Origin: Roseateles sp. DAIF2
GTDB taxonomy: Bacteria > Pseudomonadota > Gammaproteobacteria > Burkholderiales > Burkholderiaceae_C
Assembly: GCF_015624425.1 (NCBI RefSeq)
Contig: NZ_CP049919.1
Span: 806,001-870,000, forward strand
DNA length: 64,000 nt
Reading direction: 5' to 3'
Shown in pieces: positions 1 through 64,000 of this stretch (position 1 is the first letter of the stretch; each line of letters opens with the position of its first letter). Position numbers and translations under genes: made by a program. The notes beneath the pieces are model-generated. The model ran no database searches and was not told the DNA's origin. It saw nothing but the letters and a program-made list of their open reading frames with translations.

Positions 1-940
1 GGTCGAGGCGGCGCCCTGGCATCCCGGGCGGGCGGCGCTGCAGGACGAGGGGCCGCGCCGGCCCTGCCTGGAGGACTGGGTCTATCTGCGGCTCTACACC
101 GGGGCCGGCTATGCCGACCGGGTGCTGCGCGAGCATGTGGCGCCGCTGCTGCGCGAGGCGCAGGCGCAGGGCCTGCTGCGGACCTGGTTCTTCGTGCGCT
201 TCCTGGACGACTTCGAGCATCTGCGGCTGCGTCTGCAGGCGCGCGACCGCGAGACGCTGGTGCAGCTGCATGCGCGGCTGCAGGCGCGGCTGGCCGAGGC
301 GCAGCGCGCCGGCCTGCTGTGGCGGGTGCAGAGCGACGACTACCTGCCGGAGCTGCAGCGCTATGGCGGTGCGGCCGGCCTGGCGCTGTGCGAGCAGCTG
401 TTCGGCGTGGACTCGGACGATCTGCTGGCGCTGCTGGAGCTGGAGGCCGCGGAAGGCGAGGCGGGTGACGATGCGCCGCCGCGCTGGCTCTATGCGCTGG
501 CCTCGCTGGATGCCTATGTGCTGCAGCTCAGCCCGGACGCGGCGCGGCGCGAGGCGCTGCTGGAGAAGCTGGCGCGCCAGTTCCTCGACGAGCAGGCCGG
601 TGCCGCGGGCCGCTCCGCCGCGCTGGTGGCGGTGGGCGCGCGTTTTCGCGAGCTGCGCCGCGAGCTGGACGGGCTGCGGCAGGGCCGGGGCCGGCTGGGC
701 CTGTGGCAGCAGCAGCTGGCGGCCAGCGCGCGGCGCCGCGCGCCGCTGCTGGCGGCGCTGCGCGAGCTGCTGACGAGCTTGCCCGAGCCGCAGCAGGAGC
801 AGGTGCTGCAGAGCCTGCTGCACATGCATTGCAACCGGCTCGCGCCCAGCGACCCGCGCCGCCACGAGACTCTGCTCTACGACTTCGCGCGCCGGCTGGA
901 GCGGGCGCGGCAGGCGCGCAGCCCGGAGCTGGCGCGATGA
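1..940 (+). CDS. LanB-type dehydratase, C-terminal thiopeptide-type domain (5' partial)
   Basis: The reading frame is open from base 2, so the gene starts upstream and 312 C-terminal residues are visible. The segment has the pattern of the SpaB_C / thiopeptide-type bacteriocin biosynthesis domain: WVYLRLYTG near residue 26, WFFVRFLDDFEHLRLRL about 35 residues later, and YLPELQRYGG followed by CEQLF-DSDD. In class I lanthipeptide synthesis this domain removes glutamate from glutamylated Ser/Thr to give dehydroalanine/dehydrobutyrine. Its stop overlaps the cyclase start as ATGA, indicating translational coupling. Whether the N-terminal glutamylation domain is fused upstream or encoded separately cannot be seen. 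Confidence 0.88.
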   Translation, partial: VEAAPWHPGRAALQDEGPRRPCLEDWVYLRLYTGAGYADRVLREHVAPLLREAQAQGLLRTWFFVRFLDDFEHLRLRLQARDRETLVQLHARLQARLAEAQRAGLLWRVQSDDYLPELQRYGGAAGLALCEQLFGVDSDDLLALLELEAAEGEAGDDAPPRWLYALASLDAYVLQLSPDAARREALLEKLARQFLDEQAGAAGRSAALVAVGARFRELRRELDGLRQGRGRLGLWQQQLAASARRRAPLLAALRELLTSLPEPQQEQVLQSLLHMHCNRLAPSDPRRHETLLYDFARRLERARQARSPELAR

Positions 941-2151
941 GCGCCGCCGCCGAGGCCGCGCTGATCGAGGCCGTGCGCTGGCGCCTGCGGCGCGCGCTCG
1001 ACGGGGCCTGGACCGATGCCAGCTATGCCGGCGGGGCCGCCGGCCAACTGCTGGCCCTGGCGGTGCTGGAGCGGCAGACGCAAGGGCGCGACCTCGATGC
1101 CGACTGGCTGGCCGAAGCCGTGCTGCGCCTGCTGGAGCGGCTGCCGCGCTATCCGCATGGCCTGTTCCAGGGCGCGCAGGGCCTGCTGTTCGCGGCCTTG
1201 GAACTGGACCGCGTGTATGGCCTGGGCCTGGCCGAGGAGGCCGCGGCGGATGCCGACGAGCATCTGCTGGACTGCCTGCGCCATGACCGCGACCTGCCCT
1301 ATCACTTCGACCTGATCAGCGGCATCGGCGGGCTGCTGACCTATGCCGCCTACCGCGAGCAGGGCGGCAGCCGGCTGCCGCTGGTCGAGGCCTGCGTCGC
1401 GCGGCTGCGCGCGATGGTCTCGACGGCGGCCGAGGGCGAGCTGCACTGGTTCACGCCGCCGGCCTGGATCCGCGGCTTCCCGATGGGCAATGCCCATCCC
1501 GGCGGCTGCACCGACCTGGGGGTCGCCCATGGCCAGGCGGGCGTGCTGGCGGCGCTGGCCTATGCGCTCCAGGTGGCCAGGACCGGCCGGCCGGCGGCGC
1601 GCGAGCTGCTGCTGGGCGGGCTGCGCTATCTGCGGCGGCAGGAGCAGTCGAACGGGCATGCGCATTTCGGCACTGCGGCGGAATCCACGGATCCGGCGCG
1701 CTGTGCCTGGTGCTATGGCGACCTGGGCATGGCGGCGGCGCTGCGGCTGTCCGCCGTCGCGCTGGAGGACCCGGCGCTGGACGACTGGGCGGACCGGATG
1801 CTGGCGACCTTGTCCCGGCGGCCGGCGCAGCAGCTCGGCTTCATCGACGCCTGGCTGTGCCATGGCAGCGCCGGCTCGGCCTGGTTGATGCGGCAGCTGG
1901 CGCCGCGTCAGCTGGCGCCGCTGACCGCGCATTGCCTGCGGCTGCATCCGGTGGCGGGGGCCGACGGCCTGCTGGCCCAGCTGGAGCGCGCGCCGGCGCC
2001 CGAGCTCGGGCTGCTGGAGGGCTATGCCGGCCTGGCGCTGGTGCTGAGCGAGGGCCGCGCTGACGGCGGCCCGCCGGATCATGGCCCGCATTGGAGCCTG
2101 CCCTTCCTGGCCGGGCGCCGCGCGCTCGAGACCCACGTCGTTTTCTCGTGA
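937..2151 (+). CDS. LanC-family lanthionine synthetase (cyclase)
   Basis: A 404-residue protein starting MSAAAEAALIEA at the ATGA overlap with the dehydratase; a longer open frame upstream is discarded because the overlap start is coupled and begins the LanC fold. The LanC zinc ligands are present: Cys259 in WCYGD, and Cys308-His309 in LCHGSAG. A further conserved His198 lies in VAHGQAG. The repeated G-x-x-G motifs of the alpha/alpha barrel (GGAAGQLLAL, GIGGLLTYA, GQAGVLAAL, GDLGMAAAL, GSAGSAWL, GYAGLALVL) are visible. Known LanC enzymes add cysteine thiols to dehydrated Ser/Thr to form (methyl)lanthionine. The probable substrates are the two peptides encoded directly downstream. Confidence 0.92.
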   Translation: MSAAAEAALIEAVRWRLRRALDGAWTDASYAGGAAGQLLALAVLERQTQGRDLDADWLAEAVLRLLERLPRYPHGLFQGAQGLLFAALELDRVYGLGLAEEAAADADEHLLDCLRHDRDLPYHFDLISGIGGLLTYAAYREQGGSRLPLVEACVARLRAMVSTAAEGELHWFTPPAWIRGFPMGNAHPGGCTDLGVAHGQAGVLAALAYALQVARTGRPAARELLLGGLRYLRRQEQSNGHAHFGTAAESTDPARCAWCYGDLGMAAALRLSAVALEDPALDDWADRMLATLSRRPAQQLGFIDAWLCHGSAGSAWLMRQLAPRQLAPLTAHCLRLHPVAGADGLLAQLERAPAPELGLLEGYAGLALVLSEGRADGGPPDHGPHWSLPFLAGRRALETHVVFS

Positions 2152-2256
2152 ATCCGCTTGTGCGCCCGAAGGCTCGGCCGGGCCGGACGGTGCACAGGCC
2201 ACGGCGGCGTTGACCACGGTCGGGACTGCACGGAGCCCCGGCAGGTTGTGAACGGC

Positions 2257-2273
2257 GCCACCCCCGGGGTGGC
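2257..2273 (+). other. Short GC-rich hairpin between cyclase and first precursor gene
   Basis: GCCACCC and GGGTGGC form a 7-bp perfect stem around CCG in the 192-base gap between the cyclase and the first precursor gene. No T-run follows, so it is not a standard intrinsic terminator. It could stabilise a processed precursor mRNA or act as a partial attenuator; this is inference. Confidence 0.3.
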
Positions 2274-2343
2274 CGTGATCTGCCCCACCACGCATCCACG
2301 CGGCCTCAGGCCGCATGCATCTGTATGTCTATCTAGGAGACCC

Positions 2344-2625
2344 ATGAGCAAGTCCGATCGACTGAAGCTGACCACCACCTCGGTGCGCAGCCTGACTCCC
2401 GGTGAAGTGGACCAGGTCGCCGGCGGCGACGGTGGCCCCACCGGCAACACCTCGCTGTCCAACGCCTATTGCGGCGGCTGCCCGACCTACGGTCCCTGCG
2501 CGACGCAAACCTGCCCGCCGCCGGCCTCGGCCGAATGCGCGAGCAATGTCTGCGCGTCCAATGCCTGCGGCACGCAGAACAACTGCCTGCCTCCTTGGGC
2601 GACCAAGGGCTGGTGCCCCCGCTGA
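2344..2625 (+). CDS. Cys-rich RiPP precursor peptide 1 (lanthipeptide-like, GG leader)
   Basis: A 93-residue peptide starting MSKSDRLKL, chosen because AGGAGA at 2335-2340 sits three bases before this ATG. Residues 1-28 form a leader ending VDQVAGG, the double-glycine pattern cut by C39 peptidase transporters. The 65-residue core has nine Cys (43, 46, 52, 57, 65, 70, 75, 81, 91) and twelve Ser/Thr, with many Pro, Asn and Gly, and ends GWCPR. A CAS-N-x-C motif occurs twice (CASNVC, CASNAC). Its place between the cyclase and the transporter makes it the likely dehydratase/cyclase substrate. Core modification and bioactivity are unknown; I recognise no characterised lantibiotic in it. Confidence 0.85.
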   Translation: MSKSDRLKLTTTSVRSLTPGEVDQVAGGDGGPTGNTSLSNAYCGGCPTYGPCATQTCPPPASAECASNVCASNACGTQNNCLPPWATKGWCPR

Positions 2626-2727
2626 TGGCGCAGGGGCCGCCGGGGCATCCATCCCGGTGGACCCGCTCCTTCCCCACCCCCGGGGCACGGCCATCCGGCC
2701 CCGCCTTGAATATCCCATCTGAAAATC

Positions 2728-3006
2728 ATGAGCAAGAGTAAAAAACTCCAGCTGGCCACCACCTCGGTGCGCCAGCTCAGCCCGGACGAGCTGCAGGACG
2801 TGGCCGGCGGCTACACCTCGATCGCCGCCTGCGGCACCGATCCGACCAATCGCCCCTGCGTGACGGTCAACGCCGCCAGCGGCTGCCCGACCGGCGTGCC
2901 GCAGACCCAGGGCTGCCCGCCGGCCACCGGCGCCTGCGCGACCAATGCCTGTCCGCCGGTGTCGCGGACGCCGCGTTGCGGCGGCGGCGCCAGCGACCTG
3001 TGCTGA
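2728..3006 (+). CDS. Cys-rich RiPP precursor peptide 2 (lanthipeptide-like, GG leader)
   Basis: A 92-residue paralogue of the peptide encoded just upstream. The leader is the same length (28) and shares 18 residues, including MSKS, TTSVR and the terminal VAGG. The 64-residue core differs: eight Cys (35, 44, 53, 63, 70, 75, 84, 92) and thirteen Ser/Thr, with a CATNAC motif and a C-terminal Cys. Unlike the first gene, no clear Shine-Dalgarno sequence precedes the ATG (only a weak TGAAAATC), so its translation may be lower or depend on upstream ribosomes. The pair could be a two-component peptide or two independent products. Confidence 0.82.
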   Translation: MSKSKKLQLATTSVRQLSPDELQDVAGGYTSIAACGTDPTNRPCVTVNAASGCPTGVPQTQGCPPATGACATNACPPVSRTPRCGGGASDLC

Positions 3007-3013
3007 TGATGAT

Positions 3014-3031
3014 GAGGCGCTGACGCGCCTC
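3014..3031 (+). other. Stem-loop directly after precursor 2
   Basis: GAGGCGC and GCGCCTC form a 7-bp perfect stem with loop TGAC, starting eight bases after the precursor-2 stop. No T-run follows. In many lantibiotic operons a leaky hairpin after the structural gene makes precursor mRNA more abundant than export mRNA; the same role here is an inference. Confidence 0.4.
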
Positions 3032-3111
3032 GGGGCGGGCCGCCGGGACGCCGGTCATGCCCGCCCCATCTTCCTTAGCTTCAACCGACGCACGGAAAGA
3101 AAGGCCACGCG

Positions 3112-4344
3112 ATGCTGTTTCGCCAAGAGGCCCTGGACCATCTGCGCCATGGCGACCGCCAGGGTCAGGTCTTGCTGCGCAGCCCGCGCAGCTTCTGGTG
3201 GGTGTCGATCGGCGCGCTGGCGACCGGTCTGGCGGTGGTGCTGATGCTGTTCTTCACCAGCTACACGCAGCGCGCTCGGGTCAGCGGCCATCTGGTGCCG
3301 GACAAGGGCCTGGTCAACCTGGCCGCGCAGCAGCCCGGCGTGGTGGCCGAGGCGCTGGTCGGCGAGGGCAGCTCGGTGCGCCGCGGCCAGGCCCTGTTCC
3401 GCCTGCGGGCCGAGCGCCCGGCGCGCGCGGGCGAGCTGGCCCAGGGCGCGGTGCGCAGCCTGGAGCAGCAGCGCGCCAGCCTGCTGGCCGAGGCCGGGCG
3501 GCTGCAGGCGCTGGCCGATGCGCAGGCCCTGGCCCTGCAGCAGAAGCGGCGCGAGCTGGAGGCCGAGCTGCCGCGCGCCCGGGACGAGCAGCGGCTGCAA
3601 CGCCGCCGGCTGCAGTCGGCGCAGGAAGCGCTGGCGCGCTTCGAGGCGCTGCAGGGCACGGGCTTCGCATCCAGCCTGCAGGTGCAGCAGCGCGCCGATG
3701 ATGTGCTGGACCAGCAGGTGCGGCTGGCGGCGCTGGAGCGCCATGAGCGCGAGCTGCGGGCGCAGCTGGACGCGCTGGCGCTGGAGCTGCGCGCGCAGGG
3801 GCTGCGCGACGGCAGCCCGCGCTCCGCGGCGGAGCGGCAGCTGGCGGTGCTGCAGCAGGAGATCGCCGAGGCCGAGGGCCGGCATGAATGGGTGCTGAGC
3901 GCGCCGGTGGACGGCACCCTGACCGCGCTGCAGGCGCATGCCGGGCAGGCGGTCGCGGCGGGGCAGGTGCTGGCCCTGTTGCTGCCGGCCGGCGCCCAGC
4001 TGCAGGCGGAGCTGCAGCTGCCGTCCAGCGCGGCGGGCTTCGTGCGGCCGGGGCAGAAGGTGGCGCTGCGCTATGCCGCCTTCCCGTATCAGAAGTTCGG
4101 CCAGCACGAGGGGCTGGTGCTGGAGGTGTCGCGTGCGGCGCGGCAGGGCGGTAGTGCAGGCGGCGCCGGTGCGGAGCGCAGCTACCGGGTGCTGGTGCGG
4201 CCGCTGCAGCAGGCGGTGCAGGCCTATGGCCAGCCGGTGCCGCTGCAGGCGGACATGCAGGTGGAGGCGGATGTGATGCTGAGCGAGCGCAGCCTGATCG
4301 AGTGGATGTTCGAGCCGATGCTGGCCTTGAAGGGGCGCCTATGA
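3112..4344 (+). CDS. HlyD-family periplasmic adaptor of the peptide exporter
   Basis: A 410-residue membrane-fusion protein preceded by AAAGAAAGG. It has a short cytoplasmic N-terminus, one membrane segment at about residues 29-49, a first lipoyl/barrel strand region (QPGVVAEALVGEGSSVRRGQ), a long Ala/Leu/Gln/Arg-rich coiled coil at about residues 95-225, and a second lipoyl half (APVDGTLTALQAHAGQAVAAGQ). This is the layout of HlyD/CvaA adaptors for C39 ABC exporters. It probably bridges the inner-membrane transporter encoded next to an outer-membrane channel. Its stop overlaps the transporter start as ATGA. No TolC-type gene is present in this cluster. Confidence 0.88.
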   Translation: MLFRQEALDHLRHGDRQGQVLLRSPRSFWWVSIGALATGLAVVLMLFFTSYTQRARVSGHLVPDKGLVNLAAQQPGVVAEALVGEGSSVRRGQALFRLRAERPARAGELAQGAVRSLEQQRASLLAEAGRLQALADAQALALQQKRRELEAELPRARDEQRLQRRRLQSAQEALARFEALQGTGFASSLQVQQRADDVLDQQVRLAALERHERELRAQLDALALELRAQGLRDGSPRSAAERQLAVLQQEIAEAEGRHEWVLSAPVDGTLTALQAHAGQAVAAGQVLALLLPAGAQLQAELQLPSSAAGFVRPGQKVALRYAAFPYQKFGQHEGLVLEVSRAARQGGSAGGAGAERSYRVLVRPLQQAVQAYGQPVPLQADMQVEADVMLSERSLIEWMFEPMLALKGRL

Positions 4345-6455
4345 ATCTGATGCAGGGTTTGCAGTTCGGTTTCGGCCCGCGCCTGCCGATGCTGCAGCAG
4401 ACCGAGACCGCGGAATGCGGCCTGGCCTGTCTGGCAATGGTCAGCTGCTATCACGGTCAATGGCTGGAGCTGCCGGACCTGCGTCGGCGCCTCGATGCCT
4501 CGGCCAAGGGCGTGAACCTGGCCCAGCTGATGGGCTTTGCCGCAGAGATCGGCCTGGCGGCGCGCGCGGTGCGGCTGGAGCTGGAGGATCTGTCGCAGCT
4601 GCAGACGCCCTGCGTGCTGCACTGGGACATGAACCATTTCGTCGTGCTGCGCCGCGTGACCGGGCGCGGTATCACGGTGCACGACCCGGCGGTCGGCGTG
4701 CGCCGGCTGAGCCTGGCCGAGGCCTCGCGCCATTTCACCGGCGTGGCGCTGGAGCTGTCGCCGATGCCCAGCTTCGAGCGCAGCGAGCCGCGGCCGGCGG
4801 TGGGGCTGGGGCAACTGATCGGCCAGATCAGCGGGCTCAAGCGCTCGGTGGCCCAGGTGCTGATGCTGTCGCTGGCGCTGGAGATCCTGGCGGTGGTGGG
4901 GCCGCTGTTCCAGCAATGGGTGCTGGACGGGGTGATCGTGCAGCGCGACATGGACCTGCTGCAGGTGCTGGCCTTCGGCTTCGCGATGCTGCTGCTCTTG
5001 CAGCTGCTGATCGGCACGATGCGCAACTGGATGGTGATCTACTTCTCCACCCAGCTGAACCTGCAATGGGCATCCGGCGTGCTGAGCAAGCTGCTGCGCC
5101 TGCCGATGGACTATTTCATGCGCCGGCACCTGGGCGACGTGATGTCGCGCTTCGGCGCGATCCAGGACATCCGCCAGACCCTGACCTCGGCCGCGCTGAA
5201 TGCGCTGCTGGACGGGCTGATGGCCTGCGTGGCCCTGGTGATGATGGCGATCTACAGCCTCAAGCTGGCGGCGGTCACCCTGGCGGCGCTGGCCGTCTAT
5301 GTGCTGATCCGGATGATCTCCTACGCGCCGTTTCGCCAGGCCAGCGAGGAGCAGATCATCCATGCGGCGCGCCAGGACGGGCATCTGCTGGAATCGGTGC
5401 GCGGCGTGCAGTCGATCAAGCTGTTCAACCGCGAGAACGAGCGCCGCGCGCGCTGGCTGAACCTGCTGGTCAACACCAGCAATCGCGAGCTGGCGACGCA
5501 ACGCCTGGGGACGCTCTATCAGACGGCCAACGGCCTGGTGTTCGGCCTCGAGAACATCGCGGTGATCTATCTGGGCGCGCTCTTGGTGATGCGCGGCGAG
5601 CTGTCGATCGGCATGAGCTTCGCCTACGCCGCCTACAAGACGCAGTTCAGCAGCCGCATCAGCGCGCTGGTCGACCTGGCCTTCCAGGTGCGCATGCTGC
5701 GCATCCAGCGCGAACGCCTGGCTGACATCGTGCTCAGCGAGCCGGAGCCCGCCGGGGGCAGCGGCCTGCCGCCCGATGCGGTGCCGGACATCGAGCTGCG
5801 CCAGGTGCGCTTTCGCTACGCGGAGAACGAGCCCTGGGTGCTGGACGGCGTCAGTCTGCGCGTCGAGGCCGGCGAATCGGTGGCGATCGTCGGCCCCTCG
5901 GGCTGCGGCAAGACCACCCTGCTGAAGATCATGCTGGGCCTGCTGCGGCCGACCGAGGGCGAGATCCTGGTGATGGGCCGGCCATTGGCCTCGATCGGCC
6001 TGACGGCCTGGCGCGAATGCCTGGGCGCGGTGATGCAGGAGGACCAGCTGTTCGCCGGCACGATCGCCGAGAACATCGCCTTCGGCGCCGCCGAGATCGA
6101 TATGGAACTGGTGCGCCTGTGCGCGCACATGGCCGCGATCGAGGAGGATGTGCTGGCGATGCCGATGGCCTGGCAGACCCTGATCGGCGACATGGGCGCG
6201 GCCATCTCCGGCGGGCAGAAGCAGCGCCTCCTGCTGGCGCGCGCGCTCTACAAGCAGCCGCGCGTGCTGTTCCTCGATGAGGCGACCAGCCATCTGGACA
6301 CGCGCCGCGAGCAGGAGGTCAACGAGGCGGTCGGCGCGTTGCAGCTCACCCGTGTCGTGATCGCGCATCGGCAGGAGACGATCGAGCGGGCGGGGCGGGT
6401 GATACGGTTGCAGGGGATAGCTTCCCTGGCCCTGCCCGAGCGGAGGGGCGGTTGA
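4341..6455 (+). CDS. C39-peptidase ABC transporter (LanT/PCAT type)
   Basis: A 704-residue bifunctional exporter; the start is the ATG overlapping the adaptor stop, which places the peptidase at the N-terminus. The C39 triad is complete: Cys26 in ECGLACLAM, His99 in NHFVVL and Asp115 in HDPAVG. A six-helix membrane domain follows (about 160-450). The ATPase has Walker A GPSGCGKTT (518-526), signature SGGQKQR (623-629), Walker B LFLDEAT with Asp646-Glu647, and H-loop IAHRQ. Such transporters cut leaders after GG and export the core, matching the VAGG leaders of the two precursors. It ends the visible cluster. Confidence 0.95.
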   Translation: MNLMQGLQFGFGPRLPMLQQTETAECGLACLAMVSCYHGQWLELPDLRRRLDASAKGVNLAQLMGFAAEIGLAARAVRLELEDLSQLQTPCVLHWDMNHFVVLRRVTGRGITVHDPAVGVRRLSLAEASRHFTGVALELSPMPSFERSEPRPAVGLGQLIGQISGLKRSVAQVLMLSLALEILAVVGPLFQQWVLDGVIVQRDMDLLQVLAFGFAMLLLLQLLIGTMRNWMVIYFSTQLNLQWASGVLSKLLRLPMDYFMRRHLGDVMSRFGAIQDIRQTLTSAALNALLDGLMACVALVMMAIYSLKLAAVTLAALAVYVLIRMISYAPFRQASEEQIIHAARQDGHLLESVRGVQSIKLFNRENERRARWLNLLVNTSNRELATQRLGTLYQTANGLVFGLENIAVIYLGALLVMRGELSIGMSFAYAAYKTQFSSRISALVDLAFQVRMLRIQRERLADIVLSEPEPAGGSGLPPDAVPDIELRQVRFRYAENEPWVLDGVSLRVEAGESVAIVGPSGCGKTTLLKIMLGLLRPTEGEILVMGRPLASIGLTAWRECLGAVMQEDQLFAGTIAENIAFGAAEIDMELVRLCAHMAAIEEDVLAMPMAWQTLIGDMGAAISGGQKQRLLLARALYKQPRVLFLDEATSHLDTRREQEVNEAVGALQLTRVVIAHRQETIERAGRVIRLQGIASLALPERRGG

Positions 6456-6644
6456 ACGGGAGCTGAAGTGGCGCGTTCTTGCGCTGCCTCATGATGCTTG
6501 TGGCCGATGCCGTCTAGGCTGATGTGTCATGGCGATTTGCATCGCCATCGGGCATTCCACCCTGGGGCAAGAGCCCGGCTTGCGCAGACAATGGGCAGTC
6601 CCCTGTTTCACCTCATCTCAACTTTCGGAGCCGCCGGCCAGACC

Positions 6645-7349
6645 ATGAGCGATCCCTTTGCGATCCGCATGCCACCCGACATCCGCTCGGTGCGGGTCGG
6701 CGAGCATCAGGTCGTCTTCATCGACGACTTTCTGGAGCATCCCGAGGCCCTGATCGAGGCGGCCACCCAGGCCCGCTTCGAGCCCTGCGCGGGCGCGGCC
6801 GAGCGCAAGGGCTACCCGGGCGTACGGGCGCCCGTGCCGACGGCCTACACCGAGAATCTGACGGAGCTGCTGGATCCGCTGATCCGGCTGAACTTCGGTG
6901 TGCCGGAGGAACTTACGCTGCGCAAGTCGCCATGCACCTTCTCGCTCACCAATGTGGCGCCGCAGGATCTGGGTCCTCTTCAGCGTGTGCCGCATTTCGA
7001 TGCCAGCACGCCGCATTTCATGGCCGTGCTGCTCTATCTCTGTGATGAGCGGCATGGCGGCACGGCCTTCTACCGGCACAAGCCCAGCGGCTTGCAGCAG
7101 ATCACGGCCGAGAAGCGCGATCGCTACGGCGAGATGATCTATGCGGAGGTCGAGCGCCGCCCGGCGCCACCGCGCTACTTCACCGACTCGGACGAGTGTT
7201 TCGAGCTGCTGGGCATCATGCCTGCGCGCTTCAACCGCCTGGTGATCTATCGGGGCAGCCTGCTGCATTCGGCCATCGTCAATCCGCAGGGCCTGAGCAG
7301 CGATCCGCGCCAGGGCAGGTTGACCATCAACACCTTCTACGATTTCTAA
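6645..7349 (+). CDS. DUF6445 family protein (possible Fe(II)/2OG-like fold)
   Basis: A 234-residue protein starting MSDPFAIRM; the open frame extends upstream but those residues look non-coding. It contains VPHFDAS (HxD) and a later LLHSAIVNP with GRLTINTFYDF, the spacing of an iron-binding HxD...H set followed by an Arg as in cupin-fold 2-oxoglutarate oxygenases. I assign it to DUF6445 from memory of the family. Members are often near Caulobacter-type TonB receptors, SapC-like proteins and flavin halogenases in Proteobacteria. Here it converges on such a receptor. The enzymatic activity is unproven. The SD is weak (GGAG about 15 bases upstream). Confidence 0.65.
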   Translation: MSDPFAIRMPPDIRSVRVGEHQVVFIDDFLEHPEALIEAATQARFEPCAGAAERKGYPGVRAPVPTAYTENLTELLDPLIRLNFGVPEELTLRKSPCTFSLTNVAPQDLGPLQRVPHFDASTPHFMAVLLYLCDERHGGTAFYRHKPSGLQQITAEKRDRYGEMIYAEVERRPAPPRYFTDSDECFELLGIMPARFNRLVIYRGSLLHSAIVNPQGLSSDPRQGRLTINTFYDF

Positions 7350-7371
7350 CACCGGCCGACAGTTGTCGATA

Positions 7372-7409
7372 GGCAAAACGCGCGGCTGTTGACCGCGCGT
7401 TTTGCCTTG
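7372..7409 (+). terminator. Intrinsic terminator after the DUF6445 gene
   Basis: GGCAAAACGCGCGG and CCGCGCGTTTTGCC form a 14-bp perfect stem around a 7-base loop. The TTTT lies within the 3' arm and TTG follows. It starts 22 bases after the stop codon and could also act on the opposite strand. Confidence 0.75.
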
Positions 7410-7447
7410 TGCCGTCGGCGCGTGCCTGCATGCATGTGCACGCGCAA

Positions 7448-7476
7448 ATGAAAAAGCCCGGCGGCTGCCGGGCTTT
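7448..7476 (-). terminator. Intrinsic terminator of the TonB receptor gene
   Basis: AAAGCCCGGC and GCCGGGCTTT form a 10-bp perfect stem with a 4-base loop. Read on the minus strand, the stem is followed by a run of T. It lies 23 bases past the receptor stop codon and stands back to back with the terminator of the convergent gene. Confidence 0.8.
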
Positions 7477-7498
7477 CGCGGGGACGGGTGTCCGTCGA

Positions 7499-10141
7499 TC
7501 AGAACTTGACGCTCAGGCCCAGCTTGTAGGTGGTCTCGCCCTTGAAGCCCCAGGCCGGGAAGCCGGCCTTCAGCGGATCCTTGACGTTCGGGTTGTTGGC
7601 AGCGGCTGCACCGTACTGGACGTCATCTTCCTTGGTCAGATTGATGGCCTCGAAGGACAGCTTCAGGTTCTTGGTGATGTTCCAGCCCAGGCTGGCGTCG
7701 AGCGTGCCGTACGCATCATGCATGCGGTTGCCGTACCAGAAGGCGCCTTCGCGGATCATGTACTTGGAGCGCCAGTTGTAGGCCAGGCGACCGAAGTAGC
7801 TCTCGTTCTCGTAGTAGCCGACCAGGTTGACGTTGTGCTTCGAAGCCTGGGTGAAGACATTCAACAGGTCCAGATAGCTGCTGCCCGGGGCCTTGCCTTC
7901 GGTGAAGGTGTAGTTGCCGCTGACACCGAAACCGTTGTTGAAGCCGTGGTTGATCTGCAGCTCGATACCGCGGATGGTGGCGCCACCGGCGTTCTCGAAG
8001 CGTTGTACCGTCCAGTTGTCCTTCAGGGTCAGCGGATCGACCAGGCCCATCTGTTGGTTTTGCTGGACCCGCGCCACGACGAAGTTCGAAATGTCCTTCA
8101 GGAAGTAGGCGGCGGACACCATATTGCCCTTGCCGTAGTAGAACTCCAGGCCGAGATCGGCTTGGCTGGACTTCATTGGCTTGAGGCCGACATCACCGAA
8201 CGTCCAGGTTTCGTTGTCTTTCCGGTCGTCGTTGAAGCCGGACAAGGTCACCGGGAACATGTTGGCGAAGTTCGGGCGGGTGATGGCTTGCGACGCCGAG
8301 GCGCGCAGCACCAGATCCTTGCGCAGGTCGAAGGCGATGTTCAGGCTGGGCAGCACATCGTTGTAGGTCTTGTCGACGGTGGCCTTCGTCTTGGCGAAGC
8401 CTGTATTGGTGTCCCAGCCGTCCCTAGGCGACGTGTTGGTCTTGTCGATCGCGTAGCCGGTGCCCTTGACCTTGGTCGAGATGTAGCGCAGGCCGAAGTT
8501 GCCGCGCACGCCCTGAGTGTCGAACTCGAACATGCCGTAGACCGCGCGGTTCTTCTCGTTCAGCTCGCCGTAGCCCGAGCGATCCTCAGTCCAGCTGGCG
8601 ATGCTCTTGTGAGTGTTGTCCAGCATGGCGTTGACGTTGGCGCGCGGGATCGACCAGCCTCCAACGTCCACCGAACCGTCGAACAGCGAGCCGGTGGGCG
8701 CCGCGGTCATCGTGCTGTTCCAGATCGGGCGGAAGCTGCGCTTCTCAAAAGTGTGATCTGCCAGGCGAACGCCGGTCTTGAAGGCGCTGATGACGCCCCA
8801 ATCCAAGTCGAAGGTGGCGTCGAGCTGGCCGAACTTTTCCTTGTCCTTGTTCGGGCCTGCCGAGGTGGCCCAGGGTTGCGGCGCCAACTGCGACGGCAGG
8901 GCGCCCAAGCCCCACGACTGGTCGGTGCTGGGGTTGATCTGGATCTGTTTGCCGGTGGCGTCGATCGTGCCTTTCCACTCTGGGCGCTTGAAGGTGCCGT
9001 TCCAGGAATTGTCCTGGTAGTTGGCGGTGGCCGAGGTGCCGCCCGAGGCCTTGGTGGTGCCGATCACAAGGTCGAACTTGGCGTTGCCGAGCTTGTAATG
9101 AGCATCGGCGACGACGCTGTCCGAGTCCATGCTGGCGCCACGGGCCCATACCTGGAAGAACTTGTTGGTCGGGCCGGAGGTAGCGGAGCTTGTGCTGTGC
9201 AGGCAGATGCCGTTGGGGTTGGCCCCCGACGTCACGGCCGCATTGCGCTTGTCGCAGTTCGGGTCGTGCATCAGGTAGTCGCTGGAGTTGGAGCTGTTGG
9301 CGTCCAGCTTCATCTTCAGCACGTTCAGGCCCAGTTCCAGGCCTTCGACCGGGCGCGCTTGCAGCGCGACGTTGAAGGCGGTGCGCTTGCGCTCCTGGAT
9401 AAAGGCGGTGGGGGCCACATCGCCGTTCCAGCGACTGTCGGCCTCGACGCCGCGGCGGATGTAGTCGCCCTTGGAGATACCGGCGGCGACGAGCACGCCG
9501 AAGCTGCGGCCCTCATTGCGCCAGCTGTACAGGCCGGACAGGTCCTTCTCCGGATCGCTGATGGTGCCATCGCCGTAGCGCACGGTGCCGAAAACCGTGT
9601 TGGCCTTCAGGTCCAGCGGCTTGCGGGTCTTGACGATCACCGTGCCGCCGATGCCGCCTTCGGTCAGATTGGCCTGCGAGGACTTGTAGACCTCCATGCC
9701 ACCGATCATCTCGGCGGGCAGCAGCGAGTAGTTGAACGAACGGTCGATGTCGTTCTGGTCATACCAGCCGGTAGACGCGACGGTCTGGCCGTTCAGCGTG
9801 GTGTAGGTCATCTGCGGGTCGGTACCGCGGATCGACACGGCAGCACCTTGACCGAAGGCTCGACCCACAGAAATGCCGGGGATGCGACCCAGCGCCTGGC
9901 CGACGTCCGCGTCCGGCAGCTTGCCCACGTCCTCAGCGGACACGGCATCCACTACGGCGGTGGCATTCCTCTTGATGTTGGCGGCGGTTTCCAGCGACGC
10001 GCGGATACCGGTGATCACCACCTGGTCGAGCTGTGCCGCTTCGGGCTTCTTCTGTTCGGCCTGCTGCGCCTGGATGCTGCCGGCCGCTGCCAGCAGCGTG
10101 ATTGTCACGGCTGCCGCAATGGGGGTCTGTCTGACCTTCAT
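7499..10141 (-). CDS. TonB-dependent receptor, Caulobacter type
   Basis: An 880-residue outer-membrane receptor. It starts with a signal peptide (MKVRQTPIAAAV to about residue 25, cut near IQAQQ), then a TonB-box-like LDQVVITGIRASLETA. A plug domain follows with DVGKLPDADVGQALGRIPG, VSIRGTDPQ and GGIGGTVIVKTRKP. A long beta-barrel ends in a C-terminal Phe (YKLGLSVKF). AGGAG lies eight bases before the ATG. The KLPD/RIPGISVGR/TRKPLD pattern matches the Caulobacter-type receptors (TIGR01782 class), often linked to carbohydrate or other non-siderophore uptake. The substrate is unknown; no transport or catabolic genes are adjacent except the DUF6445 gene. Confidence 0.93.
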   Translation of the reverse strand: MKVRQTPIAAAVTITLLAAAGSIQAQQAEQKKPEAAQLDQVVITGIRASLETAANIKRNATAVVDAVSAEDVGKLPDADVGQALGRIPGISVGRAFGQGAAVSIRGTDPQMTYTTLNGQTVASTGWYDQNDIDRSFNYSLLPAEMIGGMEVYKSSQANLTEGGIGGTVIVKTRKPLDLKANTVFGTVRYGDGTISDPEKDLSGLYSWRNEGRSFGVLVAAGISKGDYIRRGVEADSRWNGDVAPTAFIQERKRTAFNVALQARPVEGLELGLNVLKMKLDANSSNSSDYLMHDPNCDKRNAAVTSGANPNGICLHSTSSATSGPTNKFFQVWARGASMDSDSVVADAHYKLGNAKFDLVIGTTKASGGTSATANYQDNSWNGTFKRPEWKGTIDATGKQIQINPSTDQSWGLGALPSQLAPQPWATSAGPNKDKEKFGQLDATFDLDWGVISAFKTGVRLADHTFEKRSFRPIWNSTMTAAPTGSLFDGSVDVGGWSIPRANVNAMLDNTHKSIASWTEDRSGYGELNEKNRAVYGMFEFDTQGVRGNFGLRYISTKVKGTGYAIDKTNTSPRDGWDTNTGFAKTKATVDKTYNDVLPSLNIAFDLRKDLVLRASASQAITRPNFANMFPVTLSGFNDDRKDNETWTFGDVGLKPMKSSQADLGLEFYYGKGNMVSAAYFLKDISNFVVARVQQNQQMGLVDPLTLKDNWTVQRFENAGGATIRGIELQINHGFNNGFGVSGNYTFTEGKAPGSSYLDLLNVFTQASKHNVNLVGYYENESYFGRLAYNWRSKYMIREGAFWYGNRMHDAYGTLDASLGWNITKNLKLSFEAINLTKEDDVQYGAAAANNPNVKDPLKAGFPAWGFKGETTYKLGLSVKF

Positions 10142-10547
10142 ATAACTGCTCCTCGATGTGGCCTGGATTCGTGATGGCCTGTTGCGACGCGGAACCTCAG
10201 CTCATACCGAACAGCGAACTGGCATGCGCCTGGTGCCTCTACTGGATCTGCAAATACAACCAATGCAAGGCCACTATACGTTGTGGTAGTGCCACTTTGC
10301 TACCAGTTGTGATACGCGTTTTCCCTGTTAACTGACGTGAAAACCACGCTCGTTGCCCCTGACTTGCAGGATCCTGGTTATGGACTGGTATTCAAAACTG
10401 GTCTGCACGCAGGTGTTGAATGCGGTCGAGCCGGGAGGGAAGGGTGGGCGCATGCGTTACACTCCCGCGCTTGCCTGCAATGACGGCTGCCAATCGCGTC
10501 TAGTGGGGCTTCCCCAAGCCGCTCGATAGCAAAGTTTGAAAAAAGCT
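10142..10547. promoter_or_regulatory. Non-coding region upstream of the receptor and the tRNA cluster
   Basis: No convincing ORF is seen in the 448 bases between the receptor and tRNA-Tyr. TGGTAG (10284-10289) and CTACCA (10300-10305) form a 6-bp inverted repeat with a 10-base spacer, and a minus-strand TATAGT (10278-10273) lies next to it. This could be a receptor promoter with an operator over its -35 region. No good -35 match was found. A and T runs are more frequent than in the neighbouring genes. Confidence 0.35.
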
Positions 10548-10575
10548 TTGCGCCGCAATTTGGTTATGCTATAGT
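10548..10575 (+). promoter_or_regulatory. Probable promoter of the tRNA-tuf operon
   Basis: TTGCGC at 10548-10553, a 16-base spacer and TATAGT at 10570-10575. The tRNA-Tyr gene starts 15 bases after the -10 box and the discriminator region is GC-rich, as for stable-RNA promoters. Confidence 0.55.
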
Positions 10576-10589
10576 CGTAGGCTCGCTTC

Positions 10590-10675
10590 GGAGGGGTGGC
10601 CGAGTGGTTAAAGGCAGCAGACTGTAAATCTGCCCGCTTACGCGTACGCTGGTTCGAATCCAGCCTCCTCCACCA
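10590..10675 (+). tRNA. tRNA-Tyr (GTA)
   Basis: An 86-base gene with CCA encoded at 10673-10675. The acceptor pairs GGAGGGG with CTCCTCC (one G-T wobble). The anticodon GTA is at 10624-10626, followed by the long variable arm expected of bacterial tRNA-Tyr and GGTTCGAATCC in the T arm. First gene of the tRNA-tuf unit. Confidence 0.97.
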
Positions 10676-10744
10676 AGGCGAACGATTGAATGAGTCGGCA
10701 GATCGAGCGATCGGTCTGCCAATTCAGGAGGTCAATGCTCCCGG

Positions 10745-10818
10745 GCGGGAGTAGTTCAATGGTAGAACCTTAGCCTTCCAAGCTAATGACACGGGTTCGA
10801 TTCCCGTTTCCCGCTCCA
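10745..10818 (+). tRNA. tRNA-Gly (TCC)
   Basis: A 74-base gene with CCA encoded. The acceptor pairs GCGGGAG with TTCCCGC, the anticodon loop CTTCCAA gives TCC at 10777-10779, and the T loop is GGTTCGATTCC. Discriminator U is usual for glycine tRNA. Confidence 0.97.
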
Positions 10819-10898
10819 GCGATGGGTGTCATTGACGTTGGTTGTGCTGGTGTCGACACCGGTTTGTTGATTGATCAGGTCTGCAAACCCGTGCCGAT

Positions 10899-10973
<75 letters not shown>

Positions 10974-11015
10974 CCAATTCCCTTCTTCTGATCTGTTCGC
11001 CTCCAGGAGCGCAAG

Positions 11016-12206
<1,191 letters not shown>

Positions 12207-12222
12207 GTTTTAAGAAGGCCAC

Positions 12223-12298
12223 AGGGGCATAGCTCAATTGGCAGAGCGTCGGTCTCCAAAACCGAAGGTTGGGGGTTCGAGACCCTCTGCCCCTGCCA
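12223..12298 (+). tRNA. tRNA-Trp (CCA)
   Basis: A 76-base gene with CCA encoded at 12296-12298. The acceptor pairs AGGGGCA with TGCCCCT. The anticodon loop CTCCAAA gives CCA at 12256-12258. It sits 16 bases after the tuf stop and before secE, the usual proteobacterial position. Confidence 0.97.
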
Positions 12299-12344
12299 GC
12301 GAAAATCATCAGCGATAATCGCTGGTTCCAGTGGCCAAGCAAGC

Positions 12345-12378
12345 AGCCCGCGGGAGTCGATCCCGGCGGGCTTTGCTG
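12345..12378 (+). terminator. Possible terminator after tRNA-Trp
   Basis: AGCCCGC...GCGGGCT, extended by an inner GGGA/TCCC pairing with one bulge, is followed by TTTGCTGCTG. The T-run is short, so it may be leaky and let transcription enter secE. Confidence 0.4.
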
Positions 12379-12430
12379 CTGATGGGTCTTTCGTGTGAAG
12401 GGCCGCTCGGCAGATTCAAGAGAAGCATCA

Positions 12431-12814
12431 ATGTCCAATCCTCAAGTCGAAACGGTCACGACCGGCGCTGACAAGGTCAAGCTGGCCGGCGCGGTCATCC
12501 TGCTGGTCGGCGCCTTGGTGGCCTATTACGCGCTGGCCAAGCAGGGCGCGCTCGCCCAGTGGGCGGCGCTGCTGCTGCTGCTGGCTGCGTCCGTTGCGGC
12601 CTTCTTTACCTCGGAATCCGGCAAGTCGCTGATCGCCTACGGTCAGGACTCGATCAAGGAAGTCCGCAAGGTGGTCTGGCCGACGCACAAGGAGGCGCGC
12701 CAGATGACGCTGTATGTGTTCGCCTTCGTCGTGGTGATGGCCCTGTTCCTGTGGCTGACCGACAAGACGCTGGAATGGGTGTTGTACGACCTGGTCCTGG
12801 GCTGGAAGCGCTGA
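12431..12814 (+). CDS. secE: Preprotein translocase subunit SecE
   Basis: A 127-residue inner-membrane protein that stabilises SecY. The start MSNPQVETV was preferred over an in-frame ATG 36 bases upstream because it gives the normal N-terminus and follows an AGAGAAG element. Three membrane segments are visible (about 17-34, 38-56 and 91-110), as in E. coli SecE. The conserved amphipathic stretch [17 protein letters not shown] precedes the last helix. It is followed ten bases later by nusG, the conserved secE-nusG pair. Confidence 0.95.
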
Positions 12815-12824
12815 AGAGGAAGAC

Positions 12825-13403
12825 ATGAGCGAAGAACAGAACGTCGTCGAGAGCGCCGCCCCGGCCGGCCTGCCCAAGCGCTGGTACGTGGTCCACGCCT
12901 ATTCGGGCATGGAGAAGGCCGTCGAGCGCAATCTGCGCGAGCGCATCGATCGCGCCGGCATGCAGGACAAGTTTGGTCGCATCCTGGTGCCGACCGAAGA
13001 GGTCGTCGAGCTGAAGAACGGCAAGAAGGCCGTTACCGAACGCCGTTTCTTCCCCGGCTATGTGCTGGTCGAGATGGTGATGGACGACGACAGCTGGCAT
13101 CTGGTCAAGCACACCTCCAAGGTGACCGGTTTCGTCGGCGGCGCGAAGAATCGCCCGGCCCCGATCTCGGAAGCCGAGGTGATGAAGATCGTCAACCAGA
13201 TGCAAGAAGGCATCGAGAAGCCCCGGCCCAAGGTCGAGTGGACGGTGGGCGAGATCGTGCGCGTCAAGGAAGGTCCGTTCACCGACTTCAACGGTGCGAT
13301 CGAGGAAGTCAACTACGACAAGTCCAAGGTGCGCGTCTCGGTCACGATCTTCGGCCGCGCCACGCCGGTCGAGCTGGACTTCGGTCAGGTTGAGAAGGTC
13401 TAA
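12825..13403 (+). CDS. nusG: Transcription termination/antitermination protein NusG
   Basis: A 192-residue elongation factor that binds RNA polymerase, Rho and S10. The NGN domain starts at [20 protein letters not shown], and [12 protein letters not shown] and [15 protein letters not shown] follow. The C-terminal KOW domain has [11 protein letters not shown]. The usual extra acidic N-terminal residues ([11 protein letters not shown]) are present. Its last codons and stop lie inside a 13-bp perfect inverted repeat, an unusual arrangement treated separately. Confidence 0.97.
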
Positions 13404-13424
13404 AGACGTCAGTCTTTAGACCTT
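13395..13424 (+). promoter_or_regulatory. Perfect 13-bp inverted repeat across the nusG stop
   Basis: AAGGTCTAAAGAC, loop GTCA, then GTCTTTAGACCTT; the TAA stop of nusG is inside the left arm. CCGG follows, so there is no terminal T-run. A second hairpin, GAGGTC-GCGA-GACCTC (13432-13447), and a third, GGCAGCT/AGCTGCC (13470-13490), lie further down in the leader of rplK. The region may hold the L1-responsive leader of the L11 operon or an RNA-processing site. Confidence 0.5.
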
Positions 13425-13610
13425 CCGGCGAGAGGTCGCGAGACCTCGAAGCCAAAAGGTTTCGGGTCTGGCAGCTGCCCCAAAGCTGCCCGTAGTCAGT
13501 CCGCAACGAGAGGCGGACAAGAGGAGCGAAGGTAAAGGCCCAGGTCCCAGTCCTTCGCGCTAGCACTCAGGCGCAGCGGCGAGGCCGCCGCGGCGCTTCT
13601 AGGAGAAAAC

Positions 13611-14042
13611 ATGGCCAAGAAGATTGTCGGCTTCATCAAGCTGCAAATCCCGGCCGGCAAGGCAAATCCTTCGCCGCCGGTCGGTCCCGCGCTGGGTCAG
13701 CGCGGCCTGAACATCATGGAATTCTGCAAGGCGTTCAACGCCCAGACGCAGGGCTATGAGCCGGGCATGAAGCTGCCGGTGGTGATCACCGCCTTCGCGG
13801 ACAAGAGCTTCACCTTCATCATCAAGTCGCCCCCGGCGACCGTGCTGCTGAAGAAGGCTGCCAAGATCGAAAAGGGCTCGCAGCGCCCGCATCTGGACAA
13901 GGTTGGCAAGTTGACCCGCGCCCAGCTGGAAGAGATCGTCAAGACCAAGCAGAAGGACCTGACCGCTGCTGATCTGGACGCTGGCGTTCGCACGATCGCC
14001 GGTTCCGCCCGCTCGATGGGCATCATCGTGGAAGGCGTCTGA
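13611..14042 (+). CDS. rplK: 50S ribosomal protein L11
   Basis: A 143-residue protein of the GTPase-associated centre that binds 23S rRNA and is the target of thiopeptide antibiotics. The Pro-rich N-terminal domain is clear ([22 protein letters not shown]), and the RNA-binding C-terminal domain ends [14 protein letters not shown] lies five bases before the ATG. A 207-base structured leader separates it from nusG, and rplA follows after two bases, so the two are translationally close. Confidence 0.98.
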
Positions 14043-14044
14043 TC

Positions 14045-14752
14045 ATGGCAAAGCTGACGAAGAAGCAAAAGGCTCTGGCTGGCAAGGTCGAGACGACCAA
14101 GCTGTACGGCCTGGGTGAAGCCCTGGAACTGGTGAAGGGTCTGGCCACCGCCAAGTTCGACGAGTCGATCGACGTTGCCGTGCAACTGGGCATCGATGCC
14201 AAGAAGTCTGACCAGGTCGTTCGTGGCGCCGTCGTGCTGCCCAACGGCACCGGCAAGACCAAGCGCGTCGCCGTGTTCGCCCAAGGCGCCAAGGCCGAGG
14301 AAGCCAAGGCTGCCGGCGCCGACGTGGTCGGCATGGAAGACCTGGCCGAGCGCGTCAAGGCCGGCGACATGCCCTTCGACGTGGTGATCGCCTCGCCCGA
14401 CACGATGCGCATCGTCGGTACCCTGGGTCAGATCCTGGGCCCGCGCGGCCTGATGCCGAACCCGAAGGTCGGCACCGTGACCCCGGACGTCGCCACCGCC
14501 GTCAAGAACGCCAAGGCTGGCCAGGTCCAGTTCCGCGTTGACAAGGCCGGCATCATCCACGGCACCATCGGCCGTCGCTCGTTCGACACCGACAAGCTGG
14601 AAGGCAACCTGCGCGCGCTGATCGAGGCCCTGAACAAGGCCAAGCCGGCATCGAGCAAGGGTGTCTACCTGCGCAAGGTCGCCGTGTCTTCCACCATGGG
14701 CGTCGGCGCCCGCGTGGAAATCGCCTCGATCAACGCCTCGGCCGCGGCCTAA
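14045..14752 (+). CDS. rplA: 50S ribosomal protein L1
   Basis: A 235-residue protein of the L1 stalk that helps release deacylated tRNA. Domain signatures include the start [28 protein letters not shown], the inserted domain around [15 protein letters not shown], and [15 protein letters not shown]. In many bacteria L1 represses its own rplK-rplA mRNA through a leader that mimics its rRNA site. The hairpin-rich leader upstream of rplK is compatible with that. Confidence 0.98.
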
Positions 14753-15032
14753 GGCATTTCAGATGAGGCGTGACGCGAGTCTGGCGTCGCGCTGATGAAT
14801 TGGTGGGCTGAGCCGGGCAACCGGCTCAGGTCATCCAAGACCGCTGGCGAAAAGCCTCCGCAGTACGGGGAGGCGACGCTTAATCGAAGGCTCCGGCTTT
14901 CGGCCAGCGCAGATGGCGGTCCCGCTGAAAGGATGGGTGCCCCGGGCGACCGGGGTGGTTTCCTGACAGAGGTCTCGCTGAAATCCGGTGCCCGAAGCCG
15001 CAAGGCCGAGGGCGTAATGTGAGGAGTAGACC
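14753..15032 (+). promoter_or_regulatory. Probable L10 leader region upstream of rplJ-rplL
   Basis: A 280-base gap with no ORF. It holds CTGAGCCGG-GCAA-CCGGCTCAG (14808-14829) and CCCCGG-GCGA-CCGGGG (14940-14955), then purine-rich sequence and GAGGAG before the rplJ start. Leaders of this position bind L10-(L12)4 and repress rplJL. I infer that role from position and structure; the L10 consensus was not verified. Confidence 0.5.
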
Positions 15033-15566
15033 TTGAGTCTCAATCGCAACGAGAAAGCAGCCGTCGTGTCGGACGTGGCAGCGCAAGCTGCCAAGGCCCA
15101 GACGCTGGCGCTGGCCGAGTACCGTGGCCTCACCGTGGAAGCCTTGAACAAGCTGCGCGTCGACGCACGTTCCAAGGGTGTCTATCTTCACGTGCTGAAG
15201 AACACCCTGGCCCGTCGCGCCGTCGCCGGCACCTCGTTCGAGGTGGCCTCGGAGAGCATGGTCGGCCCGCTGATCTACGGCTTTTCGGAAGACGCAGTCG
15301 CTGCGGCCAAAGTCATTGCTGACTTTGCCAAGGGTAACGACAAGCTCGTCATCAAGGGTGGTGCCTACGGCGGCAAAGCTCTGGACGTCAACGGCGTGAA
15401 GGCGCTGGCGGCTGTTCCGAGCAAGGAAGTGCTGCTGTCGCAAATCGCCGGCCTGCTCAAGTCGCCGGTGCAGCGCACCGCGGCCGTGCTGGCAGCCCTG
15501 GCTGCAAAACGTGGCGAAGGTGCCGCTTCTCCGGAAGCCGCTGCCGAAGCCCCGGCTGCTGCCTGA
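15033..15566 (+). CDS. rplJ: 50S ribosomal protein L10
   Basis: A 177-residue protein that anchors L7/L12 dimers to the ribosomal stalk. It starts at TTG, giving [15 protein letters not shown], the usual beta-proteobacterial N-terminus, with GAGGAG at a suitable distance. The rRNA-binding part ([23 protein letters not shown]) is followed by the C-terminal L12-binding helix and an Ala/Glu/Pro-rich tail. The rare TTG start and the structured leader fit autogenous control of rplJ-rplL. Confidence 0.96.
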
Positions 15567-15614
15567 TCGACGCGTTCAACGCGCAAGCAATCAATCTGTA
15601 TTTAGGAAACTATC

Positions 15615-15995
15615 ATGGCATTCGATAAAGACGCATTCCTGGCCGCTCTGGACAGCATGACCGTTCTGGAACTGAACGATCTGGTCAAGGCAATTGAAGA
15701 GAAGTTCGGCGTGTCCGCCGCTTCGATGGCTGCTCCGGCCGCCGGTGGCGCTGCTGGCGGCGCTGCTGCCGCTGCTGAAGAGAAGACCGAATTCACGGTC
15801 GTCCTGACCGAAGCCGGTTCGAACAAGGTCGGCGTCATCAAGGCCGTCCGCGAAATCACCGGCCTGGGCCTGAAGGAAGCCAAGGACCTGGTCGACGGCG
15901 CTCCGAAGCCCGTCAAGGAAGGTGTTGCCAAGGCCGATGCCGAAGCCGCCAAGAAGAAGCTGGAAGAAGCCGGCGCCAAGGTCGAACTCAAGTAA
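15615..15995 (+). CDS. rplL: 50S ribosomal protein L7/L12
   Basis: A 126-residue stalk protein present in several copies per ribosome, which recruits translational GTPases. It has the N-terminal dimerisation domain ([15 protein letters not shown]), an Ala/Gly-rich hinge at about residues 37-55, and the globular C-terminal domain with [16 protein letters not shown] and [14 protein letters not shown]. It follows rplJ by 48 bases with AGGAAACTATC as ribosome-binding site. Confidence 0.98.
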
Positions 15996-16317
15996 TTCGA
16001 CTTCGGGGAGCTCGGGTTTCGTGCCCGGCTCCACTGCGAGAGGGGTGGCCTGCGAGGGCCTCCCCTTTCGTCGTCTAGGGTAAGTCCCCTTGAGGGCAGT
16101 TGAAAGAGCCGGCATCGCGGTATGATGCGCGGTTCTTTCAAGTGTTCTCTGATCCGACTGCAGAGAGCCGGTTTGGTCGGGCCTTGGTGCAATGCCAGGG
16201 TTGTCCGCCAGCGGTTGGTAGTGGCCAACCACCAAGCTTCGGGCGCAATGTCCGAATAGCCAGTCGCCGACGAAGCCCGTTCCACGGCCAGGGATGGGCT
16301 CTCGACACGGAGTGTTT
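15996..16317 (+). promoter_or_regulatory. rplL-rpoB intergenic region with attenuator-like hairpin
   Basis: These 322 bases hold no convincing gene. AGGGGTGGCC (16041-16050), loop TGCGAG, and GGCCTCCCCT (16057-16066) form a stem with one mismatch, followed by TTCGTC. The T-run is poor, so partial termination is more likely than full. TATGAT (16121-16126), 15 bases after TTGAAA, is a weak promoter candidate. In E. coli the same gap holds an attenuator that sets the ratio of ribosomal protein to polymerase. Confidence 0.45.
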
Positions 16318-20439
<4,122 letters not shown>

Positions 20440-20458
20440 TTAGGAACAGGAGAGACAC

Positions 20459-23400
20459 ATGAAAGGTTTGCTGGACCTGTTCAAGCAATTCACGCCGGAC
20501 GAGCATTTCGATGCGATCGCGATCCGTCTGGCATCGCCCGAGAAGATCCGTTCGTGGTCCTTCGGCGAGGTGAAGAAGCCCGAGACCATCAACTACCGGA
20601 CTTTCAAGCCCGAGCGTGATGGCCTGTTCTGCGCCAAGATCTTCGGCCCGATCAAGGACTACGAGTGCCTGTGCGGCAAGTACAAGCGCCTGAAGCACCG
20701 CGGCGTGATCTGCGAGAAGTGCGGCGTCGAAGTGACCCAGACCAAGGTCCGTCGTGACCGCATGGGCCACATCGACCTGGCCGCGCCCTGTGCGCACATC
20801 TGGTTCCTGAAGTCGCTGCCGTCGCGTCTGGGCCTGGTGCTCGACATGACCCTGCGCGACATCGAGCGCGTGCTGTACTTCGAAGCCTATGTCGTGGTCG
20901 ATCCCGGCATGACCCCGCTGAAGAAGTTCTCGATCATGACCGAGGACGACTACGACGCGAAGCGCGTCGAGTTCGGTGACGAGTTCGTCGCGCTGATGGG
21001 CGCCGAGGGCATCAAGAAGCTGCTGGAGGAGATGGATCTCGACATCGAGATCGATCGCCTGCGCAACGACATGACCGGCTCCGAGCTGAAGGTCAAGAAG
21101 AACTCCAAGCGCCTGAAGGTCATGGAGGCCTTCAAGAAGTCCGGCATCAAGCCGAACTGGATGGTGATGGACGTGCTGCCGGTGCTGCCGCCGGACCTGC
21201 GTCCGCTGGTGCCGCTGGACGGCGGCCGCTTCGCGACCTCCGACCTGAACGACCTCTATCGTCGCGTCATCAACCGCAACAACCGTCTGGCTCGCCTGCT
21301 GGAACTGAAGGCCCCCGAGATCATCGTGCGCAACGAAAAGCGCATGCTGCAGGAAGCCGTCGACTCGCTGCTGGACAACGGCCGCCGCGGCAAGGCCATG
21401 ACCGGCGCGAACAAGCGCGCGCTGAAGTCCCTGGCCGACATGATCAAGGGCAAGAGCGGTCGCTTCCGTCAGAACTTGCTGGGCAAGCGTGTCGACTACT
21501 CGGGCCGTTCGGTCATCGTGGTGGGCCCGACCCTGAAGCTGCATCAGTGCGGTCTGCCCAAGCTGATGGCGCTGGAGCTGTTCAAGCCCTTCATCTTCTC
21601 GCGCCTGGAGGCGATGGGCATCGCCACCACCATCAAGGCCGCGAAGAAGGAAGTCGAGTCCGGCACCCCGGTGGTCTGGGACATCCTGGAAGAGGTCATC
21701 AAGGAGCACCCGGTTCTGCTGAACCGCGCACCGACGCTGCACCGTCTGGGCATCCAGGCCTTCGAGCCCGTGCTGATCGAAGGCAAGGCGATCCAGCTGC
21801 ACCCGCTGGTCTGCGCGGCCTTCAACGCCGACTTCGACGGTGACCAGATGGCCGTCCACGTGCCGCTGTCGATCGAAGCGCAGATGGAAGCCCGCACCCT
21901 GATGCTGGCCTCCAACAACGTGCTGTTCCCGGCCTCCGGCGAACCCTCGATCGTGCCGTCGCAAGACGTGGTGCTGGGTCTGTACTACGCGACCCGCGAA
22001 CGCACCAACGGCAAGGGCGAAGGCCTGGTGTTCTCCGATGTGGCCGAGATCATCCGCGCGCTGGAAAACGGCGTGGTGGAAATCACCGCCAAGATCAGCG
22101 TGCGCCTGACCGAGTACACCAAGAACAAGGAAACGGGCGAGTGGATCCCCGAGACCAAGTTGGTGGACACGACCGTCGGCCGTGCTTTGTTGAGCGAGAT
22201 CCTGCCCAAGGGCCTGCCGTTCTCGAACATCAACAAGGCGCTGAAGAAGAAGGAAATCTCGCGCCTGATCAACACCTCGTTCCGCAAGTGCGGCCTGAAG
22301 GAAACCGTGGTGCTGGCCGACAAGCTGCTGCAGAGCGGTTTCAAGCTCGCCACGCGCGCCGGCATCTCCATCGCGGTGGACGACATGCTGGTGCCCAAGC
22401 AGAAGTACGAGCTGATCGAGCGCGCCGAGAAGGAAGTCAAGGAGATCGAGCAGCAGTATGTCTCGGGCCTGGTGACCGCCGGCGAGCGCTACAACAAGGT
22501 CGTCGACATCTGGGGCAAGACCGGTGACGAGGTGGGCAAGGTCATGATGGCCCAGCTCGCCAAGCAGAAGGTCATCGACCGCAACGGCAAGGAAGTGGAT
22601 CAGGAGTCCTTCAACTCCATCTACATGATGGCCGACTCCGGCGCCCGCGGTAGCGCGGCCCAGATTCGCCAGCTGGCCGGTATGCGGGGCCTGATGGCCA
22701 AGCCGGACGGCTCGATCATCGAGACGCCCATCACGGCAAACTTCCGCGAAGGTCTGAACGTTCTGCAGTACTTCATCTCCACCCACGGTGCCCGTAAGGG
22801 CCTGGCGGATACGGCGCTGAAGACCGCGAACTCGGGCTACCTGACCCGTCGTCTGGTCGACGTGACCCAGGATCTGGTCGTCACCGAGAGCGATTGCGGC
22901 ACCGACAACGGCATGGCCATGCGCGCCCTGGTCGAAGGCGGTGAAGTGATCGAATCGCTGCGCGACCGCGTGCTGGGCCGTGTCACCGCGATCGACGTGC
23001 TGCATCCGGAAACCCAGGCGGTGCTGATGCCGGCCGGCGACATGCTGGACGAGGACATCCTGGACGTGCTGGAACAGGCCGGCGTGGACGAGATCAAGGT
23101 CCGCACCCCGCTGACCTGCGCCACCCGCTTCGGCCTGTGCGCCAAGTGCTATGGCCGCGATCTGGGTCGTGGCGGTCTGGTCAACACCGGTGAGGCCGTG
23201 GGCGTGATCGCCGCGCAGTCGATCGGTGAGCCGGGCACGCAGCTGACGATGCGTACCTTCCACATCGGTGGTGCCGCCTCGCGTGCTGCCGTGGCCTCCA
23301 GCGTCGAAGCCAAGTCGGACGGCATCATCGGCTTCAACGCCACGATGCGCTACGTCACGAACGGCAAGGGCGAGCTGGTGGTGATTTCGCGTTCCGGCGA

Positions 23401-24679
23401 AATCATCATTGCCGACCCGCATGGCCGCGAGCGCGAGCGTCACAAGGTGCCGTACGGCGCGATCCTGAACATCAAGGCCGACCAGACCATCAAGGCCGGT
23501 CTGATCCTGGCGAACTGGGATCCGCTGACCCGCCCGATCATTACCGAGTTCGCCGGTCAGGCGAAGTTCGAGAACGTCGAGGAAGGCGTCACCGTCGCCA
23601 AGCAGGTGGACGAGGTGACCGGTCTGTCGACCCTGGTCGTGATCGATCCGAAGCGCCGCGGCGCTGCCAAGGTCATTCGCCCGCAGGTCAAGCTGCTGGA
23701 TGCCAACGGCAACGAGGTGAAGATCCCCGGCACCGACCACTCGGTGACGATCGGCTTCCAGGTCGGCGCACTGATCCAGGTGCGTGACGGCCAGGATCTG
23801 GCCCCCGGCGAGGTGCTGGCGCGTATTCCGGTCGAAGGCCAGAAGACCCGCGACATTACCGGCGGTCTGCCGCGCGTGGCCGAGCTGTTCGAAGCCCGTT
23901 CGCCCAAGGATGTGGGCGTGCTGGCCGAGCAGACCGGTACGGTCTCCTTCGGCAAGGAAACCAAGGGCAAGGTGCGACTGGAGATCACCGATCCGGACGG
24001 CAAGAAGCACGAAGTGCTGGTGCCCAAGGAGAAGAACATCCTGGTGCACGAAGGCCAGGTGGTGAACCGCGGCGAGCTGATCGTCGACGGCGCGGCGGAT
24101 CCGCAGGACATCCTGCGCCTGCTGGGCATCGAGGAATTGGCGCGCTACATCGTCGACGAAGTTCAGGACGTGTACCGTCTGCAGGGCGTGAAGATCAACG
24201 ACAAGCACATCGAGGTGATCGTTCGCCAGATGCTGCGCCGCGTGCAGATCACCAACCCCGGCGACACGCACTACATCCTGAACGAGCAGGTCGAGCGTTC
24301 GGAGCTGCTGGATACCAATGACCGCATGCGCAAGGAAGGCAAGATGATTGCCACCCATGCCGACGTGCTGCTGGGTATCACCAAGGCTTCGCTGTCGACC
24401 GACTCCTTCATCTCCGCGGCTTCCTTCCAGGAAACCACCCGCGTGCTGACCGAGGCTGCCATCATGGGCAAGCGTGACGAGCTGCGCGGTCTGAAGGAGA
24501 ACGTGATCGTCGGCCGCCTGATCCCCGCCGGTACCGGCATGGCCTTCCACGACGCCCGTCGTGCCAAGGAAGCGATGGACGACGCCGAGCGCCGCGCCAT
24601 TGCGATGCAGGAGGCCGAGGAGCTGGCCGCCGCCCAGATGGCTGGCGTCGACGCGCCGGCCGAGGGCTCGGCGGAGTAA
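20459..24679 (+). CDS. rpoC: DNA-directed RNA polymerase beta' subunit
   Basis: A 1406-residue subunit that carries the active-site magnesium. The three aspartates of [12 protein letters not shown] are Asp458, Asp460 and Asp462. The N-terminal zinc-finger cysteines ([23 protein letters not shown]) and the second zinc site ([23 protein letters not shown]) are visible, as are the trigger-loop region ([16 protein letters not shown]) and the C-terminal [19 protein letters not shown]. The SD AGGAGA is near the ATG. A strong terminator follows. Confidence 0.99.
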
Positions 24680-24700
24680 GCCACCCGCGCCACATAGCGC

Positions 24701-24737
24701 AAAGCCGCCAGGTCGCAAGGCCTGGCGGCTTTTTCTT
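24701..24737 (+). terminator. Intrinsic terminator after rpoC
   Basis: AAAGCCGCCAGG and CCTGGCGGCTTT form a 12-bp perfect stem around an 8-base loop, followed by TTCTTT. It lies 21 bases after the rpoC stop and ends the rplKAJL-rpoBC transcription unit. Confidence 0.9.
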
Positions 24738-24761
24738 TGTCGGTGCGGAAGAAGGGGGGGG

Positions 24762-25199
24762 CTAGGCGGGCTGGCTCTTGAGCCAGAGCTCCGGCGTGCC
24801 GATGGTCAAGCCGAATGTGAGCGCACGCTTACGAAGGGCCAGCACGGCCTTGTCGCGCGACAGCAGCCAGGCGGCGCGCTCGGCCAGCGCCAGGTCGATG
24901 AACTGCTGGTCGTCCGGATCGCGGCAGACCAGGCGCACCGCCGGCGCCGGCTCGGCGACCACCATCTGGCAATGGGCCGAAAAGGCCTGCTCGATGCGGC
25001 TCAGGTCGGGCTGCCAGGCGGCGGCCACGCCGCGGCCCAGCACATGGCGCAGTTCGGCCAGCATCGCCTCGCGGCCGATCCAGTTGATCCGGCCGGCCTC
25101 GATTGCCGCGGCCAGCGGGGCGATGCGGGCGTCGCCGAACACCAGCCAGTCCATGACGACCTGGGTGTCGATGACGATCTTGGGCGGCTCGGTCTGCAT
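24762..25199 (-). CDS. PIN-domain protein, putative toxin-like nuclease
   Basis: A 145-residue protein with the PIN fold pattern: Asp in IVIDTQVVMDWL, a central Glu in EAMLAELRHVL, the cluster CRDPDDQQFIDLAL, and a late Asp in LLSRDKAVLAL. These are the four acidic metal-binding positions of PIN ribonucleases (COG1569-like subfamily). No antitoxin-like small ORF is adjacent, so it may be an orphan toxin or a housekeeping RNase. It sits alone, antisense between the rpoC terminator and the rpsL promoter. Confidence 0.75.
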   Translation of the reverse strand: MQTEPPKIVIDTQVVMDWLVFGDARIAPLAAAIEAGRINWIGREAMLAELRHVLGRGVAAAWQPDLSRIEQAFSAHCQMVVAEPAPAVRLVCRDPDDQQFIDLALAERAAWLLSRDKAVLALRKRALTFGLTIGTPELWLKSQPA

Positions 25200-25226
25200 G
25201 GCGGGCGCCGATCATAAGGCAGCGGC

Positions 25227-25256
25227 TTGTGGAAAACTCGGGCTGTGTACTACAAT
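25227..25256 (+). promoter_or_regulatory. Probable str operon promoter
   Basis: TTGTGG at 25227-25232, an 18-base spacer and TACAAT at 25251-25256. It is about 145 bases upstream of rpsL and just outside the divergent PIN gene start, so the leader of the str mRNA would be roughly 140 bases. Confidence 0.55.
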
Positions 25257-25401
25257 CGCAGGCTCTCCAGCAGGCCCTAGGTGCGTCTGCTCGCTGGGCT
25301 ATGGGGCTTCCCTGGCTTTGTAGCGGGTGGCCGGTCCAGCGGCGAGGCTCAATTCCGAGCAGTTCTGCCGGGGAGAGTGACTTCAAACGGGAACAAGTTA
25401 C

Positions 25402-25779
25402 ATGCCAACTATCAATCAGTTGGTGCGCCACGGCCGCGAAGCCGAGGTCACCAAATCCAAGTCGCCGGCAATGCAGAATTGCCCGCAGCGCCGCGGCGTC
25501 TGCACCCGCGTCTACACCACGACCCCGAAGAAGCCGAACTCGGCGCTGCGTAAGGTCGCCAAGGTGCGTCTGACCAACGGTTTCGAGGTCATCTCGTACA
25601 TCGGCGGCGAAGGCCACAACCTGCAAGAGCACAGCGTCGTGCTGGTGCGCGGCGGTCGTGTCAAGGACTTGCCGGGTGTGCGTTACCACATCGTGCGCGG
25701 TTCGCTGGACCTGCAAGGCGTCAAGGATCGCAAGCAATCGCGCTCCAAGTACGGCGCGAAGCGTCCGAAGAAGGCCTAA
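25402..25779 (+). CDS. rpsL: 30S ribosomal protein S12
   Basis: A 125-residue decoding-centre protein. The streptomycin-related positions are wild type: Lys43 in TPKKPNSA and Lys88 in [13 protein letters not shown]. Other landmarks are [12 protein letters not shown] at the start and [12 protein letters not shown] at the end. The methylthiolation-site Asp89 is present. It is the first gene of the str unit with rpsG, fusA, tuf and rpsJ. Confidence 0.99.
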
Positions 25780-25936
25780 TCAAGCCAGGTTGTCATGGCC
25801 CAGCATTTCAGCTGAGCCGGATTTTTTGCGGTTCGTGCGACTCCCCAGTCGGAGCGCAGCGGCCGAGTAAGTGGATGGCCCCTGATGTCGGTGGTCGTCC
25901 AAGGCGCAAGCCAACTGAAGCAAGAGGAAGATTCCC

Positions 25937-26407
25937 ATGCCACGTCGTCGCGAAGTACCCAAGCGCGAGATCCTGCCGGACCCGAAGTTCGGTTCCGTTG
26001 ATCTGTCCAAGTTCATGAACGTCATCATGGAATCGGGCAAGAAGGCCGTCGCCGAGCGCATCATCTACGGTGCCCTTGAGCAGGTCGAGAAGAAGATCGG
26101 CAAGGACCCGCTGGAAGTGTTCATGGTCGCCCTGAACAACGTGAAGCCCATGGTCGAAGTGAAGTCCCGCCGTGTCGGCGGTGCGAACTACCAAGTTCCC
26201 GTGGAAGTTCGTCCCGTCCGCCGGATGGCTCTGGCCATGCGTTGGCTGAAGGAATCGGCCCGCAAGCGCGGTGAGAAGTCGATGGCCCAGCGTCTGGCCA
26301 ACGAACTGCTGGAGGCCGCTGAAGGCCGCGGCGGTGCGATGAAGAAGCGCGACGAAGTGCACCGTATGGCCGAGGCCAACAAGGCCTTCTCGCACTTCCG
26401 CTTCTAA
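25937..26407 (+). CDS. rpsG: 30S ribosomal protein S7
   Basis: A 156-residue protein that nucleates assembly of the 30S head and contacts tRNA in the E site. It begins [16 protein letters not shown], with the conserved [11 protein letters not shown] loop and the C-terminal [26 protein letters not shown] precedes the ATG. The gap to rpsL is 157 bases, a space where E. coli has the S7 autoregulatory site; no such site was identified here. Confidence 0.98.
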
Positions 26408-26476
26408 ACCACCTCGTTCCAGCCGCCGCGGGTTTCTACCGACCTGCCGGCGGCTCACTGCATTTGGAGTGACACC

Positions 26477-28579
26477 ATGTCCCGCAAGACCCCCATCGAG
26501 CGCTACCGCAATATCGGTATCTCGGCGCACATCGATGCCGGCAAGACCACGACGACCGAGCGCATCCTGTTCTACACCGGCGTGAACCACAAGATCGGCG
26601 AGGTGCATGATGGCGCCGCGACGATGGACTGGATGGAACAGGAGCAAGAGCGCGGCATCACCATCACGTCGGCCGCGACGACCTGCTTCTGGAAGGGCAT
26701 GGACCTGTCCTATCCCGAGCACCGCTTCAACATCATCGACACCCCCGGGCACGTCGACTTCACGATCGAGGTCGAGCGCTCGATGCGCGTGCTGGACGGC
26801 GCCTGCATGGTCTATTGCGCCGTGGGTGGCGTGCAGCCCCAGTCGGAAACCGTCTGGCGCCAGGCCAACAAGTACAAGGTGCCACGTCTTGCCTTCGTGA
26901 ACAAGATGGACCGCACCGGCGCGAACTTCTTCAAGGTCGTCGACCAGATGAAGACCCGCCTGAAGGCCAACCCCGTGCCCATCGTGATCCCCATCGGCGC
27001 CGAAGACAACTTCAAGGGCGTCGTGGACCTGATCAAGATGAAGGCCATCCTGTGGGATGAGGCCTCGCAGGGCATGAAGTTCGAATACCACGACATCCCC
27101 GCCGATCTGCAGGCCGTGGCCGCGGAATGGCGCGAGAAGATGGTCGAGGCTGCCGCCGAAGCCAGCGAAGAGCTGATGAACAAGTACCTCGAGTCGGGCG
27201 AACTGAGCGAGGAAGAGATCAAGCTGGCGATCCGCACCCGCACCATCGCCACCGAGATCCAGCCGATGCTGTGCGGCACCGCCTTCAAGAACAAGGGCGT
27301 GCAGCGCATGCTGGACGCCGTGATCGACTTCCTGCCCTCGCCGGTGGACATTCCCCCGGTGGAAGGTACCGATGACAACGGCGCCGTCGTCAGCCGCAAG
27401 GCCGACGATGCCGAGAAGTTCGCCGCGCTGGCCTTCAAGCTGATGACCGACCCGTATGTCGGCCAGCTGACCTTCGTGCGCGTCTACTCGGGCGTGCTGA
27501 AGTCGGGCGACTCCGTCTACAACCCGATCAAGGGCAAGAAGGAGCGTATCGGCCGGATTCTGCAGATGCACGCCAACCAGCGTGAAGAAATCTCGGAAAT
27601 TCTGGCGGGCGACATCGCCGCCTGCGTGGGCCTGAAGGAAGTCACCACCGGTGAGACCCTGTGCGATCCCGACTCGATCGTGACGCTGGAAAAGATGGTC
27701 TTCCCCGAGCCGGTGATCTCGCAGGCCGTCGAGCCCAAGACCAAGGCCGACCAAGAAAAGATGGGTATCGCCCTGGGCCGTCTGGCCAAGGAGGACCCGT
27801 CCTTCCGTCTGCGCACCGATGAAGAGTCGGGCCAGACCATCATCTCGGGCATGGGCGAGCTGCATCTGGAAATCATCGTCGACCGCATGAAGCGCGAGTT
27901 CGGCGTGGAAGCCAACGTCGGCAAGCCGCAGGTGGCCTACCGCGAGACCATCCGCAAGACCGCGACCGACGTCGAAGGCAAGTTCGTGCGTCAGTCCGGC
28001 GGCAAGGGTCAGTACGGCCACGTCGTGCTGACCATCGAGCCGCAGGAGCCGGGCACCGGCTTCGAGTTCGTTGACGCCATCAAGGGTGGCGTGGTTCCTC
28101 GCGAATTCATCCCCGCGGTCGAGAAGGGCGTCATCGACTCCCTGCCGAACGGCGTGCTGGCCGGCTTCCCGGTGGTGGACGTCAAGGTCACGCTGACCTT
28201 CGGTTCCTACCATGACGTCGACTCGAACGAAAACGCCTTCAAGATGGCCGCCTCGATGGGTTTCAAGGAAGCCTGCCGCCGCGCCAGCCCGGTGATCCTG
28301 GAGCCGATGATGGCCGTGGAAGTCGAGACCCCGGAAGACTACGCCGGCAACGTGATGGGCGATCTGTCCAGCCGTCGCGGCATGGTGCAAGGCATGGACG
28401 ACATGGTCGGCGGTGGCAAGGTCATCAAGGCCGAAGTGCCGCTGAGCGAAATGTTCGGCTACTCCACCTCGCTGCGCTCGGCCACGCAAGGCCGCGCCAC
28501 CTACACGATGGAGTTCAAGCACTACAGCGAGGCGCCGAAGAACGTCGCCGAGGCCATCATCACGGCGCGCGCCAAGTAA
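26477..28579 (+). CDS. fusA: Elongation factor G
   Basis: A 700-residue translational GTPase for translocation and, with RRF, ribosome recycling. The G motifs are [31 protein letters not shown] and NKMDRTGA. Domains III-V include [23 protein letters not shown] and the final [18 protein letters not shown] is placed nine bases before the ATG. A perfect hairpin lies after the stop, before the second tuf gene. Confidence 0.99.
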
Positions 28580-28589
28580 AAAAGCATCC

Positions 28590-28617
28590 GGCCGGCCTCC
28601 GACGAGGCCGGCCTTCT
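28590..28617 (+). terminator. Hairpin after fusA, weak terminator
   Basis: GGCCGGCCTC and GAGGCCGGCC form a 10-bp perfect stem with loop CGAC, followed only by TTCTG. It may cause partial termination or protect the fusA 3' end while letting transcription reach tuf. Confidence 0.4.
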
Positions 28618-28724
28618 GAATCGTCTTCGTCGCGGGTCTCCCGGTTGCCAGTTGCCGGGGTTCGAGAACGCGGCGGAAACGCTAAACCAACAGACTGGCT
28701 GAATGCTCTTTTTGGAGAATTGAA

Positions 28725-29915
<1,191 letters not shown>

Positions 29916-29930
29916 ATCTTTTGCGTGACC

Positions 29931-29954
29931 GGCCCGGCTCTCGCGAGCCGGGCC
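29931..29954 (+). other. Hairpin between tuf and rpsJ
   Basis: GGCCCGGCTC and GAGCCGGGCC form a 10-bp perfect stem with loop TCGC, 16 bases after the tuf stop. TCACGAAC follows, without a T-run, so it is likely an RNA-stability or processing element rather than a terminator. Confidence 0.4.
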
Positions 29955-30011
29955 TCACGAACTTCGCGGTGAGGCCTCGCGCCAAGCCGCTCGCTCTTTG
30001 AAGGAACAGTC

Positions 30012-30323
30012 ATGCAAAAGCAAAAGATCCGCATCCGCCTGAAGGCCTTTGATTACAAGCTGATCGACCAGTCGGCTCTGGAAATCGTCGAGACCGCCAA
30101 GCGTACCGGCGCCATCGTCAAGGGTCCCGTGCCCCTGCCGACCCGGATGGAGCGTTTCGACATCCTGCGTTCGCCGCACGTCAACAAGACCTCGCGCGAC
30201 CAGTTCGAAATCCGCACCCACCAGCGCCTGATGGACATCGTCGACCCGACCGACAAGACGGTCGACGCGCTGATGAAGCTCGACCTGCCCGCCGGCGTCG
30301 ACGTGGAAATCAAGTTGCAGTAA
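30012..30323 (+). CDS. rpsJ: 30S ribosomal protein S10 (NusE)
   Basis: A 103-residue protein of the 30S head that also acts as NusE by binding NusB and NusG in antitermination. Typical sequence: [37 protein letters not shown] and the loop [27 protein letters not shown] precedes the ATG. Here it closes the str unit: a strong terminator follows, and the next ribosomal gene rplC has its own promoter. Confidence 0.98.
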
Positions 30324-30364
30324 AGCGCGCTCTTTCTTCGCCCTCGGGCGAAGGCGGAACGGAG

Positions 30365-30396
30365 AAGGGGCAATCGCAAGATTGCCCTTTTCTTTT
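30365..30396 (+). terminator. Intrinsic terminator after rpsJ
   Basis: GGGCAATC-GCAA-GATTGCCC, a perfect 8-bp stem with a GNRA-like tetraloop, followed by TTTTCTTTT. It separates rpsJ from rplC. Confidence 0.85.
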
Positions 30397-30415
30397 GACC
30401 CCTGTGTGACGGCCC

Positions 30416-30445
30416 TTGCGGTCGACCTAGGGTTCACGCTATACT
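30416..30445 (+). promoter_or_regulatory. Promoter of the rplC-rpsQ unit
   Basis: TTGCGG at 30416-30421, an 18-base spacer and TATACT at 30440-30445. It starts 20 bases after the rpsJ terminator and would give a leader of about 165 bases before rplC. A long leader upstream of rplC-rplD could host L4-type control, but no match was tested. Confidence 0.65.
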
Positions 30446-30616
30446 CGCCAGCTTTTCCGCACAGGTCTTGCCTGCGCGGTTTCGGCGCATCGCAAAAAGA
30501 GGTCTGCCAGGCTTGTCTTTTCTGGCGGAGTTCTCGGTTTGGGGTGCATCTGGTCAACCCGGCCAATCGATGTCGGGTGTGTGTAAATGGTCCCCTCAAG
30601 GGACTGGAGAAAAACC

Positions 30617-31288
30617 ATGAGTCTTAGCAATCGTCTCGGATTGCTGGGCCGCAAGGTGGGCATGATGCGCATCTTCACGGACGATGGCGATGCCATCCCT
30701 GTGACCGTGCTGGACGTGTCCAACAATCGCGTGACCCAGGTCAAGACCGAAGAGACCGACGGCTACAGCGCCATTCAAGTGGCGTTCGGTACGCGCAAAG
30801 CTTCGCGCGTCACCAAGCCGGAAGCTGGCCACCTCGCGAAAGCGGGCGTCGAGGCCGGCGAAATCCTCAAGGAATTCCGTGTTGCCGCTGACGTGGCTGC
30901 CGAATACAAGGCCGGTGCCCAAGTGCCCGTGACCCTGTTCGCCGCCGGCCAGCTGGTCGATGTGCAAGGCACCTCGATCGGTAAGGGCTTCACCGGCACC
31001 ATCAAGCGCCACAACTTCGGTTCGCAGCGCGCTTCGCACGGTAACAGCCGCTCGCACAACGTTCCTGGCTCCATCTCGATGGCGCAGGATCCGGGCCGCG
31101 TGTTTCCGGGCAAGAAGATGTCGGGCCACCTCGGCGACGTGACCGTGAGCGTGCAGAACCTGGACATCGTGCGCGTTGACGAAGCCCGTCAACTGCTGCT
31201 GGTCCGCGGCGCTGTGCCGGGTGCGAAGAACGGCCATGTGGTCGTGCGCCCCGCCGTCAAGGTCAAGGTCAAGAAAGGAGCCAACTGA
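30617..31288 (+). CDS. rplC: 50S ribosomal protein L3
   Basis: A 223-residue early-assembly protein near the peptidyl-transferase centre. The start [20 protein letters not shown] was chosen over an in-frame start ten codons upstream because GGAGAAAAACC precedes it. [21 protein letters not shown] is the conserved central loop with the Gln that PrmB methylates, and [18 protein letters not shown] follows. The stop overlaps the rplD start by one base. Confidence 0.97.
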
Positions 31289-31908
31289 TGCAGCTCGAGC
31301 TCCTGAACGAGCAGGGCCAAGCCACCTCCAAGGTGGATGCTCCTGACTCCGTGTTCGCTCGCGACTACAACGAAGCCCTGGTGCACCAGGTGGTCGTGGC
31401 CTATCAGGCCAACGCCCGTCAAGGCACCCGCGCCCAGAAGGATCGCGAACAGGTCCATCACTCGACCAAGAAGCCTTTCCGCCAGAAGGGCACCGGCCGC
31501 GCTCGCGCCGGTATGACCTCGTCGCCGCTGTGGCGCGGGGGCGGTCGCATCTTCCCGAACCTGCCTGACGAGAACTTCTCGCACAAGCTGAACAAGAAGA
31601 TGTACCGCGCTGGCATGGCTGCGATCCTGTCGAAGCTGGCTCGTGACGGTCGTCTGGCCGTGGTCGATTCGATCGCTCTGGAAGCGCCGAAGACCAAGCT
31701 GCTGGCCGACAAGTTCAAGGCCATGGGTCTGGACAGCGTGATGCTGATCGCCGACCAGGTGGACGACAACCTGGCTCTGGCCTCGCGCAACCTGGCCAAT
31801 GTGCTGGTGTGCGAGCCGCGCTACGCCGATCCGCTGTCGCTGGTCTTCTACAAGAAGGTGCTGGTGACCAAGGCGGCGATGGAGCAACTCAAGGAGATGC
31901 TGGCATGA
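31288..31908 (+). CDS. rplD: 50S ribosomal protein L4
   Basis: A 206-residue protein lining the exit tunnel with an extended loop ([21 protein letters not shown] type sequence at about residues 60-80), the site of many macrolide-resistance changes. It looks ordinary here. In gamma-proteobacteria L4 also represses the S10 operon. It overlaps rplC at the start and rplW at its end (ATGA), so the three are translationally coupled. Confidence 0.97.
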
Positions 31909-32219
31909 GCGCCCCCAAGTTTGCAGAAGGCCGTCTGGCCCAGGTGCTGCTGGCCCCCATCGTGTCCGAAAAGGCCACGGCGGTTGCCGAGAAGCACAAC
32001 CAAGTCCTGTTCAAGGTCCTGCGCGACGCCACCAAGCCCGAGATCAAGGCCGCCGTTGAACTGATGTTCAAGGTTGAGGTCGAAGCGGTGTCCGTGGTGA
32101 ACGTGAAGGGCAAGGCCAAGCGCTTTGGCGGCCGTGCTGGCCGTCGCGACCATGCCAAGAAGGCGTATGTGTCGCTGAAGGCGGGCCAAGAGCTCAACTT
32201 CTCCGGGGAGGCTGCGTAA
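31905..32219 (+). CDS. rplW: 50S ribosomal protein L23
   Basis: A 104-residue protein at the tunnel exit, the docking site for trigger factor and SRP. The start [25 protein letters not shown] lies at the ATGA overlap with rplD. The conserved [27 protein letters not shown] region gives the rRNA contact. Its stop overlaps rplB by one base. Confidence 0.97.
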
Positions 32220-33043
32220 TGGCCATCGTTAAAGTCAAGCCGACCTCGCCTGGCCGCCGTGCCGTGGTGAAGGTGGTGCACAAGCACCTGCACAAGGGCG
32301 CTCCGGAAGCCTCGCTGCTGGAACCCCAGAAGCAGAAGTCGGGCCGTAACAACAACGGTCACATCACGATGCGCCACAAGGGCGGTGGTCACAAGCACCA
32401 CTACCGCGTCGTCGACTTCAAGCGCAACAAGGATGCGATCCCGGCCAAGGTCGAGCGCATCGAGTACGACCCCAACCGTACGGCCCACATCGCTCTGGTG
32501 TGCTATGCCGACGGCGAGCGTCGCTACATCATCGCTCCGCGCGGCCTGGAAGTTGGTGCCACCATCCTGAGCGGCTCGGAAGCGCCGATCAAGGCTGGCA
32601 ACACCCTGCCGATCCGCAACATCCCCGTGGGTTCGACCATCCACTGCATCGAGCTGCTGCCTGGCAAGGGCGCCCAGATGATCCGTTCGGCCGGCGCCTC
32701 CGCTGTCCTGATGGCTCGTGAAGGCACCTACGCCCAGATCCGTCTGCGCTCGGGTGAAGTGCGTCGCGTGCACATCGACTGCCGCGCCACGATCGGCGAG
32801 GTGTCCAACGAAGAGCACAGCCTGCGCCAGTACGGCAAGGCCGGCGCGATCCGTTGGAAGGGTATCCGCCCGACCGTCCGCGGTACGGCGATGAACCCGG
32901 TGGATCACCCGCACGGTGGTGGCGAAGGTCGCACCGGCGAGGGCCAGGCCCCCGTCTCCCCGTGGAACACCCTGACGAAGGGCTACCGCACTCGTAACAA
33001 CAAGCGCACGCAGACCTTCATCGTCTCGCGTCGCAAGAAGTAA
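32219..33043 (+). CDS. rplB: 50S ribosomal protein L2
   Basis: A 274-residue protein needed for subunit association and peptidyl transfer. It has [24 protein letters not shown] near the N-terminus and the conserved C-terminal [19 protein letters not shown], including the His of the peptidyl-transferase region. It continues the tightly packed rplC-rplD-rplW-rplB set and ends ten bases before rpsS. Confidence 0.98.
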
Positions 33044-33053
33044 GGGGTAGGCC

Positions 33054-33332
33054 ATGACTCGTTCGCTGAAGAAGGGCCCGTTCGTTGACGCTCACCTGTT
33101 GGCCAAGGTCGACAAGGCCGTCGCCAACAAGGACAAGAAGCCCATCAAGACCTGGTCGCGCCGCTCGACGATCCTGCCCGAGTTCATCGGTCTGACGATC
33201 GCCGTGCACAACGGCAAGCAGCACGTGCCGGTCTATGTGTCTGACCAGATGGTCGGCCACAAGCTGGGTGAATTCGCACTGACCCGCACCTTCAAGGGCC
33301 ACCCGGCCGACAAGAAGGCCGGGAAGAAGTAA
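33054..33332 (+). CDS. rpsS: 30S ribosomal protein S19
   Basis: A 92-residue protein of the 30S head that contacts S13 and the A-site finger. It starts [16 protein letters not shown], has [29 protein letters not shown] in the middle and ends ADKKAGKK. The SD GGGGTAGG overlaps the gap after rplB. Confidence 0.98.
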
Positions 33333-33343
33333 GGATGCCAACG

Positions 33344-33673
33344 ATGGAAACCAAAGCAATCGTTCGCGGCGTTCGCCTCTCCTGCGATAAGGGCCGCCTG
33401 GTGGCGGACCTGATCCGCGGCAAGAAGGTCGACCAAGCGCTGAACATCCTGGAATTCACCCAGAAGAAGGCTGCCGTCATCATCAAGAAGGCGCTGGAAA
33501 GCGCCATCGCCAACGCCGAGCACAACGACGGCGCTGACATTGATGAGCTGAAGGTCACGTCGATCTACGTGGAGCAAGGTGCCACGCTGAAGCGTTTCTC
33601 CGCTCGCGCCAAGGGCCGCGGCAACCGCATCAGCAAGCCCACCTGCCACATCTTCGTGTCGGTCGGTAACTGA
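33344..33673 (+). CDS. rplV: 50S ribosomal protein L22
   Basis: A 109-residue protein lining the exit tunnel, start [20 protein letters not shown]. An ATG three codons earlier is possible, but AAGGA at 33331-33335 is correctly spaced for this one, which also gives the family's normal length. The tunnel hairpin near [22 protein letters not shown] is of normal form. Confidence 0.93.
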
Positions 33674-33689
33674 GGCCTTAAGGAAGACT

Positions 33690-34508
33690 ATGGGACAGAA
33701 AATCCATCCGGTCGGCTTCCGCCTGCCCGTCACCCGTAACTGGGCTTCGCGCTGGTACGCGAACAACCAGAACTTCGCCAGCATGCTGGCCGAGGATCTG
33801 CAGGTTCGCGACTACCTGAAGGCGAAGCTGAAGAATGCAGCCGTCTCGCGCATCCTGATCGAGCGCCCCGCCAAGAACGCTCGCATCACCATCTACTCGG
33901 CACGTCCGGGCGTGGTGATCGGCAAGAAGGGCGAGGACATCGAAAACCTGAAGGCCGAACTGACCAAGCGTCTGGGCGTGCCGGTGGCCGTGAACATCGA
34001 GGAAGTGCGCAAGCCCGAAATCGATGCTCAGCTGATCGCCGACTCGATCACCCAGCAGCTGGAAAAGCGCATCATGTTCCGTCGCGCCATGAAGCGCGCG
34101 ATGCAGAACGCGATGCGTCTGGGCGCCCAGGGCATCAAGATCATGTCCGCCGGCCGTCTGAACGGCATCGAAATCGCTCGTACCGAGTGGTATCGCGAAG
34201 GTCGTGTGCCCCTGCACACCCTGAAGGCCGACATCGACTACGGTTTCTCGGAAGCCAAGACCACCTACGGCGTCATCGGCGTCAAGGTCTGGGTGTACCG
34301 CGGTGACCGCCTGGCCAATGGCGAGGCTCCGGTGATCAACACGCCGGCTGGTGCCGAAGACGACCGCCGTCCGCGTCGCAACGCCCGTCCGGGCGCTCCG
34401 GGTAGCCGTGATGGCAAGCCGGGTGCGCGCCCTGCCGGTGGTCGCGTGGTCCGCAAGGCCCCCGGCGCTGCCGCAGCTCCGGCTGCCGGCGAGGCCAAAG
34501 GAGAATAA
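33690..34508 (+). CDS. rpsC: 30S ribosomal protein S3 with extended C-terminus
   Basis: A 272-residue protein of the 30S mRNA entry site. The KH-domain signature [16 protein letters not shown] and the mRNA-helicase-linked basic patch are present. The last 55-60 residues are a low-complexity Arg/Pro/Gly/Ala tail ([21 protein letters not shown]), longer than the 233-residue E. coli protein. Such tails occur in Burkholderiales; their function is not known to me. Confidence 0.97.
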
Positions 34509-34511
34509 ACA

Positions 34512-34928
34512 ATGCTGCAACCAGCTCGTCGCAAATACCGCAAGGAGCAGAAGGGCCGCAACACCGGCGTCGCTACCCGTGGCGCCGCCGTGTCCTTCGG
34601 CGACTTCGGCCTGAAGGCCACCGAGCGCGGCCGTCTGACGGCTCGCCAGATCGAAGCTGCACGTCGTGCGATCTCGCGCCATATCAAGCGCGGTGGTCGT
34701 ATCTTCATCCGCATCTTCCCGGACAAGCCGATCTCCCAGAAGCCTGCCGAAGTCCGTATGGGTAACGGTAAGGGCAACCCCGAGTACTACGTGGCTGAGA
34801 TCCAGCCCGGCAAGGTGCTCTACGAGATCAACGGCGTGCCGGAAGCCCTGGCTCGCGAAGCGTTCACGCTGGCCGCTGCCAAGCTGCCCCTGCGTTGCAC
34901 CTTCGTGGCCCGCCAGGTCGGCGCCTGA
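34512..34928 (+). CDS. rplP: 50S ribosomal protein L16
   Basis: A 138-residue protein near the A-site tRNA elbow. It begins [19 protein letters not shown], with [29 protein letters not shown], which contains the Arg that YcfD-type oxygenases hydroxylate in E. coli. It follows rpsC by three bases, with AAAGGAGA overlapping the rpsC stop as ribosome-binding site. Confidence 0.98.
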
Positions 34929-34942
34929 AGAGGAAAGACACC

Positions 34943-35143
34943 ATGAAAGCATCTGAACTGCGTAGCAAGGATGTCGCTGCCCTGGAAAAGGAAGTGACCG
35001 ATCTGCTCAAGGCCCATTTCGGCCTGCGCATGCAAAAGGCCACCCAGCAGCTGAGCAATCACACCGTGCTGGGCAACACCCGCCGCGACATCGCTCGCGT
35101 CAAGACCATCTTGGCCGAGAAGAAGAAGGAGGCCGCGAAATGA
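34943..35143 (+). CDS. rpmC: 50S ribosomal protein L29
   Basis: A 66-residue protein at the tunnel exit beside L23. The start [18 protein letters not shown] follows GAGGAAAG; an in-frame GTG-like extension upstream is rejected. It has the helical hairpin [19 protein letters not shown] and [17 protein letters not shown]. The stop overlaps rpsQ as ATGA. Confidence 0.97.
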
Positions 35144-35409
35144 CGGAAGCTCAAACCAAGAACACGCGCACCCTGATCGGTCGCGTGGTCAGCGACAAGC
35201 GCGCCAAGACCGTCACGGTCCTGATCGAGCGTCGCGCCAAGCATGAGCTGTACGGCAAGATCGTCGCTCACTCGCGCAAGTACCACGCCCATGACGAAAA
35301 GGGCGAGTACAAGCTGGGTGATGTGGTCGAGATCGCCGAAGGCCGTCCCATCTCGAAGACCAAGAGCTGGGTCGTGACCCGCCTGGTCGAGAAGGCGCAA
35401 GAGGTCTGA
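35140..35409 (+). CDS. rpsQ: 30S ribosomal protein S17
   Basis: An 89-residue early 30S assembly protein with an OB fold. It shows [28 protein letters not shown] and the [18 protein letters not shown] loop. It is the last ribosomal gene of the rplC unit here: a GC-rich terminator and a peroxiredoxin gene separate it from rplN, which follows it directly in many bacteria. Confidence 0.98.
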
Positions 35410-35442
35410 TCATGCCGGCGGAGTTCGCTCCGCTGCGCTGAG

Positions 35443-35486
35443 GGCCGGCAGGCCGGGCAACCGGCGGGCCGGCCTTTTTTCTTTTT
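35443..35486 (+). terminator. Intrinsic terminator after rpsQ
   Basis: GGCCGGCAGGCCGG, GCAA, CCGGCGGGCCGGCC, TTTTTTCTTTTT. The 14-base arms pair with two mismatches around a 4-base loop. The T-run ends 14 bases before the peroxiredoxin start, so that gene sits immediately behind a terminator. Confidence 0.85.
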
Positions 35487-35500
35487 ACCTGGAGAGCATC

Positions 35501-36007
35501 ATGTTGAAGGTCGGAGACAAGCTGCCCGCGGGCACGCTGCAGGAATTCATCGAGGTCGAGGGCAATGGCTGCTCGCTGGGCCCCAACAGCTTCGACATCG
35601 AAAAGGCCACCGCCGGCAAGAAGATCGCGATCTTTGCGCTGCCCGGCGCCTTCACGCCGACCTGCTCGGCCCAGCATGTGCCGGGTTATGTGCAGCAGGC
35701 CGAGGCCCTGAAGGCCGCCGGCGTCGACGAGATCTGGTGCCTGTCGGTCAACGATGCCTTCGTGATGGGCGCCTGGGGGCGTGATCAGAAGACCGCCGGC
35801 AAGGTGCGCATGATGGCCGATGGCAGCGCCGCCTTCACCCAGGCGGCCGGCCTGACCCTGGACCTGGTGGCCAAGGGCTTCGGCGTGCGCTCGCAGCGCT
35901 ACTCGATGCTGGTGGTCGACGGCGTCGTCAAGACGCTGAACGTCGAAGGCCCCGGCAAGTTCGAGGTCAGCGACGCCGCGACGATGCTGGCGCAGGCCAA
36001 GGCCTGA
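35501..36007 (+). CDS. Peroxiredoxin, Prx5 type
   Basis: A 168-residue thiol peroxidase. The active-site motif PGAFTPTCSAQHVPGY places the peroxidatic Cys at residue 55; other cysteines are 24 and 80. EIWCLSVNDAFVMGAWG and RSQRYSMLVVDGVV are typical of the Prx5/AhpE-like redoxin family, which reduces H2O2 and organic peroxides with glutaredoxin or thioredoxin. GGAGAG precedes the ATG. No promoter fits between the upstream terminator and the gene, so it may depend on readthrough from the ribosomal operon. Its place between rpsQ and rplN is unusual. Confidence 0.92.
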   Translation: MLKVGDKLPAGTLQEFIEVEGNGCSLGPNSFDIEKATAGKKIAIFALPGAFTPTCSAQHVPGYVQQAEALKAAGVDEIWCLSVNDAFVMGAWGRDQKTAGKVRMMADGSAAFTQAAGLTLDLVAKGFGVRSQRYSMLVVDGVVKTLNVEGPGKFEVSDAATMLAQAKA

Positions 36008-36021
36008 TCCGGCGCACGGAT

Positions 36022-36059
36022 CCGGCCGGGCGGGGCGCCGAAAGGCGCTGCCGCCCCGG
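36022..36059 (+). other. GC-rich hairpin after the peroxiredoxin gene
   Basis: CCGGGCGG and CCGCCCCGG arms with an inner GGCGCC-GAAA-GGCGC pairing form a long, bulged stem 15 bases after the stop. ATTCATC follows, so the T-run is missing. It may stabilise the upstream message or terminate weakly. Confidence 0.4.
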
Positions 36060-36077
36060 ATTCATCGGGGTGGGCGC

Positions 36078-36107
36078 TTGACAATGGCGTTTGCCCTGAC
36101 GCATAAT
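36078..36107 (+). promoter_or_regulatory. Strong sigma-70-type promoter of the spc genes
   Basis: TTGACA at 36078-36083, exactly the -35 consensus, an 18-base spacer and CATAAT at 36102-36107. It gives a leader of about 175 bases before rplN. This makes the spc genes independent of the S10 unit and the peroxiredoxin gene. Confidence 0.8.
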
Positions 36108-36290
36108 GCAAAGCTTCGCCGAACGTCAGGTGCATCTTGTGGTGCATTTTGGCCTCGGGTTCGCCCTTAACTGCTGGGCGCAAGGGGTTCGCAATGGATC
36201 CCGGGCGACTGGTCCACGGGCCCAAGACTGACCGCTGAGGTCTGCTGCGATGGTCGCAGCAGGGGGATGCGGGAAAAGTTGGGGACAGAC

Positions 36291-36659
36291 ATGATTCAAA
36301 TGCAATCGCGGCTTGATGTCGCGGACAACACTGGCGCCAAGTCCGTCATGTGCATCAAGGTGCTTGGTGGTTCCAAGCGTCGCTATGCGCATATTGGCGA
36401 CATCATCAAGGTCAGCATCAAGGAAGCTGCGCCGCGTGGCCGCGTCAAGAAGGGCGAGGTCTACAGCGCTGTGGTCGTGCGTACCGCCAAGGGCGTGCGC
36501 CGTCAGGACGGCTCCCTGGTCAAGTTCGACGGCAATGCCGCCGTGCTGCTGAACGCCAAGCTGGAGCCGATCGGCACCCGTATCTTCGGCCCCGTGACGC
36601 GTGAACTGCGTACCGAGCGCTTCATGAAGATCGTGTCGCTGGCGCCCGAGGTGCTCTAA
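36291..36659 (+). CDS. rplN: 50S ribosomal protein L14
   Basis: A 122-residue interface protein that also binds the silencing factor RsfS. The start [22 protein letters not shown] follows GGGGACAG; the in-frame ATG eight codons earlier is rejected. [22 protein letters not shown] is the conserved core. First gene of the spc unit behind its own promoter. Confidence 0.98.
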
Positions 36660-36688
36660 GCACCTCGCCGGAGAACAAAGGTACTGCC

Positions 36689-37006
36689 ATGAACAAGATT
36701 CGTAAGGGCGACGAGGTCATCGTGTTGACCGGCCGCGACAAGGGCAAGCGCGGCGTCGTGTCGCAGCGTGTCGATGACTCCCACCTCGTGGTGGAAGGCG
36801 TCAATGTCGTGAAGAAGCACGCCAAGCCCAACCCCATGAAGGGCACCACCGGTGGTGTGATCGACAAGACCATGCCCATCCATCAATCCAACGTGGCGAT
36901 TTTCAACGCCGCTGCCGGCAAGGCCGATCGCGTGGGCATCAAGCTGCTCGCCGATGGCAAGAAGGTGCGCGTCTACAAGTCGACCGGCGAAGAGATCAAG
37001 GCTTAA
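36689..37006 (+). CDS. rplX: 50S ribosomal protein L24
   Basis: A 105-residue assembly-initiator protein with a KOW motif at the start ([20 protein letters not shown]). The loop [33 protein letters not shown] is the usual bacterial form. It lies between rplN and rplE with GGAGAACAAAGG upstream. Confidence 0.98.
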
Positions 37007-37016
37007 GAGGTCCGAC

Positions 37017-37556
37017 ATGGCTCGTTTGCAAGCGTTTTATCGCGAAAAAGTCGTCCCCGGCCTGACCGAGAAGTTCGGCTACAAGTCCGTGATGGAAGTG
37101 CCGCGCATCACCAAGATCACCCTGAACATGGGTGTCAGTGAAGCCGTCGCCGACAAGAAGGTCATGGACCACGCCGTGGGCGACCTGACCAAGATCGCCG
37201 GCCAGAAGCCCGTGGTCACGAAGTCGAAGAAGGCAATCGCCGGCTTCAAGATTCGTGAGCAGGTGCCTATCGGCTGCATGGTCACCCTGCGTGGCGTCCA
37301 GATGTATGAATTCCTGGACCGCTTCGTGACCGTCGCGCTGCCGCGCGTTCGCGACTTCCGTGGTATCTCCGGTCGCTCGTTCGACGGCCGTGGCAACTAC
37401 AACATCGGCGTCAAAGAACAGATCATCTTCCCCGAAATCGATTACGACAAGGTGGATGCTCTGCGTGGTCTGAACATCAGCATCACGACGACTGCGAAGA
37501 CGGACGACGAAGCCAAGGCTCTGCTGGCTGCGTTCAAGTTCCCGTTCAAGAACTGA
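37017..37556 (+). CDS. rplE: 50S ribosomal protein L5
   Basis: A 179-residue protein of the central protuberance that binds 5S rRNA. The start [21 protein letters not shown] follows [20 protein letters not shown], the P-site loop [25 protein letters not shown], and [18 protein letters not shown] are clear. It is ten bases after rplX. Confidence 0.98.
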
Positions 37557-37564
37557 GGTAACCC

Positions 37565-37870
37565 GTGGCAAAACTCTCGATCAAACAACGTGAGCTGAAG
37601 CGCGAACAACTGGTTGCCAAGTTCGCGAAGAAGTACGCCGATCTGAAGGCCATCATCAACGATGCCAAGAAGTCGGAAGATGAGCGCTACGCCGCTCGCC
37701 TGGAGCTGCAAAAGCTGCCCCGCAATGCCAACCCGACTCGCCTGCGCAACCGCTGCGAGTTGACCGGCCGTCCCCGCGGTACCTTCCGCAAGTTCGGTCT
37801 GGCCCGTAACAAGATTCGTGAGCTGGCCTTCAAGGGCGACATCCCCGGTGTCGTCAAGGCCAGCTGGTAA
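37565..37870 (+). CDS. rpsN: 30S ribosomal protein S14, zinc-independent form
   Basis: A 101-residue protein of the 30S head, started by GTG eight bases after rplE with GAGGTAA as SD. It is the long C-minus form: the only cysteine is in [11 protein letters not shown], and the paired CxxC zinc ligands of the short form are missing. The ending [15 protein letters not shown] is typical. Cells with only this form avoid a zinc demand here. Confidence 0.97.
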
Positions 37871-37895
37871 TCGGCCCGATTAGGAGAAATCGCAA

Positions 37896-38291
37896 ATGAG
37901 CATGAGTGATCCTATCGCCGATATGCTGACTCGCATTCGCAACGCGCAGAGCGTTGAGAAGGCCAGCGTCGTGATGCCTTCCAGCAAGCTGAAGATCGCG
38001 ATCGCCAAGGTCCTCAAGGACGAGGGCTATATCGACGGTTTCGCGCTGCGCGGTGACGCCGCCCGCCCCGAGCTGGAGATCGCGCTGAAGTATTACGCCG
38101 GTCGTCCGGTGATCGAGCGCATCGAGCGCGTGAGCCGTCCCGGCCTGCGCATCTACAAGGGCCGCCACGACATCCCTCAGGTCATGAATGGCCTGGGTGT
38201 GGCGATCGTCACCACGCCCAAGGGTGTGATGACTGACCGCAAGGCACGTCAAGCCGGTATCGGCGGCGAAGTGCTCTGCTACGTCGCCTAA
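37896..38291 (+). CDS. rpsH: 30S ribosomal protein S8
   Basis: A 131-residue 16S rRNA-binding protein and, in E. coli, the repressor of the spc operon. It starts [18 protein letters not shown], with [19 protein letters not shown] and the C-terminal GGEVLCYVA of the RNA-binding site. AGGAG precedes the ATG. No S8 target was searched for in rplE/rplN mRNA. Confidence 0.98.
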
Positions 38292-38310
38292 GCGCAAGGA
38301 GAGACAGACA

Positions 38311-38844
38311 ATGTCCCGCGTTGGAAAAATGCCGGTCATCGTCCCGCAAGGCGTGGACGTGACCATCAGCGCTGAGCAGATCAGCGTCAAGGGCGGTCTG
38401 GGCACCCTGGTGCGCCCGACGAATGCCCTGGTGACCGTGAAGAACGAAGGCGGCAAGCTGTCCTTCGTGCCGGTCAACGAGTCGGCCGATGCCGATGCCA
38501 TGAGCGGCACCCTGCGCGCTCTGGTGGCCAATATGGTCAATGGCGTCAGCAAGGGCTTCGAAAAGAAGCTGAACCTGGTCGGCGTGGGCTTCCGTGCCCA
38601 GGCCCAAGGTCAGAAGCTGAACCTGCAGATCGGTTTCTCTCACCCCGTGGTGAAGGACATGCCGGCTGGTATCAAGGTTGAGTGCCCGACCCAGACCGAA
38701 ATCCTGATCAAGGGTGCGGACCGCCAAGTGGTGGGCCAGATCGCCGCCGAAGTGCGTGCCTTCCGTCCGCCGGAGCCCTACAAGGGCAAGGGCATCCGCT
38801 ATTCCGACGAGAAGGTCTCCCTCAAAGAGACCAAGAAGAAGTAA
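38311..38844 (+). CDS. rplF: 50S ribosomal protein L6
   Basis: A 177-residue protein at the base of the L7/L12 stalk near the sarcin-ricin loop. It has two similar domains: [19 protein letters not shown] at the start and [25 protein letters not shown], then [17 protein letters not shown] at the end. The SD AAGGAGAG is close to the ATG. Confidence 0.98.
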
Positions 38845-38855
38845 GGAGCAGCGAC

Positions 38856-39221
38856 ATGATGACCAAGAAAGAACAGCGCATCCGTCGTTCGCGTCAGACC
38901 CGCGCCCGCATTGCCCTGCAACGCGTTGCCCGCCTGACCGTGTTCCGCTCGAACCTGCACATCTACGCCAGCGTCATCTCGGAAGATGGCCAGCGCGTGC
39001 TGGCCAGCGCCTCGACTGCCGAGAAGGAAGTCCGCGCCGAGCTGGGCGCCGCAGGCAAGGGTGGCAACGTGGCTGCGGCCTCGCTGATCGGCAAGCGCAT
39101 CGCCGAGAAGGCCAAGGCTGCCGGCATCGAGAAGGTGGCCTTCGACCGCGCCGGCTTCGCCTACCACGGCCGTATCAAGGCCCTGGCCGAAGCCGCCCGC
39201 GAAGCCGGCCTGCAGTTCTGA
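38856..39221 (+). CDS. rplR: 50S ribosomal protein L18
   Basis: A 121-residue (or 120 from the second ATG) protein that binds 5S rRNA. Start [29 protein letters not shown] provides the ribosome-binding site for either of the two adjacent ATGs. It has [17 protein letters not shown] and the conserved ending [27 protein letters not shown] type sequence. Confidence 0.96.
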
Positions 39222-39239
39222 CGCACAAAGGATTTAGAA

Positions 39240-39758
39240 ATGGCAAAGTTTCAACCCCGCGCGCAGACCGAAGGCAATGACGACGGCCTGAAGGAAAAGA
39301 TGATCGCGGTCAACCGCGTCACGAAGGTGGTGAAGGGCGGCCGTACGCTGTCCTTCGCGGCCCTGACGGTGGTGGGCGACGGCGACGGCCGTATCGGCAT
39401 GGGCAAGGGCAAGGCGAAGGAAGTTCCGGTCGCCGTGCAGAAGGCCATGGAATCGGCTCGCCGCAACATGATCAAGGTCAACCTCAAGAACGGCACGATC
39501 CACCACAACGTGGTGGGCGAGCACGGCGCAGCGCACGTGATCATGGCTCCGGCTCCCGCCGGTACCGGCGTGATCGCCGGCGGCCCGATGCGTGCCGTCT
39601 TCGAAGTGATGGGCGTGACCGACATCGTGACCAAGAGCCACGGTTCGACCAACCCGTACAACATGGTCCGCGCCACGCTGGACGCGCTCAAGCGCTCCAC
39701 CAACGCCGCGGAAGTCGCTGCCAAGCGCGGCAAGTCGGTCGAAGAAATTCTCGGCTGA
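39240..39758 (+). CDS. rpsE: 30S ribosomal protein S5
   Basis: A 172-residue protein important for decoding fidelity and mRNA unwinding. The N-terminal dsRNA-binding-like domain has [25 protein letters not shown] and [15 protein letters not shown]. The spectinomycin loop KVVKGGRT is of wild-type form. The second domain has [19 protein letters not shown] and [16 protein letters not shown]. Confidence 0.98.
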
Positions 39759-39778
39759 TCGCTGTATTGGAGAGACAG

Positions 39779-39961
39779 ATGTCTGACAAGAAAACCCTGA
39801 CGGTCAAGCTGGTCCGCAGCCCGATCGGCACCCGTGCCTCGCACCGTGCCACCGTGGTTGGTCTGGGTCTGCGCAAGCTGAACAGCACCAGCACGCTGGA
39901 AGACACGCCTGCTGTGCGCGGCATGATCAACAAGATCGCCTACCTCGTCCAGGTGCTGTAA
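39779..39961 (+). CDS. rpmD: 50S ribosomal protein L30
   Basis: A 60-residue protein near the 5S rRNA site. The start [22 protein letters not shown] is used because GGAGAGACAG precedes this ATG; a TTG four codons earlier is rejected. The sequence ends in [14 protein letters not shown]. It lies between rpsE and rplO as usual. Confidence 0.97.
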
Positions 39962-39988
39962 GGCACCGGTCGAACTGAGGATTAGAAG

Positions 39989-40420
39989 ATGGAACTCAAT
40001 ACGATCAAGCCTGCGGCTGGCGCTAAGCACGCCAAGCGTCGCGTCGGTCGTGGCATCGGCTCCGGTCTGGGCAAGACCGCCGGCCGTGGTCACAAGGGCC
40101 AGAAGTCGCGCGCCGGTGGTTTCCACAAGGTGGGCTTCGAAGGCGGCCAGATGCCGCTGCAGCGTCGCCTGCCCAAGCGCGGTTTCAAGTCGCAGAACAA
40201 GCCCTTCGTGGCCGAGATCAACCTGTCGGACCTGCAGAAGCTGGCCGGCGAAGAGATCGACCTGCTGACCCTGAAGGCCGTCGGCCTGGTGTCCGATCTG
40301 GTCAAGACAGTGAAGGTCATCAAGTCGGGCGAAATCAGCCGCAAGATCACGCTGAAGGGCGTGGGCGCGACGGCTGGTGCCAAGGCCGCGATCGAAGCCG
40401 CTGGCGGCTCCGTCGCTTAA
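39989..40420 (+). CDS. rplO: 50S ribosomal protein L15
   Basis: A 143-residue late-assembly protein. The N-terminal Gly/Arg/Lys-rich extension penetrates the rRNA ([20 protein letters not shown], then [12 protein letters not shown]), followed by [20 protein letters not shown]. The C-terminal globular part has [21 protein letters not shown]. It precedes secY by 19 bases. Confidence 0.98.
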
Positions 40421-40439
40421 AGCTTAGGAACTAGGCACA

Positions 40440-41750
40440 GTGGCAAGCAACCCTAATCAGTTGGCCAAGAGTGGCAAGTTCGGCGACCTGCGTCGCCGGC
40501 TTGTGTTCCTGTTGCTGGCGTTGGTGGTCTACCGCATCGGGGCGCATATCCCCGTGCCCGGTATCGATCCGGCCCAGCTGCAGGCGCTATTCAAAGGCCA
40601 GCAGGGCGGCATCCTGAGCCTGTTCAATATGTTCTCGGGCGGTGCGCTGTCGCGCTTCACCGTCTTCGCGCTGGGCATCATGCCCTACATCTCCGCCTCG
40701 ATCGTCATGCAGCTCATGGGCTACGTGGTGCCGAGTCTGGAGGCGCTGAAGAAGGAAGGCGAGGCAGGGCGTCGCAAGATCACGCAGTACACGCGCTACG
40801 GCACGCTGGGTCTGGCGATCTTCCAAAGCTTGAGCATTGCGCTCGCGCTGGAGAGTTCGCCGGGTCTGGTGATCACCCCTGGCTTCGGTTTCCGCATGAC
40901 CGCGGTGACCAGCCTGGTGGCCGGCACGATGTTCCTGATGTGGCTGGGGGAGCAGATCACCGAGCGCGGTCTGGGCAACGGGATCTCGATCCTGATCTTC
41001 GGCGGTATCGCCGCGGGTCTGCCCGGTGCGATCGGCGGCCTGCTGGAGCTGGTGCGAACCGGCGCGATGAGCATCATTTCCTCGATCTTCATCGTCGCAG
41101 TCGTCATCGCCGTGACCTATCTGGTGGTGTATGTCGAGCGCGGTCAGCGCAAGATCTTGGTGAACTACGCCAAGCGCCAGGTGGGCAACAAGGTGTATGG
41201 CGGCCAGAGCTCGCACCTGCCGCTCAAGCTCAACATGTCCGGCGTGATCCCCCCGATCTTCGCGTCGTCCATCATCCTGCTGCCGACCACCATCGTCAGC
41301 TGGGTCGCCACCGGCGACGGATGGCGCTGGTTGAAAGACCTCGCGGACATGCTGCGTCCGGGCCAGCCGATCTACGTGCTGCTCTACGCCGCTGCCATCG
41401 TGTTCTTCTGCTTCTTCTACACGGCCCTGGTGTTCAACAGCCGTGAGACCGCAGACAACCTGAAGAAGAGCGGCGCCTTCATCCCCGGGATCCGTCCCGG
41501 TGATCAGACCGCCAAGCATATTGACAAGATCCTGTCGCGGCTGACCTTGGTCGGTGCCGTCTACATCACGGCGGTGTGTCTGCTGCCCGAGTTCCTGGTG
41601 CTGAAGTACAACGTCCCGTTCTACTTCGGCGGCACGTCCCTGTTGATCATCGTGGTCGTCACGATGGACTTCTGGGCTCAGGTGCAGAGCTACGTGATGA
41701 GTCAGCAGTATGAATCGCTGCTGAAGAAGGCAAATTTCAAGGCCAGCTGA
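40440..41750 (+). CDS. secY: Preprotein translocase subunit SecY
   Basis: A 436-residue channel of the Sec translocon, started by GTG. It has ten expected membrane segments. Visible signatures are [13 protein letters not shown] after the first cytoplasmic part, the plug-region [53 protein letters not shown] with the conserved cytoplasmic Arg loop, and [15 protein letters not shown]. It works with SecE (12431-12814) and SecG, which lies elsewhere. Confidence 0.98.
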
Positions 41751-41801
41751 GAAGCGGGTCGAATAAGTTAAACAAACTCCACTGGAACAGAAAACGTAGG
41801 C

Positions 41802-42020
41802 ATGGCGAAAGACGACGTCATTCAGATGCAGGGCGAGATCCTTGAGAACCTCCCCAATGCCACGTTTCGCGTGAAGCTGGAGAACGGGCATGTGGTCCTC
41901 GGGCACATCTCCGGCAAGATGCGGATGCACTACATCCGTATCCTGCCGGGCGACAAGGTGACCGTCGAACTCACGCCCTACGATTTGAGTCGTGCTCGCA
42001 TCGTATTCCGGGCGAAGTGA
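41802..42020 (+). CDS. infA: Translation initiation factor IF-1
   Basis: A 72-residue OB-fold S1-domain protein that occupies the 30S A site. Start [22 protein letters not shown], with [37 protein letters not shown]. It sits between secY and rpmJ. Some beta-proteobacteria carry a second infA elsewhere; that cannot be judged here. Confidence 0.98.
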
Positions 42021-42080
42021 GCTTTTTCATTGTCCCGGGGACGCGCAAGAGCGCTTAAGAGTTAGGTCAAGGAGCAGACT

Positions 42081-42194
42081 ATGAAAGTTTCGGCATCCGT
42101 CAAGGCAATGTGCCGTAATTGCAAGGTCATCCGTCGCAAGGGCGTGGTGCGTGTGATCTGTACCGATCCGCGCCACAAGCAGCGCCAAGGCTGA
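42081..42194 (+). CDS. rpmJ: 50S ribosomal protein L36
   Basis: A 37-residue protein, [20 protein letters not shown] at the start and ending RHKQRQG. The zinc ligands Cys11, Cys14, Cys27 and His32 are present, so it is the zinc-containing form. AAGGAGCAG gives a good ribosome-binding site. It lies in its usual place between infA and rpsM. Confidence 0.97.
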
Positions 42195-42228
42195 TTGCTG
42201 CACGACTAAAGCGAATTAGAGGACGCAC

Positions 42229-42594
42229 ATGGCACGTATTGCTGGTATCAACATTCCGCCGCAAAAGCACACCGAGATCGGTCTGACTTCGATCTACGGC
42301 ATTGGCCGTACGACCGCGCAGAAGATCTGCACTGATTGCGGTATCCCGTTCGACAAGAAGGTCAAGGACCTCACCGACGCTGATCTGGAAAAGATCCGTG
42401 ACGCCGTGGGCAAGATGACCATCGAAGGCGACCTGCGTCGCGAAATGTCGATCAACATCAAGCGCCTGATGGACCTGGGTTGCTACCGCGGCTTCCGTCA
42501 TCGTCGTGGTCTGCCCATGCGCGGCCAGCGTACCCGCACGAATGCCCGTACCCGCAAGGGTCCGCGCAAGTCGGCGGCTACCGGCAAGAAGTGA
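42229..42594 (+). CDS. rpsM: 30S ribosomal protein S13
   Basis: A 121-residue protein of the 30S head that contacts P-site tRNA and L5. Start [20 protein letters not shown]; the helix-hairpin-helix [12 protein letters not shown] and the basic C-terminal tail [20 protein letters not shown] are normal. First gene of the alpha set, followed by rpsK. Confidence 0.98.
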
Positions 42595-42626
42595 TCAAGC
42601 GGCAACCGCACTGAAAGAAGGTCAAT

Positions 42627-43031
42627 ATGGCAAAAGCACCCAATAACTCGGCTGCCCAGCGCGTTCGCAAGAAGGTCCGCAAGAATGTGGCCGACGGTGT
42701 GGCTCACGTCCACGCTTCGTTCAACAACACGATCATCACGATCACCGACCGTCAAGGCGGCGCCCTGTCCTGGGCTTCGTCGGGCGGCCAGGGTTTCAAG
42801 GGCTCGCGCAAGTCGACCCCCTTCGCGGCCCAGGTGGCTGCCGAAGTGGCCGGCCGTGCCGCTCAAGAGCAGGGCATCAAGAACCTGGACGTGAAGATCA
42901 AGGGCCCCGGTCCCGGCCGTGAGTCTTCGGTGCGTGCACTGGCTGCCCTGGGCATCCGCATCACCTCGATCTCCGACGTGACCCCGGTGCCGCATAACGG
43001 CTGCCGCCCTCAGAAGCGTCGCCGCATCTAA
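42627..43031 (+). CDS. rpsK: 30S ribosomal protein S11
   Basis: A 134-residue platform protein that helps select the Shine-Dalgarno interaction. It has [34 protein letters not shown] type sequence and the ending [16 protein letters not shown]. The initiator region carries the isoaspartate-prone Asn found in the family. A gap of 210 bases with a promoter-like site separates it from rpsD. Confidence 0.98.
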
Positions 43032-43054
43032 GCTTCGAGTGATTTCGAAGTTTG

Positions 43055-43063
43055 TGCGATAAT
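43055..43063 (+). promoter_or_regulatory. Extended -10 promoter candidate before rpsD
   Basis: TGCGATAAT at 43055-43063 is an extended -10 element (TGn plus GATAAT). The -35 region is poor. A start near 43070 would leave a leader of about 170 bases before rpsD containing a terminator-like hairpin. Confidence 0.4.
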
Positions 43064-43081
43064 CGCTAGTTCGATTTTCCA

Positions 43082-43116
43082 GCCGGCTGGTACGCAAGTG
43101 CCAGCCGGCCGTTTTG
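43082..43116 (+). terminator. Terminator or attenuator between rpsK and rpsD
   Basis: GCCGGCTGG and CCAGCCGGC form a 9-bp perfect stem with a 10-base loop, then CGTTTTG. It lies after rpsK and just downstream of a possible promoter, so it could end the rpsMK message or attenuate rpsD-rpoA-rplQ. Confidence 0.55.
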
Positions 43117-43241
43117 CTGAAGCCTGAGCCTCATGGCGACGCTTCGATAAGCCCACCGTCCGAGCCCATTACAACACCGGCCGGACTCGCGCAGGCGCCT
43201 GACTTCCAGGCCTTGCGTCAGATTGAACAAGGACACGCAAA

Positions 43242-43865
43242 GTGGCACGTTACCTCGGCCCGAAGGCCAAACTTTCCCGCCGTGAAGGCACCGACCTGTT
43301 CCTGAAGAGCGCCCGCCGCGCCATCAGCGACAAGGCCAAGTTCGACAGCAAGCCCGGCCAGCATGGCCGCACCTCCGGCCAGCGCACCAGCGACTTCGGC
43401 CTGCAGCTGCGCGAAAAGCAGAAGGTCAAGCGCATGTACGGCGTGCTGGAGCGTCAGTTCCGCCGCTATTTCGCCGAAGCCGAGCGCCGCAAGGGCTCGA
43501 CCGGCGTGAACCTGCTGCAACTGCTGGAATCGCGTCTGGACAACGTGGTCTACCGCATGGGCTTTGGTTCCACCCGTGCCGAAGCGCGCCAGCTGGTCTC
43601 GCACAAGGGCATCACGGTGAACGGCGAGGTCGTGAACATCGCTTCCTACCTGGTCAAGGCCGGTGACACCGTCGCCGTGCGCGAAAAGGCCAAGAAGCAG
43701 CTGCGCGTCGTCGACGCGTTCAAGCTGGCCGAGTCCATCGGCATGCCCGCCTGGGTCCAAGTGGACGGCAGCAAGCTGGAAGGCGTCTTCAAGAAGGCCC
43801 CCGACCGCGACGAATTCGGCGCTGAAATCAACGAATCGCTGATCGTTGAGTTGTACTCGCGTTAA
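43242..43865 (+). CDS. rpsD: 30S ribosomal protein S4
   Basis: A 207-residue primary 16S rRNA-binding and fidelity protein, started by GTG. It has [21 protein letters not shown], no N-terminal zinc cysteines, and an S4 domain around [32 protein letters not shown]. In E. coli S4 represses the alpha operon. The hairpin leader upstream of this gene could be a local control point; this is inference. Confidence 0.98.
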
Positions 43866-43878
43866 TCGTGAAGTTCCG

Positions 43879-43918
43879 GCCGGGCGGCCCTTGACGGGCC
43901 CGCTCGGCTTTGCCGTTT
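43879..43918 (+). other. Hairpin between rpsD and rpoA
   Basis: GCCGGGCGG pairs with CCGCTCGGC (one wobble), with an inner CCC/GGG, and is followed by TTTGCCGTTTTC. It is at best a weak terminator and probably leaves rpoA expression partial from upstream. Confidence 0.35.
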
Positions 43919-44027
43919 TCATCGGCTTTGCCGTTATCTCGTCCGGGTGCAGGCCAGTCGCGCTGTGCCCGGTTGGTCCCTCAGCCTTATCGGTGTAACG
44001 AACCGAGGGTATTGAAAGAAAGACCTC

Positions 44028-45017
44028 ATGCAAACCAATCTGCTCAAACCCAAATCCATCAATGTGGAGCCCCTGGGCGGTCACCGCGCCAAGGTCACCC
44101 TGGAGCCGTTCGAACGCGGCTATGGCCACACCCTGGGCAACGCCCTGCGCCGTGTGTTGCTGTCCTCGATGGTGGGTTATGCGCCGACGGAAGTGACGAT
44201 TGCCGGCGTGCTGCACGAGTACTCGGCCATCGACGGCGTGCAAGAGGACGTGGTTCACATCATGCTGAACCTGAAGGGCGTGGTCTTCCGTCTGCACAAC
44301 CGCGAGGAAGTCACCCTGGTCCTGCGCAAGGAAGGTGAAGGCCCGGTCACGGCCGCCGACATCCAGACCCCGCACGACGTCGAGATCATCAATCCCGAGC
44401 ACGTCATCGCCCACCTGTCGCAAGGCGGCAAGCTGGACATGCAGATCAAGGTCGAGAAGGGCCGTGGCTATGTGCCCGGCACGATGCGCCGCTACGGCGA
44501 CGAGCCGACCAAGAGCATCGGCCGCATCGTCCTGGACGCCTCGTTCTCGCCCGTGCGCCGCGTCAGCTACGCCGTCGAGAACGCCCGCGTCGAGCAGCGT
44601 ACCGACCTGGACAAGCTGGTCATGGAGATCGAAACCAACGGCGCCATCTCGCCCGAGGAAGCGATCCGCGCTTCGGCCAAGATCCTGGTTGAACAGCTGG
44701 CCGTCTTCGCCCAGCTGCAAGGCACCGATCTGGTCGACGCCTTCGACCAGCCGGCCCAGCGCTCCAGCAGCTTCGATCCGATCCTGCTGCGTCCGGTCGA
44801 CGAGCTCGAGCTGACCGTGCGTTCGGCCAACTGCCTGAAGGCCGAAAACATCTACTACATCGGCGACCTGATCCAGCGCACCGAGACCGAGCTGCTGAAG
44901 ACCCCGAACCTGGGTCGCAAGTCGCTCAACGAAATCAAGGAAGTGCTGGCTTCGCGCGGTCTGACTCTGGGCGCCCGCCTGGAAAACTGGCCGCCGCAAG
45001 GTCTGGACAAGCGTTAA
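44028..45017 (+). CDS. rpoA: DNA-directed RNA polymerase alpha subunit
   Basis: A 329-residue subunit that starts polymerase assembly. The N-terminal domain has [28 protein letters not shown] sequence and the [14 protein letters not shown] region. The C-terminal domain, which binds UP elements and activators, has [23 protein letters not shown] and [35 protein letters not shown] precedes the ATG. rplQ follows after 97 bases. Confidence 0.99.
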
Positions 45018-45114
45018 TTTTTGAAAGTGGGTGGCGCGCTGACCAACGCCACCCGGTGCACCCGGCAGTACCTGATACGGCTGCCGGTATTACACAGTAG
45101 GAAAGGAAAGCACC

Positions 45115-45507
45115 ATGCGTCATCGTAACGGCCTCCGTAAGCTCAACCGCACCAGCGAACACCGCAAGGCGATGTTCCGCAATATGTGCGTCTCGCTGCT
45201 GCAGCACGAAGCCATCAAGACCACCGTTCCCAAAGCCAAGGAACTGCGCAAGCTGGTCGAGCCCCTGATCACGCTGGCCAAGGAGCCTACGCTGGCGAAC
45301 CGCCGTCTGGCCTTCGACCGCCTGCGCGACCGCGACATCGTGACCAAGCTCTTCAACGAGCTGGGCCCCCGCTTCAAGACCCGTCCGGGCGGCTACACCC
45401 GCATCCTGAAAATGGGCTTCCGCGTCGGCGACAACGCCCCGATGGCCTATGTCGAGCTGGTGGACCGCGCCGAAGAAGCCGCACCGGCCGAAGCCGCTGC
45501 CGAGTAA
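45115..45507 (+). CDS. rplQ: 50S ribosomal protein L17
   Basis: A 130-residue protein at the tunnel exit. Start [41 protein letters not shown] and [28 protein letters not shown] are typical. The Ala/Glu-rich tail is short. It closes the alpha unit before a terminator. Confidence 0.98.
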
Positions 45508-45555
45508 TAAGCATCTGATCGCTGCCGGCGCCCATGTGGCGCCAGCGCGCACCCC

Positions 45556-45583
45556 AAAGGGCCAGCTCTGCTGGCCTTTTTCT
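45556..45583 (+). terminator. Intrinsic terminator after rplQ
   Basis: GGCCAGC-TCT-GCTGGCC, a 7-bp perfect stem at 45560-45576, followed by TTTTTCTTT. It ends the alpha operon. Confidence 0.85.
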
Positions 45584-45623
45584 TTGCCCGCAGGCTGCAG
45601 ACTCGGCAATGTCGTAATTTCAT

Positions 45624-45631
45624 GCTATACT
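45624..45631 (+). promoter_or_regulatory. Promoter of the initiator tRNA genes
   Basis: GCTATACT contains the -10 TATACT (45626-45631), preceded by TG at 45623-45624 to give an extended -10 TGCTATACT. The -35 region (TCGGCA) is weak. The first tRNA starts 13 bases after the -10 box. Confidence 0.55.
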
Positions 45632-45643
45632 GCTAGCTTCAGT

Positions 45644-45720
<77 letters not shown>

Positions 45721-45774
45721 ACCAGAATTCAAGGCAGCAGCGGCCCAAAGCGCTGTTGCCGGAGTGGATGAAAG

Positions 45775-45798
45775 AGCCGCCTGCCAAGGCGGTTTTTG
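45775..45798 (+). terminator. Terminator between the two initiator tRNAs
   Basis: CCGCCT-GCCA-AGGCGG (45777-45792) followed by TTTTTG. It lies after copy 1 and 20 bases before copy 2. Confidence 0.7.
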
Positions 45799-45817
45799 TT
45801 TCCCGGTACCCTTCAGT

Positions 45818-45894
<77 letters not shown>

Positions 45895-45901
45895 TAACAA
45901 C

Positions 45902-45932
45902 AAGGCCCTTGCATCGCTGCAAGGGCCTTTTG
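45902..45932 (+). terminator. Terminator after the tRNA pair
   Basis: AAGGCCCTTGCA-TCGC-TGCAAGGGCCTT, a 12-bp perfect stem, followed by TTGTCTTT. It also faces the end of the minus-strand dehydrogenase gene. Confidence 0.85.
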
Positions 45933-45953
45933 TCTTTCTGGCTGCGTCGTCCG

Positions 45954-47021
45954 TCAGATCAGCCGCGCCAGCGCCTCGCCCATCTCGGTCGTCGAGGCCT
46001 GGCCGCCCAGGTCGCGCGTGCGCGGGCCCTGCATCAGCGTGGTCTCGATGGCCTTCAGCACCGCGTCATGCGCGGCCCGCTCGCCCAGGAACTCCAGCAT
46101 CAGCGCGGCCGACCAGATCATCGCGACCGGGTTGGCGATGTTCTGCCCGTAGATGTCCGGCGCCGAGCCATGCACCGGCTCGAAGAGTGACGGGAAGTTG
46201 CGCTCCGGGTTCAGGTTCGCCGAGGGCGCCAGGCCGATCGTGCCGGTGGTCGCCGGCCCCAGGTCGGACAGGATGTCGCCGAACAGGTTCGAGGCCACCA
46301 CCACGTCGAAACGCCCCGGCTGCAGCACGAAGCGCGCGCTCAGGATGTCGATGTGCTGCTTGTCCACGGTCACCGCCGGATAGCCCTGGCCCACCGCATC
46401 GGCGCGGCCGTCCCACCAGGGCATGCTGATCGCGATGCCATTGCTCTTGGTCGCCACGGTCAGATGCTTGCGCGGCCGCTCGCTGGCGCGCTCGAAGGCG
46501 TACTTCAGCACCCGGTTGGCGCCGAAGCGCGAGTAGACCGACTCCTGGATCACGATCTCCCGCTCGGTGCCGGCATACATCACGCCGCCCAGATTGGTGT
46601 ATTCGCCCTCGGTGTTCTCGCGCACCACCAGGTAGTCGATCTCGCCCGGTTTGCGGCCGGCCAGCGGGCAGGGCACGCCCTCGAACAGGCGCACCGGGCG
46701 CAGATTGATGTACTGGTCGAATTCGCGGCGGAACTTCAAGAGCGAGCCCCACAGCGACACATGGTCTGGCACCGTGGCCGGCCAGCCGACCGCGCCAAAC
46801 AGGATCGCGTCATGATCCTGCAGCTGCGCCTTCCAGTCGTCCGGCATCATCTGGCCATGGGCCGCGTAGTAGTCGCAGCTGGCCCATTCGATCGGGGTCA
46901 GCTCCAGCTTGAAGCCGAAGCGCTGCGCGGCCGCCTGCAGCGCGCGCAGGCCCTCGGGCATCACTTCCTTGCCGATCCCGTCTCCGGGGATCACGGCGAT
47001 CTTGTAGGTCCTGTGGCTCAT
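45954..47021 (-). CDS. Tartrate/D-malate dehydrogenase, beta-decarboxylating type
   Basis: A 355-residue NAD-dependent enzyme of the isocitrate/isopropylmalate dehydrogenase fold. It starts MSHRTYKIAVIPGDGIGKEV, with NTEGEYTNLGG, VATKSNGI (substrate-loop Lys), and DILSDLGPATTGTIGLAPSAN plus EPVHGSAPDIYG in the NAD site. SLLKFRREFDQYINLRP with the Tyr-less VPC loop is closer to tartrate dehydrogenase/D-malic enzyme (TtuC/DmlA) than to LeuB. It would convert D-malate or tartrate to pyruvate/oxaloglycolate derivatives. No leu genes are near, which supports this over LeuB. Confidence 0.85.
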   Translation of the reverse strand: MSHRTYKIAVIPGDGIGKEVMPEGLRALQAAAQRFGFKLELTPIEWASCDYYAAHGQMMPDDWKAQLQDHDAILFGAVGWPATVPDHVSLWGSLLKFRREFDQYINLRPVRLFEGVPCPLAGRKPGEIDYLVVRENTEGEYTNLGGVMYAGTEREIVIQESVYSRFGANRVLKYAFERASERPRKHLTVATKSNGIAISMPWWDGRADAVGQGYPAVTVDKQHIDILSARFVLQPGRFDVVVASNLFGDILSDLGPATTGTIGLAPSANLNPERNFPSLFEPVHGSAPDIYGQNIANPVAMIWSAALMLEFLGERAAHDAVLKAIETTLMQGPRTRDLGGQASTTEMGEALARLI

Positions 47022-47117
47022 GACGGGCTATCTCTTTCTCGCATCAGTGGGGGAGGCACACCGGATTCTGCGCCGCACCTGCATGCCGGAGCAGATCTGC
47101 AGGCTCAGCATGGGCGG

Positions 47118-49316
47118 CTACCAGCCCTGCTGCCAGCGCAGCGACAGTAGCCAGGTGCGACCCGGCGCCGGCTCGAAGAAGCGGCCATTGCCCTCGTTGA
47201 CGATCACGCTGCTGACGTAGTCGCGGTCGGCGACGTTGTCGACGCGGCCCAGCAGCTCCAGCCGGCCCGGGCCGAGCGGGATCTGCCAGCGCGCGCGCAG
47301 GTGCACCAAGCCATAGCCGGCGGCGGCGTCGCTGTTGATGTCGTTGACCCATTGCCGCCCCTGCGCGCGGCCCTCGACGGCCAGCTCCAGCCCGGGTAGC
47401 GCGGCCCAGGCCAGCTCGGCATAGGCGCTGCGCGAAATCGTGCCGGCGATGCGCCGGCCGGGTGCGACGAACAACAGGCTCGGCGCCAGGCAGGGCGCGG
47501 CGGCGCAGGTCGTGAAGCCATCGCGGTAGCGCGCGTCCAGCCAGCTCAGGGAGAACTGGCCGCGCCAGTCGCGCGCCGCACGCCAGCGTGCCTCCAGTTC
47601 GGCGCCCTCGCGCCGGGTGCGGCCGACATTGCGGTAGCTGGCGCGGCCGCCGCTGTTGCCGGCCACCGCGATCTCGTCGCGGCTGTCGGCCTGGAACAGC
47701 GCCGCGTCCAGCGCCAGGCCGGGATCGGGCCGCCATTTGGCGCCCAGCTCGGCCTGCCGGCTGGTCTGGGCGCGCAGGCCTGGGTTGAAGCCGCCCAGGC
47801 CGTCGTTGCGGTAGGCCAGCTCGCCCTGCGTGGGAGATTCGAAGCCGCGGCCCAGGCTCAGGTAGGTGTTCAGCGTCGGCAGCGTGCGCCATTGCAGCGC
47901 GGCGAAGGGGTTGCTGTAGTCGTAGCGCTTGCGGCCGGAGTCATCGGGGTTGGCGCCGCCGACATAGCGGTCGCGCACCTTGAATTCGGCCTCGCCGCGG
48001 CGCAGGCCCAGGCTGGCCTGCCAGCGCGGCGCCAGGTCGATGTCGGCCTGCGCGTACAGGTCGCGCCCGCCCAGGCGGTTGCGCTCGTCGCGGCGCAGCC
48101 GGCCGGTGACGCCCAGCAGCTGGGCCTCGCCGCTGCCGATGAAGTTCTCGTAGCCCTGGCGGTGCTCGCGGCTGTCGTCCAGCGCGGCGCCCAGCACCAC
48201 GCGGGCGCGGCGCTGCGGGTCGGCCAGCGGCCAGGACCAGACCAGGCGGCCGTCGAGGCCGTGGTAGTCGCGCTCGAAGGCGATCACGCCGCCGGGCTGG
48301 CGCGCGTTGGCCTGGCTGGCGACCGGGATCGACTGCCATTGCCGCACCTCGCGCCGGCCCAGATGGGCGCTCAACTGCAGCTGCTGCAGAGCGCCGGCGT
48401 CCTCGAAGCGGTGCCGCCAGCTGAGGCCGAGCTGGCGCTGCCGGGTGCTCTTGCGGGTGTTGAAGCGGTCCGGCTCGCCGGGTTCGGCCTGCGGCAGCGC
48501 CAGCTCCGCGGTCTGGTGCGGATCGGCGCTGAGCTGCGCGCGGGTCAGGCCCAGCGGATCCTTGGCCGGCTGCTCGATCGCATTCAGGATCAGCACCACC
48601 CGGTCGCGCGCGCCGTCCCAGGCCAGGCGCAGATTGGCCAGGTCGCGCCGGCTCGCGCTCTGCGGGCGAAAGCCATCGGTCTCGAAGCTGGCGAGCTGGG
48701 CGCGCAGGCTGAAGGGCAGGGTGCTGCTGGCCGGCAGCTCCAGCCCCAGGCGCCATTGGCGCTGGCCGTTGCTGGCGATGTCGCTATCCAGCAGCAAGCG
48801 GCGCTCGATCGGTGCGGCGCTGTGCAGCAGGATCGCGCCGCCGGAGCTGTTGCCGTAGAGCGCCGAGAAGGGACCGCGCAGCACCTCGATGCGCTGCGCG
48901 CCGGCCAGGTCGAAATGCGAGACCTGACCCTGGCCGTCCGGGCCGGTGGCGGGGATGCCGTCGCTGTACAGGCGCAGGCCGCGCACGCCGAAGCTGGCGC
49001 GCGCGCCGAAGCCGCGCGAGCTGAGCTGCAGGTCCTGCGCATAGTTGTGGCGCGGGTTCGCGACGATGCCGGGCAGGTGCTGCAGCGCCTCGCTGAGATT
49101 GACCATCGGGCCCGCATTGCGCAGCTGCTCGGCGTCGATCACGCTGACCGCATAGGGCGTGTCGAACAGGCGCTGCTCGGCGCCGCCCTGGTCCAGCACC
49201 ACCCGTTCCAGCGTGGTCGCGTCCTGCGCTTGCGCGCCGGCGGCCGGCAGGCCCAGGGCTGCGGCAGCGAGCAGGGCAAGGGGCAGAGCAGCGGGTGGCG
49301 AGATGGGCTGTGGCAT
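47118..49316 (-). CDS. TonB-dependent outer-membrane receptor
   Basis: A 732-residue receptor with an Ala/Leu signal peptide (cut near AGAQAQ, residue 30). It has an N-terminal plug (TPYAVSVIDAEQLRNAG, LSEALQHLPGIV, SSRGFGARASFGVRGLRLYSDGIP, RIEVLRGPFSALYGNSSGGAI) and a beta-barrel ending in RTWLLSLRWQQGW. The plug pattern is that of FecA/siderophore-type receptors (COG1629). The substrate is unknown. It is 96 bases upstream of the dehydrogenase gene on the same strand and might share its transcript. Confidence 0.93.
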   Translation of the reverse strand: MPQPISPPAALPLALLAAAALGLPAAGAQAQDATTLERVVLDQGGAEQRLFDTPYAVSVIDAEQLRNAGPMVNLSEALQHLPGIVANPRHNYAQDLQLSSRGFGARASFGVRGLRLYSDGIPATGPDGQGQVSHFDLAGAQRIEVLRGPFSALYGNSSGGAILLHSAAPIERRLLLDSDIASNGQRQWRLGLELPASSTLPFSLRAQLASFETDGFRPQSASRRDLANLRLAWDGARDRVVLILNAIEQPAKDPLGLTRAQLSADPHQTAELALPQAEPGEPDRFNTRKSTRQRQLGLSWRHRFEDAGALQQLQLSAHLGRREVRQWQSIPVASQANARQPGGVIAFERDYHGLDGRLVWSWPLADPQRRARVVLGAALDDSREHRQGYENFIGSGEAQLLGVTGRLRRDERNRLGGRDLYAQADIDLAPRWQASLGLRRGEAEFKVRDRYVGGANPDDSGRKRYDYSNPFAALQWRTLPTLNTYLSLGRGFESPTQGELAYRNDGLGGFNPGLRAQTSRQAELGAKWRPDPGLALDAALFQADSRDEIAVAGNSGGRASYRNVGRTRREGAELEARWRAARDWRGQFSLSWLDARYRDGFTTCAAAPCLAPSLLFVAPGRRIAGTISRSAYAELAWAALPGLELAVEGRAQGRQWVNDINSDAAAGYGLVHLRARWQIPLGPGRLELLGRVDNVADRDYVSSVIVNEGNGRFFEPAPGRTWLLSLRWQQGW

Positions 49317-49340
49317 GGGCTGGCGGCGGATGAGCGAATG

Positions 49341-49366
49341 AGAAAGGCCCGCCGCGGGGCGGGCCT
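49341..49366 (-). terminator. Terminator upstream of the TonB receptor gene
   Basis: GGCCCGCC and GGCGGGCC form an 8-bp perfect stem; on the minus strand TTTCTCATT follows. It would end transcription of the membrane-protein gene upstream and isolate the receptor. Confidence 0.6.
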
Positions 49367-49408
49367 CGATCGCGCTGCGGCGCAGGATAGCCGAAGCGAT
49401 GGCGCCTG

Positions 49409-50668
49409 TTAGCGTCCGCGGAACCAGAACACGGGCTGCCAGCCCCAGCCGCTCTCCGTGACCAGCGCGGCCAGCAGGCTCAGCATGCCCTCGCCGTCGA
49501 AGCCGAGGTCGCTGCCCGGTGCCAGCGCCACCCGATCGGCGCTCAGCTTCAGGCGCAGCGCGGCCAGGCGCTCGGGGTCCAGCAGCGTGGTCTGCACCCT
49601 GCGCTGCCAGACCCGGTCGGCCCGCGGGCGCGCGGGATCACTGGCCGCGTCGCAGAGCCCGCCGCGCAGGGATGCCTCGTCCTCGTCCTGCGGGGCGGCG
49701 GCGTCCGCCGTCAGCAGCTCGCGCACCTGCACGCGGCGCGCCGTCGCATCCAGCCGCAGCAGGGCCGCATGCGAGCGCCCCTCGGCCAGGCCGCGATGCT
49801 CGACGCGCCATAAACCGTCCGCCTGCTGGCGTACGCCGAGCGGCAGGCCCAGCCGCGCGAGTGCGTGCAGCCGCTGGCCCAGCAGCGCCGGCGTCACCGC
49901 GGCGTGGCCGGGTACCGGCGGCAGGCGCGTCGTTGCGGTGCCGGCCCAGAGCAGGAAGCCCAGCGCGAAGGCGATGTGCAAGGTGAGATAGGCAAGTGCT
50001 AATGGCCAGAAGGGGCGTGGCGGCGCGTCGGGTGCCGAGGGCATCTCGGGCGACGCGGCCGGTAGCGCCAGCGCCTGCCAGCGCGACTGCAGCAGCGCCG
50101 CCGAGCGGGCGCGCAGCTCCAGCAGGTCGGCGCCGTACAGCGCCAGGCGCGCGTCGAGCGGCGTCGCACGCAGCAGCGCGTCCAGCTGCGCGTGATAGCG
50201 CCGCGCGGCAGGCGCGTCGGCAAAGCGGATCAGGCGCAGCTCGCTGCCATCGGCGAAGGCGGCGCTGCGCATCAGCAGCACGCCGCTGCCTTGCAGCAGG
50301 GCGGCCGGCAGCCGCTGCTGGCTCAGCGCGCCGGCGAACAGGGGCTCGTCGGCCAGGCGCGGCGGCGGTGGTGTTGCGGGCCGGGCCGGTGTGCGCTCCA
50401 GCCCGCTGCTCCACATCAGCAGCAGCAGGGGCAGCATGAACACGCCGCAGACCAGGCGCAGCATCACCTGGCGCGGCGGGCCCGGCCAGCGCCAGGCCAG
50501 CAGGCCCAGCGCGGGCAGGGCCGCGGCGACCAGCAGCTCCATCGGCGCCGGCTTGAGGCTCAGCTGCTGCCAGCGCCAGGCGGGCAGGGCGACGGCCATC
50601 AGCAGCAGGAAGGTGCAGGCCAGCGCGCCGGCCTTGTGCAGCGCGGGGATGGTGGGGTGGGGCGGCAT
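49409..50668 (-). CDS. Hypothetical membrane protein
   Basis: A 419-residue protein I do not recognise. It has hydrophobic segments at about residues 13-31 (ALACTFLLLMAVALPAW), 42-58 (MELLVAAALPALGLLAW) and 69-86 (LRLVCGVFMLPLLLLMW). A region of about 140 soluble residues follows, then another membrane segment (FWPLALAYLTLHIAFALGFLLW) and an Arg/Ala/Leu-rich C-terminal domain ending WGWQPVFWFRGR. No catalytic motif is evident. Its codons are strongly GC-biased like its neighbours, so it is probably native coding DNA. The terminator after it separates it from the receptor gene. Confidence 0.7.
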   Translation of the reverse strand: MPPHPTIPALHKAGALACTFLLLMAVALPAWRWQQLSLKPAPMELLVAAALPALGLLAWRWPGPPRQVMLRLVCGVFMLPLLLLMWSSGLERTPARPATPPPPRLADEPLFAGALSQQRLPAALLQGSGVLLMRSAAFADGSELRLIRFADAPAARRYHAQLDALLRATPLDARLALYGADLLELRARSAALLQSRWQALALPAASPEMPSAPDAPPRPFWPLALAYLTLHIAFALGFLLWAGTATTRLPPVPGHAAVTPALLGQRLHALARLGLPLGVRQQADGLWRVEHRGLAEGRSHAALLRLDATARRVQVRELLTADAAAPQDEDEASLRGGLCDAASDPARPRADRVWQRRVQTTLLDPERLAALRLKLSADRVALAPGSDLGFDGEGMLSLLAALVTESGWGWQPVFWFRGR

Positions 50669-50752
50669 CGCGGGTCCTTGCAGCGGGCGCCAGGGCGGCG
50701 CCGGACCCGGACTGTGCCGAGGGGGCGATTCAGCGCGGTTTCGCGGCCGCGC

Positions 50753-51388
50753 TCAGGCTGTTTCTTTTGTTGTGGCCGGCCAGGCGCGCATCGCGGCATG
50801 AGCGGTGGCCAGCAGGGCCGCGTGGCTGGCGCCATCCTTGGCCTGCATCGACATGCCCTGGTAGACCGTGCTGTAGAAGCCGGCCAGGGCTGCGGTGTCG
50901 GTATCGGCCGGCAGCTCGCGCTCCTGCACGCCGCGCTCGATGCGCTCGCGGATCGCCGCATCGCCGGCGGCGCGGCGCTTGGCCAGCGCGGCCTGGATAT
51001 GGGCCGAGGCCTCGGAGCAGTTGGTGGCCGCCATCACGACCATGCAGCCGCGCGGGTGGCAGGGGCGGGTCAGTTCCTCGGCGGCCTCCTCCAGGAAGCG
51101 CTGGACGGCGCCATGGGCGGTCGTCTCCTCTTCCAGCGCGCGCGGGAAGCCGGAGGCCGGGCCCAGCACATAGCGCTCAATGGCTTCCAGGAACAGGCGT
51201 TCCTTGTCGCCGAAGGCGGTGTAGAGGCTGGGGGCGGTGATGCCCATCGCGGCGGTCAGTTCGGCGATCGAGGCGGCCTCGTAGCCGCGCTGCCAGAACA
51301 CATGCATTGCGCTGTCCAGCGCCTTGTCTCGGTCAAACGACAGCGGGCGACCGCGCGGCTTGCTCGCCTGGGGTGCTGCTATTTTCAT
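50753..51388 (-). CDS. TetR/AcrR-family transcriptional regulator
   Basis: A 211-residue repressor. The N-terminal helix-turn-helix is typical: RGRPLSFDRDKALDSAMHVFWQRGYEAASIAELTAAMGITAPSLYTAFGDKERLF-type sequence at residues 12-65. The C-terminal ligand domain includes CHPRGCMVVMAATNCSEAS. It is divergent from an RND efflux operon, so it probably represses that operon and itself. Paired TGATCG-containing sites lie in the intergenic region. Confidence 0.92.
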   Translation of the reverse strand: MKIAAPQASKPRGRPLSFDRDKALDSAMHVFWQRGYEAASIAELTAAMGITAPSLYTAFGDKERLFLEAIERYVLGPASGFPRALEEETTAHGAVQRFLEEAAEELTRPCHPRGCMVVMAATNCSEASAHIQAALAKRRAAGDAAIRERIERGVQERELPADTDTAALAGFYSTVYQGMSMQAKDGASHAALLATAHAAMRAWPATTKETA

Positions 51389-51399
51389 AATGATCGATA
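51388..51399 (+). promoter_or_regulatory. Operator-like site 1 at the tetR start
   Basis: TAATGATCGATA immediately upstream of the tetR start codon. It matches TAGTGATCGTTA on the minus strand at 51465-51454 in 10 of 12 positions, in inverted orientation. A TetR dimer could bind both. Confidence 0.4.
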
Positions 51400-51408
51400 T
51401 TAAATGTC

Positions 51409-51437
51409 TTGACGTCGGCGCGCAAGCCGGCTACATT
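51409..51437 (+). promoter_or_regulatory. Promoter of the RND efflux operon
   Basis: TTGACG at 51409-51414, a 17-base spacer and TACATT at 51432-51437. Transcription would start near 51444, just before the operator-like repeat. Confidence 0.65.
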
Positions 51438-51449
51438 GCCACTCACATT

Positions 51450-51465
51450 ATCGTAACGATCACTA
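51450..51465. promoter_or_regulatory. Operator-like site 2 of the RND operon
   Basis: ATCGTAACGAT (51450-51460) is a perfect palindrome with 5-bp arms around a central A, extended by CACTA. It overlaps the expected transcription start, a good place for a repressor. Confidence 0.5.
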
Positions 51466-51743
51466 CGAAATCCCGACAGAGGCTCCATCATGACATGTAT
51501 TGACCTTGTTGTGCCGAGTCGGCGCCTTAACCCCGGCGACGGGCCCGCCGAATCGGCCGGGAGCTGGTGCGTCGGCGGCATCCGCTGTTGCTGACGCCGC
51601 CGGCCGGGTCCGGCGGGCGCTGAGTTGAGCGCCCCAGCCGTCACCCCGCGCCGACTCTTCCTCGTCCTTTCCTGTCTCTTGCACGAGCTCGCCGCGAGCC
51701 CGTGCCGGGCAGCGCTTTGTCTGTCTTTTCGGAGTTCATCACC
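51466..51743 (+). other. Long 5' leader of the RND operon
   Basis: Of the 355 bases between tetR and the adaptor gene, about 280 lie downstream of the predicted start site. They contain no convincing ORF. CCGCCGG and CCGGCGG (51597-51616) form a 7-bp stem with no T-run. The role of the long leader is unknown. Confidence 0.35.
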
Positions 51744-52979
51744 ATGACGCAGCACCCCACAACTCAACCGAAGTCCATCCCTTCCACCCCCTCGCGCACC
51801 CGCCGTCTGTGGGCCGCCGGCACCGCGCTGACCGCGATCGCCGCGGTCTCGGCCGCGATCTTCGGCCTGCAGAGCGCCGGCGCCGACGCTCCGCCGCCCG
51901 CGGCCGCCGCCACGCCGGTCTCGGCCGCGGTGGTGCAGGCCGCCGAGGTCTCGACCTGGGACGAGTTCTCCGGCCGACTGGAGGCGGTGGAGCGCGTCGA
52001 GCTGCGCCCGCGCGTGGCCGGCACCGTGCACGCCGTGCATTTCCGCGAGGGCGCGCTGGTCAAGCAGGGCGAGCTGCTGATCACGATCGATCCCGCGCCC
52101 TTCGCGGCCGAGGCCGAGCGCGCCGAGGCCCAGGTGGCCGCGGCCCAGGCCCGCGCGGCCAACGCCAAGACGGAGCTGGCGCGCGCGCAGCGCCTGCTGG
52201 CCGAGCAGGCAATCGCGCAGCGCGAGTTCGACGAGCGCAGCAATGGCCTGCGCGAGGCCGAGGCCAATCTGCGCGCCGCCCAGGCCGGCCTGCAGGCCGC
52301 CAAGCTGAGCCTCAGTTACACCCAGGTGCGCGCGCCGGTCTCGGGCCGCGTCGGCAAGCTGGAGATCACGGTCGGCAACCAGGTCGCCGCCGGTCCCGGC
52401 GCGCCGCTGCTGACCACGCTGATGTCGGTCAGCCCGATCTATGCCAGCTTCGACGCCGACGAGCAGGTCATCGCCAGGGCGCTGGCCGAGCGCAGCAAGC
52501 TGGAGCGCATCCCGGTGCAGATGGGCACGATCACCCAGGACGGCACGCCGCTGGAGGGCCGCCTGCAGCTGATCGACAACCAGATCAATGCCAAGAGCGG
52601 CACGGTGCGGGTGCGCGCGGTGTTCGACAACAAGGACGGCAGCCTGATGCCGGGCCAGTTCGCCCGCGTGCGCATGGGCGCGTCGGCCAAGACTCAGGCC
52701 CTGCTGGTCAACGAGCGCGCGGTCGGCACCGACCAGAGCAAGCGCTTCGTGATGGTGGTAGGCGAGGGCAACAAGGCCGAGTACCGCGAGGTGCAGCTGG
52801 GCGCGCCGGTCGGCGGCCTGCGCATCGTTACCGCGGGCCTGAAGCCCAACGAGCGCATCGTCGTCAACGGCCTGCAGCGCGTGCGCCCCGGCGCCCTGCT
52901 GGAGCCCAAGCTGGTGGCGATGGATGCCAAGCCCGAGGTGCAGGCCGCCAAGGCCGCCGCGGCCGCCAAGAAAAGCTGA
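51744..52979 (+). CDS. RND efflux periplasmic adaptor (MexE-like)
   Basis: A 411-residue membrane-fusion protein. The start MTQHPTTQPKS follows TCGGAG; an upstream in-frame start is rejected. It has an N-terminal hydrophobic anchor (about 25-45), then VELRPRVAGTVHAVHFREGALVKQGELL (lipoyl half), a coiled coil from about 115 to 190, and LSYTQVRAPVSGRVGKLEITVGNQV (second lipoyl half). The barrel and membrane-proximal domains end LLEPKLVAMDAKPE. It bridges the pump and channel encoded next. There is no lipobox Cys, so anchoring is by the N-terminal helix. Confidence 0.94.
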   Translation: MTQHPTTQPKSIPSTPSRTRRLWAAGTALTAIAAVSAAIFGLQSAGADAPPPAAAATPVSAAVVQAAEVSTWDEFSGRLEAVERVELRPRVAGTVHAVHFREGALVKQGELLITIDPAPFAAEAERAEAQVAAAQARAANAKTELARAQRLLAEQAIAQREFDERSNGLREAEANLRAAQAGLQAAKLSLSYTQVRAPVSGRVGKLEITVGNQVAAGPGAPLLTTLMSVSPIYASFDADEQVIARALAERSKLERIPVQMGTITQDGTPLEGRLQLIDNQINAKSGTVRVRAVFDNKDGSLMPGQFARVRMGASAKTQALLVNERAVGTDQSKRFVMVVGEGNKAEYREVQLGAPVGGLRIVTAGLKPNERIVVNGLQRVRPGALLEPKLVAMDAKPEVQAAKAAAAAKKS

Positions 52980-53016
52980 TTAGAGAGACGGAACCCGACC
53001 CCGGAGTACCGCACTT

Positions 53017-56000
53017 ATGAACTTATCCAAATTCTTCATTGACCGCCCGATCTTCGCCGGCGTCATCTCCATCCTGATGGTGCTGGCCGGCCTGATCGCG
53101 GTGCGCGGCCTGCCGATCTCGGAATATCCCGAGGTCGTGCCGCCGCAGGTGGTGGTGCGCGCCAACTATCCCGGCGCCAACCCCAAGGTGATCGCCGAGA
53201 CCGTGGCCACGCCGCTGGAGGAAGCGATCAACGGCGTCGAGGGCATGCTCTACATGGGCAGCCAGGCGACGACCGACGGCCTGATGACCCTGACCGTCAC
53301 CTTCAAGCTGGGCACCGACCCAGACAAGGCCCAGCAGCTGGTGCAGAACCGCGTCAGCCAGGCCGAGCCACGCCTGCCCGAGGAGGTCAAGCGCCTGGGC
53401 GTCACGACGATCAAGAGCTCGCCCGACCTGACCATGGTCGTGCACCTCTTGTCGCCCAACGGCCGCTACGACATGACCTATCTGCGCAACTACGCGGTGC
53501 TCAATGTCAAGGACCGGCTGGCGCGCCTGCAGGGCGTCGGCGACGTGCAGCTGTTCGGCTCGGGCGACTACGCGATGCGCGTCTGGCTGGACCCGCAAAA
53601 GGTGGCGCAGCATGGCCTGTCGGCCAGCGATGTGGTGGCCGCGATCCGCAGCCAGAACATCCAGGCCGCGGCCGGCGTGGTCGGCGCCTCGCCGGGCCTG
53701 CAGGGCATCGACCTGCAGCTCTCGGTGAACGCCCAGGGCCGTCTGCAGAGCGAGGAGGAGTTCGGCGACATCATCGTCAAGACCGAAAACGGCGGCGCGG
53801 TGACGCGCCTGCGCGACCTCGGCCGCCTGGAGCTGGGCGCCTCCGGCTACGCGCTGCGCTCGCTGCTGGACAACAAGGACGCCGTGGCGGTGCCGATCTT
53901 CGCAGCACCGGGCTCCAATGCGATCGAGATCTCCAACCAGGTGCGCGCCACCATGGCCGAGATCAAGCAGTTCATGCCCGAGGGCGTGGACTACTCGATC
54001 GTCTACGACCCGACGGAGTTCGTGCGCGCCTCGATCGAATCGGTGGTGCACACCCTGCTGGAGGCCGTGGCCCTGGTGGTGCTGGTCGTGATCCTGTTCC
54101 TGCAGACCTGGCGCGCCTCGATCATCCCGCTGCTGGCCGTGCCGGTGTCGGTGGTCGGCACCTTTGCGGTGATGCATGTGTTCGGCTTCTCGATCAATGC
54201 GCTGTCGCTGTTCGGCCTGGTGCTGGCGATCGGCATCGTGGTGGACGACGCGATCGTCGTGGTCGAGAACGTCGAGCGCAATATCGAGGCCGGCCTGTCG
54301 CCGCGCGACGCCACCTACCGCGCGATGCGCGAGGTGAGCGGCCCCATCATCGCGATCGCGCTGGTGCTGGTCGCGGTGTTCGTGCCGCTGGCCTTCATCA
54401 CCGGCCTGACCGGCCAGTTCTACCGCCAGTTCGCGCTGACCATTGCGATCTCGACCGTGATCTCGGCGATCAACTCGCTGACCCTGTCGCCCGCGCTGGC
54501 CGCGATGCTGCTGAAGGGCCATGACGCACCCAAGGACGCGCTGACCCGCGGCATGGACAAGGTGTTCGGCCGCTTCTTCGCCGGCTTCAATCGCGTCTTC
54601 AAGCGCGGCTCGGAATCCTATGGCAATGGCGTGCAGCGCGCGATCCGCCGCAAGACCCCTTCGCTGCTGATCTATGCCGGCCTGATCGTGCTGACCCTGG
54701 GCCTGTTCAAGGCGGTACCCGGCGGCTTCGTGCCGGCGCAGGACAAGCAGTACCTGATCGGCTTCGCGCAGCTGCCCGATGGCGCCACGCTGGACCGCAC
54801 CGAGGACGTGATCCGCCGCATGAACGACATCACCCTGAAGACCCCCGGCGTCGAGCATGCCGTGGCCTTCCCGGGCCTGTCGATCAACGGCTTCACCAAC
54901 AGCTCCAACTCGGGCATCGTGTTCGCGACCCTGAAGCCCTTCGACGAGCGCAAGGGCAAGGGCCTGTCGGCCGGCGAGATCGCGGGCAGCCTGAATGCGC
55001 AGTACGGCCAGATCCAGGATGCCTTCGTCGTGATCTTCCCGCCCCCGCCGGTGCAGGGCCTGGGCACGACCGGCGGCTTCAAGCTGCAGCTGGAGGACCG
55101 CGGCGGCCTGGGCTACGAGGCGCTGGACCAGGCGGTCAAGGCCTTCATGGCCAAGGCCTACCAGACGCCGGAGCTGACCGGCATGTTCACCAGCTACCAG
55201 GTCAATGTGCCGCAGCTCTACGCCGACATCGACCGCACCAAGGCGCGCCAGCTGGGCGTCGCGGTGACGGACGTGTTCGACACCATGCAGATCTACCTGG
55301 GCAGCCTGTATGTGAATGACTTCAACAAGTTCGGCCGCACCTACAGCGTGCGGGTGCAGGCGGATGCGCAGTACCGCGCGCGCGCCGAGGACGTGGGCCA
55401 GCTGAAGGTGCGCTCGGCCTCGGGCGAGATGGTGCCGCTGTCCGCGCTGATGAAGATCGAGCATTCGGTCGGCCCGGAGCGTGCGATGCGCTACAACGGC
55501 TTCCTGTCTGCCGACATCAACGGCGGCCCGGCACCGGGCTTCAGCTCGGGCCAGGCGCAGGACGCGATCAAGCGCATCGCCGCCGAGACCCTGCCGCCCG
55601 GCATCAGCTATGAGTGGACCGAGCTGACCTATCAGGAGATCCTGGCCGGCAACTCCGCCATGTGGATCTTCCCGCTGGCCATCCTGCTGGTGTTCCTGGT
55701 GCTGGCCGCGCAGTACGAGAGCCTGACCCTGCCGCTGGCGATCCTGCTGATCGTGCCGATGGGCCTGCTGTCCGCGATGACCGGCGTCTGGCTCTCGGGC
55801 GGGGACAACAACGTCTTCACCCAGATCGGCCTGATGGTGCTGGTGGGCCTCTCCGCGAAGAACGCGATCCTGATCGTCGAGTTCGCCCGCGAGCTGGAAT
55901 TCGCCGGACGCACGCCGCTGGAGGCCGCGATCGAGGCCGCCCGCCTGCGCCTGCGCCCGATCCTGATGACCTCGATGGCCTTCATCATGGGCGTGCTGCC

Positions 56001-56277
56001 CCTGGTGCTGGCCAGCGGCGCTGGCGCCGAGATGCGCTCGGCGATGGGTGTCGCGGTGTTCGCCGGGATGATCGGCGTGACGGCCTTCGGCCTGTTCCTG
56101 ACCCCGGTGTTCTATGTGCTGCTGCGCGCGATGACCGGCAACCGGCCGCTGAAGCTGCATGGCGAGGCCGACCCGCACCTCGAGGCCTTCGCCGGCACCG
56201 AGGAAATGCACGCCAAGCTGCACGGCGGCGGCGATGCCCGCCCCCTGCCCGCGGCCCCGCGCCACGGCCATGAATGA
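53017..56277 (+). CDS. RND multidrug efflux pump (MexF/AcrB-like)
   Basis: A 1086-residue inner-membrane proton antiporter of the HAE1 family. It starts MNLSKFFIDRPIFAGVISIL, with the pore-domain NYPGANPKVIAETVATPLEEAINGVEGM. The proton-relay pair is Asp410-Asp411 in GIVVDDAIVVVENVER, and the relay Lys948 is in GLSAKNAILIVEFA. A second half repeats the fold. About twelve membrane segments are expected. The C-terminus is about 35 residues longer than typical (HGEADPHLEAFAGTEE onward). It acts with the adaptor and channel flanking it. Confidence 0.97.
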   Translation: MNLSKFFIDRPIFAGVISILMVLAGLIAVRGLPISEYPEVVPPQVVVRANYPGANPKVIAETVATPLEEAINGVEGMLYMGSQATTDGLMTLTVTFKLGTDPDKAQQLVQNRVSQAEPRLPEEVKRLGVTTIKSSPDLTMVVHLLSPNGRYDMTYLRNYAVLNVKDRLARLQGVGDVQLFGSGDYAMRVWLDPQKVAQHGLSASDVVAAIRSQNIQAAAGVVGASPGLQGIDLQLSVNAQGRLQSEEEFGDIIVKTENGGAVTRLRDLGRLELGASGYALRSLLDNKDAVAVPIFAAPGSNAIEISNQVRATMAEIKQFMPEGVDYSIVYDPTEFVRASIESVVHTLLEAVALVVLVVILFLQTWRASIIPLLAVPVSVVGTFAVMHVFGFSINALSLFGLVLAIGIVVDDAIVVVENVERNIEAGLSPRDATYRAMREVSGPIIAIALVLVAVFVPLAFITGLTGQFYRQFALTIAISTVISAINSLTLSPALAAMLLKGHDAPKDALTRGMDKVFGRFFAGFNRVFKRGSESYGNGVQRAIRRKTPSLLIYAGLIVLTLGLFKAVPGGFVPAQDKQYLIGFAQLPDGATLDRTEDVIRRMNDITLKTPGVEHAVAFPGLSINGFTNSSNSGIVFATLKPFDERKGKGLSAGEIAGSLNAQYGQIQDAFVVIFPPPPVQGLGTTGGFKLQLEDRGGLGYEALDQAVKAFMAKAYQTPELTGMFTSYQVNVPQLYADIDRTKARQLGVAVTDVFDTMQIYLGSLYVNDFNKFGRTYSVRVQADAQYRARAEDVGQLKVRSASGEMVPLSALMKIEHSVGPERAMRYNGFLSADINGGPAPGFSSGQAQDAIKRIAAETLPPGISYEWTELTYQEILAGNSAMWIFPLAILLVFLVLAAQYESLTLPLAILLIVPMGLLSAMTGVWLSGGDNNVFTQIGLMVLVGLSAKNAILIVEFARELEFAGRTPLEAAIEAARLRLRPILMTSMAFIMGVLPLVLASGAGAEMRSAMGVAVFAGMIGVTAFGLFLTPVFYVLLRAMTGNRPLKLHGEADPHLEAFAGTEEMHAKLHGGGDARPLPAAPRHGHE

Positions 56278-56293
56278 GAAGAAGGAGAACGAG

Positions 56294-57676
56294 ATGTCCT
56301 TCCTGACGAAGACCAGACTGCTGACCCCCTTGCTCGCCGCGCTGGTGCTGGCCGGCTGCGCCAATGTGCCGGTGGCCGAGCCCCATGCGCTGCCGGCCAC
56401 GCCGGCGGCTTTTAAAAAGCACCAGGCCCTGCCGGGCGCCGCCACCCAGGCCCAGCTCGAGTGGTGGAAGACCTTCGCCGACCCGCAGCTCGACGCGCTG
56501 ACCGCGCAGGCGCTGGCCCACAACACCAGCCTGCAGGCCGCCACGGCCCGGCTGGCCCAGGCCCGCGCGCTGCTGAAGAACGCCGACGCGAACCGCCTGC
56601 CGCAGCTCGGCGCCCAGGGCGGGGCGGCCCGCCAGGGTGGCGATGCCGCGCAGCAGCGCGGCAGCAGCTACAACGTTGGCCTGGCGGCCTCCTATGAGCT
56701 GGACCTGGTCGGCCGGCTGTCCCAGGCCAGCCGCGCCGCGCGCCTGGACGCGCAGGCGGCCGAGTCGCTGCTGGCCGGAGCGCGCCTCCTGGTGCAGGCC
56801 GATGTTGCGCAGACCTATTTCGCGCTGCGCGCGCTAGATGCCGAGCGCGCCCTGGTGCGCGAGACCGTGGCCGCCTACCGCGACACCCTGAAGCTGACCG
56901 AGCGCCGCCATGCGGCCGGCGACATCGCCGAGCTGGATGTCGCGCGGGTGCGCACCGAGGTCGCCTCGACCGAGGCGCAGGCGCTGGCGCTGGACCGCCG
57001 CCGCAGCGAGCTGGAGACCGCGCTGGCGGTGCTGGTCGGCGAGCTGCCGGCCAGCCTGGCGGTGGCCGAGGGCCAATGGACCGAGACCCTGCCGCTGGTG
57101 CCGGCCGGCCTGCCCAGCAGCATGCTGGCGCGCCGCCCCGACATCGCCGCCGCGCAGGCCGGCTATCAGGCCGCGCAGCAGCGCCTGGGTGTCGCGCAGA
57201 AGGCCTGGTTCCCGACCCTGAACCTGACCGCGACCGCCGGTGGCGTCTCGCCGGAGCTGTCGGACCTGTTCAAGAGTTCGGCCGGGCTGTGGGGCGTCAA
57301 CGCGCTCTTGAGCCTGCCGCTGTTCGACGGCGGCCGGCGCGAGGCCGGCGTGCAGAACGCCGCGGCCCAGGCCGACGAGGCCGCGGCGCGCTACCGCGAG
57401 CAGGTGCTCCTGGCCTTCAAGGACGTCGAGGACCAGCTCTCGGGCCTCGCCCTGCTGGCCGCGCAGCGCGAGGTGCAGGCCCAGGCCGTGGCCTCGGCGC
57501 AGCGCGCGCTGCAGCTGTCGGACTCGCGCTACCGCAACGGCCTGGTCAGCCAGCTGGAGCTGCTGGACGCGCGCCGCAGCGAGCTGGCGAACCGCCGCCA
57601 GGCCCTGCAGGTGCGGGCCGCGCAGTACCAGTCGACCATTGCCCTGATCAAGGCGCTAGGCGGCGGCTGGGGTTGA
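56294..57676 (+). CDS. RND outer-membrane channel lipoprotein (NodT/OprM family)
   Basis: A 460-residue TolC-like channel. The start MSFLTKTRLL is chosen because AAGGAG lies seven bases upstream; a start 24 bases earlier would overlap the pump. A lipoprotein signal with lipobox LAGC places the lipidated Cys near residue 23. Two outer-membrane-efflux repeats follow (DPQLDALTAQALAHNTSLQAA and LVGELPASLAVAEGQ...LARRPDIAAAQAGYQAAQ...ATAGGVSPELSDLFKSS). It completes a three-gene pump and probably also works only with this operon. Confidence 0.96.
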   Translation: MSFLTKTRLLTPLLAALVLAGCANVPVAEPHALPATPAAFKKHQALPGAATQAQLEWWKTFADPQLDALTAQALAHNTSLQAATARLAQARALLKNADANRLPQLGAQGGAARQGGDAAQQRGSSYNVGLAASYELDLVGRLSQASRAARLDAQAAESLLAGARLLVQADVAQTYFALRALDAERALVRETVAAYRDTLKLTERRHAAGDIAELDVARVRTEVASTEAQALALDRRRSELETALAVLVGELPASLAVAEGQWTETLPLVPAGLPSSMLARRPDIAAAQAGYQAAQQRLGVAQKAWFPTLNLTATAGGVSPELSDLFKSSAGLWGVNALLSLPLFDGGRREAGVQNAAAQADEAAARYREQVLLAFKDVEDQLSGLALLAAQREVQAQAVASAQRALQLSDSRYRNGLVSQLELLDARRSELANRRQALQVRAAQYQSTIALIKALGGGWG

Positions 57677-57683
57677 CAGAAGA

Positions 57684-57714
57684 CCTGCCGTGGCGGCTCA
57701 ACCGTCACGGCAGG
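57684..57714. terminator. Bidirectional hairpin between convergent genes
   Basis: CCTGCCGTG and CACGGCAGG form a 9-bp perfect stem with a 13-base loop. It overlaps the last codons of the minus-strand gene. AATTTC follows on the plus strand. The weak T-run makes it a moderate terminator candidate. Confidence 0.4.
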
Positions 57715-58643
57715 AATTTCTGATAGTCGCCCGCGCGCAGCGCGGCGGCCATCTCCTGGGCCAGGGCCTCGACCTGCTTCCGGGTCTCGGCGTCGCGCGA
57801 GTTGCCGATGCGCCAGAGTTCGACGAAGTCTTTTGCGCAGCGACCGCGCGTACAGGCCTCTAGCAGGCGGATGTCCTGCTCGGGCGCGTGAGACGGGCTG
57901 GTGGCGAGTTCCTGGGCCAGGCTGAATGCCGCATAGAAGCGGTGGCGGGACTGGCTCTCTCGTATCGCCTCCCCGTTCCAGTACGGACGAACGGGCATGA
58001 AGAGATGCAAATGGCCTTGCTGCGCCAACAGCTGAGCATGCTGCCGCGCCTTGAGCGGATCGAAGTAGTCCGGAACCTGACCGATCGCTCGCTGTAGCGC
58101 CAGCCCATGGACATCGTCGGCCAGAGGTTGGTCGATGTCATGATGCTGGAAGAAGGGCTCGCAGCGCCTGTTGATGGTGTCCAGTGCTTGGAGCCGCAGG
58201 GCATGATTCGGCTGCTTGTCAGCGCCGATCATGGGGTCCCGGTCGGGAGCGACCAGTCTGCCGGCATTGGCCTGCCCATAGGCCCGCCTGCAAGCCTGGG
58301 TAATGGCTAGCGCTGCAGCGAAAGAGCCGGCTTCTCGGGCTTCGCGCAAACGTAGGGCCTGCACATAAGGCTGCTCGCCGCTGAAGCCAGAGGTCCAGTC
58401 GCCTTGTGCTGCCGGACCTGAAGCCGATGCGACTGGCTGGTATGCGGCGGAGGGCCCAGCCGATATGGCTGAACCGCGCGATCCCTGGCCTGCCTGATCG
58501 GAGTTGCGAGCGGCAACGGCGGTCTGCTTTGGCGTTTGCTCTGCTTCAGCGTGGCTGGAGCGCCCTGTTGCCTGCCAGACAAGCCATGCCAGCCCCGATG
58601 CGCAGATCAAGGCTCCGAACATCAAGGAGCTGTTTTTGATCAT
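57705..58643 (-). CDS. Hypothetical anchored exported protein
   Basis: A 312-residue protein with a short N-terminus and one membrane segment (about residues 7-25, LMFGALICASGLAWLVWQATG). A Ser/Ala/Gln-rich linker of about 60 residues and a mostly helical, Cys-containing periplasmic region follow (RRAYGQANAGRL, NRRCEPFFQHHDIDQPLAD, ACTRGRCAKDFVELWRIG). Its start overlaps the stop of the upstream gene as ATGA. I do not recognise a family. It is less GC-biased than nearby genes, so it may have been acquired. Confidence 0.65.
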   Translation of the reverse strand: MIKNSSLMFGALICASGLAWLVWQATGRSSHAEAEQTPKQTAVAARNSDQAGQGSRGSAISAGPSAAYQPVASASGPAAQGDWTSGFSGEQPYVQALRLREAREAGSFAAALAITQACRRAYGQANAGRLVAPDRDPMIGADKQPNHALRLQALDTINRRCEPFFQHHDIDQPLADDVHGLALQRAIGQVPDYFDPLKARQHAQLLAQQGHLHLFMPVRPYWNGEAIRESQSRHRFYAAFSLAQELATSPSHAPEQDIRLLEACTRGRCAKDFVELWRIGNSRDAETRKQVEALAQEMAAALRAGDYQKFLP

Positions 58644-59395
58644 GCACAGGGGCCGCCGGCCTTCGCCTGGCTAGGGTCTGAGAGCTTGACGGTGCGTGCA
58701 TCCGCATTGATATCGGTAATCCAAAAGGTGTAGGTGCCTCCGACGTTGTAGCGAACGTCAACGCGGCTCCCTACAGCGATGGTGTGAAGTCCACCGCCAT
58801 AGGCCACCAGCACGGCGTCCTGTGCGACAAAGTAGCCGACCGCTTTGTCTTGATCGACGGTCGCGTTGTTAGTCGGTGCCACTGTGGCGCAGCGCGGAAG
58901 CTTGGGGCTTACAGCGTCCCTGATCTCTTCCTTCCAGCCGCCCAGCAAGTTGGCTGCGCGTTCGACAGTCGCGGCCAAGCTCGTCAAGAAGCGCTCACAG
59001 TCGCGCCCAATGCAGACGGTGTAGTTGTTGCGGGCCAAGTGGCCATAAATTTCGACTCGCGCAAGAGCATTGGTGTGGAAGTTCAGGAACTCTCGGTCCA
59101 GAAAGCTCTCAATGTCCTCCTGCGGAAGACATGGATCCCATGATGCCGTGCTTTCTTTTGAGGTGCTTTCGTTCGCTGCAGTACTGGGGCGTGTGGCTGT
59201 CGCGCCAGGGTCGCAGACGGCAAGTGGCCGTGAGTTCAAAGTCTGCCGTTGCAGCGACTTCGCAGGAGCAGATGCGGCGGCGGCACCCACCGTGGGCAGA
59301 CGCTGTTCGGCGTGGATGGAGGGCGTGAGCAGTAGCAGCGTGCTGCAGATGGCGGGCAGCATGAAATGCCGTGCGCGGTGGAACAAGCTTGACAT
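58640..59395 (-). CDS. Hypothetical secreted Cys-rich protein
   Basis: A 251-residue protein with a signal peptide (MSSLFHRARHFMLPAICS to about residue 29, cut near IHAEQ). The mature part has six cysteines: VCDPG, WDPC, TVCIGRDC, LPRC and the C-terminal GPCA. A central helical part (FLDREFLNFHTNALARVEIYG) precedes a beta-rich C-terminus that resembles the C-terminal general-secretion/pilus GspC/PilP-like pattern only loosely. GGGAGG lies six bases before the start. It is translationally coupled to the anchored protein downstream, suggesting a joint envelope role, but the function is unknown. Confidence 0.68.
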   Translation of the reverse strand: MSSLFHRARHFMLPAICSTLLLLTPSIHAEQRLPTVGAAAASAPAKSLQRQTLNSRPLAVCDPGATATRPSTAANESTSKESTASWDPCLPQEDIESFLDREFLNFHTNALARVEIYGHLARNNYTVCIGRDCERFLTSLAATVERAANLLGGWKEEIRDAVSPKLPRCATVAPTNNATVDQDKAVGYFVAQDAVLVAYGGGLHTIAVGSRVDVRYNVGGTYTFWITDINADARTVKLSDPSQAKAGGPCA

Positions 59396-59707
59396 TGGGA
59401 ACCTCCCCGGTTCTTTGTGTGAATTGGAGGCAAGAGCCTATGAGTCACGAAGAGCCAAGAGCAAGGAGGTTTTCGGACGATTGATCGTTCAAAAGCTCAT
59501 GTCACTGCATGCGGTCGGTGTGCTAGCTGCTGCTTCGCGAATGTCCGCGATGCGGTGAAAGTCCAACGGACCGACCGTTGGCTTGATCGAAGCAAAGCCT
59601 GTGTTTGATGGCGCGACAGGTAGGTGCAGGCAGCCAGCGATCCATCCGGGCTAGACTGGCGCGCCGCATCGCCCACCGCATGCGGCCGCCGTTTTCCAGC
59701 GCCTTCC
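59396..59707. other. Divergent intergenic region upstream of the helicase
   Basis: These 312 bases between the secreted-protein gene and the helicase hold no convincing gene. The ribosome-binding site of the minus gene (GGGAGG on the minus strand, 59402-59407 on plus) is clear. The sequence is visibly richer in A and T than the flanking genes. No good sigma-70 pair or repeat was found. Confidence 0.4.
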
Positions 59708-61684
59708 ATGAGCGAACCCCAGATCTTCCAGCCGGCCGGGCTGGTTCCCACGCCCGAGCAGCGGGCCATCCAGCTGGCCCGTCTGCGGCATCTGCTGGTC
59801 GAGGCCAATGCCGGCGCGGCCAAGACCACCACCCTGGCGCTGCGCATCGCGCAGGCCCTGCAGCGCGGCTGCCCGCCGGAGAGGGTGCTGGCGCTGACCT
59901 ACACCCGCCCCGCGGTGCAGGCGTTGCGCGAGCGCCTGGCCGAGATCGGCCTGCCGGCGTCGCTGCTGCGGCGCCTGGCGATTTCCACCTTCGACGAGTT
60001 CTGCGCCGCGCTGCTGCGCGGGCTGGAGGGCGGCGAGCCGGCATTTCTCTCGACGCCGGAGCAGCTCGGCCCCTGGGTGCAGCGCGCGCTGGCGCGGGCG
60101 CAGAGCCTGCCGCAGGAGCCCTATCCGGAGGAGCTGGCCCATGCCGGCGTCGGCGAGCTGCTGGTCGAGGGCCTGCTGAAGTCCTTTGCGCTCCTGAAGG
60201 GCGGCATGGCGCTGGACCGGCGCGACGAGGAGCAGGGCCGTTTGACGCCGGCGCTGGCCGAGGAGCTGGGCTTCGACTACCTGAGCCTGCGCGTCTGGTC
60301 GGCCTACGAGGCGCTGCGCCGCGGCGGCAACCCGGACCGGCCGGTTTTCCGCGCCGAGGGCGATGCCACCTATGACCTGGCCCGCGCGCTGGCCGGCGAG
60401 GCGGCCGATCTCTACCAGCCGGCGCTGCAGCGCGAGCTGGCCCTGCTGGTGCTGGACGAGATGCACGACACCAACCGCGCGATGTTCGACGTGCTGGCCG
60501 CGCTGCTGCGCGCCAACCCGCAGGCCGCCTTCGTCGGCGTCGGCGACCGCGACCAGGTGATCCACGGCTCGGCCGGCGCCGAGGCGGCCTTCATGGGCGA
60601 GACCTTTTTGCGCGAGATCGGCCCGGCCGAGCGCCTGCCGCTGAGCGCCACGCATCGCTTCGGGTCGGCGCTGTCGCAGGCGGTCGGCCGGCTCGCCCAC
60701 AAGCCCTATGCCAGCAGCGCCAGCGCGCGCGATACCGCCCTGACCCTGCTGGCCTGCGAGGGCCCGGCCGACATGAGCCGCCAGGTGCTGGAGCAGGTGC
60801 GCGCGCATCTGGGCGCGGGGCAGGGCGGCGAGCTGCGCATCCTGCTGCGCCATCCGGCCCAGTCGGTGCTGATCGAGGACAGGCTGCTGAAGGCCGGCGT
60901 CGACTACGCCACCGAGGGCTTCGCCGCCTATCTGCAGCGCCCCGAGATCCTGCTGGTGCGTGGCCTGCATGCGCATGGGCGCGAGGACTTCGAGGGCTTC
61001 GAGACGCCGGCGGCGCGCGCGGCGCTGCTGCGCGCGCTGCTGCAGTTCGCCGGCGTGCCGCCCGCGGCCGACGAGGACGAGGCGCGCGTCGCCGAGCAGG
61101 GCCTGGCCGAGGCGGCCTCCAGCCCGGCCTATCTGCGCGAGTTCATCGAGGGCCAGGTCTTGCGCCGCGCCGCGTCCGGCGCGCGAGCGCTGCTGCAGGC
61201 GGCCGCGGCGCTACTGCGCGAGGACGACATGGCGCGCTTCATCGCCGGCTTCGAGGCGGCGCTGGACCCGCGCCGCCTGGCCGGCCGGGTGCTGGTGCGG
61301 CGACAGGACGCCGAGCAGGTGGCGGCCGGCATCCAGCAGCTGCTCCTGCTGGCGGCGCAGGAGGGCGGCGAGCTGCAGGCCTTCTTCCGCGTGCTGCACA
61401 GCCAGGCGAACCGGCTGCTGCGCAGCGGCGCCGGCAGCCGGCCGAAGAGCGGCGGCCGTGTCGTGCTGTCCAGCATCGAGGCGGCCAAGGGCCTGGAGTT
61501 CGAGCATGTGCTGCTGCCCGGCCTGAGCCGCGGCGTATTCGCCGGCACCGGCTCGGCGCATGAGAACCGCAACCTGCTCTATGTCGCAATGACGCGCGCG
61601 CGCGGCCGGCTGACCCTGCTCTATGACCGCCGCGCGCCCTCGCGCTACCTGATCGACGCCGGCCTGCTGCCGCCGGTCTCGTGA
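59708..61684 (+). CDS. UvrD/Rep-like superfamily 1 helicase, divergent motifs
   Basis: A 658-residue protein. The start MSEPQIFQPAG is favoured over one 28 codons upstream, although the SD is weak. Motif I is EANAGAAKTT with Lys39, so GAAKT replaces the usual GSGKT. Motif II is DEMHD (250-254) in place of DEFQD. Motif III is GDRDQVIHGSAGA, motif V SSIEAAKGLEFEHV, and motif VI LLYVAMTRARGRLTLLYD. The ATP-binding and strand-moving core is thus recognisable but altered. It probably unwinds DNA in repair or replication-fork processing. Confidence 0.85.
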   Translation: MSEPQIFQPAGLVPTPEQRAIQLARLRHLLVEANAGAAKTTTLALRIAQALQRGCPPERVLALTYTRPAVQALRERLAEIGLPASLLRRLAISTFDEFCAALLRGLEGGEPAFLSTPEQLGPWVQRALARAQSLPQEPYPEELAHAGVGELLVEGLLKSFALLKGGMALDRRDEEQGRLTPALAEELGFDYLSLRVWSAYEALRRGGNPDRPVFRAEGDATYDLARALAGEAADLYQPALQRELALLVLDEMHDTNRAMFDVLAALLRANPQAAFVGVGDRDQVIHGSAGAEAAFMGETFLREIGPAERLPLSATHRFGSALSQAVGRLAHKPYASSASARDTALTLLACEGPADMSRQVLEQVRAHLGAGQGGELRILLRHPAQSVLIEDRLLKAGVDYATEGFAAYLQRPEILLVRGLHAHGREDFEGFETPAARAALLRALLQFAGVPPAADEDEARVAEQGLAEAASSPAYLREFIEGQVLRRAASGARALLQAAAALLREDDMARFIAGFEAALDPRRLAGRVLVRRQDAEQVAAGIQQLLLLAAQEGGELQAFFRVLHSQANRLLRSGAGSRPKSGGRVVLSSIEAAKGLEFEHVLLPGLSRGVFAGTGSAHENRNLLYVAMTRARGRLTLLYDRRAPSRYLIDAGLLPPVS

Positions 61685-62596
61685 TCAGTCCTCGTTGAGC
61701 GCCGCGAAGCGCTCGGCGAGGAAGTCCAGCAGCGCGCGCACCGCCGGCAGCTGGCCGCGCCGCGAGGCGAACACCGCGTGGATGATCTCGCGCCGCGGTG
61801 ACCAGTCGGGCAGTACCGGCACCAGCTCGCCGCGTTCGAACTGCTCCAGCATCAGCATGCGCGGCAGCTGCACGATGCCGACCCCGGCCACCGCCGCATC
61901 GCGCAGCGCCAGCATCGCGCGGGTCACATAGCGCGGCCGGTGCAGCACCTCGGCCCGCGCGCCGTCCGGCCCCTCCAGCAGCCAGGCATGCTGGTCCTGC
62001 GGCTGGCCCAGATCCAGGCTGGGAAAGCGCCCCAGATCGGCCGGCCCGGCCGGCGCACCCAGGCGCGCCAGCAGCGCGGGGCTGGCGACCAGGCATTGGC
62101 CGCGGTCCGACAGCACCCGCAGCAGCAGCTCGCTGTCCTGCAGCGGCGGCGGCCGCACGCGGATCGCGATGTCGATGCCCTCGGCCACCACGTCGACGCG
62201 CCGGTTCGTCTCCTCCAGATGCAGCTCGACGCGCGGATGCGCGGCCAGGAACTCGGCCAGCATCGCGCCGATGCGCGCCGACAGCAGGGCCACCGGGCAG
62301 CTCATGCGCACTACGCCGCGCGGCTCGGCATGGGCCAGCGCGATCGCCTCCTCGGCGGCCTCGGCCTCGACCAGCATCGCGCGGCAATGCGCGTAATAGG
62401 CCCGGCCCAGCTCGGTCACCGCGAAGCTGCGGGTCGAGCGCAGCAGCAGCCGCGTGCCCAGGCGCTCCTCCAGCAGCGCGATGCGCCGGCTCAGCTTGGA
62501 CTTCGGCAGGCCCAGGGCGCGGCCCGCCGGCGCGAAGCCGCCATGCTCGACCACCTGGGCGAAGTAGTACAGATCGTTGAGGTCGGTCGCCTTCAT
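61685..62596 (-). CDS. LysR-family transcriptional regulator
   Basis: A 303-residue regulator. The start MKATDLNDLYYFAQVVEHGGF is chosen over an upstream in-frame start that would run into the divergent promoter region. The winged helix is FAQVVEHGGFAPAGRALGLPKSKLSRRIALLEERLGTRLLLR-type sequence, and the C-terminal inducer domain spans about 90-290. It is divergent from the pirin gene and converges with the helicase, ending one base from it. It probably activates or represses pirin and the isochorismatase gene. Confidence 0.93.
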   Translation of the reverse strand: MKATDLNDLYYFAQVVEHGGFAPAGRALGLPKSKLSRRIALLEERLGTRLLLRSTRSFAVTELGRAYYAHCRAMLVEAEAAEEAIALAHAEPRGVVRMSCPVALLSARIGAMLAEFLAAHPRVELHLEETNRRVDVVAEGIDIAIRVRPPPLQDSELLLRVLSDRGQCLVASPALLARLGAPAGPADLGRFPSLDLGQPQDQHAWLLEGPDGARAEVLHRPRYVTRAMLALRDAAVAGVGIVQLPRMLMLEQFERGELVPVLPDWSPRREIIHAVFASRRGQLPAVRALLDFLAERFAALNED

Positions 62597-62608
62597 CGTT
62601 CTATTTTC

Positions 62609-62653
62609 GGAACACTGCGGCCGATTATCGCCATCTACCGCGGTTGGTGTTCC
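62609..62653. promoter_or_regulatory. Inverted repeat between lysR and pirin genes
   Basis: GGAACAC (62609-62615) and GTGTTCC (62647-62653) are a 7-bp inverted repeat separated by 31 bases in the 121-base divergent gap. LysR proteins bind paired sites of this spacing and this is a plausible operator. GCGG/CCGC extends it loosely. The promoters could not be fixed. Confidence 0.4.
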
Positions 62654-62717
62654 ATTCCTATTCTTCCCCTCAGGTTCCAGGCCGATCCGGAACCGCCCCA
62701 AGAAAGGAAGAAACGCC

Positions 62718-63599
62718 ATGTCGAACAAGAAGATCCTCGGTGCCTACAGCGCCCCGCGGCCCCATTGGGTGGGCAACGGTTTCCCGGTGCGCTCGCTGTT
62801 CAGCTACGGCAGCCATGGCCAGGCGCTGAGCCCCTTCCTGCTGCTGGACTACGCGGGCCCGGCCAGCTTCCCGCCGGCCGACGCACCGCGCGGCGTCGGC
62901 GTGCATCCGCACCGCGGCTTCGAGACCGTCACCATCGTCTACCGCGGCGAGGTCGCGCATCGCGACTCGACCGGCGCCGGCGGCCTGATCGGCCCGGGCG
63001 ATGTGCAGTGGATGACGGCCGCCTCCGGCATCCTGCACGAGGAGTTCCACTCCGAGGCCTTCACGCGCAGCGGCGGCGAGCTGGAGATGGTGCAGCTGTG
63101 GGTCAACCTGCCGGCGCGCGACAAGCTCGGTGCGCCCGGCTACCAGACCCTGCTGGATGCGCAGATCCCGGTCGTCGAGCTGCCGGAGGCCGCCGGCCGC
63201 CTGCGCGTGATCGCCGGCGCCTACGCGGGCCGGCGCGGCCCGGCGCGCACCCACACGCCGATCGATGTCTGGGACCTGCGCCTGAACCCCGGCGGCCGCG
63301 TGCGCCTGGCCCTGCCCGAGGGGCAGACCACGGCCCTGGTGGCGCTCAGCGGCCTGGTGCTGGCGAATGAGCAGCAGCTGCTGGGCGAGGCGCAGTGGAT
63401 GCATTTCGACCGCGCTGGCGACGCCATCGAGATCGAGGCCCGGCAGGAATCGCGCCTGCTGCTGCTGGGCGGCGCGCCGATCGACGAGCCCATCGTCGGC
63501 CAGGGGCCCTTCGTGATGAACAGCGAGGCCGAGATCGCGCAGGCGCTGGACGACTTCCGCAGCGGGCGCTTCGGCCGGATCGCGGCGAGCCAGACCTGA
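62718..63599 (+). CDS. Pirin family protein
   Basis: A 293-residue bicupin. The start MSNKKILGAYSAP follows AAAGGAAG; an upstream in-frame frame runs through the intergenic region and is rejected. The N-terminal cupin has HPHRGFETVT, DVQWMTAASGILHEE and the expected metal ligands (His, His, His, Glu). Pirins may act as quercetinase-like oxygenases or redox-sensing regulators. It is co-oriented with the isochorismatase-family gene after 54 bases, which suggests one unit under the LysR gene. Confidence 0.93.
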   Translation: MSNKKILGAYSAPRPHWVGNGFPVRSLFSYGSHGQALSPFLLLDYAGPASFPPADAPRGVGVHPHRGFETVTIVYRGEVAHRDSTGAGGLIGPGDVQWMTAASGILHEEFHSEAFTRSGGELEMVQLWVNLPARDKLGAPGYQTLLDAQIPVVELPEAAGRLRVIAGAYAGRRGPARTHTPIDVWDLRLNPGGRVRLALPEGQTTALVALSGLVLANEQQLLGEAQWMHFDRAGDAIEIEARQESRLLLLGGAPIDEPIVGQGPFVMNSEAEIAQALDDFRSGRFGRIAASQT

Positions 63600-63653
63600 C
63601 CCCTTTCTTCTTCTCTTCACCTTCCTCAACCCTCCCGAAAGGAGACCCACACC

Positions 63654-64000
63654 ATGACCCAGATCGCCAACTTCAATGGCCAGCGCCCCGTGATCGATCC
63701 CGATGACGCGGTGATGCTGCTGATCGACCACCAGAGCGGCCTGTTCCAGACCGTCAATGACATGCCCAGCCCCAAGCTGCGCGCGCATGCCGGCGCGCTG
63801 GCGAAGATGGCCACGCTGGCCAAGATGCCGGTGATCACCACCGCCTCGGTGCCGCAGGGCCCGAACGGCCCGCTGATCCCCGAGATCCACGCCAATGCGC
63901 CGCATGCGCAGTACGTGGCGCGCAAGGGCGAGATCAATGCCTGGGACAACCCCGACTTCGTCGCCGCGGTCGAGGCCACCGGCCGCAAGACCCTGATCAT
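63654..64000 (+). CDS. Isochorismatase-family cysteine hydrolase (3' partial)
   Basis: The first 115 residues are visible before the window ends. Start [18 protein letters not shown] after AAAGGAGA. The catalytic Asp lies in [12 protein letters not shown] and the Lys in [11 protein letters not shown]; the catalytic Cys is expected beyond the window. It resembles YcaC-like hydrolases of unknown substrate. It follows pirin, a pairing common with LysR regulators in Proteobacteria. Confidence 0.9.

Follow-up and report, generated by a model that had tools for sequence, protein, structure and literature searches.

A putative class I lanthipeptide operon among the nag genes of a betaproteobacterium of the Kinneretia type, with predicted control by the GlcNAc regulator NagQ

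Introduction

What is a set of lanthipeptide genes doing in the middle of the locus for the chitin sugar N-acetylglucosamine (GlcNAc, nag) in a Gram-negative bacterium, and when would its peptides be made? The window analysed here is the stretch of 64,000 nucleotides at C1:806001-870000 of genome G000 (a single contig of 6,010,585 bases), whose host is a freshwater betaproteobacterium. The genes present, their intact motifs, the spacing in the cores, the place of the locus and the operator-like sites, all read directly from the sequence, point to a class I lanthipeptide operon that a betaproteobacterium of the Kinneretia type carries within its nag locus and controls through NagQ, a reading we consider probable. 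That a lanthipeptide pair should stand under this GlcNAc regulator is a prediction. The cluster had been recognised in an earlier, sequence-only reading of the window, to which the GlcNAc-locus context was invisible; this context is, we think, the more interesting part.

Gene content and extent of the locus

The operon runs in the order lanB-lanC-lanA1-lanA2-hlyD-lanT (Table 1), with ATGA overlaps joining lanB to lanC (937-940) and hlyD to lanT (4341-4344). The sequence-only reading had listed a dehydratase, a LanC, two precursors with double-glycine (GG) leaders, an HlyD adaptor and a C39-ABC exporter, with such overlaps in the enzyme pair and the export pair; all of these were found in their places by Pfam and open reading frame analysis. 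Its account of the unit was accurate in gene content and too short in extent, the lan unit beginning approximately 2.25 kb upstream of the window edge.

The lan operon lies in the nag locus between nagX and a DUF6445 gene. The latter was assigned to the host locus because it adjoins nagX in three of the five nag loci lacking lan genes, and its candidacy as a tailoring enzyme was rejected because in the lan-free G001, G009 and G032 it has nagX and the TonB-receptor gene for neighbours. A recent foreign origin, as judged by base composition, was also discarded, since the six lan genes (68-75% GC; GC3 0.85-0.94) resemble their five neighbours (65-72% GC; GC3 0.85-0.96).

Table 1. Features of the lan unit and its surroundings (window positions, or genome positions where prefixed C1)
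Feature	Position	Strand	Remarks
LanB (class I dehydratase), C-terminal part	1..940	+	PF14028 2.2e-54; full gene C1:803749-806940
LanC cyclase, 404 aa	937..2151	+	PF05147 2.2e-26; AHG, WCYG, CHG motifs
LanA1 precursor, 93 aa	2344..2625	+	Leader end VAGG; core 65 residues, 9 Cys
LanA2 precursor, 92 aa	2728..3006	+	Leader end VAGG; core 64 residues, 8 Cys
HlyD-type periplasmic adaptor	3112..4344	+	Pfam
LanT, 704 aa: C39 peptidase / ABC permease / ATPase	4341..6455	+	Pfam
DUF6445 gene, downstream border of lan genes	6645..7349	+	Host nag/TonB-receptor locus
TonB-dependent receptor, same nag locus	7499..10141	-	Pfam
Operator-like tandem site GGTTATGGACTGGTATT, upstream of TonB-receptor gene	10376..10392	+	Seen in sequence
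Sister operator-like site before lanB	C1:803529-803545		Outside window
Sister operator-like site before nagK	C1:794379-794395		Outside window

The modification enzymes

Whether the dehydratase is full length was the check that the sequence-only reading had left to the upstream DNA. In the genome, lanB spans L002 7749-10940 (equal to C1:803749-806940) and encodes 1,063 amino acids, a length that depends on the start codon chosen, with both Pfam domains complete (PF04738, 2-649 of 649; PF14028, 1-253 of 255), and a decayed or truncated LanB was thereby ruled out. LanB R101, R105, T107, R826, R828, E868, R871 and H1025 align with NisB R83, R87, T89, R784, R786, E823, R826 and H961, the eight catalytic positions compared, which were counted from an alignment whose pieces are weak (13.4, 23.6, and -1.9 bits). 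These residues are invariant in an alignment of 20 sequences including that of the host, H1025 being nearly so, with one row ending short; the inactivating changes in the upstream dehydratase that had been named as evidence against the pathway were thus not found at these positions. The AHG, WCYG and CHG motifs of LanC, aligned with NisC, are kept in all seven sequences compared (own included), which bears out the zinc ligands noted earlier. In sequence relationship and in the alignment of catalytic and zinc residues, the two enzymes resemble NisB and NisC of the nisin system (PDB 4wd9 and 2g02).

Precursor cores and ring spacing

The spacing of Ser/Thr relative to Cys was compared with that in shuffles of each core in which the Cys positions were fixed. 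Ser or Thr was found two to four residues before Cys in 8 of 8 cases in the A2 core (shuffle mean 4.41; fraction of shuffles reaching the count 0.0020) and in 8 of 9 in the A1 core (4.57; 0.0056), and three or four residues before it in 7/8 (0.0041) and 8/9 (0.0003), respectively. On the other side of Cys, positions +3/+4 hold Ser/Thr in only 2/8 cases for A2 (0.89) and 1/9 for A1 (0.99), and the wider range of +2 to +4 gives a mild A2 excess (6/8; 0.067; A1, 5/9; 0.42). The Ser/Thr excess is therefore clear only N-terminal of Cys, the direction that lanthionine rings need. The signal is strong for A2 and for the host's own A1 and weak in homologues of the A1 and A3 types. Together with the domains and residues of LanB and the motifs of LanC, this directional spacing supports the class I lanthipeptide reading.

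Both cores are near-neutral and contain many Cys-Pro-Pro units, and we know of no match for such Cys-rich cores. Neither core contains a lipid II-binding motif of the nisin or mersacidin type (TxTxEC or SxxxCTP(G/S)C), such as would mark a two-peptide lantibiotic acting on lipid II. It is highly improbable that the precursors are modified otherwise, as a radical-SAM RiPP or a disulfide-rich bacteriocin in which LanB and LanC play a partial role or none: A2-type leaders do score up to 24.6 bits against the radical-SAM RiPP leader family TIGR04149 (cut-off 25) and the Cys-Pro-Pro units could suit disulfides, whereas none of the 16 locus genes matches a radical-SAM family in the Pfam scan, LanB and LanC are intact, and the Ser/Thr-Cys spacing is directional.

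Leaders, exporter, and comparison with known systems

Both own leaders end in the double-glycine sequence VAGG and a C39 protease is encoded in the cluster, the Cys, His and Asp motifs of its C39 domain and the Walker motif being kept in 6/6 LanT sequences. The leaders fall below the cut-offs of the NCBIfam leader families; for NF038153 (cut-off 22) the own A2 leader scores 16.6 bits and the best homologue 18.1, and A1-type leaders match none of the families.

Class I lanthipeptides with GG leaders, a C39 protease and the leader motif LxLxKx5L were reported in Bacteroidetes by Walker et al. (2020; PMC7268733). Going by the accessible part of that paper, they share with the present cluster LanB, LanC, C39, the LxLx-x5L spacing and the Gly-Gly end, whereas nine Burkholderiales leaders have Thr in place of Lys (LxLxTx5L), and the host's own Cys-rich cores, nag setting and operator-like site set the cluster apart. 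From the gammaproteobacteria, the class I pseudorosins A-C (P. flavipulchra S16) and PciA (P. citrea) have been produced heterologously, according to the available parts of the two reports (PMC12819058, PMC9993889). For comparison with these Pseudoalteromonas systems, the LanB of another genome of that genus (L068) is only 26% identical to that of the host. The sequence-only reading had stressed that class I systems are far better known from Gram-positive bacteria, and with Pseudoalteromonas and Bacteroidetes examples in print this argument from rarity is weaker. Class I lanthipeptides in Proteobacteria and class I lanthipeptides with GG leaders are already known; what appears new is the precursor family and its genomic and putative regulatory setting.

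In contrast to the NisB/NisC system, the nisin-type FxLD motif is missing, there being no Phe in either own leader, and a bifunctional C39 exporter stands in place of any LanP-, LanFEG- or LanI-like neighbour, none of which was found by Pfam in the stretch bounded by nagK and the TonB-receptor gene, where 16 annotated genes were scanned. The same scan of 16 genes yielded no recognisable immunity gene; the "plausible complete RiPP pathway" noted earlier holds as far as the inner-membrane exporter.

The nag setting and operator-like sites

A gene with GntR and UTRA domains (NagQ) lies between nagK and nagA. The pattern GGTNNTNNAYTGGTATY has four matches in the 6.01 Mb genome, three of them ahead of nagK, lanB and the TonB-receptor gene and the fourth ahead of a different gene, while the reversed-pattern control has none. 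Because the lanB and nagK sites had served to design the pattern, and the host's TonB-receptor site was already known by then, this genome-wide count is a test of specificity and not a blind prediction. In six relatives without PF14028 the pattern matched 12 times, on eight occasions ahead of nagK or a TonB-receptor gene, and its reversed form matched once. A stricter operator pattern retained the lanB site alone, and a longer one with two full TTGGTATT halves was dropped, its two matches having three mismatches each and equalling the control's two. NagQ is described as recognising a tandem repeat (PMC5343134, as far as the available part describes it), and the likeness of the present site to that motif lies in its tandem form.

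The site precedes lanB in all five close-group lan loci (own, L005, L006, L008 and L009) and is absent from the interval that follows nagX, up to the neighbouring gene, in all five nag loci lacking lan genes, which suggests that it was acquired or retained together with the lan genes. With three of the four own matches falling within the nag-lan-TonB-receptor locus as well, it is unlikely that an ordinary class I operon has come to rest in the nag locus by chance, being constitutive or under some other regulator, with the tandem site a by-product of the locus. That explanation can draw on the six of 21 matches in eight genomes that lack an assigned amino-sugar gene, on the Janthinobacterium lan locus (L007), in which no pattern match was found and no nag genes were seen, and on a consensus scan of L002 7300-13200 that found no sigma-70-type promoter (0; shuffles 0.2). 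Between nagX and lanB there is one terminator-like hairpin, about the number expected by chance (shuffles 0.8).

Control by NagQ, the reading preferred here, would have parallels. In the accessible part of PMC5343134, the NagQ regulon of alpha- and betaproteobacteria is that of a GntR-family, GlcNAc-responsive regulator and is wider than amino-sugar catabolism; DasR of Streptomyces, likewise GntR-family and GlcNAc-responsive, has a regulon that extends to antibiotics, placing these under GlcNAc control (PMC4398421, in the part available). What differs from either system is the predicted target, a lanthipeptide operon that in this Gram-negative lies physically among the nag genes. To go by the title of a paper on a Lysobacter siderophore regulated by GlcNAc (PMC13153030), a Gram-negative with a secondary metabolite under GlcNAc control is not new as such; among the open-access matches listed (titles and abstract starts), no report linked a lanthipeptide to GlcNAc, chitin or NagQ.

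Proposed working of the locus

For this operon, every chemical step is our inference, as are the binding of NagQ, the direction of its effect, the inducer and the organisms or molecules that the peptides act on. Without amino sugar, NagQ would occupy the tandem sites before lanB, nagK-nagQ-nagA and the TonB-receptor gene, and uptake of chitin or cell-wall amino sugar would lead to phosphorylated GlcNAc that releases it. LanB would glutamylate and then eliminate Ser/Thr of both precursors, using Glu-tRNA, and LanC would add the Cys thiols, closing short rings in the N-to-C direction, for the most part S/T-xx-C and S/T-xxx-C. LanT is predicted to cut past Gly-Gly with its C39 domain, and the ABC/HlyD pair to export the two peptides, which would most likely be antagonists of organisms on amino-sugar-rich material.

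A bolder proposal, put forward tentatively and with less than even confidence, is that of a weapon triggered by chitin or cell-wall sugar, in which feeding on GlcNAc polymers is coupled to the release of two or three peptides and which comes and goes across genera as a nag-locus cassette. If true, this would give Gram-negative bacteria an equivalent of the antibiotics that DasR controls, with chitin-walled fungi or competitors living on chitin as possible targets. Apart from this bolder proposal, the genome itself suggests a trigger (GlcNAc via NagQ), giving a testable idea of production timing, and growth on chitin or GlcNAc with a search for two Cys-rich peptides may offer a route to the product.

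Conservation and distribution among relatives

Four relatives (L005, L006, L008 and L009) keep all six lan genes in the same order and both precursors have homologues in relatives, which argues that the cluster is beyond chance. In these four, lan genes, operator-like site and nag locus occur together; five relatives have the nag locus without lan genes, and the distribution of the lan genes is patchy. The A2 core is conserved across genera and more so than the leader in 9/9 pairs of non-identical proteins, of which only six are distinct because L005 and L009 share an identical protein (own versus L008: core 57/64, leader 22/28); among 399 genomes of the order, the A2 protein itself was found in one, that of the host. 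The middle part is variable in A1 homologues, some of which have Gly-Ala instead of Gly-Gly, and a third precursor (A3 type) is present in some relatives.

The conservation of the A2 core could reflect a receptor or structural role, in which case the product would be a signal, surface or developmental peptide and not an antimicrobial. The near-neutral cores, the missing lipid II motifs and the lack of a recognised immunity gene in the 16 genes scanned are in keeping with such a role, which nonetheless seems somewhat unlikely, as the variable A1 middle and the third precursor suit an antagonistic set and the lan genes are patchily present. With its cross-genus conservation, the A2 core makes a defined target for structural work. 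A gene of the tryptophan-halogenase family upstream of lanB in L005 and L009 (by Pfam for L005 only) was set aside as a tailoring enzyme, a similar-looking gene having been seen by eye in the lan-free nag locus of G002.

A complete lan gene set

The genome of Roseateles sp. DAIF2, a freshwater betaproteobacterium described as Kinneretia sp. DAIF2 (PMC7909077), is a single contig of 6,010,585 bases, of which the window covers C1:806001-870000. The sequence-only reading had placed a LanB C-terminus, LanC, two precursors, HlyD and a C39-peptidase ABC exporter at the start of the window, with ATGA overlaps at the enzyme (LanB/LanC) and export (HlyD/LanT) junctions; all of these elements and both overlaps were recovered. 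Its question of LanB length was settled by extension upstream: the protein is complete at 1,063 aa, counted from a start codon of our choosing, with both LanB domains covered nearly end to end in the Pfam search. Its remark that class I systems are far better known from Gram-positive bacteria carries less weight, the class being already known from Proteobacteria; neither class I lanthipeptides nor their occurrence there is new.

Coordinates of the lan genes
Feature	Position in window	Full gene
LanB (C-terminal part)	to 940	C1:803749-806940
LanC	937-2151	
Short precursor A1	2344-2625	
Short precursor A2	2728-3006	
HlyD	3112-4344	
C39-ABC exporter (LanT)	4341-6455	

Alignment with NisB, counted off a printed alignment in three weak pieces (13.4, 23.6 and -1.9 bits), indicated that LanB retains R101, R105 and T107 (NisB R83, R87 and T89), R826 and R828 (R784 and R786), E868 and R871 (E823 and R826), and H1025 (H961), residues which we take to be catalytic. 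Across 20 sequences, own included, those up to R871 are invariant, and H1025 is only nearly so because one row ends early. The AHG, WCYG and CHG motifs of LanC align with NisC and are kept in 7/7 LanC sequences, WCYG and CHG being the zinc-ligand motifs, in line with the sequence-only reading of LanC as zinc-ligand-bearing. The LanT peptidase motifs ECG...C, NHF and HDP and the Walker motif are kept in 6/6 sequences, the closest solved structure by sequence being a peptidase-containing transporter (PDB 4ry2).

Leaders and cores of the precursors

The leaders take the form LxLxTx5L...GG, with GA replacing GG in some relatives. Walker et al. (PMC7268733) describe LxLxKx5L...GG leaders on class I precursors of Bacteroidetes that go with C39 proteases, of like spacing but with K where ours have T. 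LxLx-x5L-type GG leaders were found in 16/79 related loci of several phyla by a rough regular expression, which missed the A1-type leaders of the Paucibacter (L006) and Rubrivivax (L008) loci and some of whose matches carry a single Cys. ETVR/ETLR-type GG leaders were also seen near LanB in Planctomycetota, Acidobacteriota, Myxococcota, Paenibacillus and actinobacteria (loci L032-L080), and the type therefore looks much wider than Bacteroidota.

Ser/Thr is in excess before Cys when compared with shuffles that leave only Cys in place: it stood at -2 to -4 of 8/8 Cys in A2 (shuffle mean 4.41; fraction of shuffles reaching this 0.0020) and 8/9 in A1 (4.57; 0.0056), or, at -3/-4, of 7/8 (0.0041) and 8/9 (0.0003), respectively. 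No excess was found at +3/+4 (A2 2/8, A1 1/9); at +2 to +4 it was mild in A2 (6/8; 0.067) and absent in A1 (5/9; 0.42). Under a plain shuffle, eight of nine A2-type sequences, own included, gave 0.0036 or less, the shorter P0117 giving 0.053; the signal was weaker in eight A1-type sequences (0.006-0.135) and in two of a third type, A3 (0.08). Ser/Thr before Cys is the direction that lanthionine rings require.

A cassette in the nag locus

LanB is 70-73% identical to homologues in Pelomonas (L005), Paucibacter, Rubrivivax and Mitsuaria (L009) records, all sharing the order lanB-lanC-precursors-hlyD-lanT, and 55% identical to the next relative, from Janthinobacterium (L007). PF14028 occurred in 2/100 genomes searched, our own and G030, taken as the Mitsuaria genome. 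On the same strand 5' of lanB lie nagK (BadF-type), a GntR+UTRA regulator, nagA, a SIS protein, a GH3 enzyme, an MFS transporter, a protein without Pfam match and nagX (HGSNAT-type), nag names being assigned by us from family and gene order; DUF6445 and, on the opposite strand, a TonB-dependent receptor gene follow 3' of the lan genes. nagX precedes lanB in all four close relatives, with two extra genes intervening in L005 and L009. The same locus without lan genes was found in five relatives, ordered nagX-DUF6445-TonB receptor in G001, G009 and G032 and lacking DUF6445 in G002 and G015 (G001 and G002 being of the same genus). The lan genes thus act like a cassette tied to a single place, which some genomes have and others lack.

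A tryptophan-halogenase family gene lies directly 5' of lanB in L005 (7918-9447; Pfam) and L009 (7946-9472); since lan-free G002 has a similar-looking gene in its nag locus, a partnership with the TonB receptor is probable. The GH3 (nagZ-like) gene, at 2340-3827 of L002, our upstream-reaching stretch, is only 64-66% identical to same-genus L115/L116 and 79% to G009 and G015, against 89-91% inside the genus for the adjoining MFS gene; from these identities the nag locus looks like a recombination mosaic.

An operator-like site

A site precedes lanB in our genome (GGTCTTAGATTGGTATC), in L005, L006 and L009 (GGTATTAAATTGGTATT) and in L008 (GGTACTTAATTGGTATC), and others precede nagK (GGTACTAGACTGGTATT) and the TonB-receptor gene (GGTTATGGACTGGTATT). 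The pattern GGTNNTNNAYTGGTATY has four exact matches in our genome, before lanB, nagK, the TonB-receptor gene and a transporter-like gene, and none when reversed; being shaped on the lanB and nagK sites, with the TonB-receptor site already known, it shows specificity, not blind discovery. The fourth match (G000:C1:640975-640991), just before an EamA-like transporter gene in our ORF reading, is possibly chance or a regulon member. Seven relatives gave 17 matches (reversed, one), so that the 21 in eight genomes comprise eight before nagK, five before TonB-receptor genes, two before lanB (both lan-bearing genomes among the eight) and six without assigned gene. In the six lan-free relatives, not used for shaping, 8/12 lay before nagK or a TonB-receptor gene, and in 0/5 lan-free nag loci was a site found between nagX and the next gene. 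The Janthinobacterium locus showed neither nag genes nor a match; the link therefore holds for the close group, not the whole LanB clade.

As described in PMC5343134, NagQ is a GntR-type GlcNAc regulator of alpha-, beta- and some gammaproteobacteria, its motif is a tandem repeat (the form, rather than the published letters, with which our site was compared), and GlcNAc regulons extend to chitin genes. The lan genes may be transcribed separately, since a hairpin whose tail is rich in T (L002 7417-7444; folding z -2.45) stands between nagX and the site; the scanned stretch held one terminator-like hairpin against 0.8 expected by chance, and no sigma-70 consensus promoter.

Proposed working and target

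NagQ would repress the lan genes through its predicted binding until released by GlcNAc or a chitin-derived sugar; LanB and LanC would then form thioether rings in both peptides, and LanT would cleave after Gly-Gly for export through HlyD and a putative outer-membrane channel. This scheme as a whole is probably correct. Judged by the papers that searches of the open-access literature listed, mostly from titles and abstract beginnings, three things are new: the family of precursors, its position within the nag locus in several genera, and the control by NagQ that is predicted here.

In 9/9 pairs of non-identical proteins (six distinct, because L005 and L009 share the same A2), A2 varies less in its core than in its leader, and dN lies well below dS in core and leader alike. 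The conserved core, together with the finding that no immunity gene was recognised among the 16 locus genes scanned with Pfam, speaks for a signal or surface role, the main rival to our preferred reading of the product as an antagonist released during feeding on chitin or cell-wall debris.

A1 homologues keep both core ends around a variable middle. The A3 precursor (GG leader, several CPPAT units and eight Cys) stands ahead of the A1 and A2 types at L005 14458-14754 and L009 14446-14742; none was seen in our cluster. In Janthinobacterium (L007 9893-15319), LanB is broken into two frames, and the one for HlyD is just 186 aa long; either decay or an error of sequencing may be behind this. The short precursor of this locus is similar to the first half of the A2 core.
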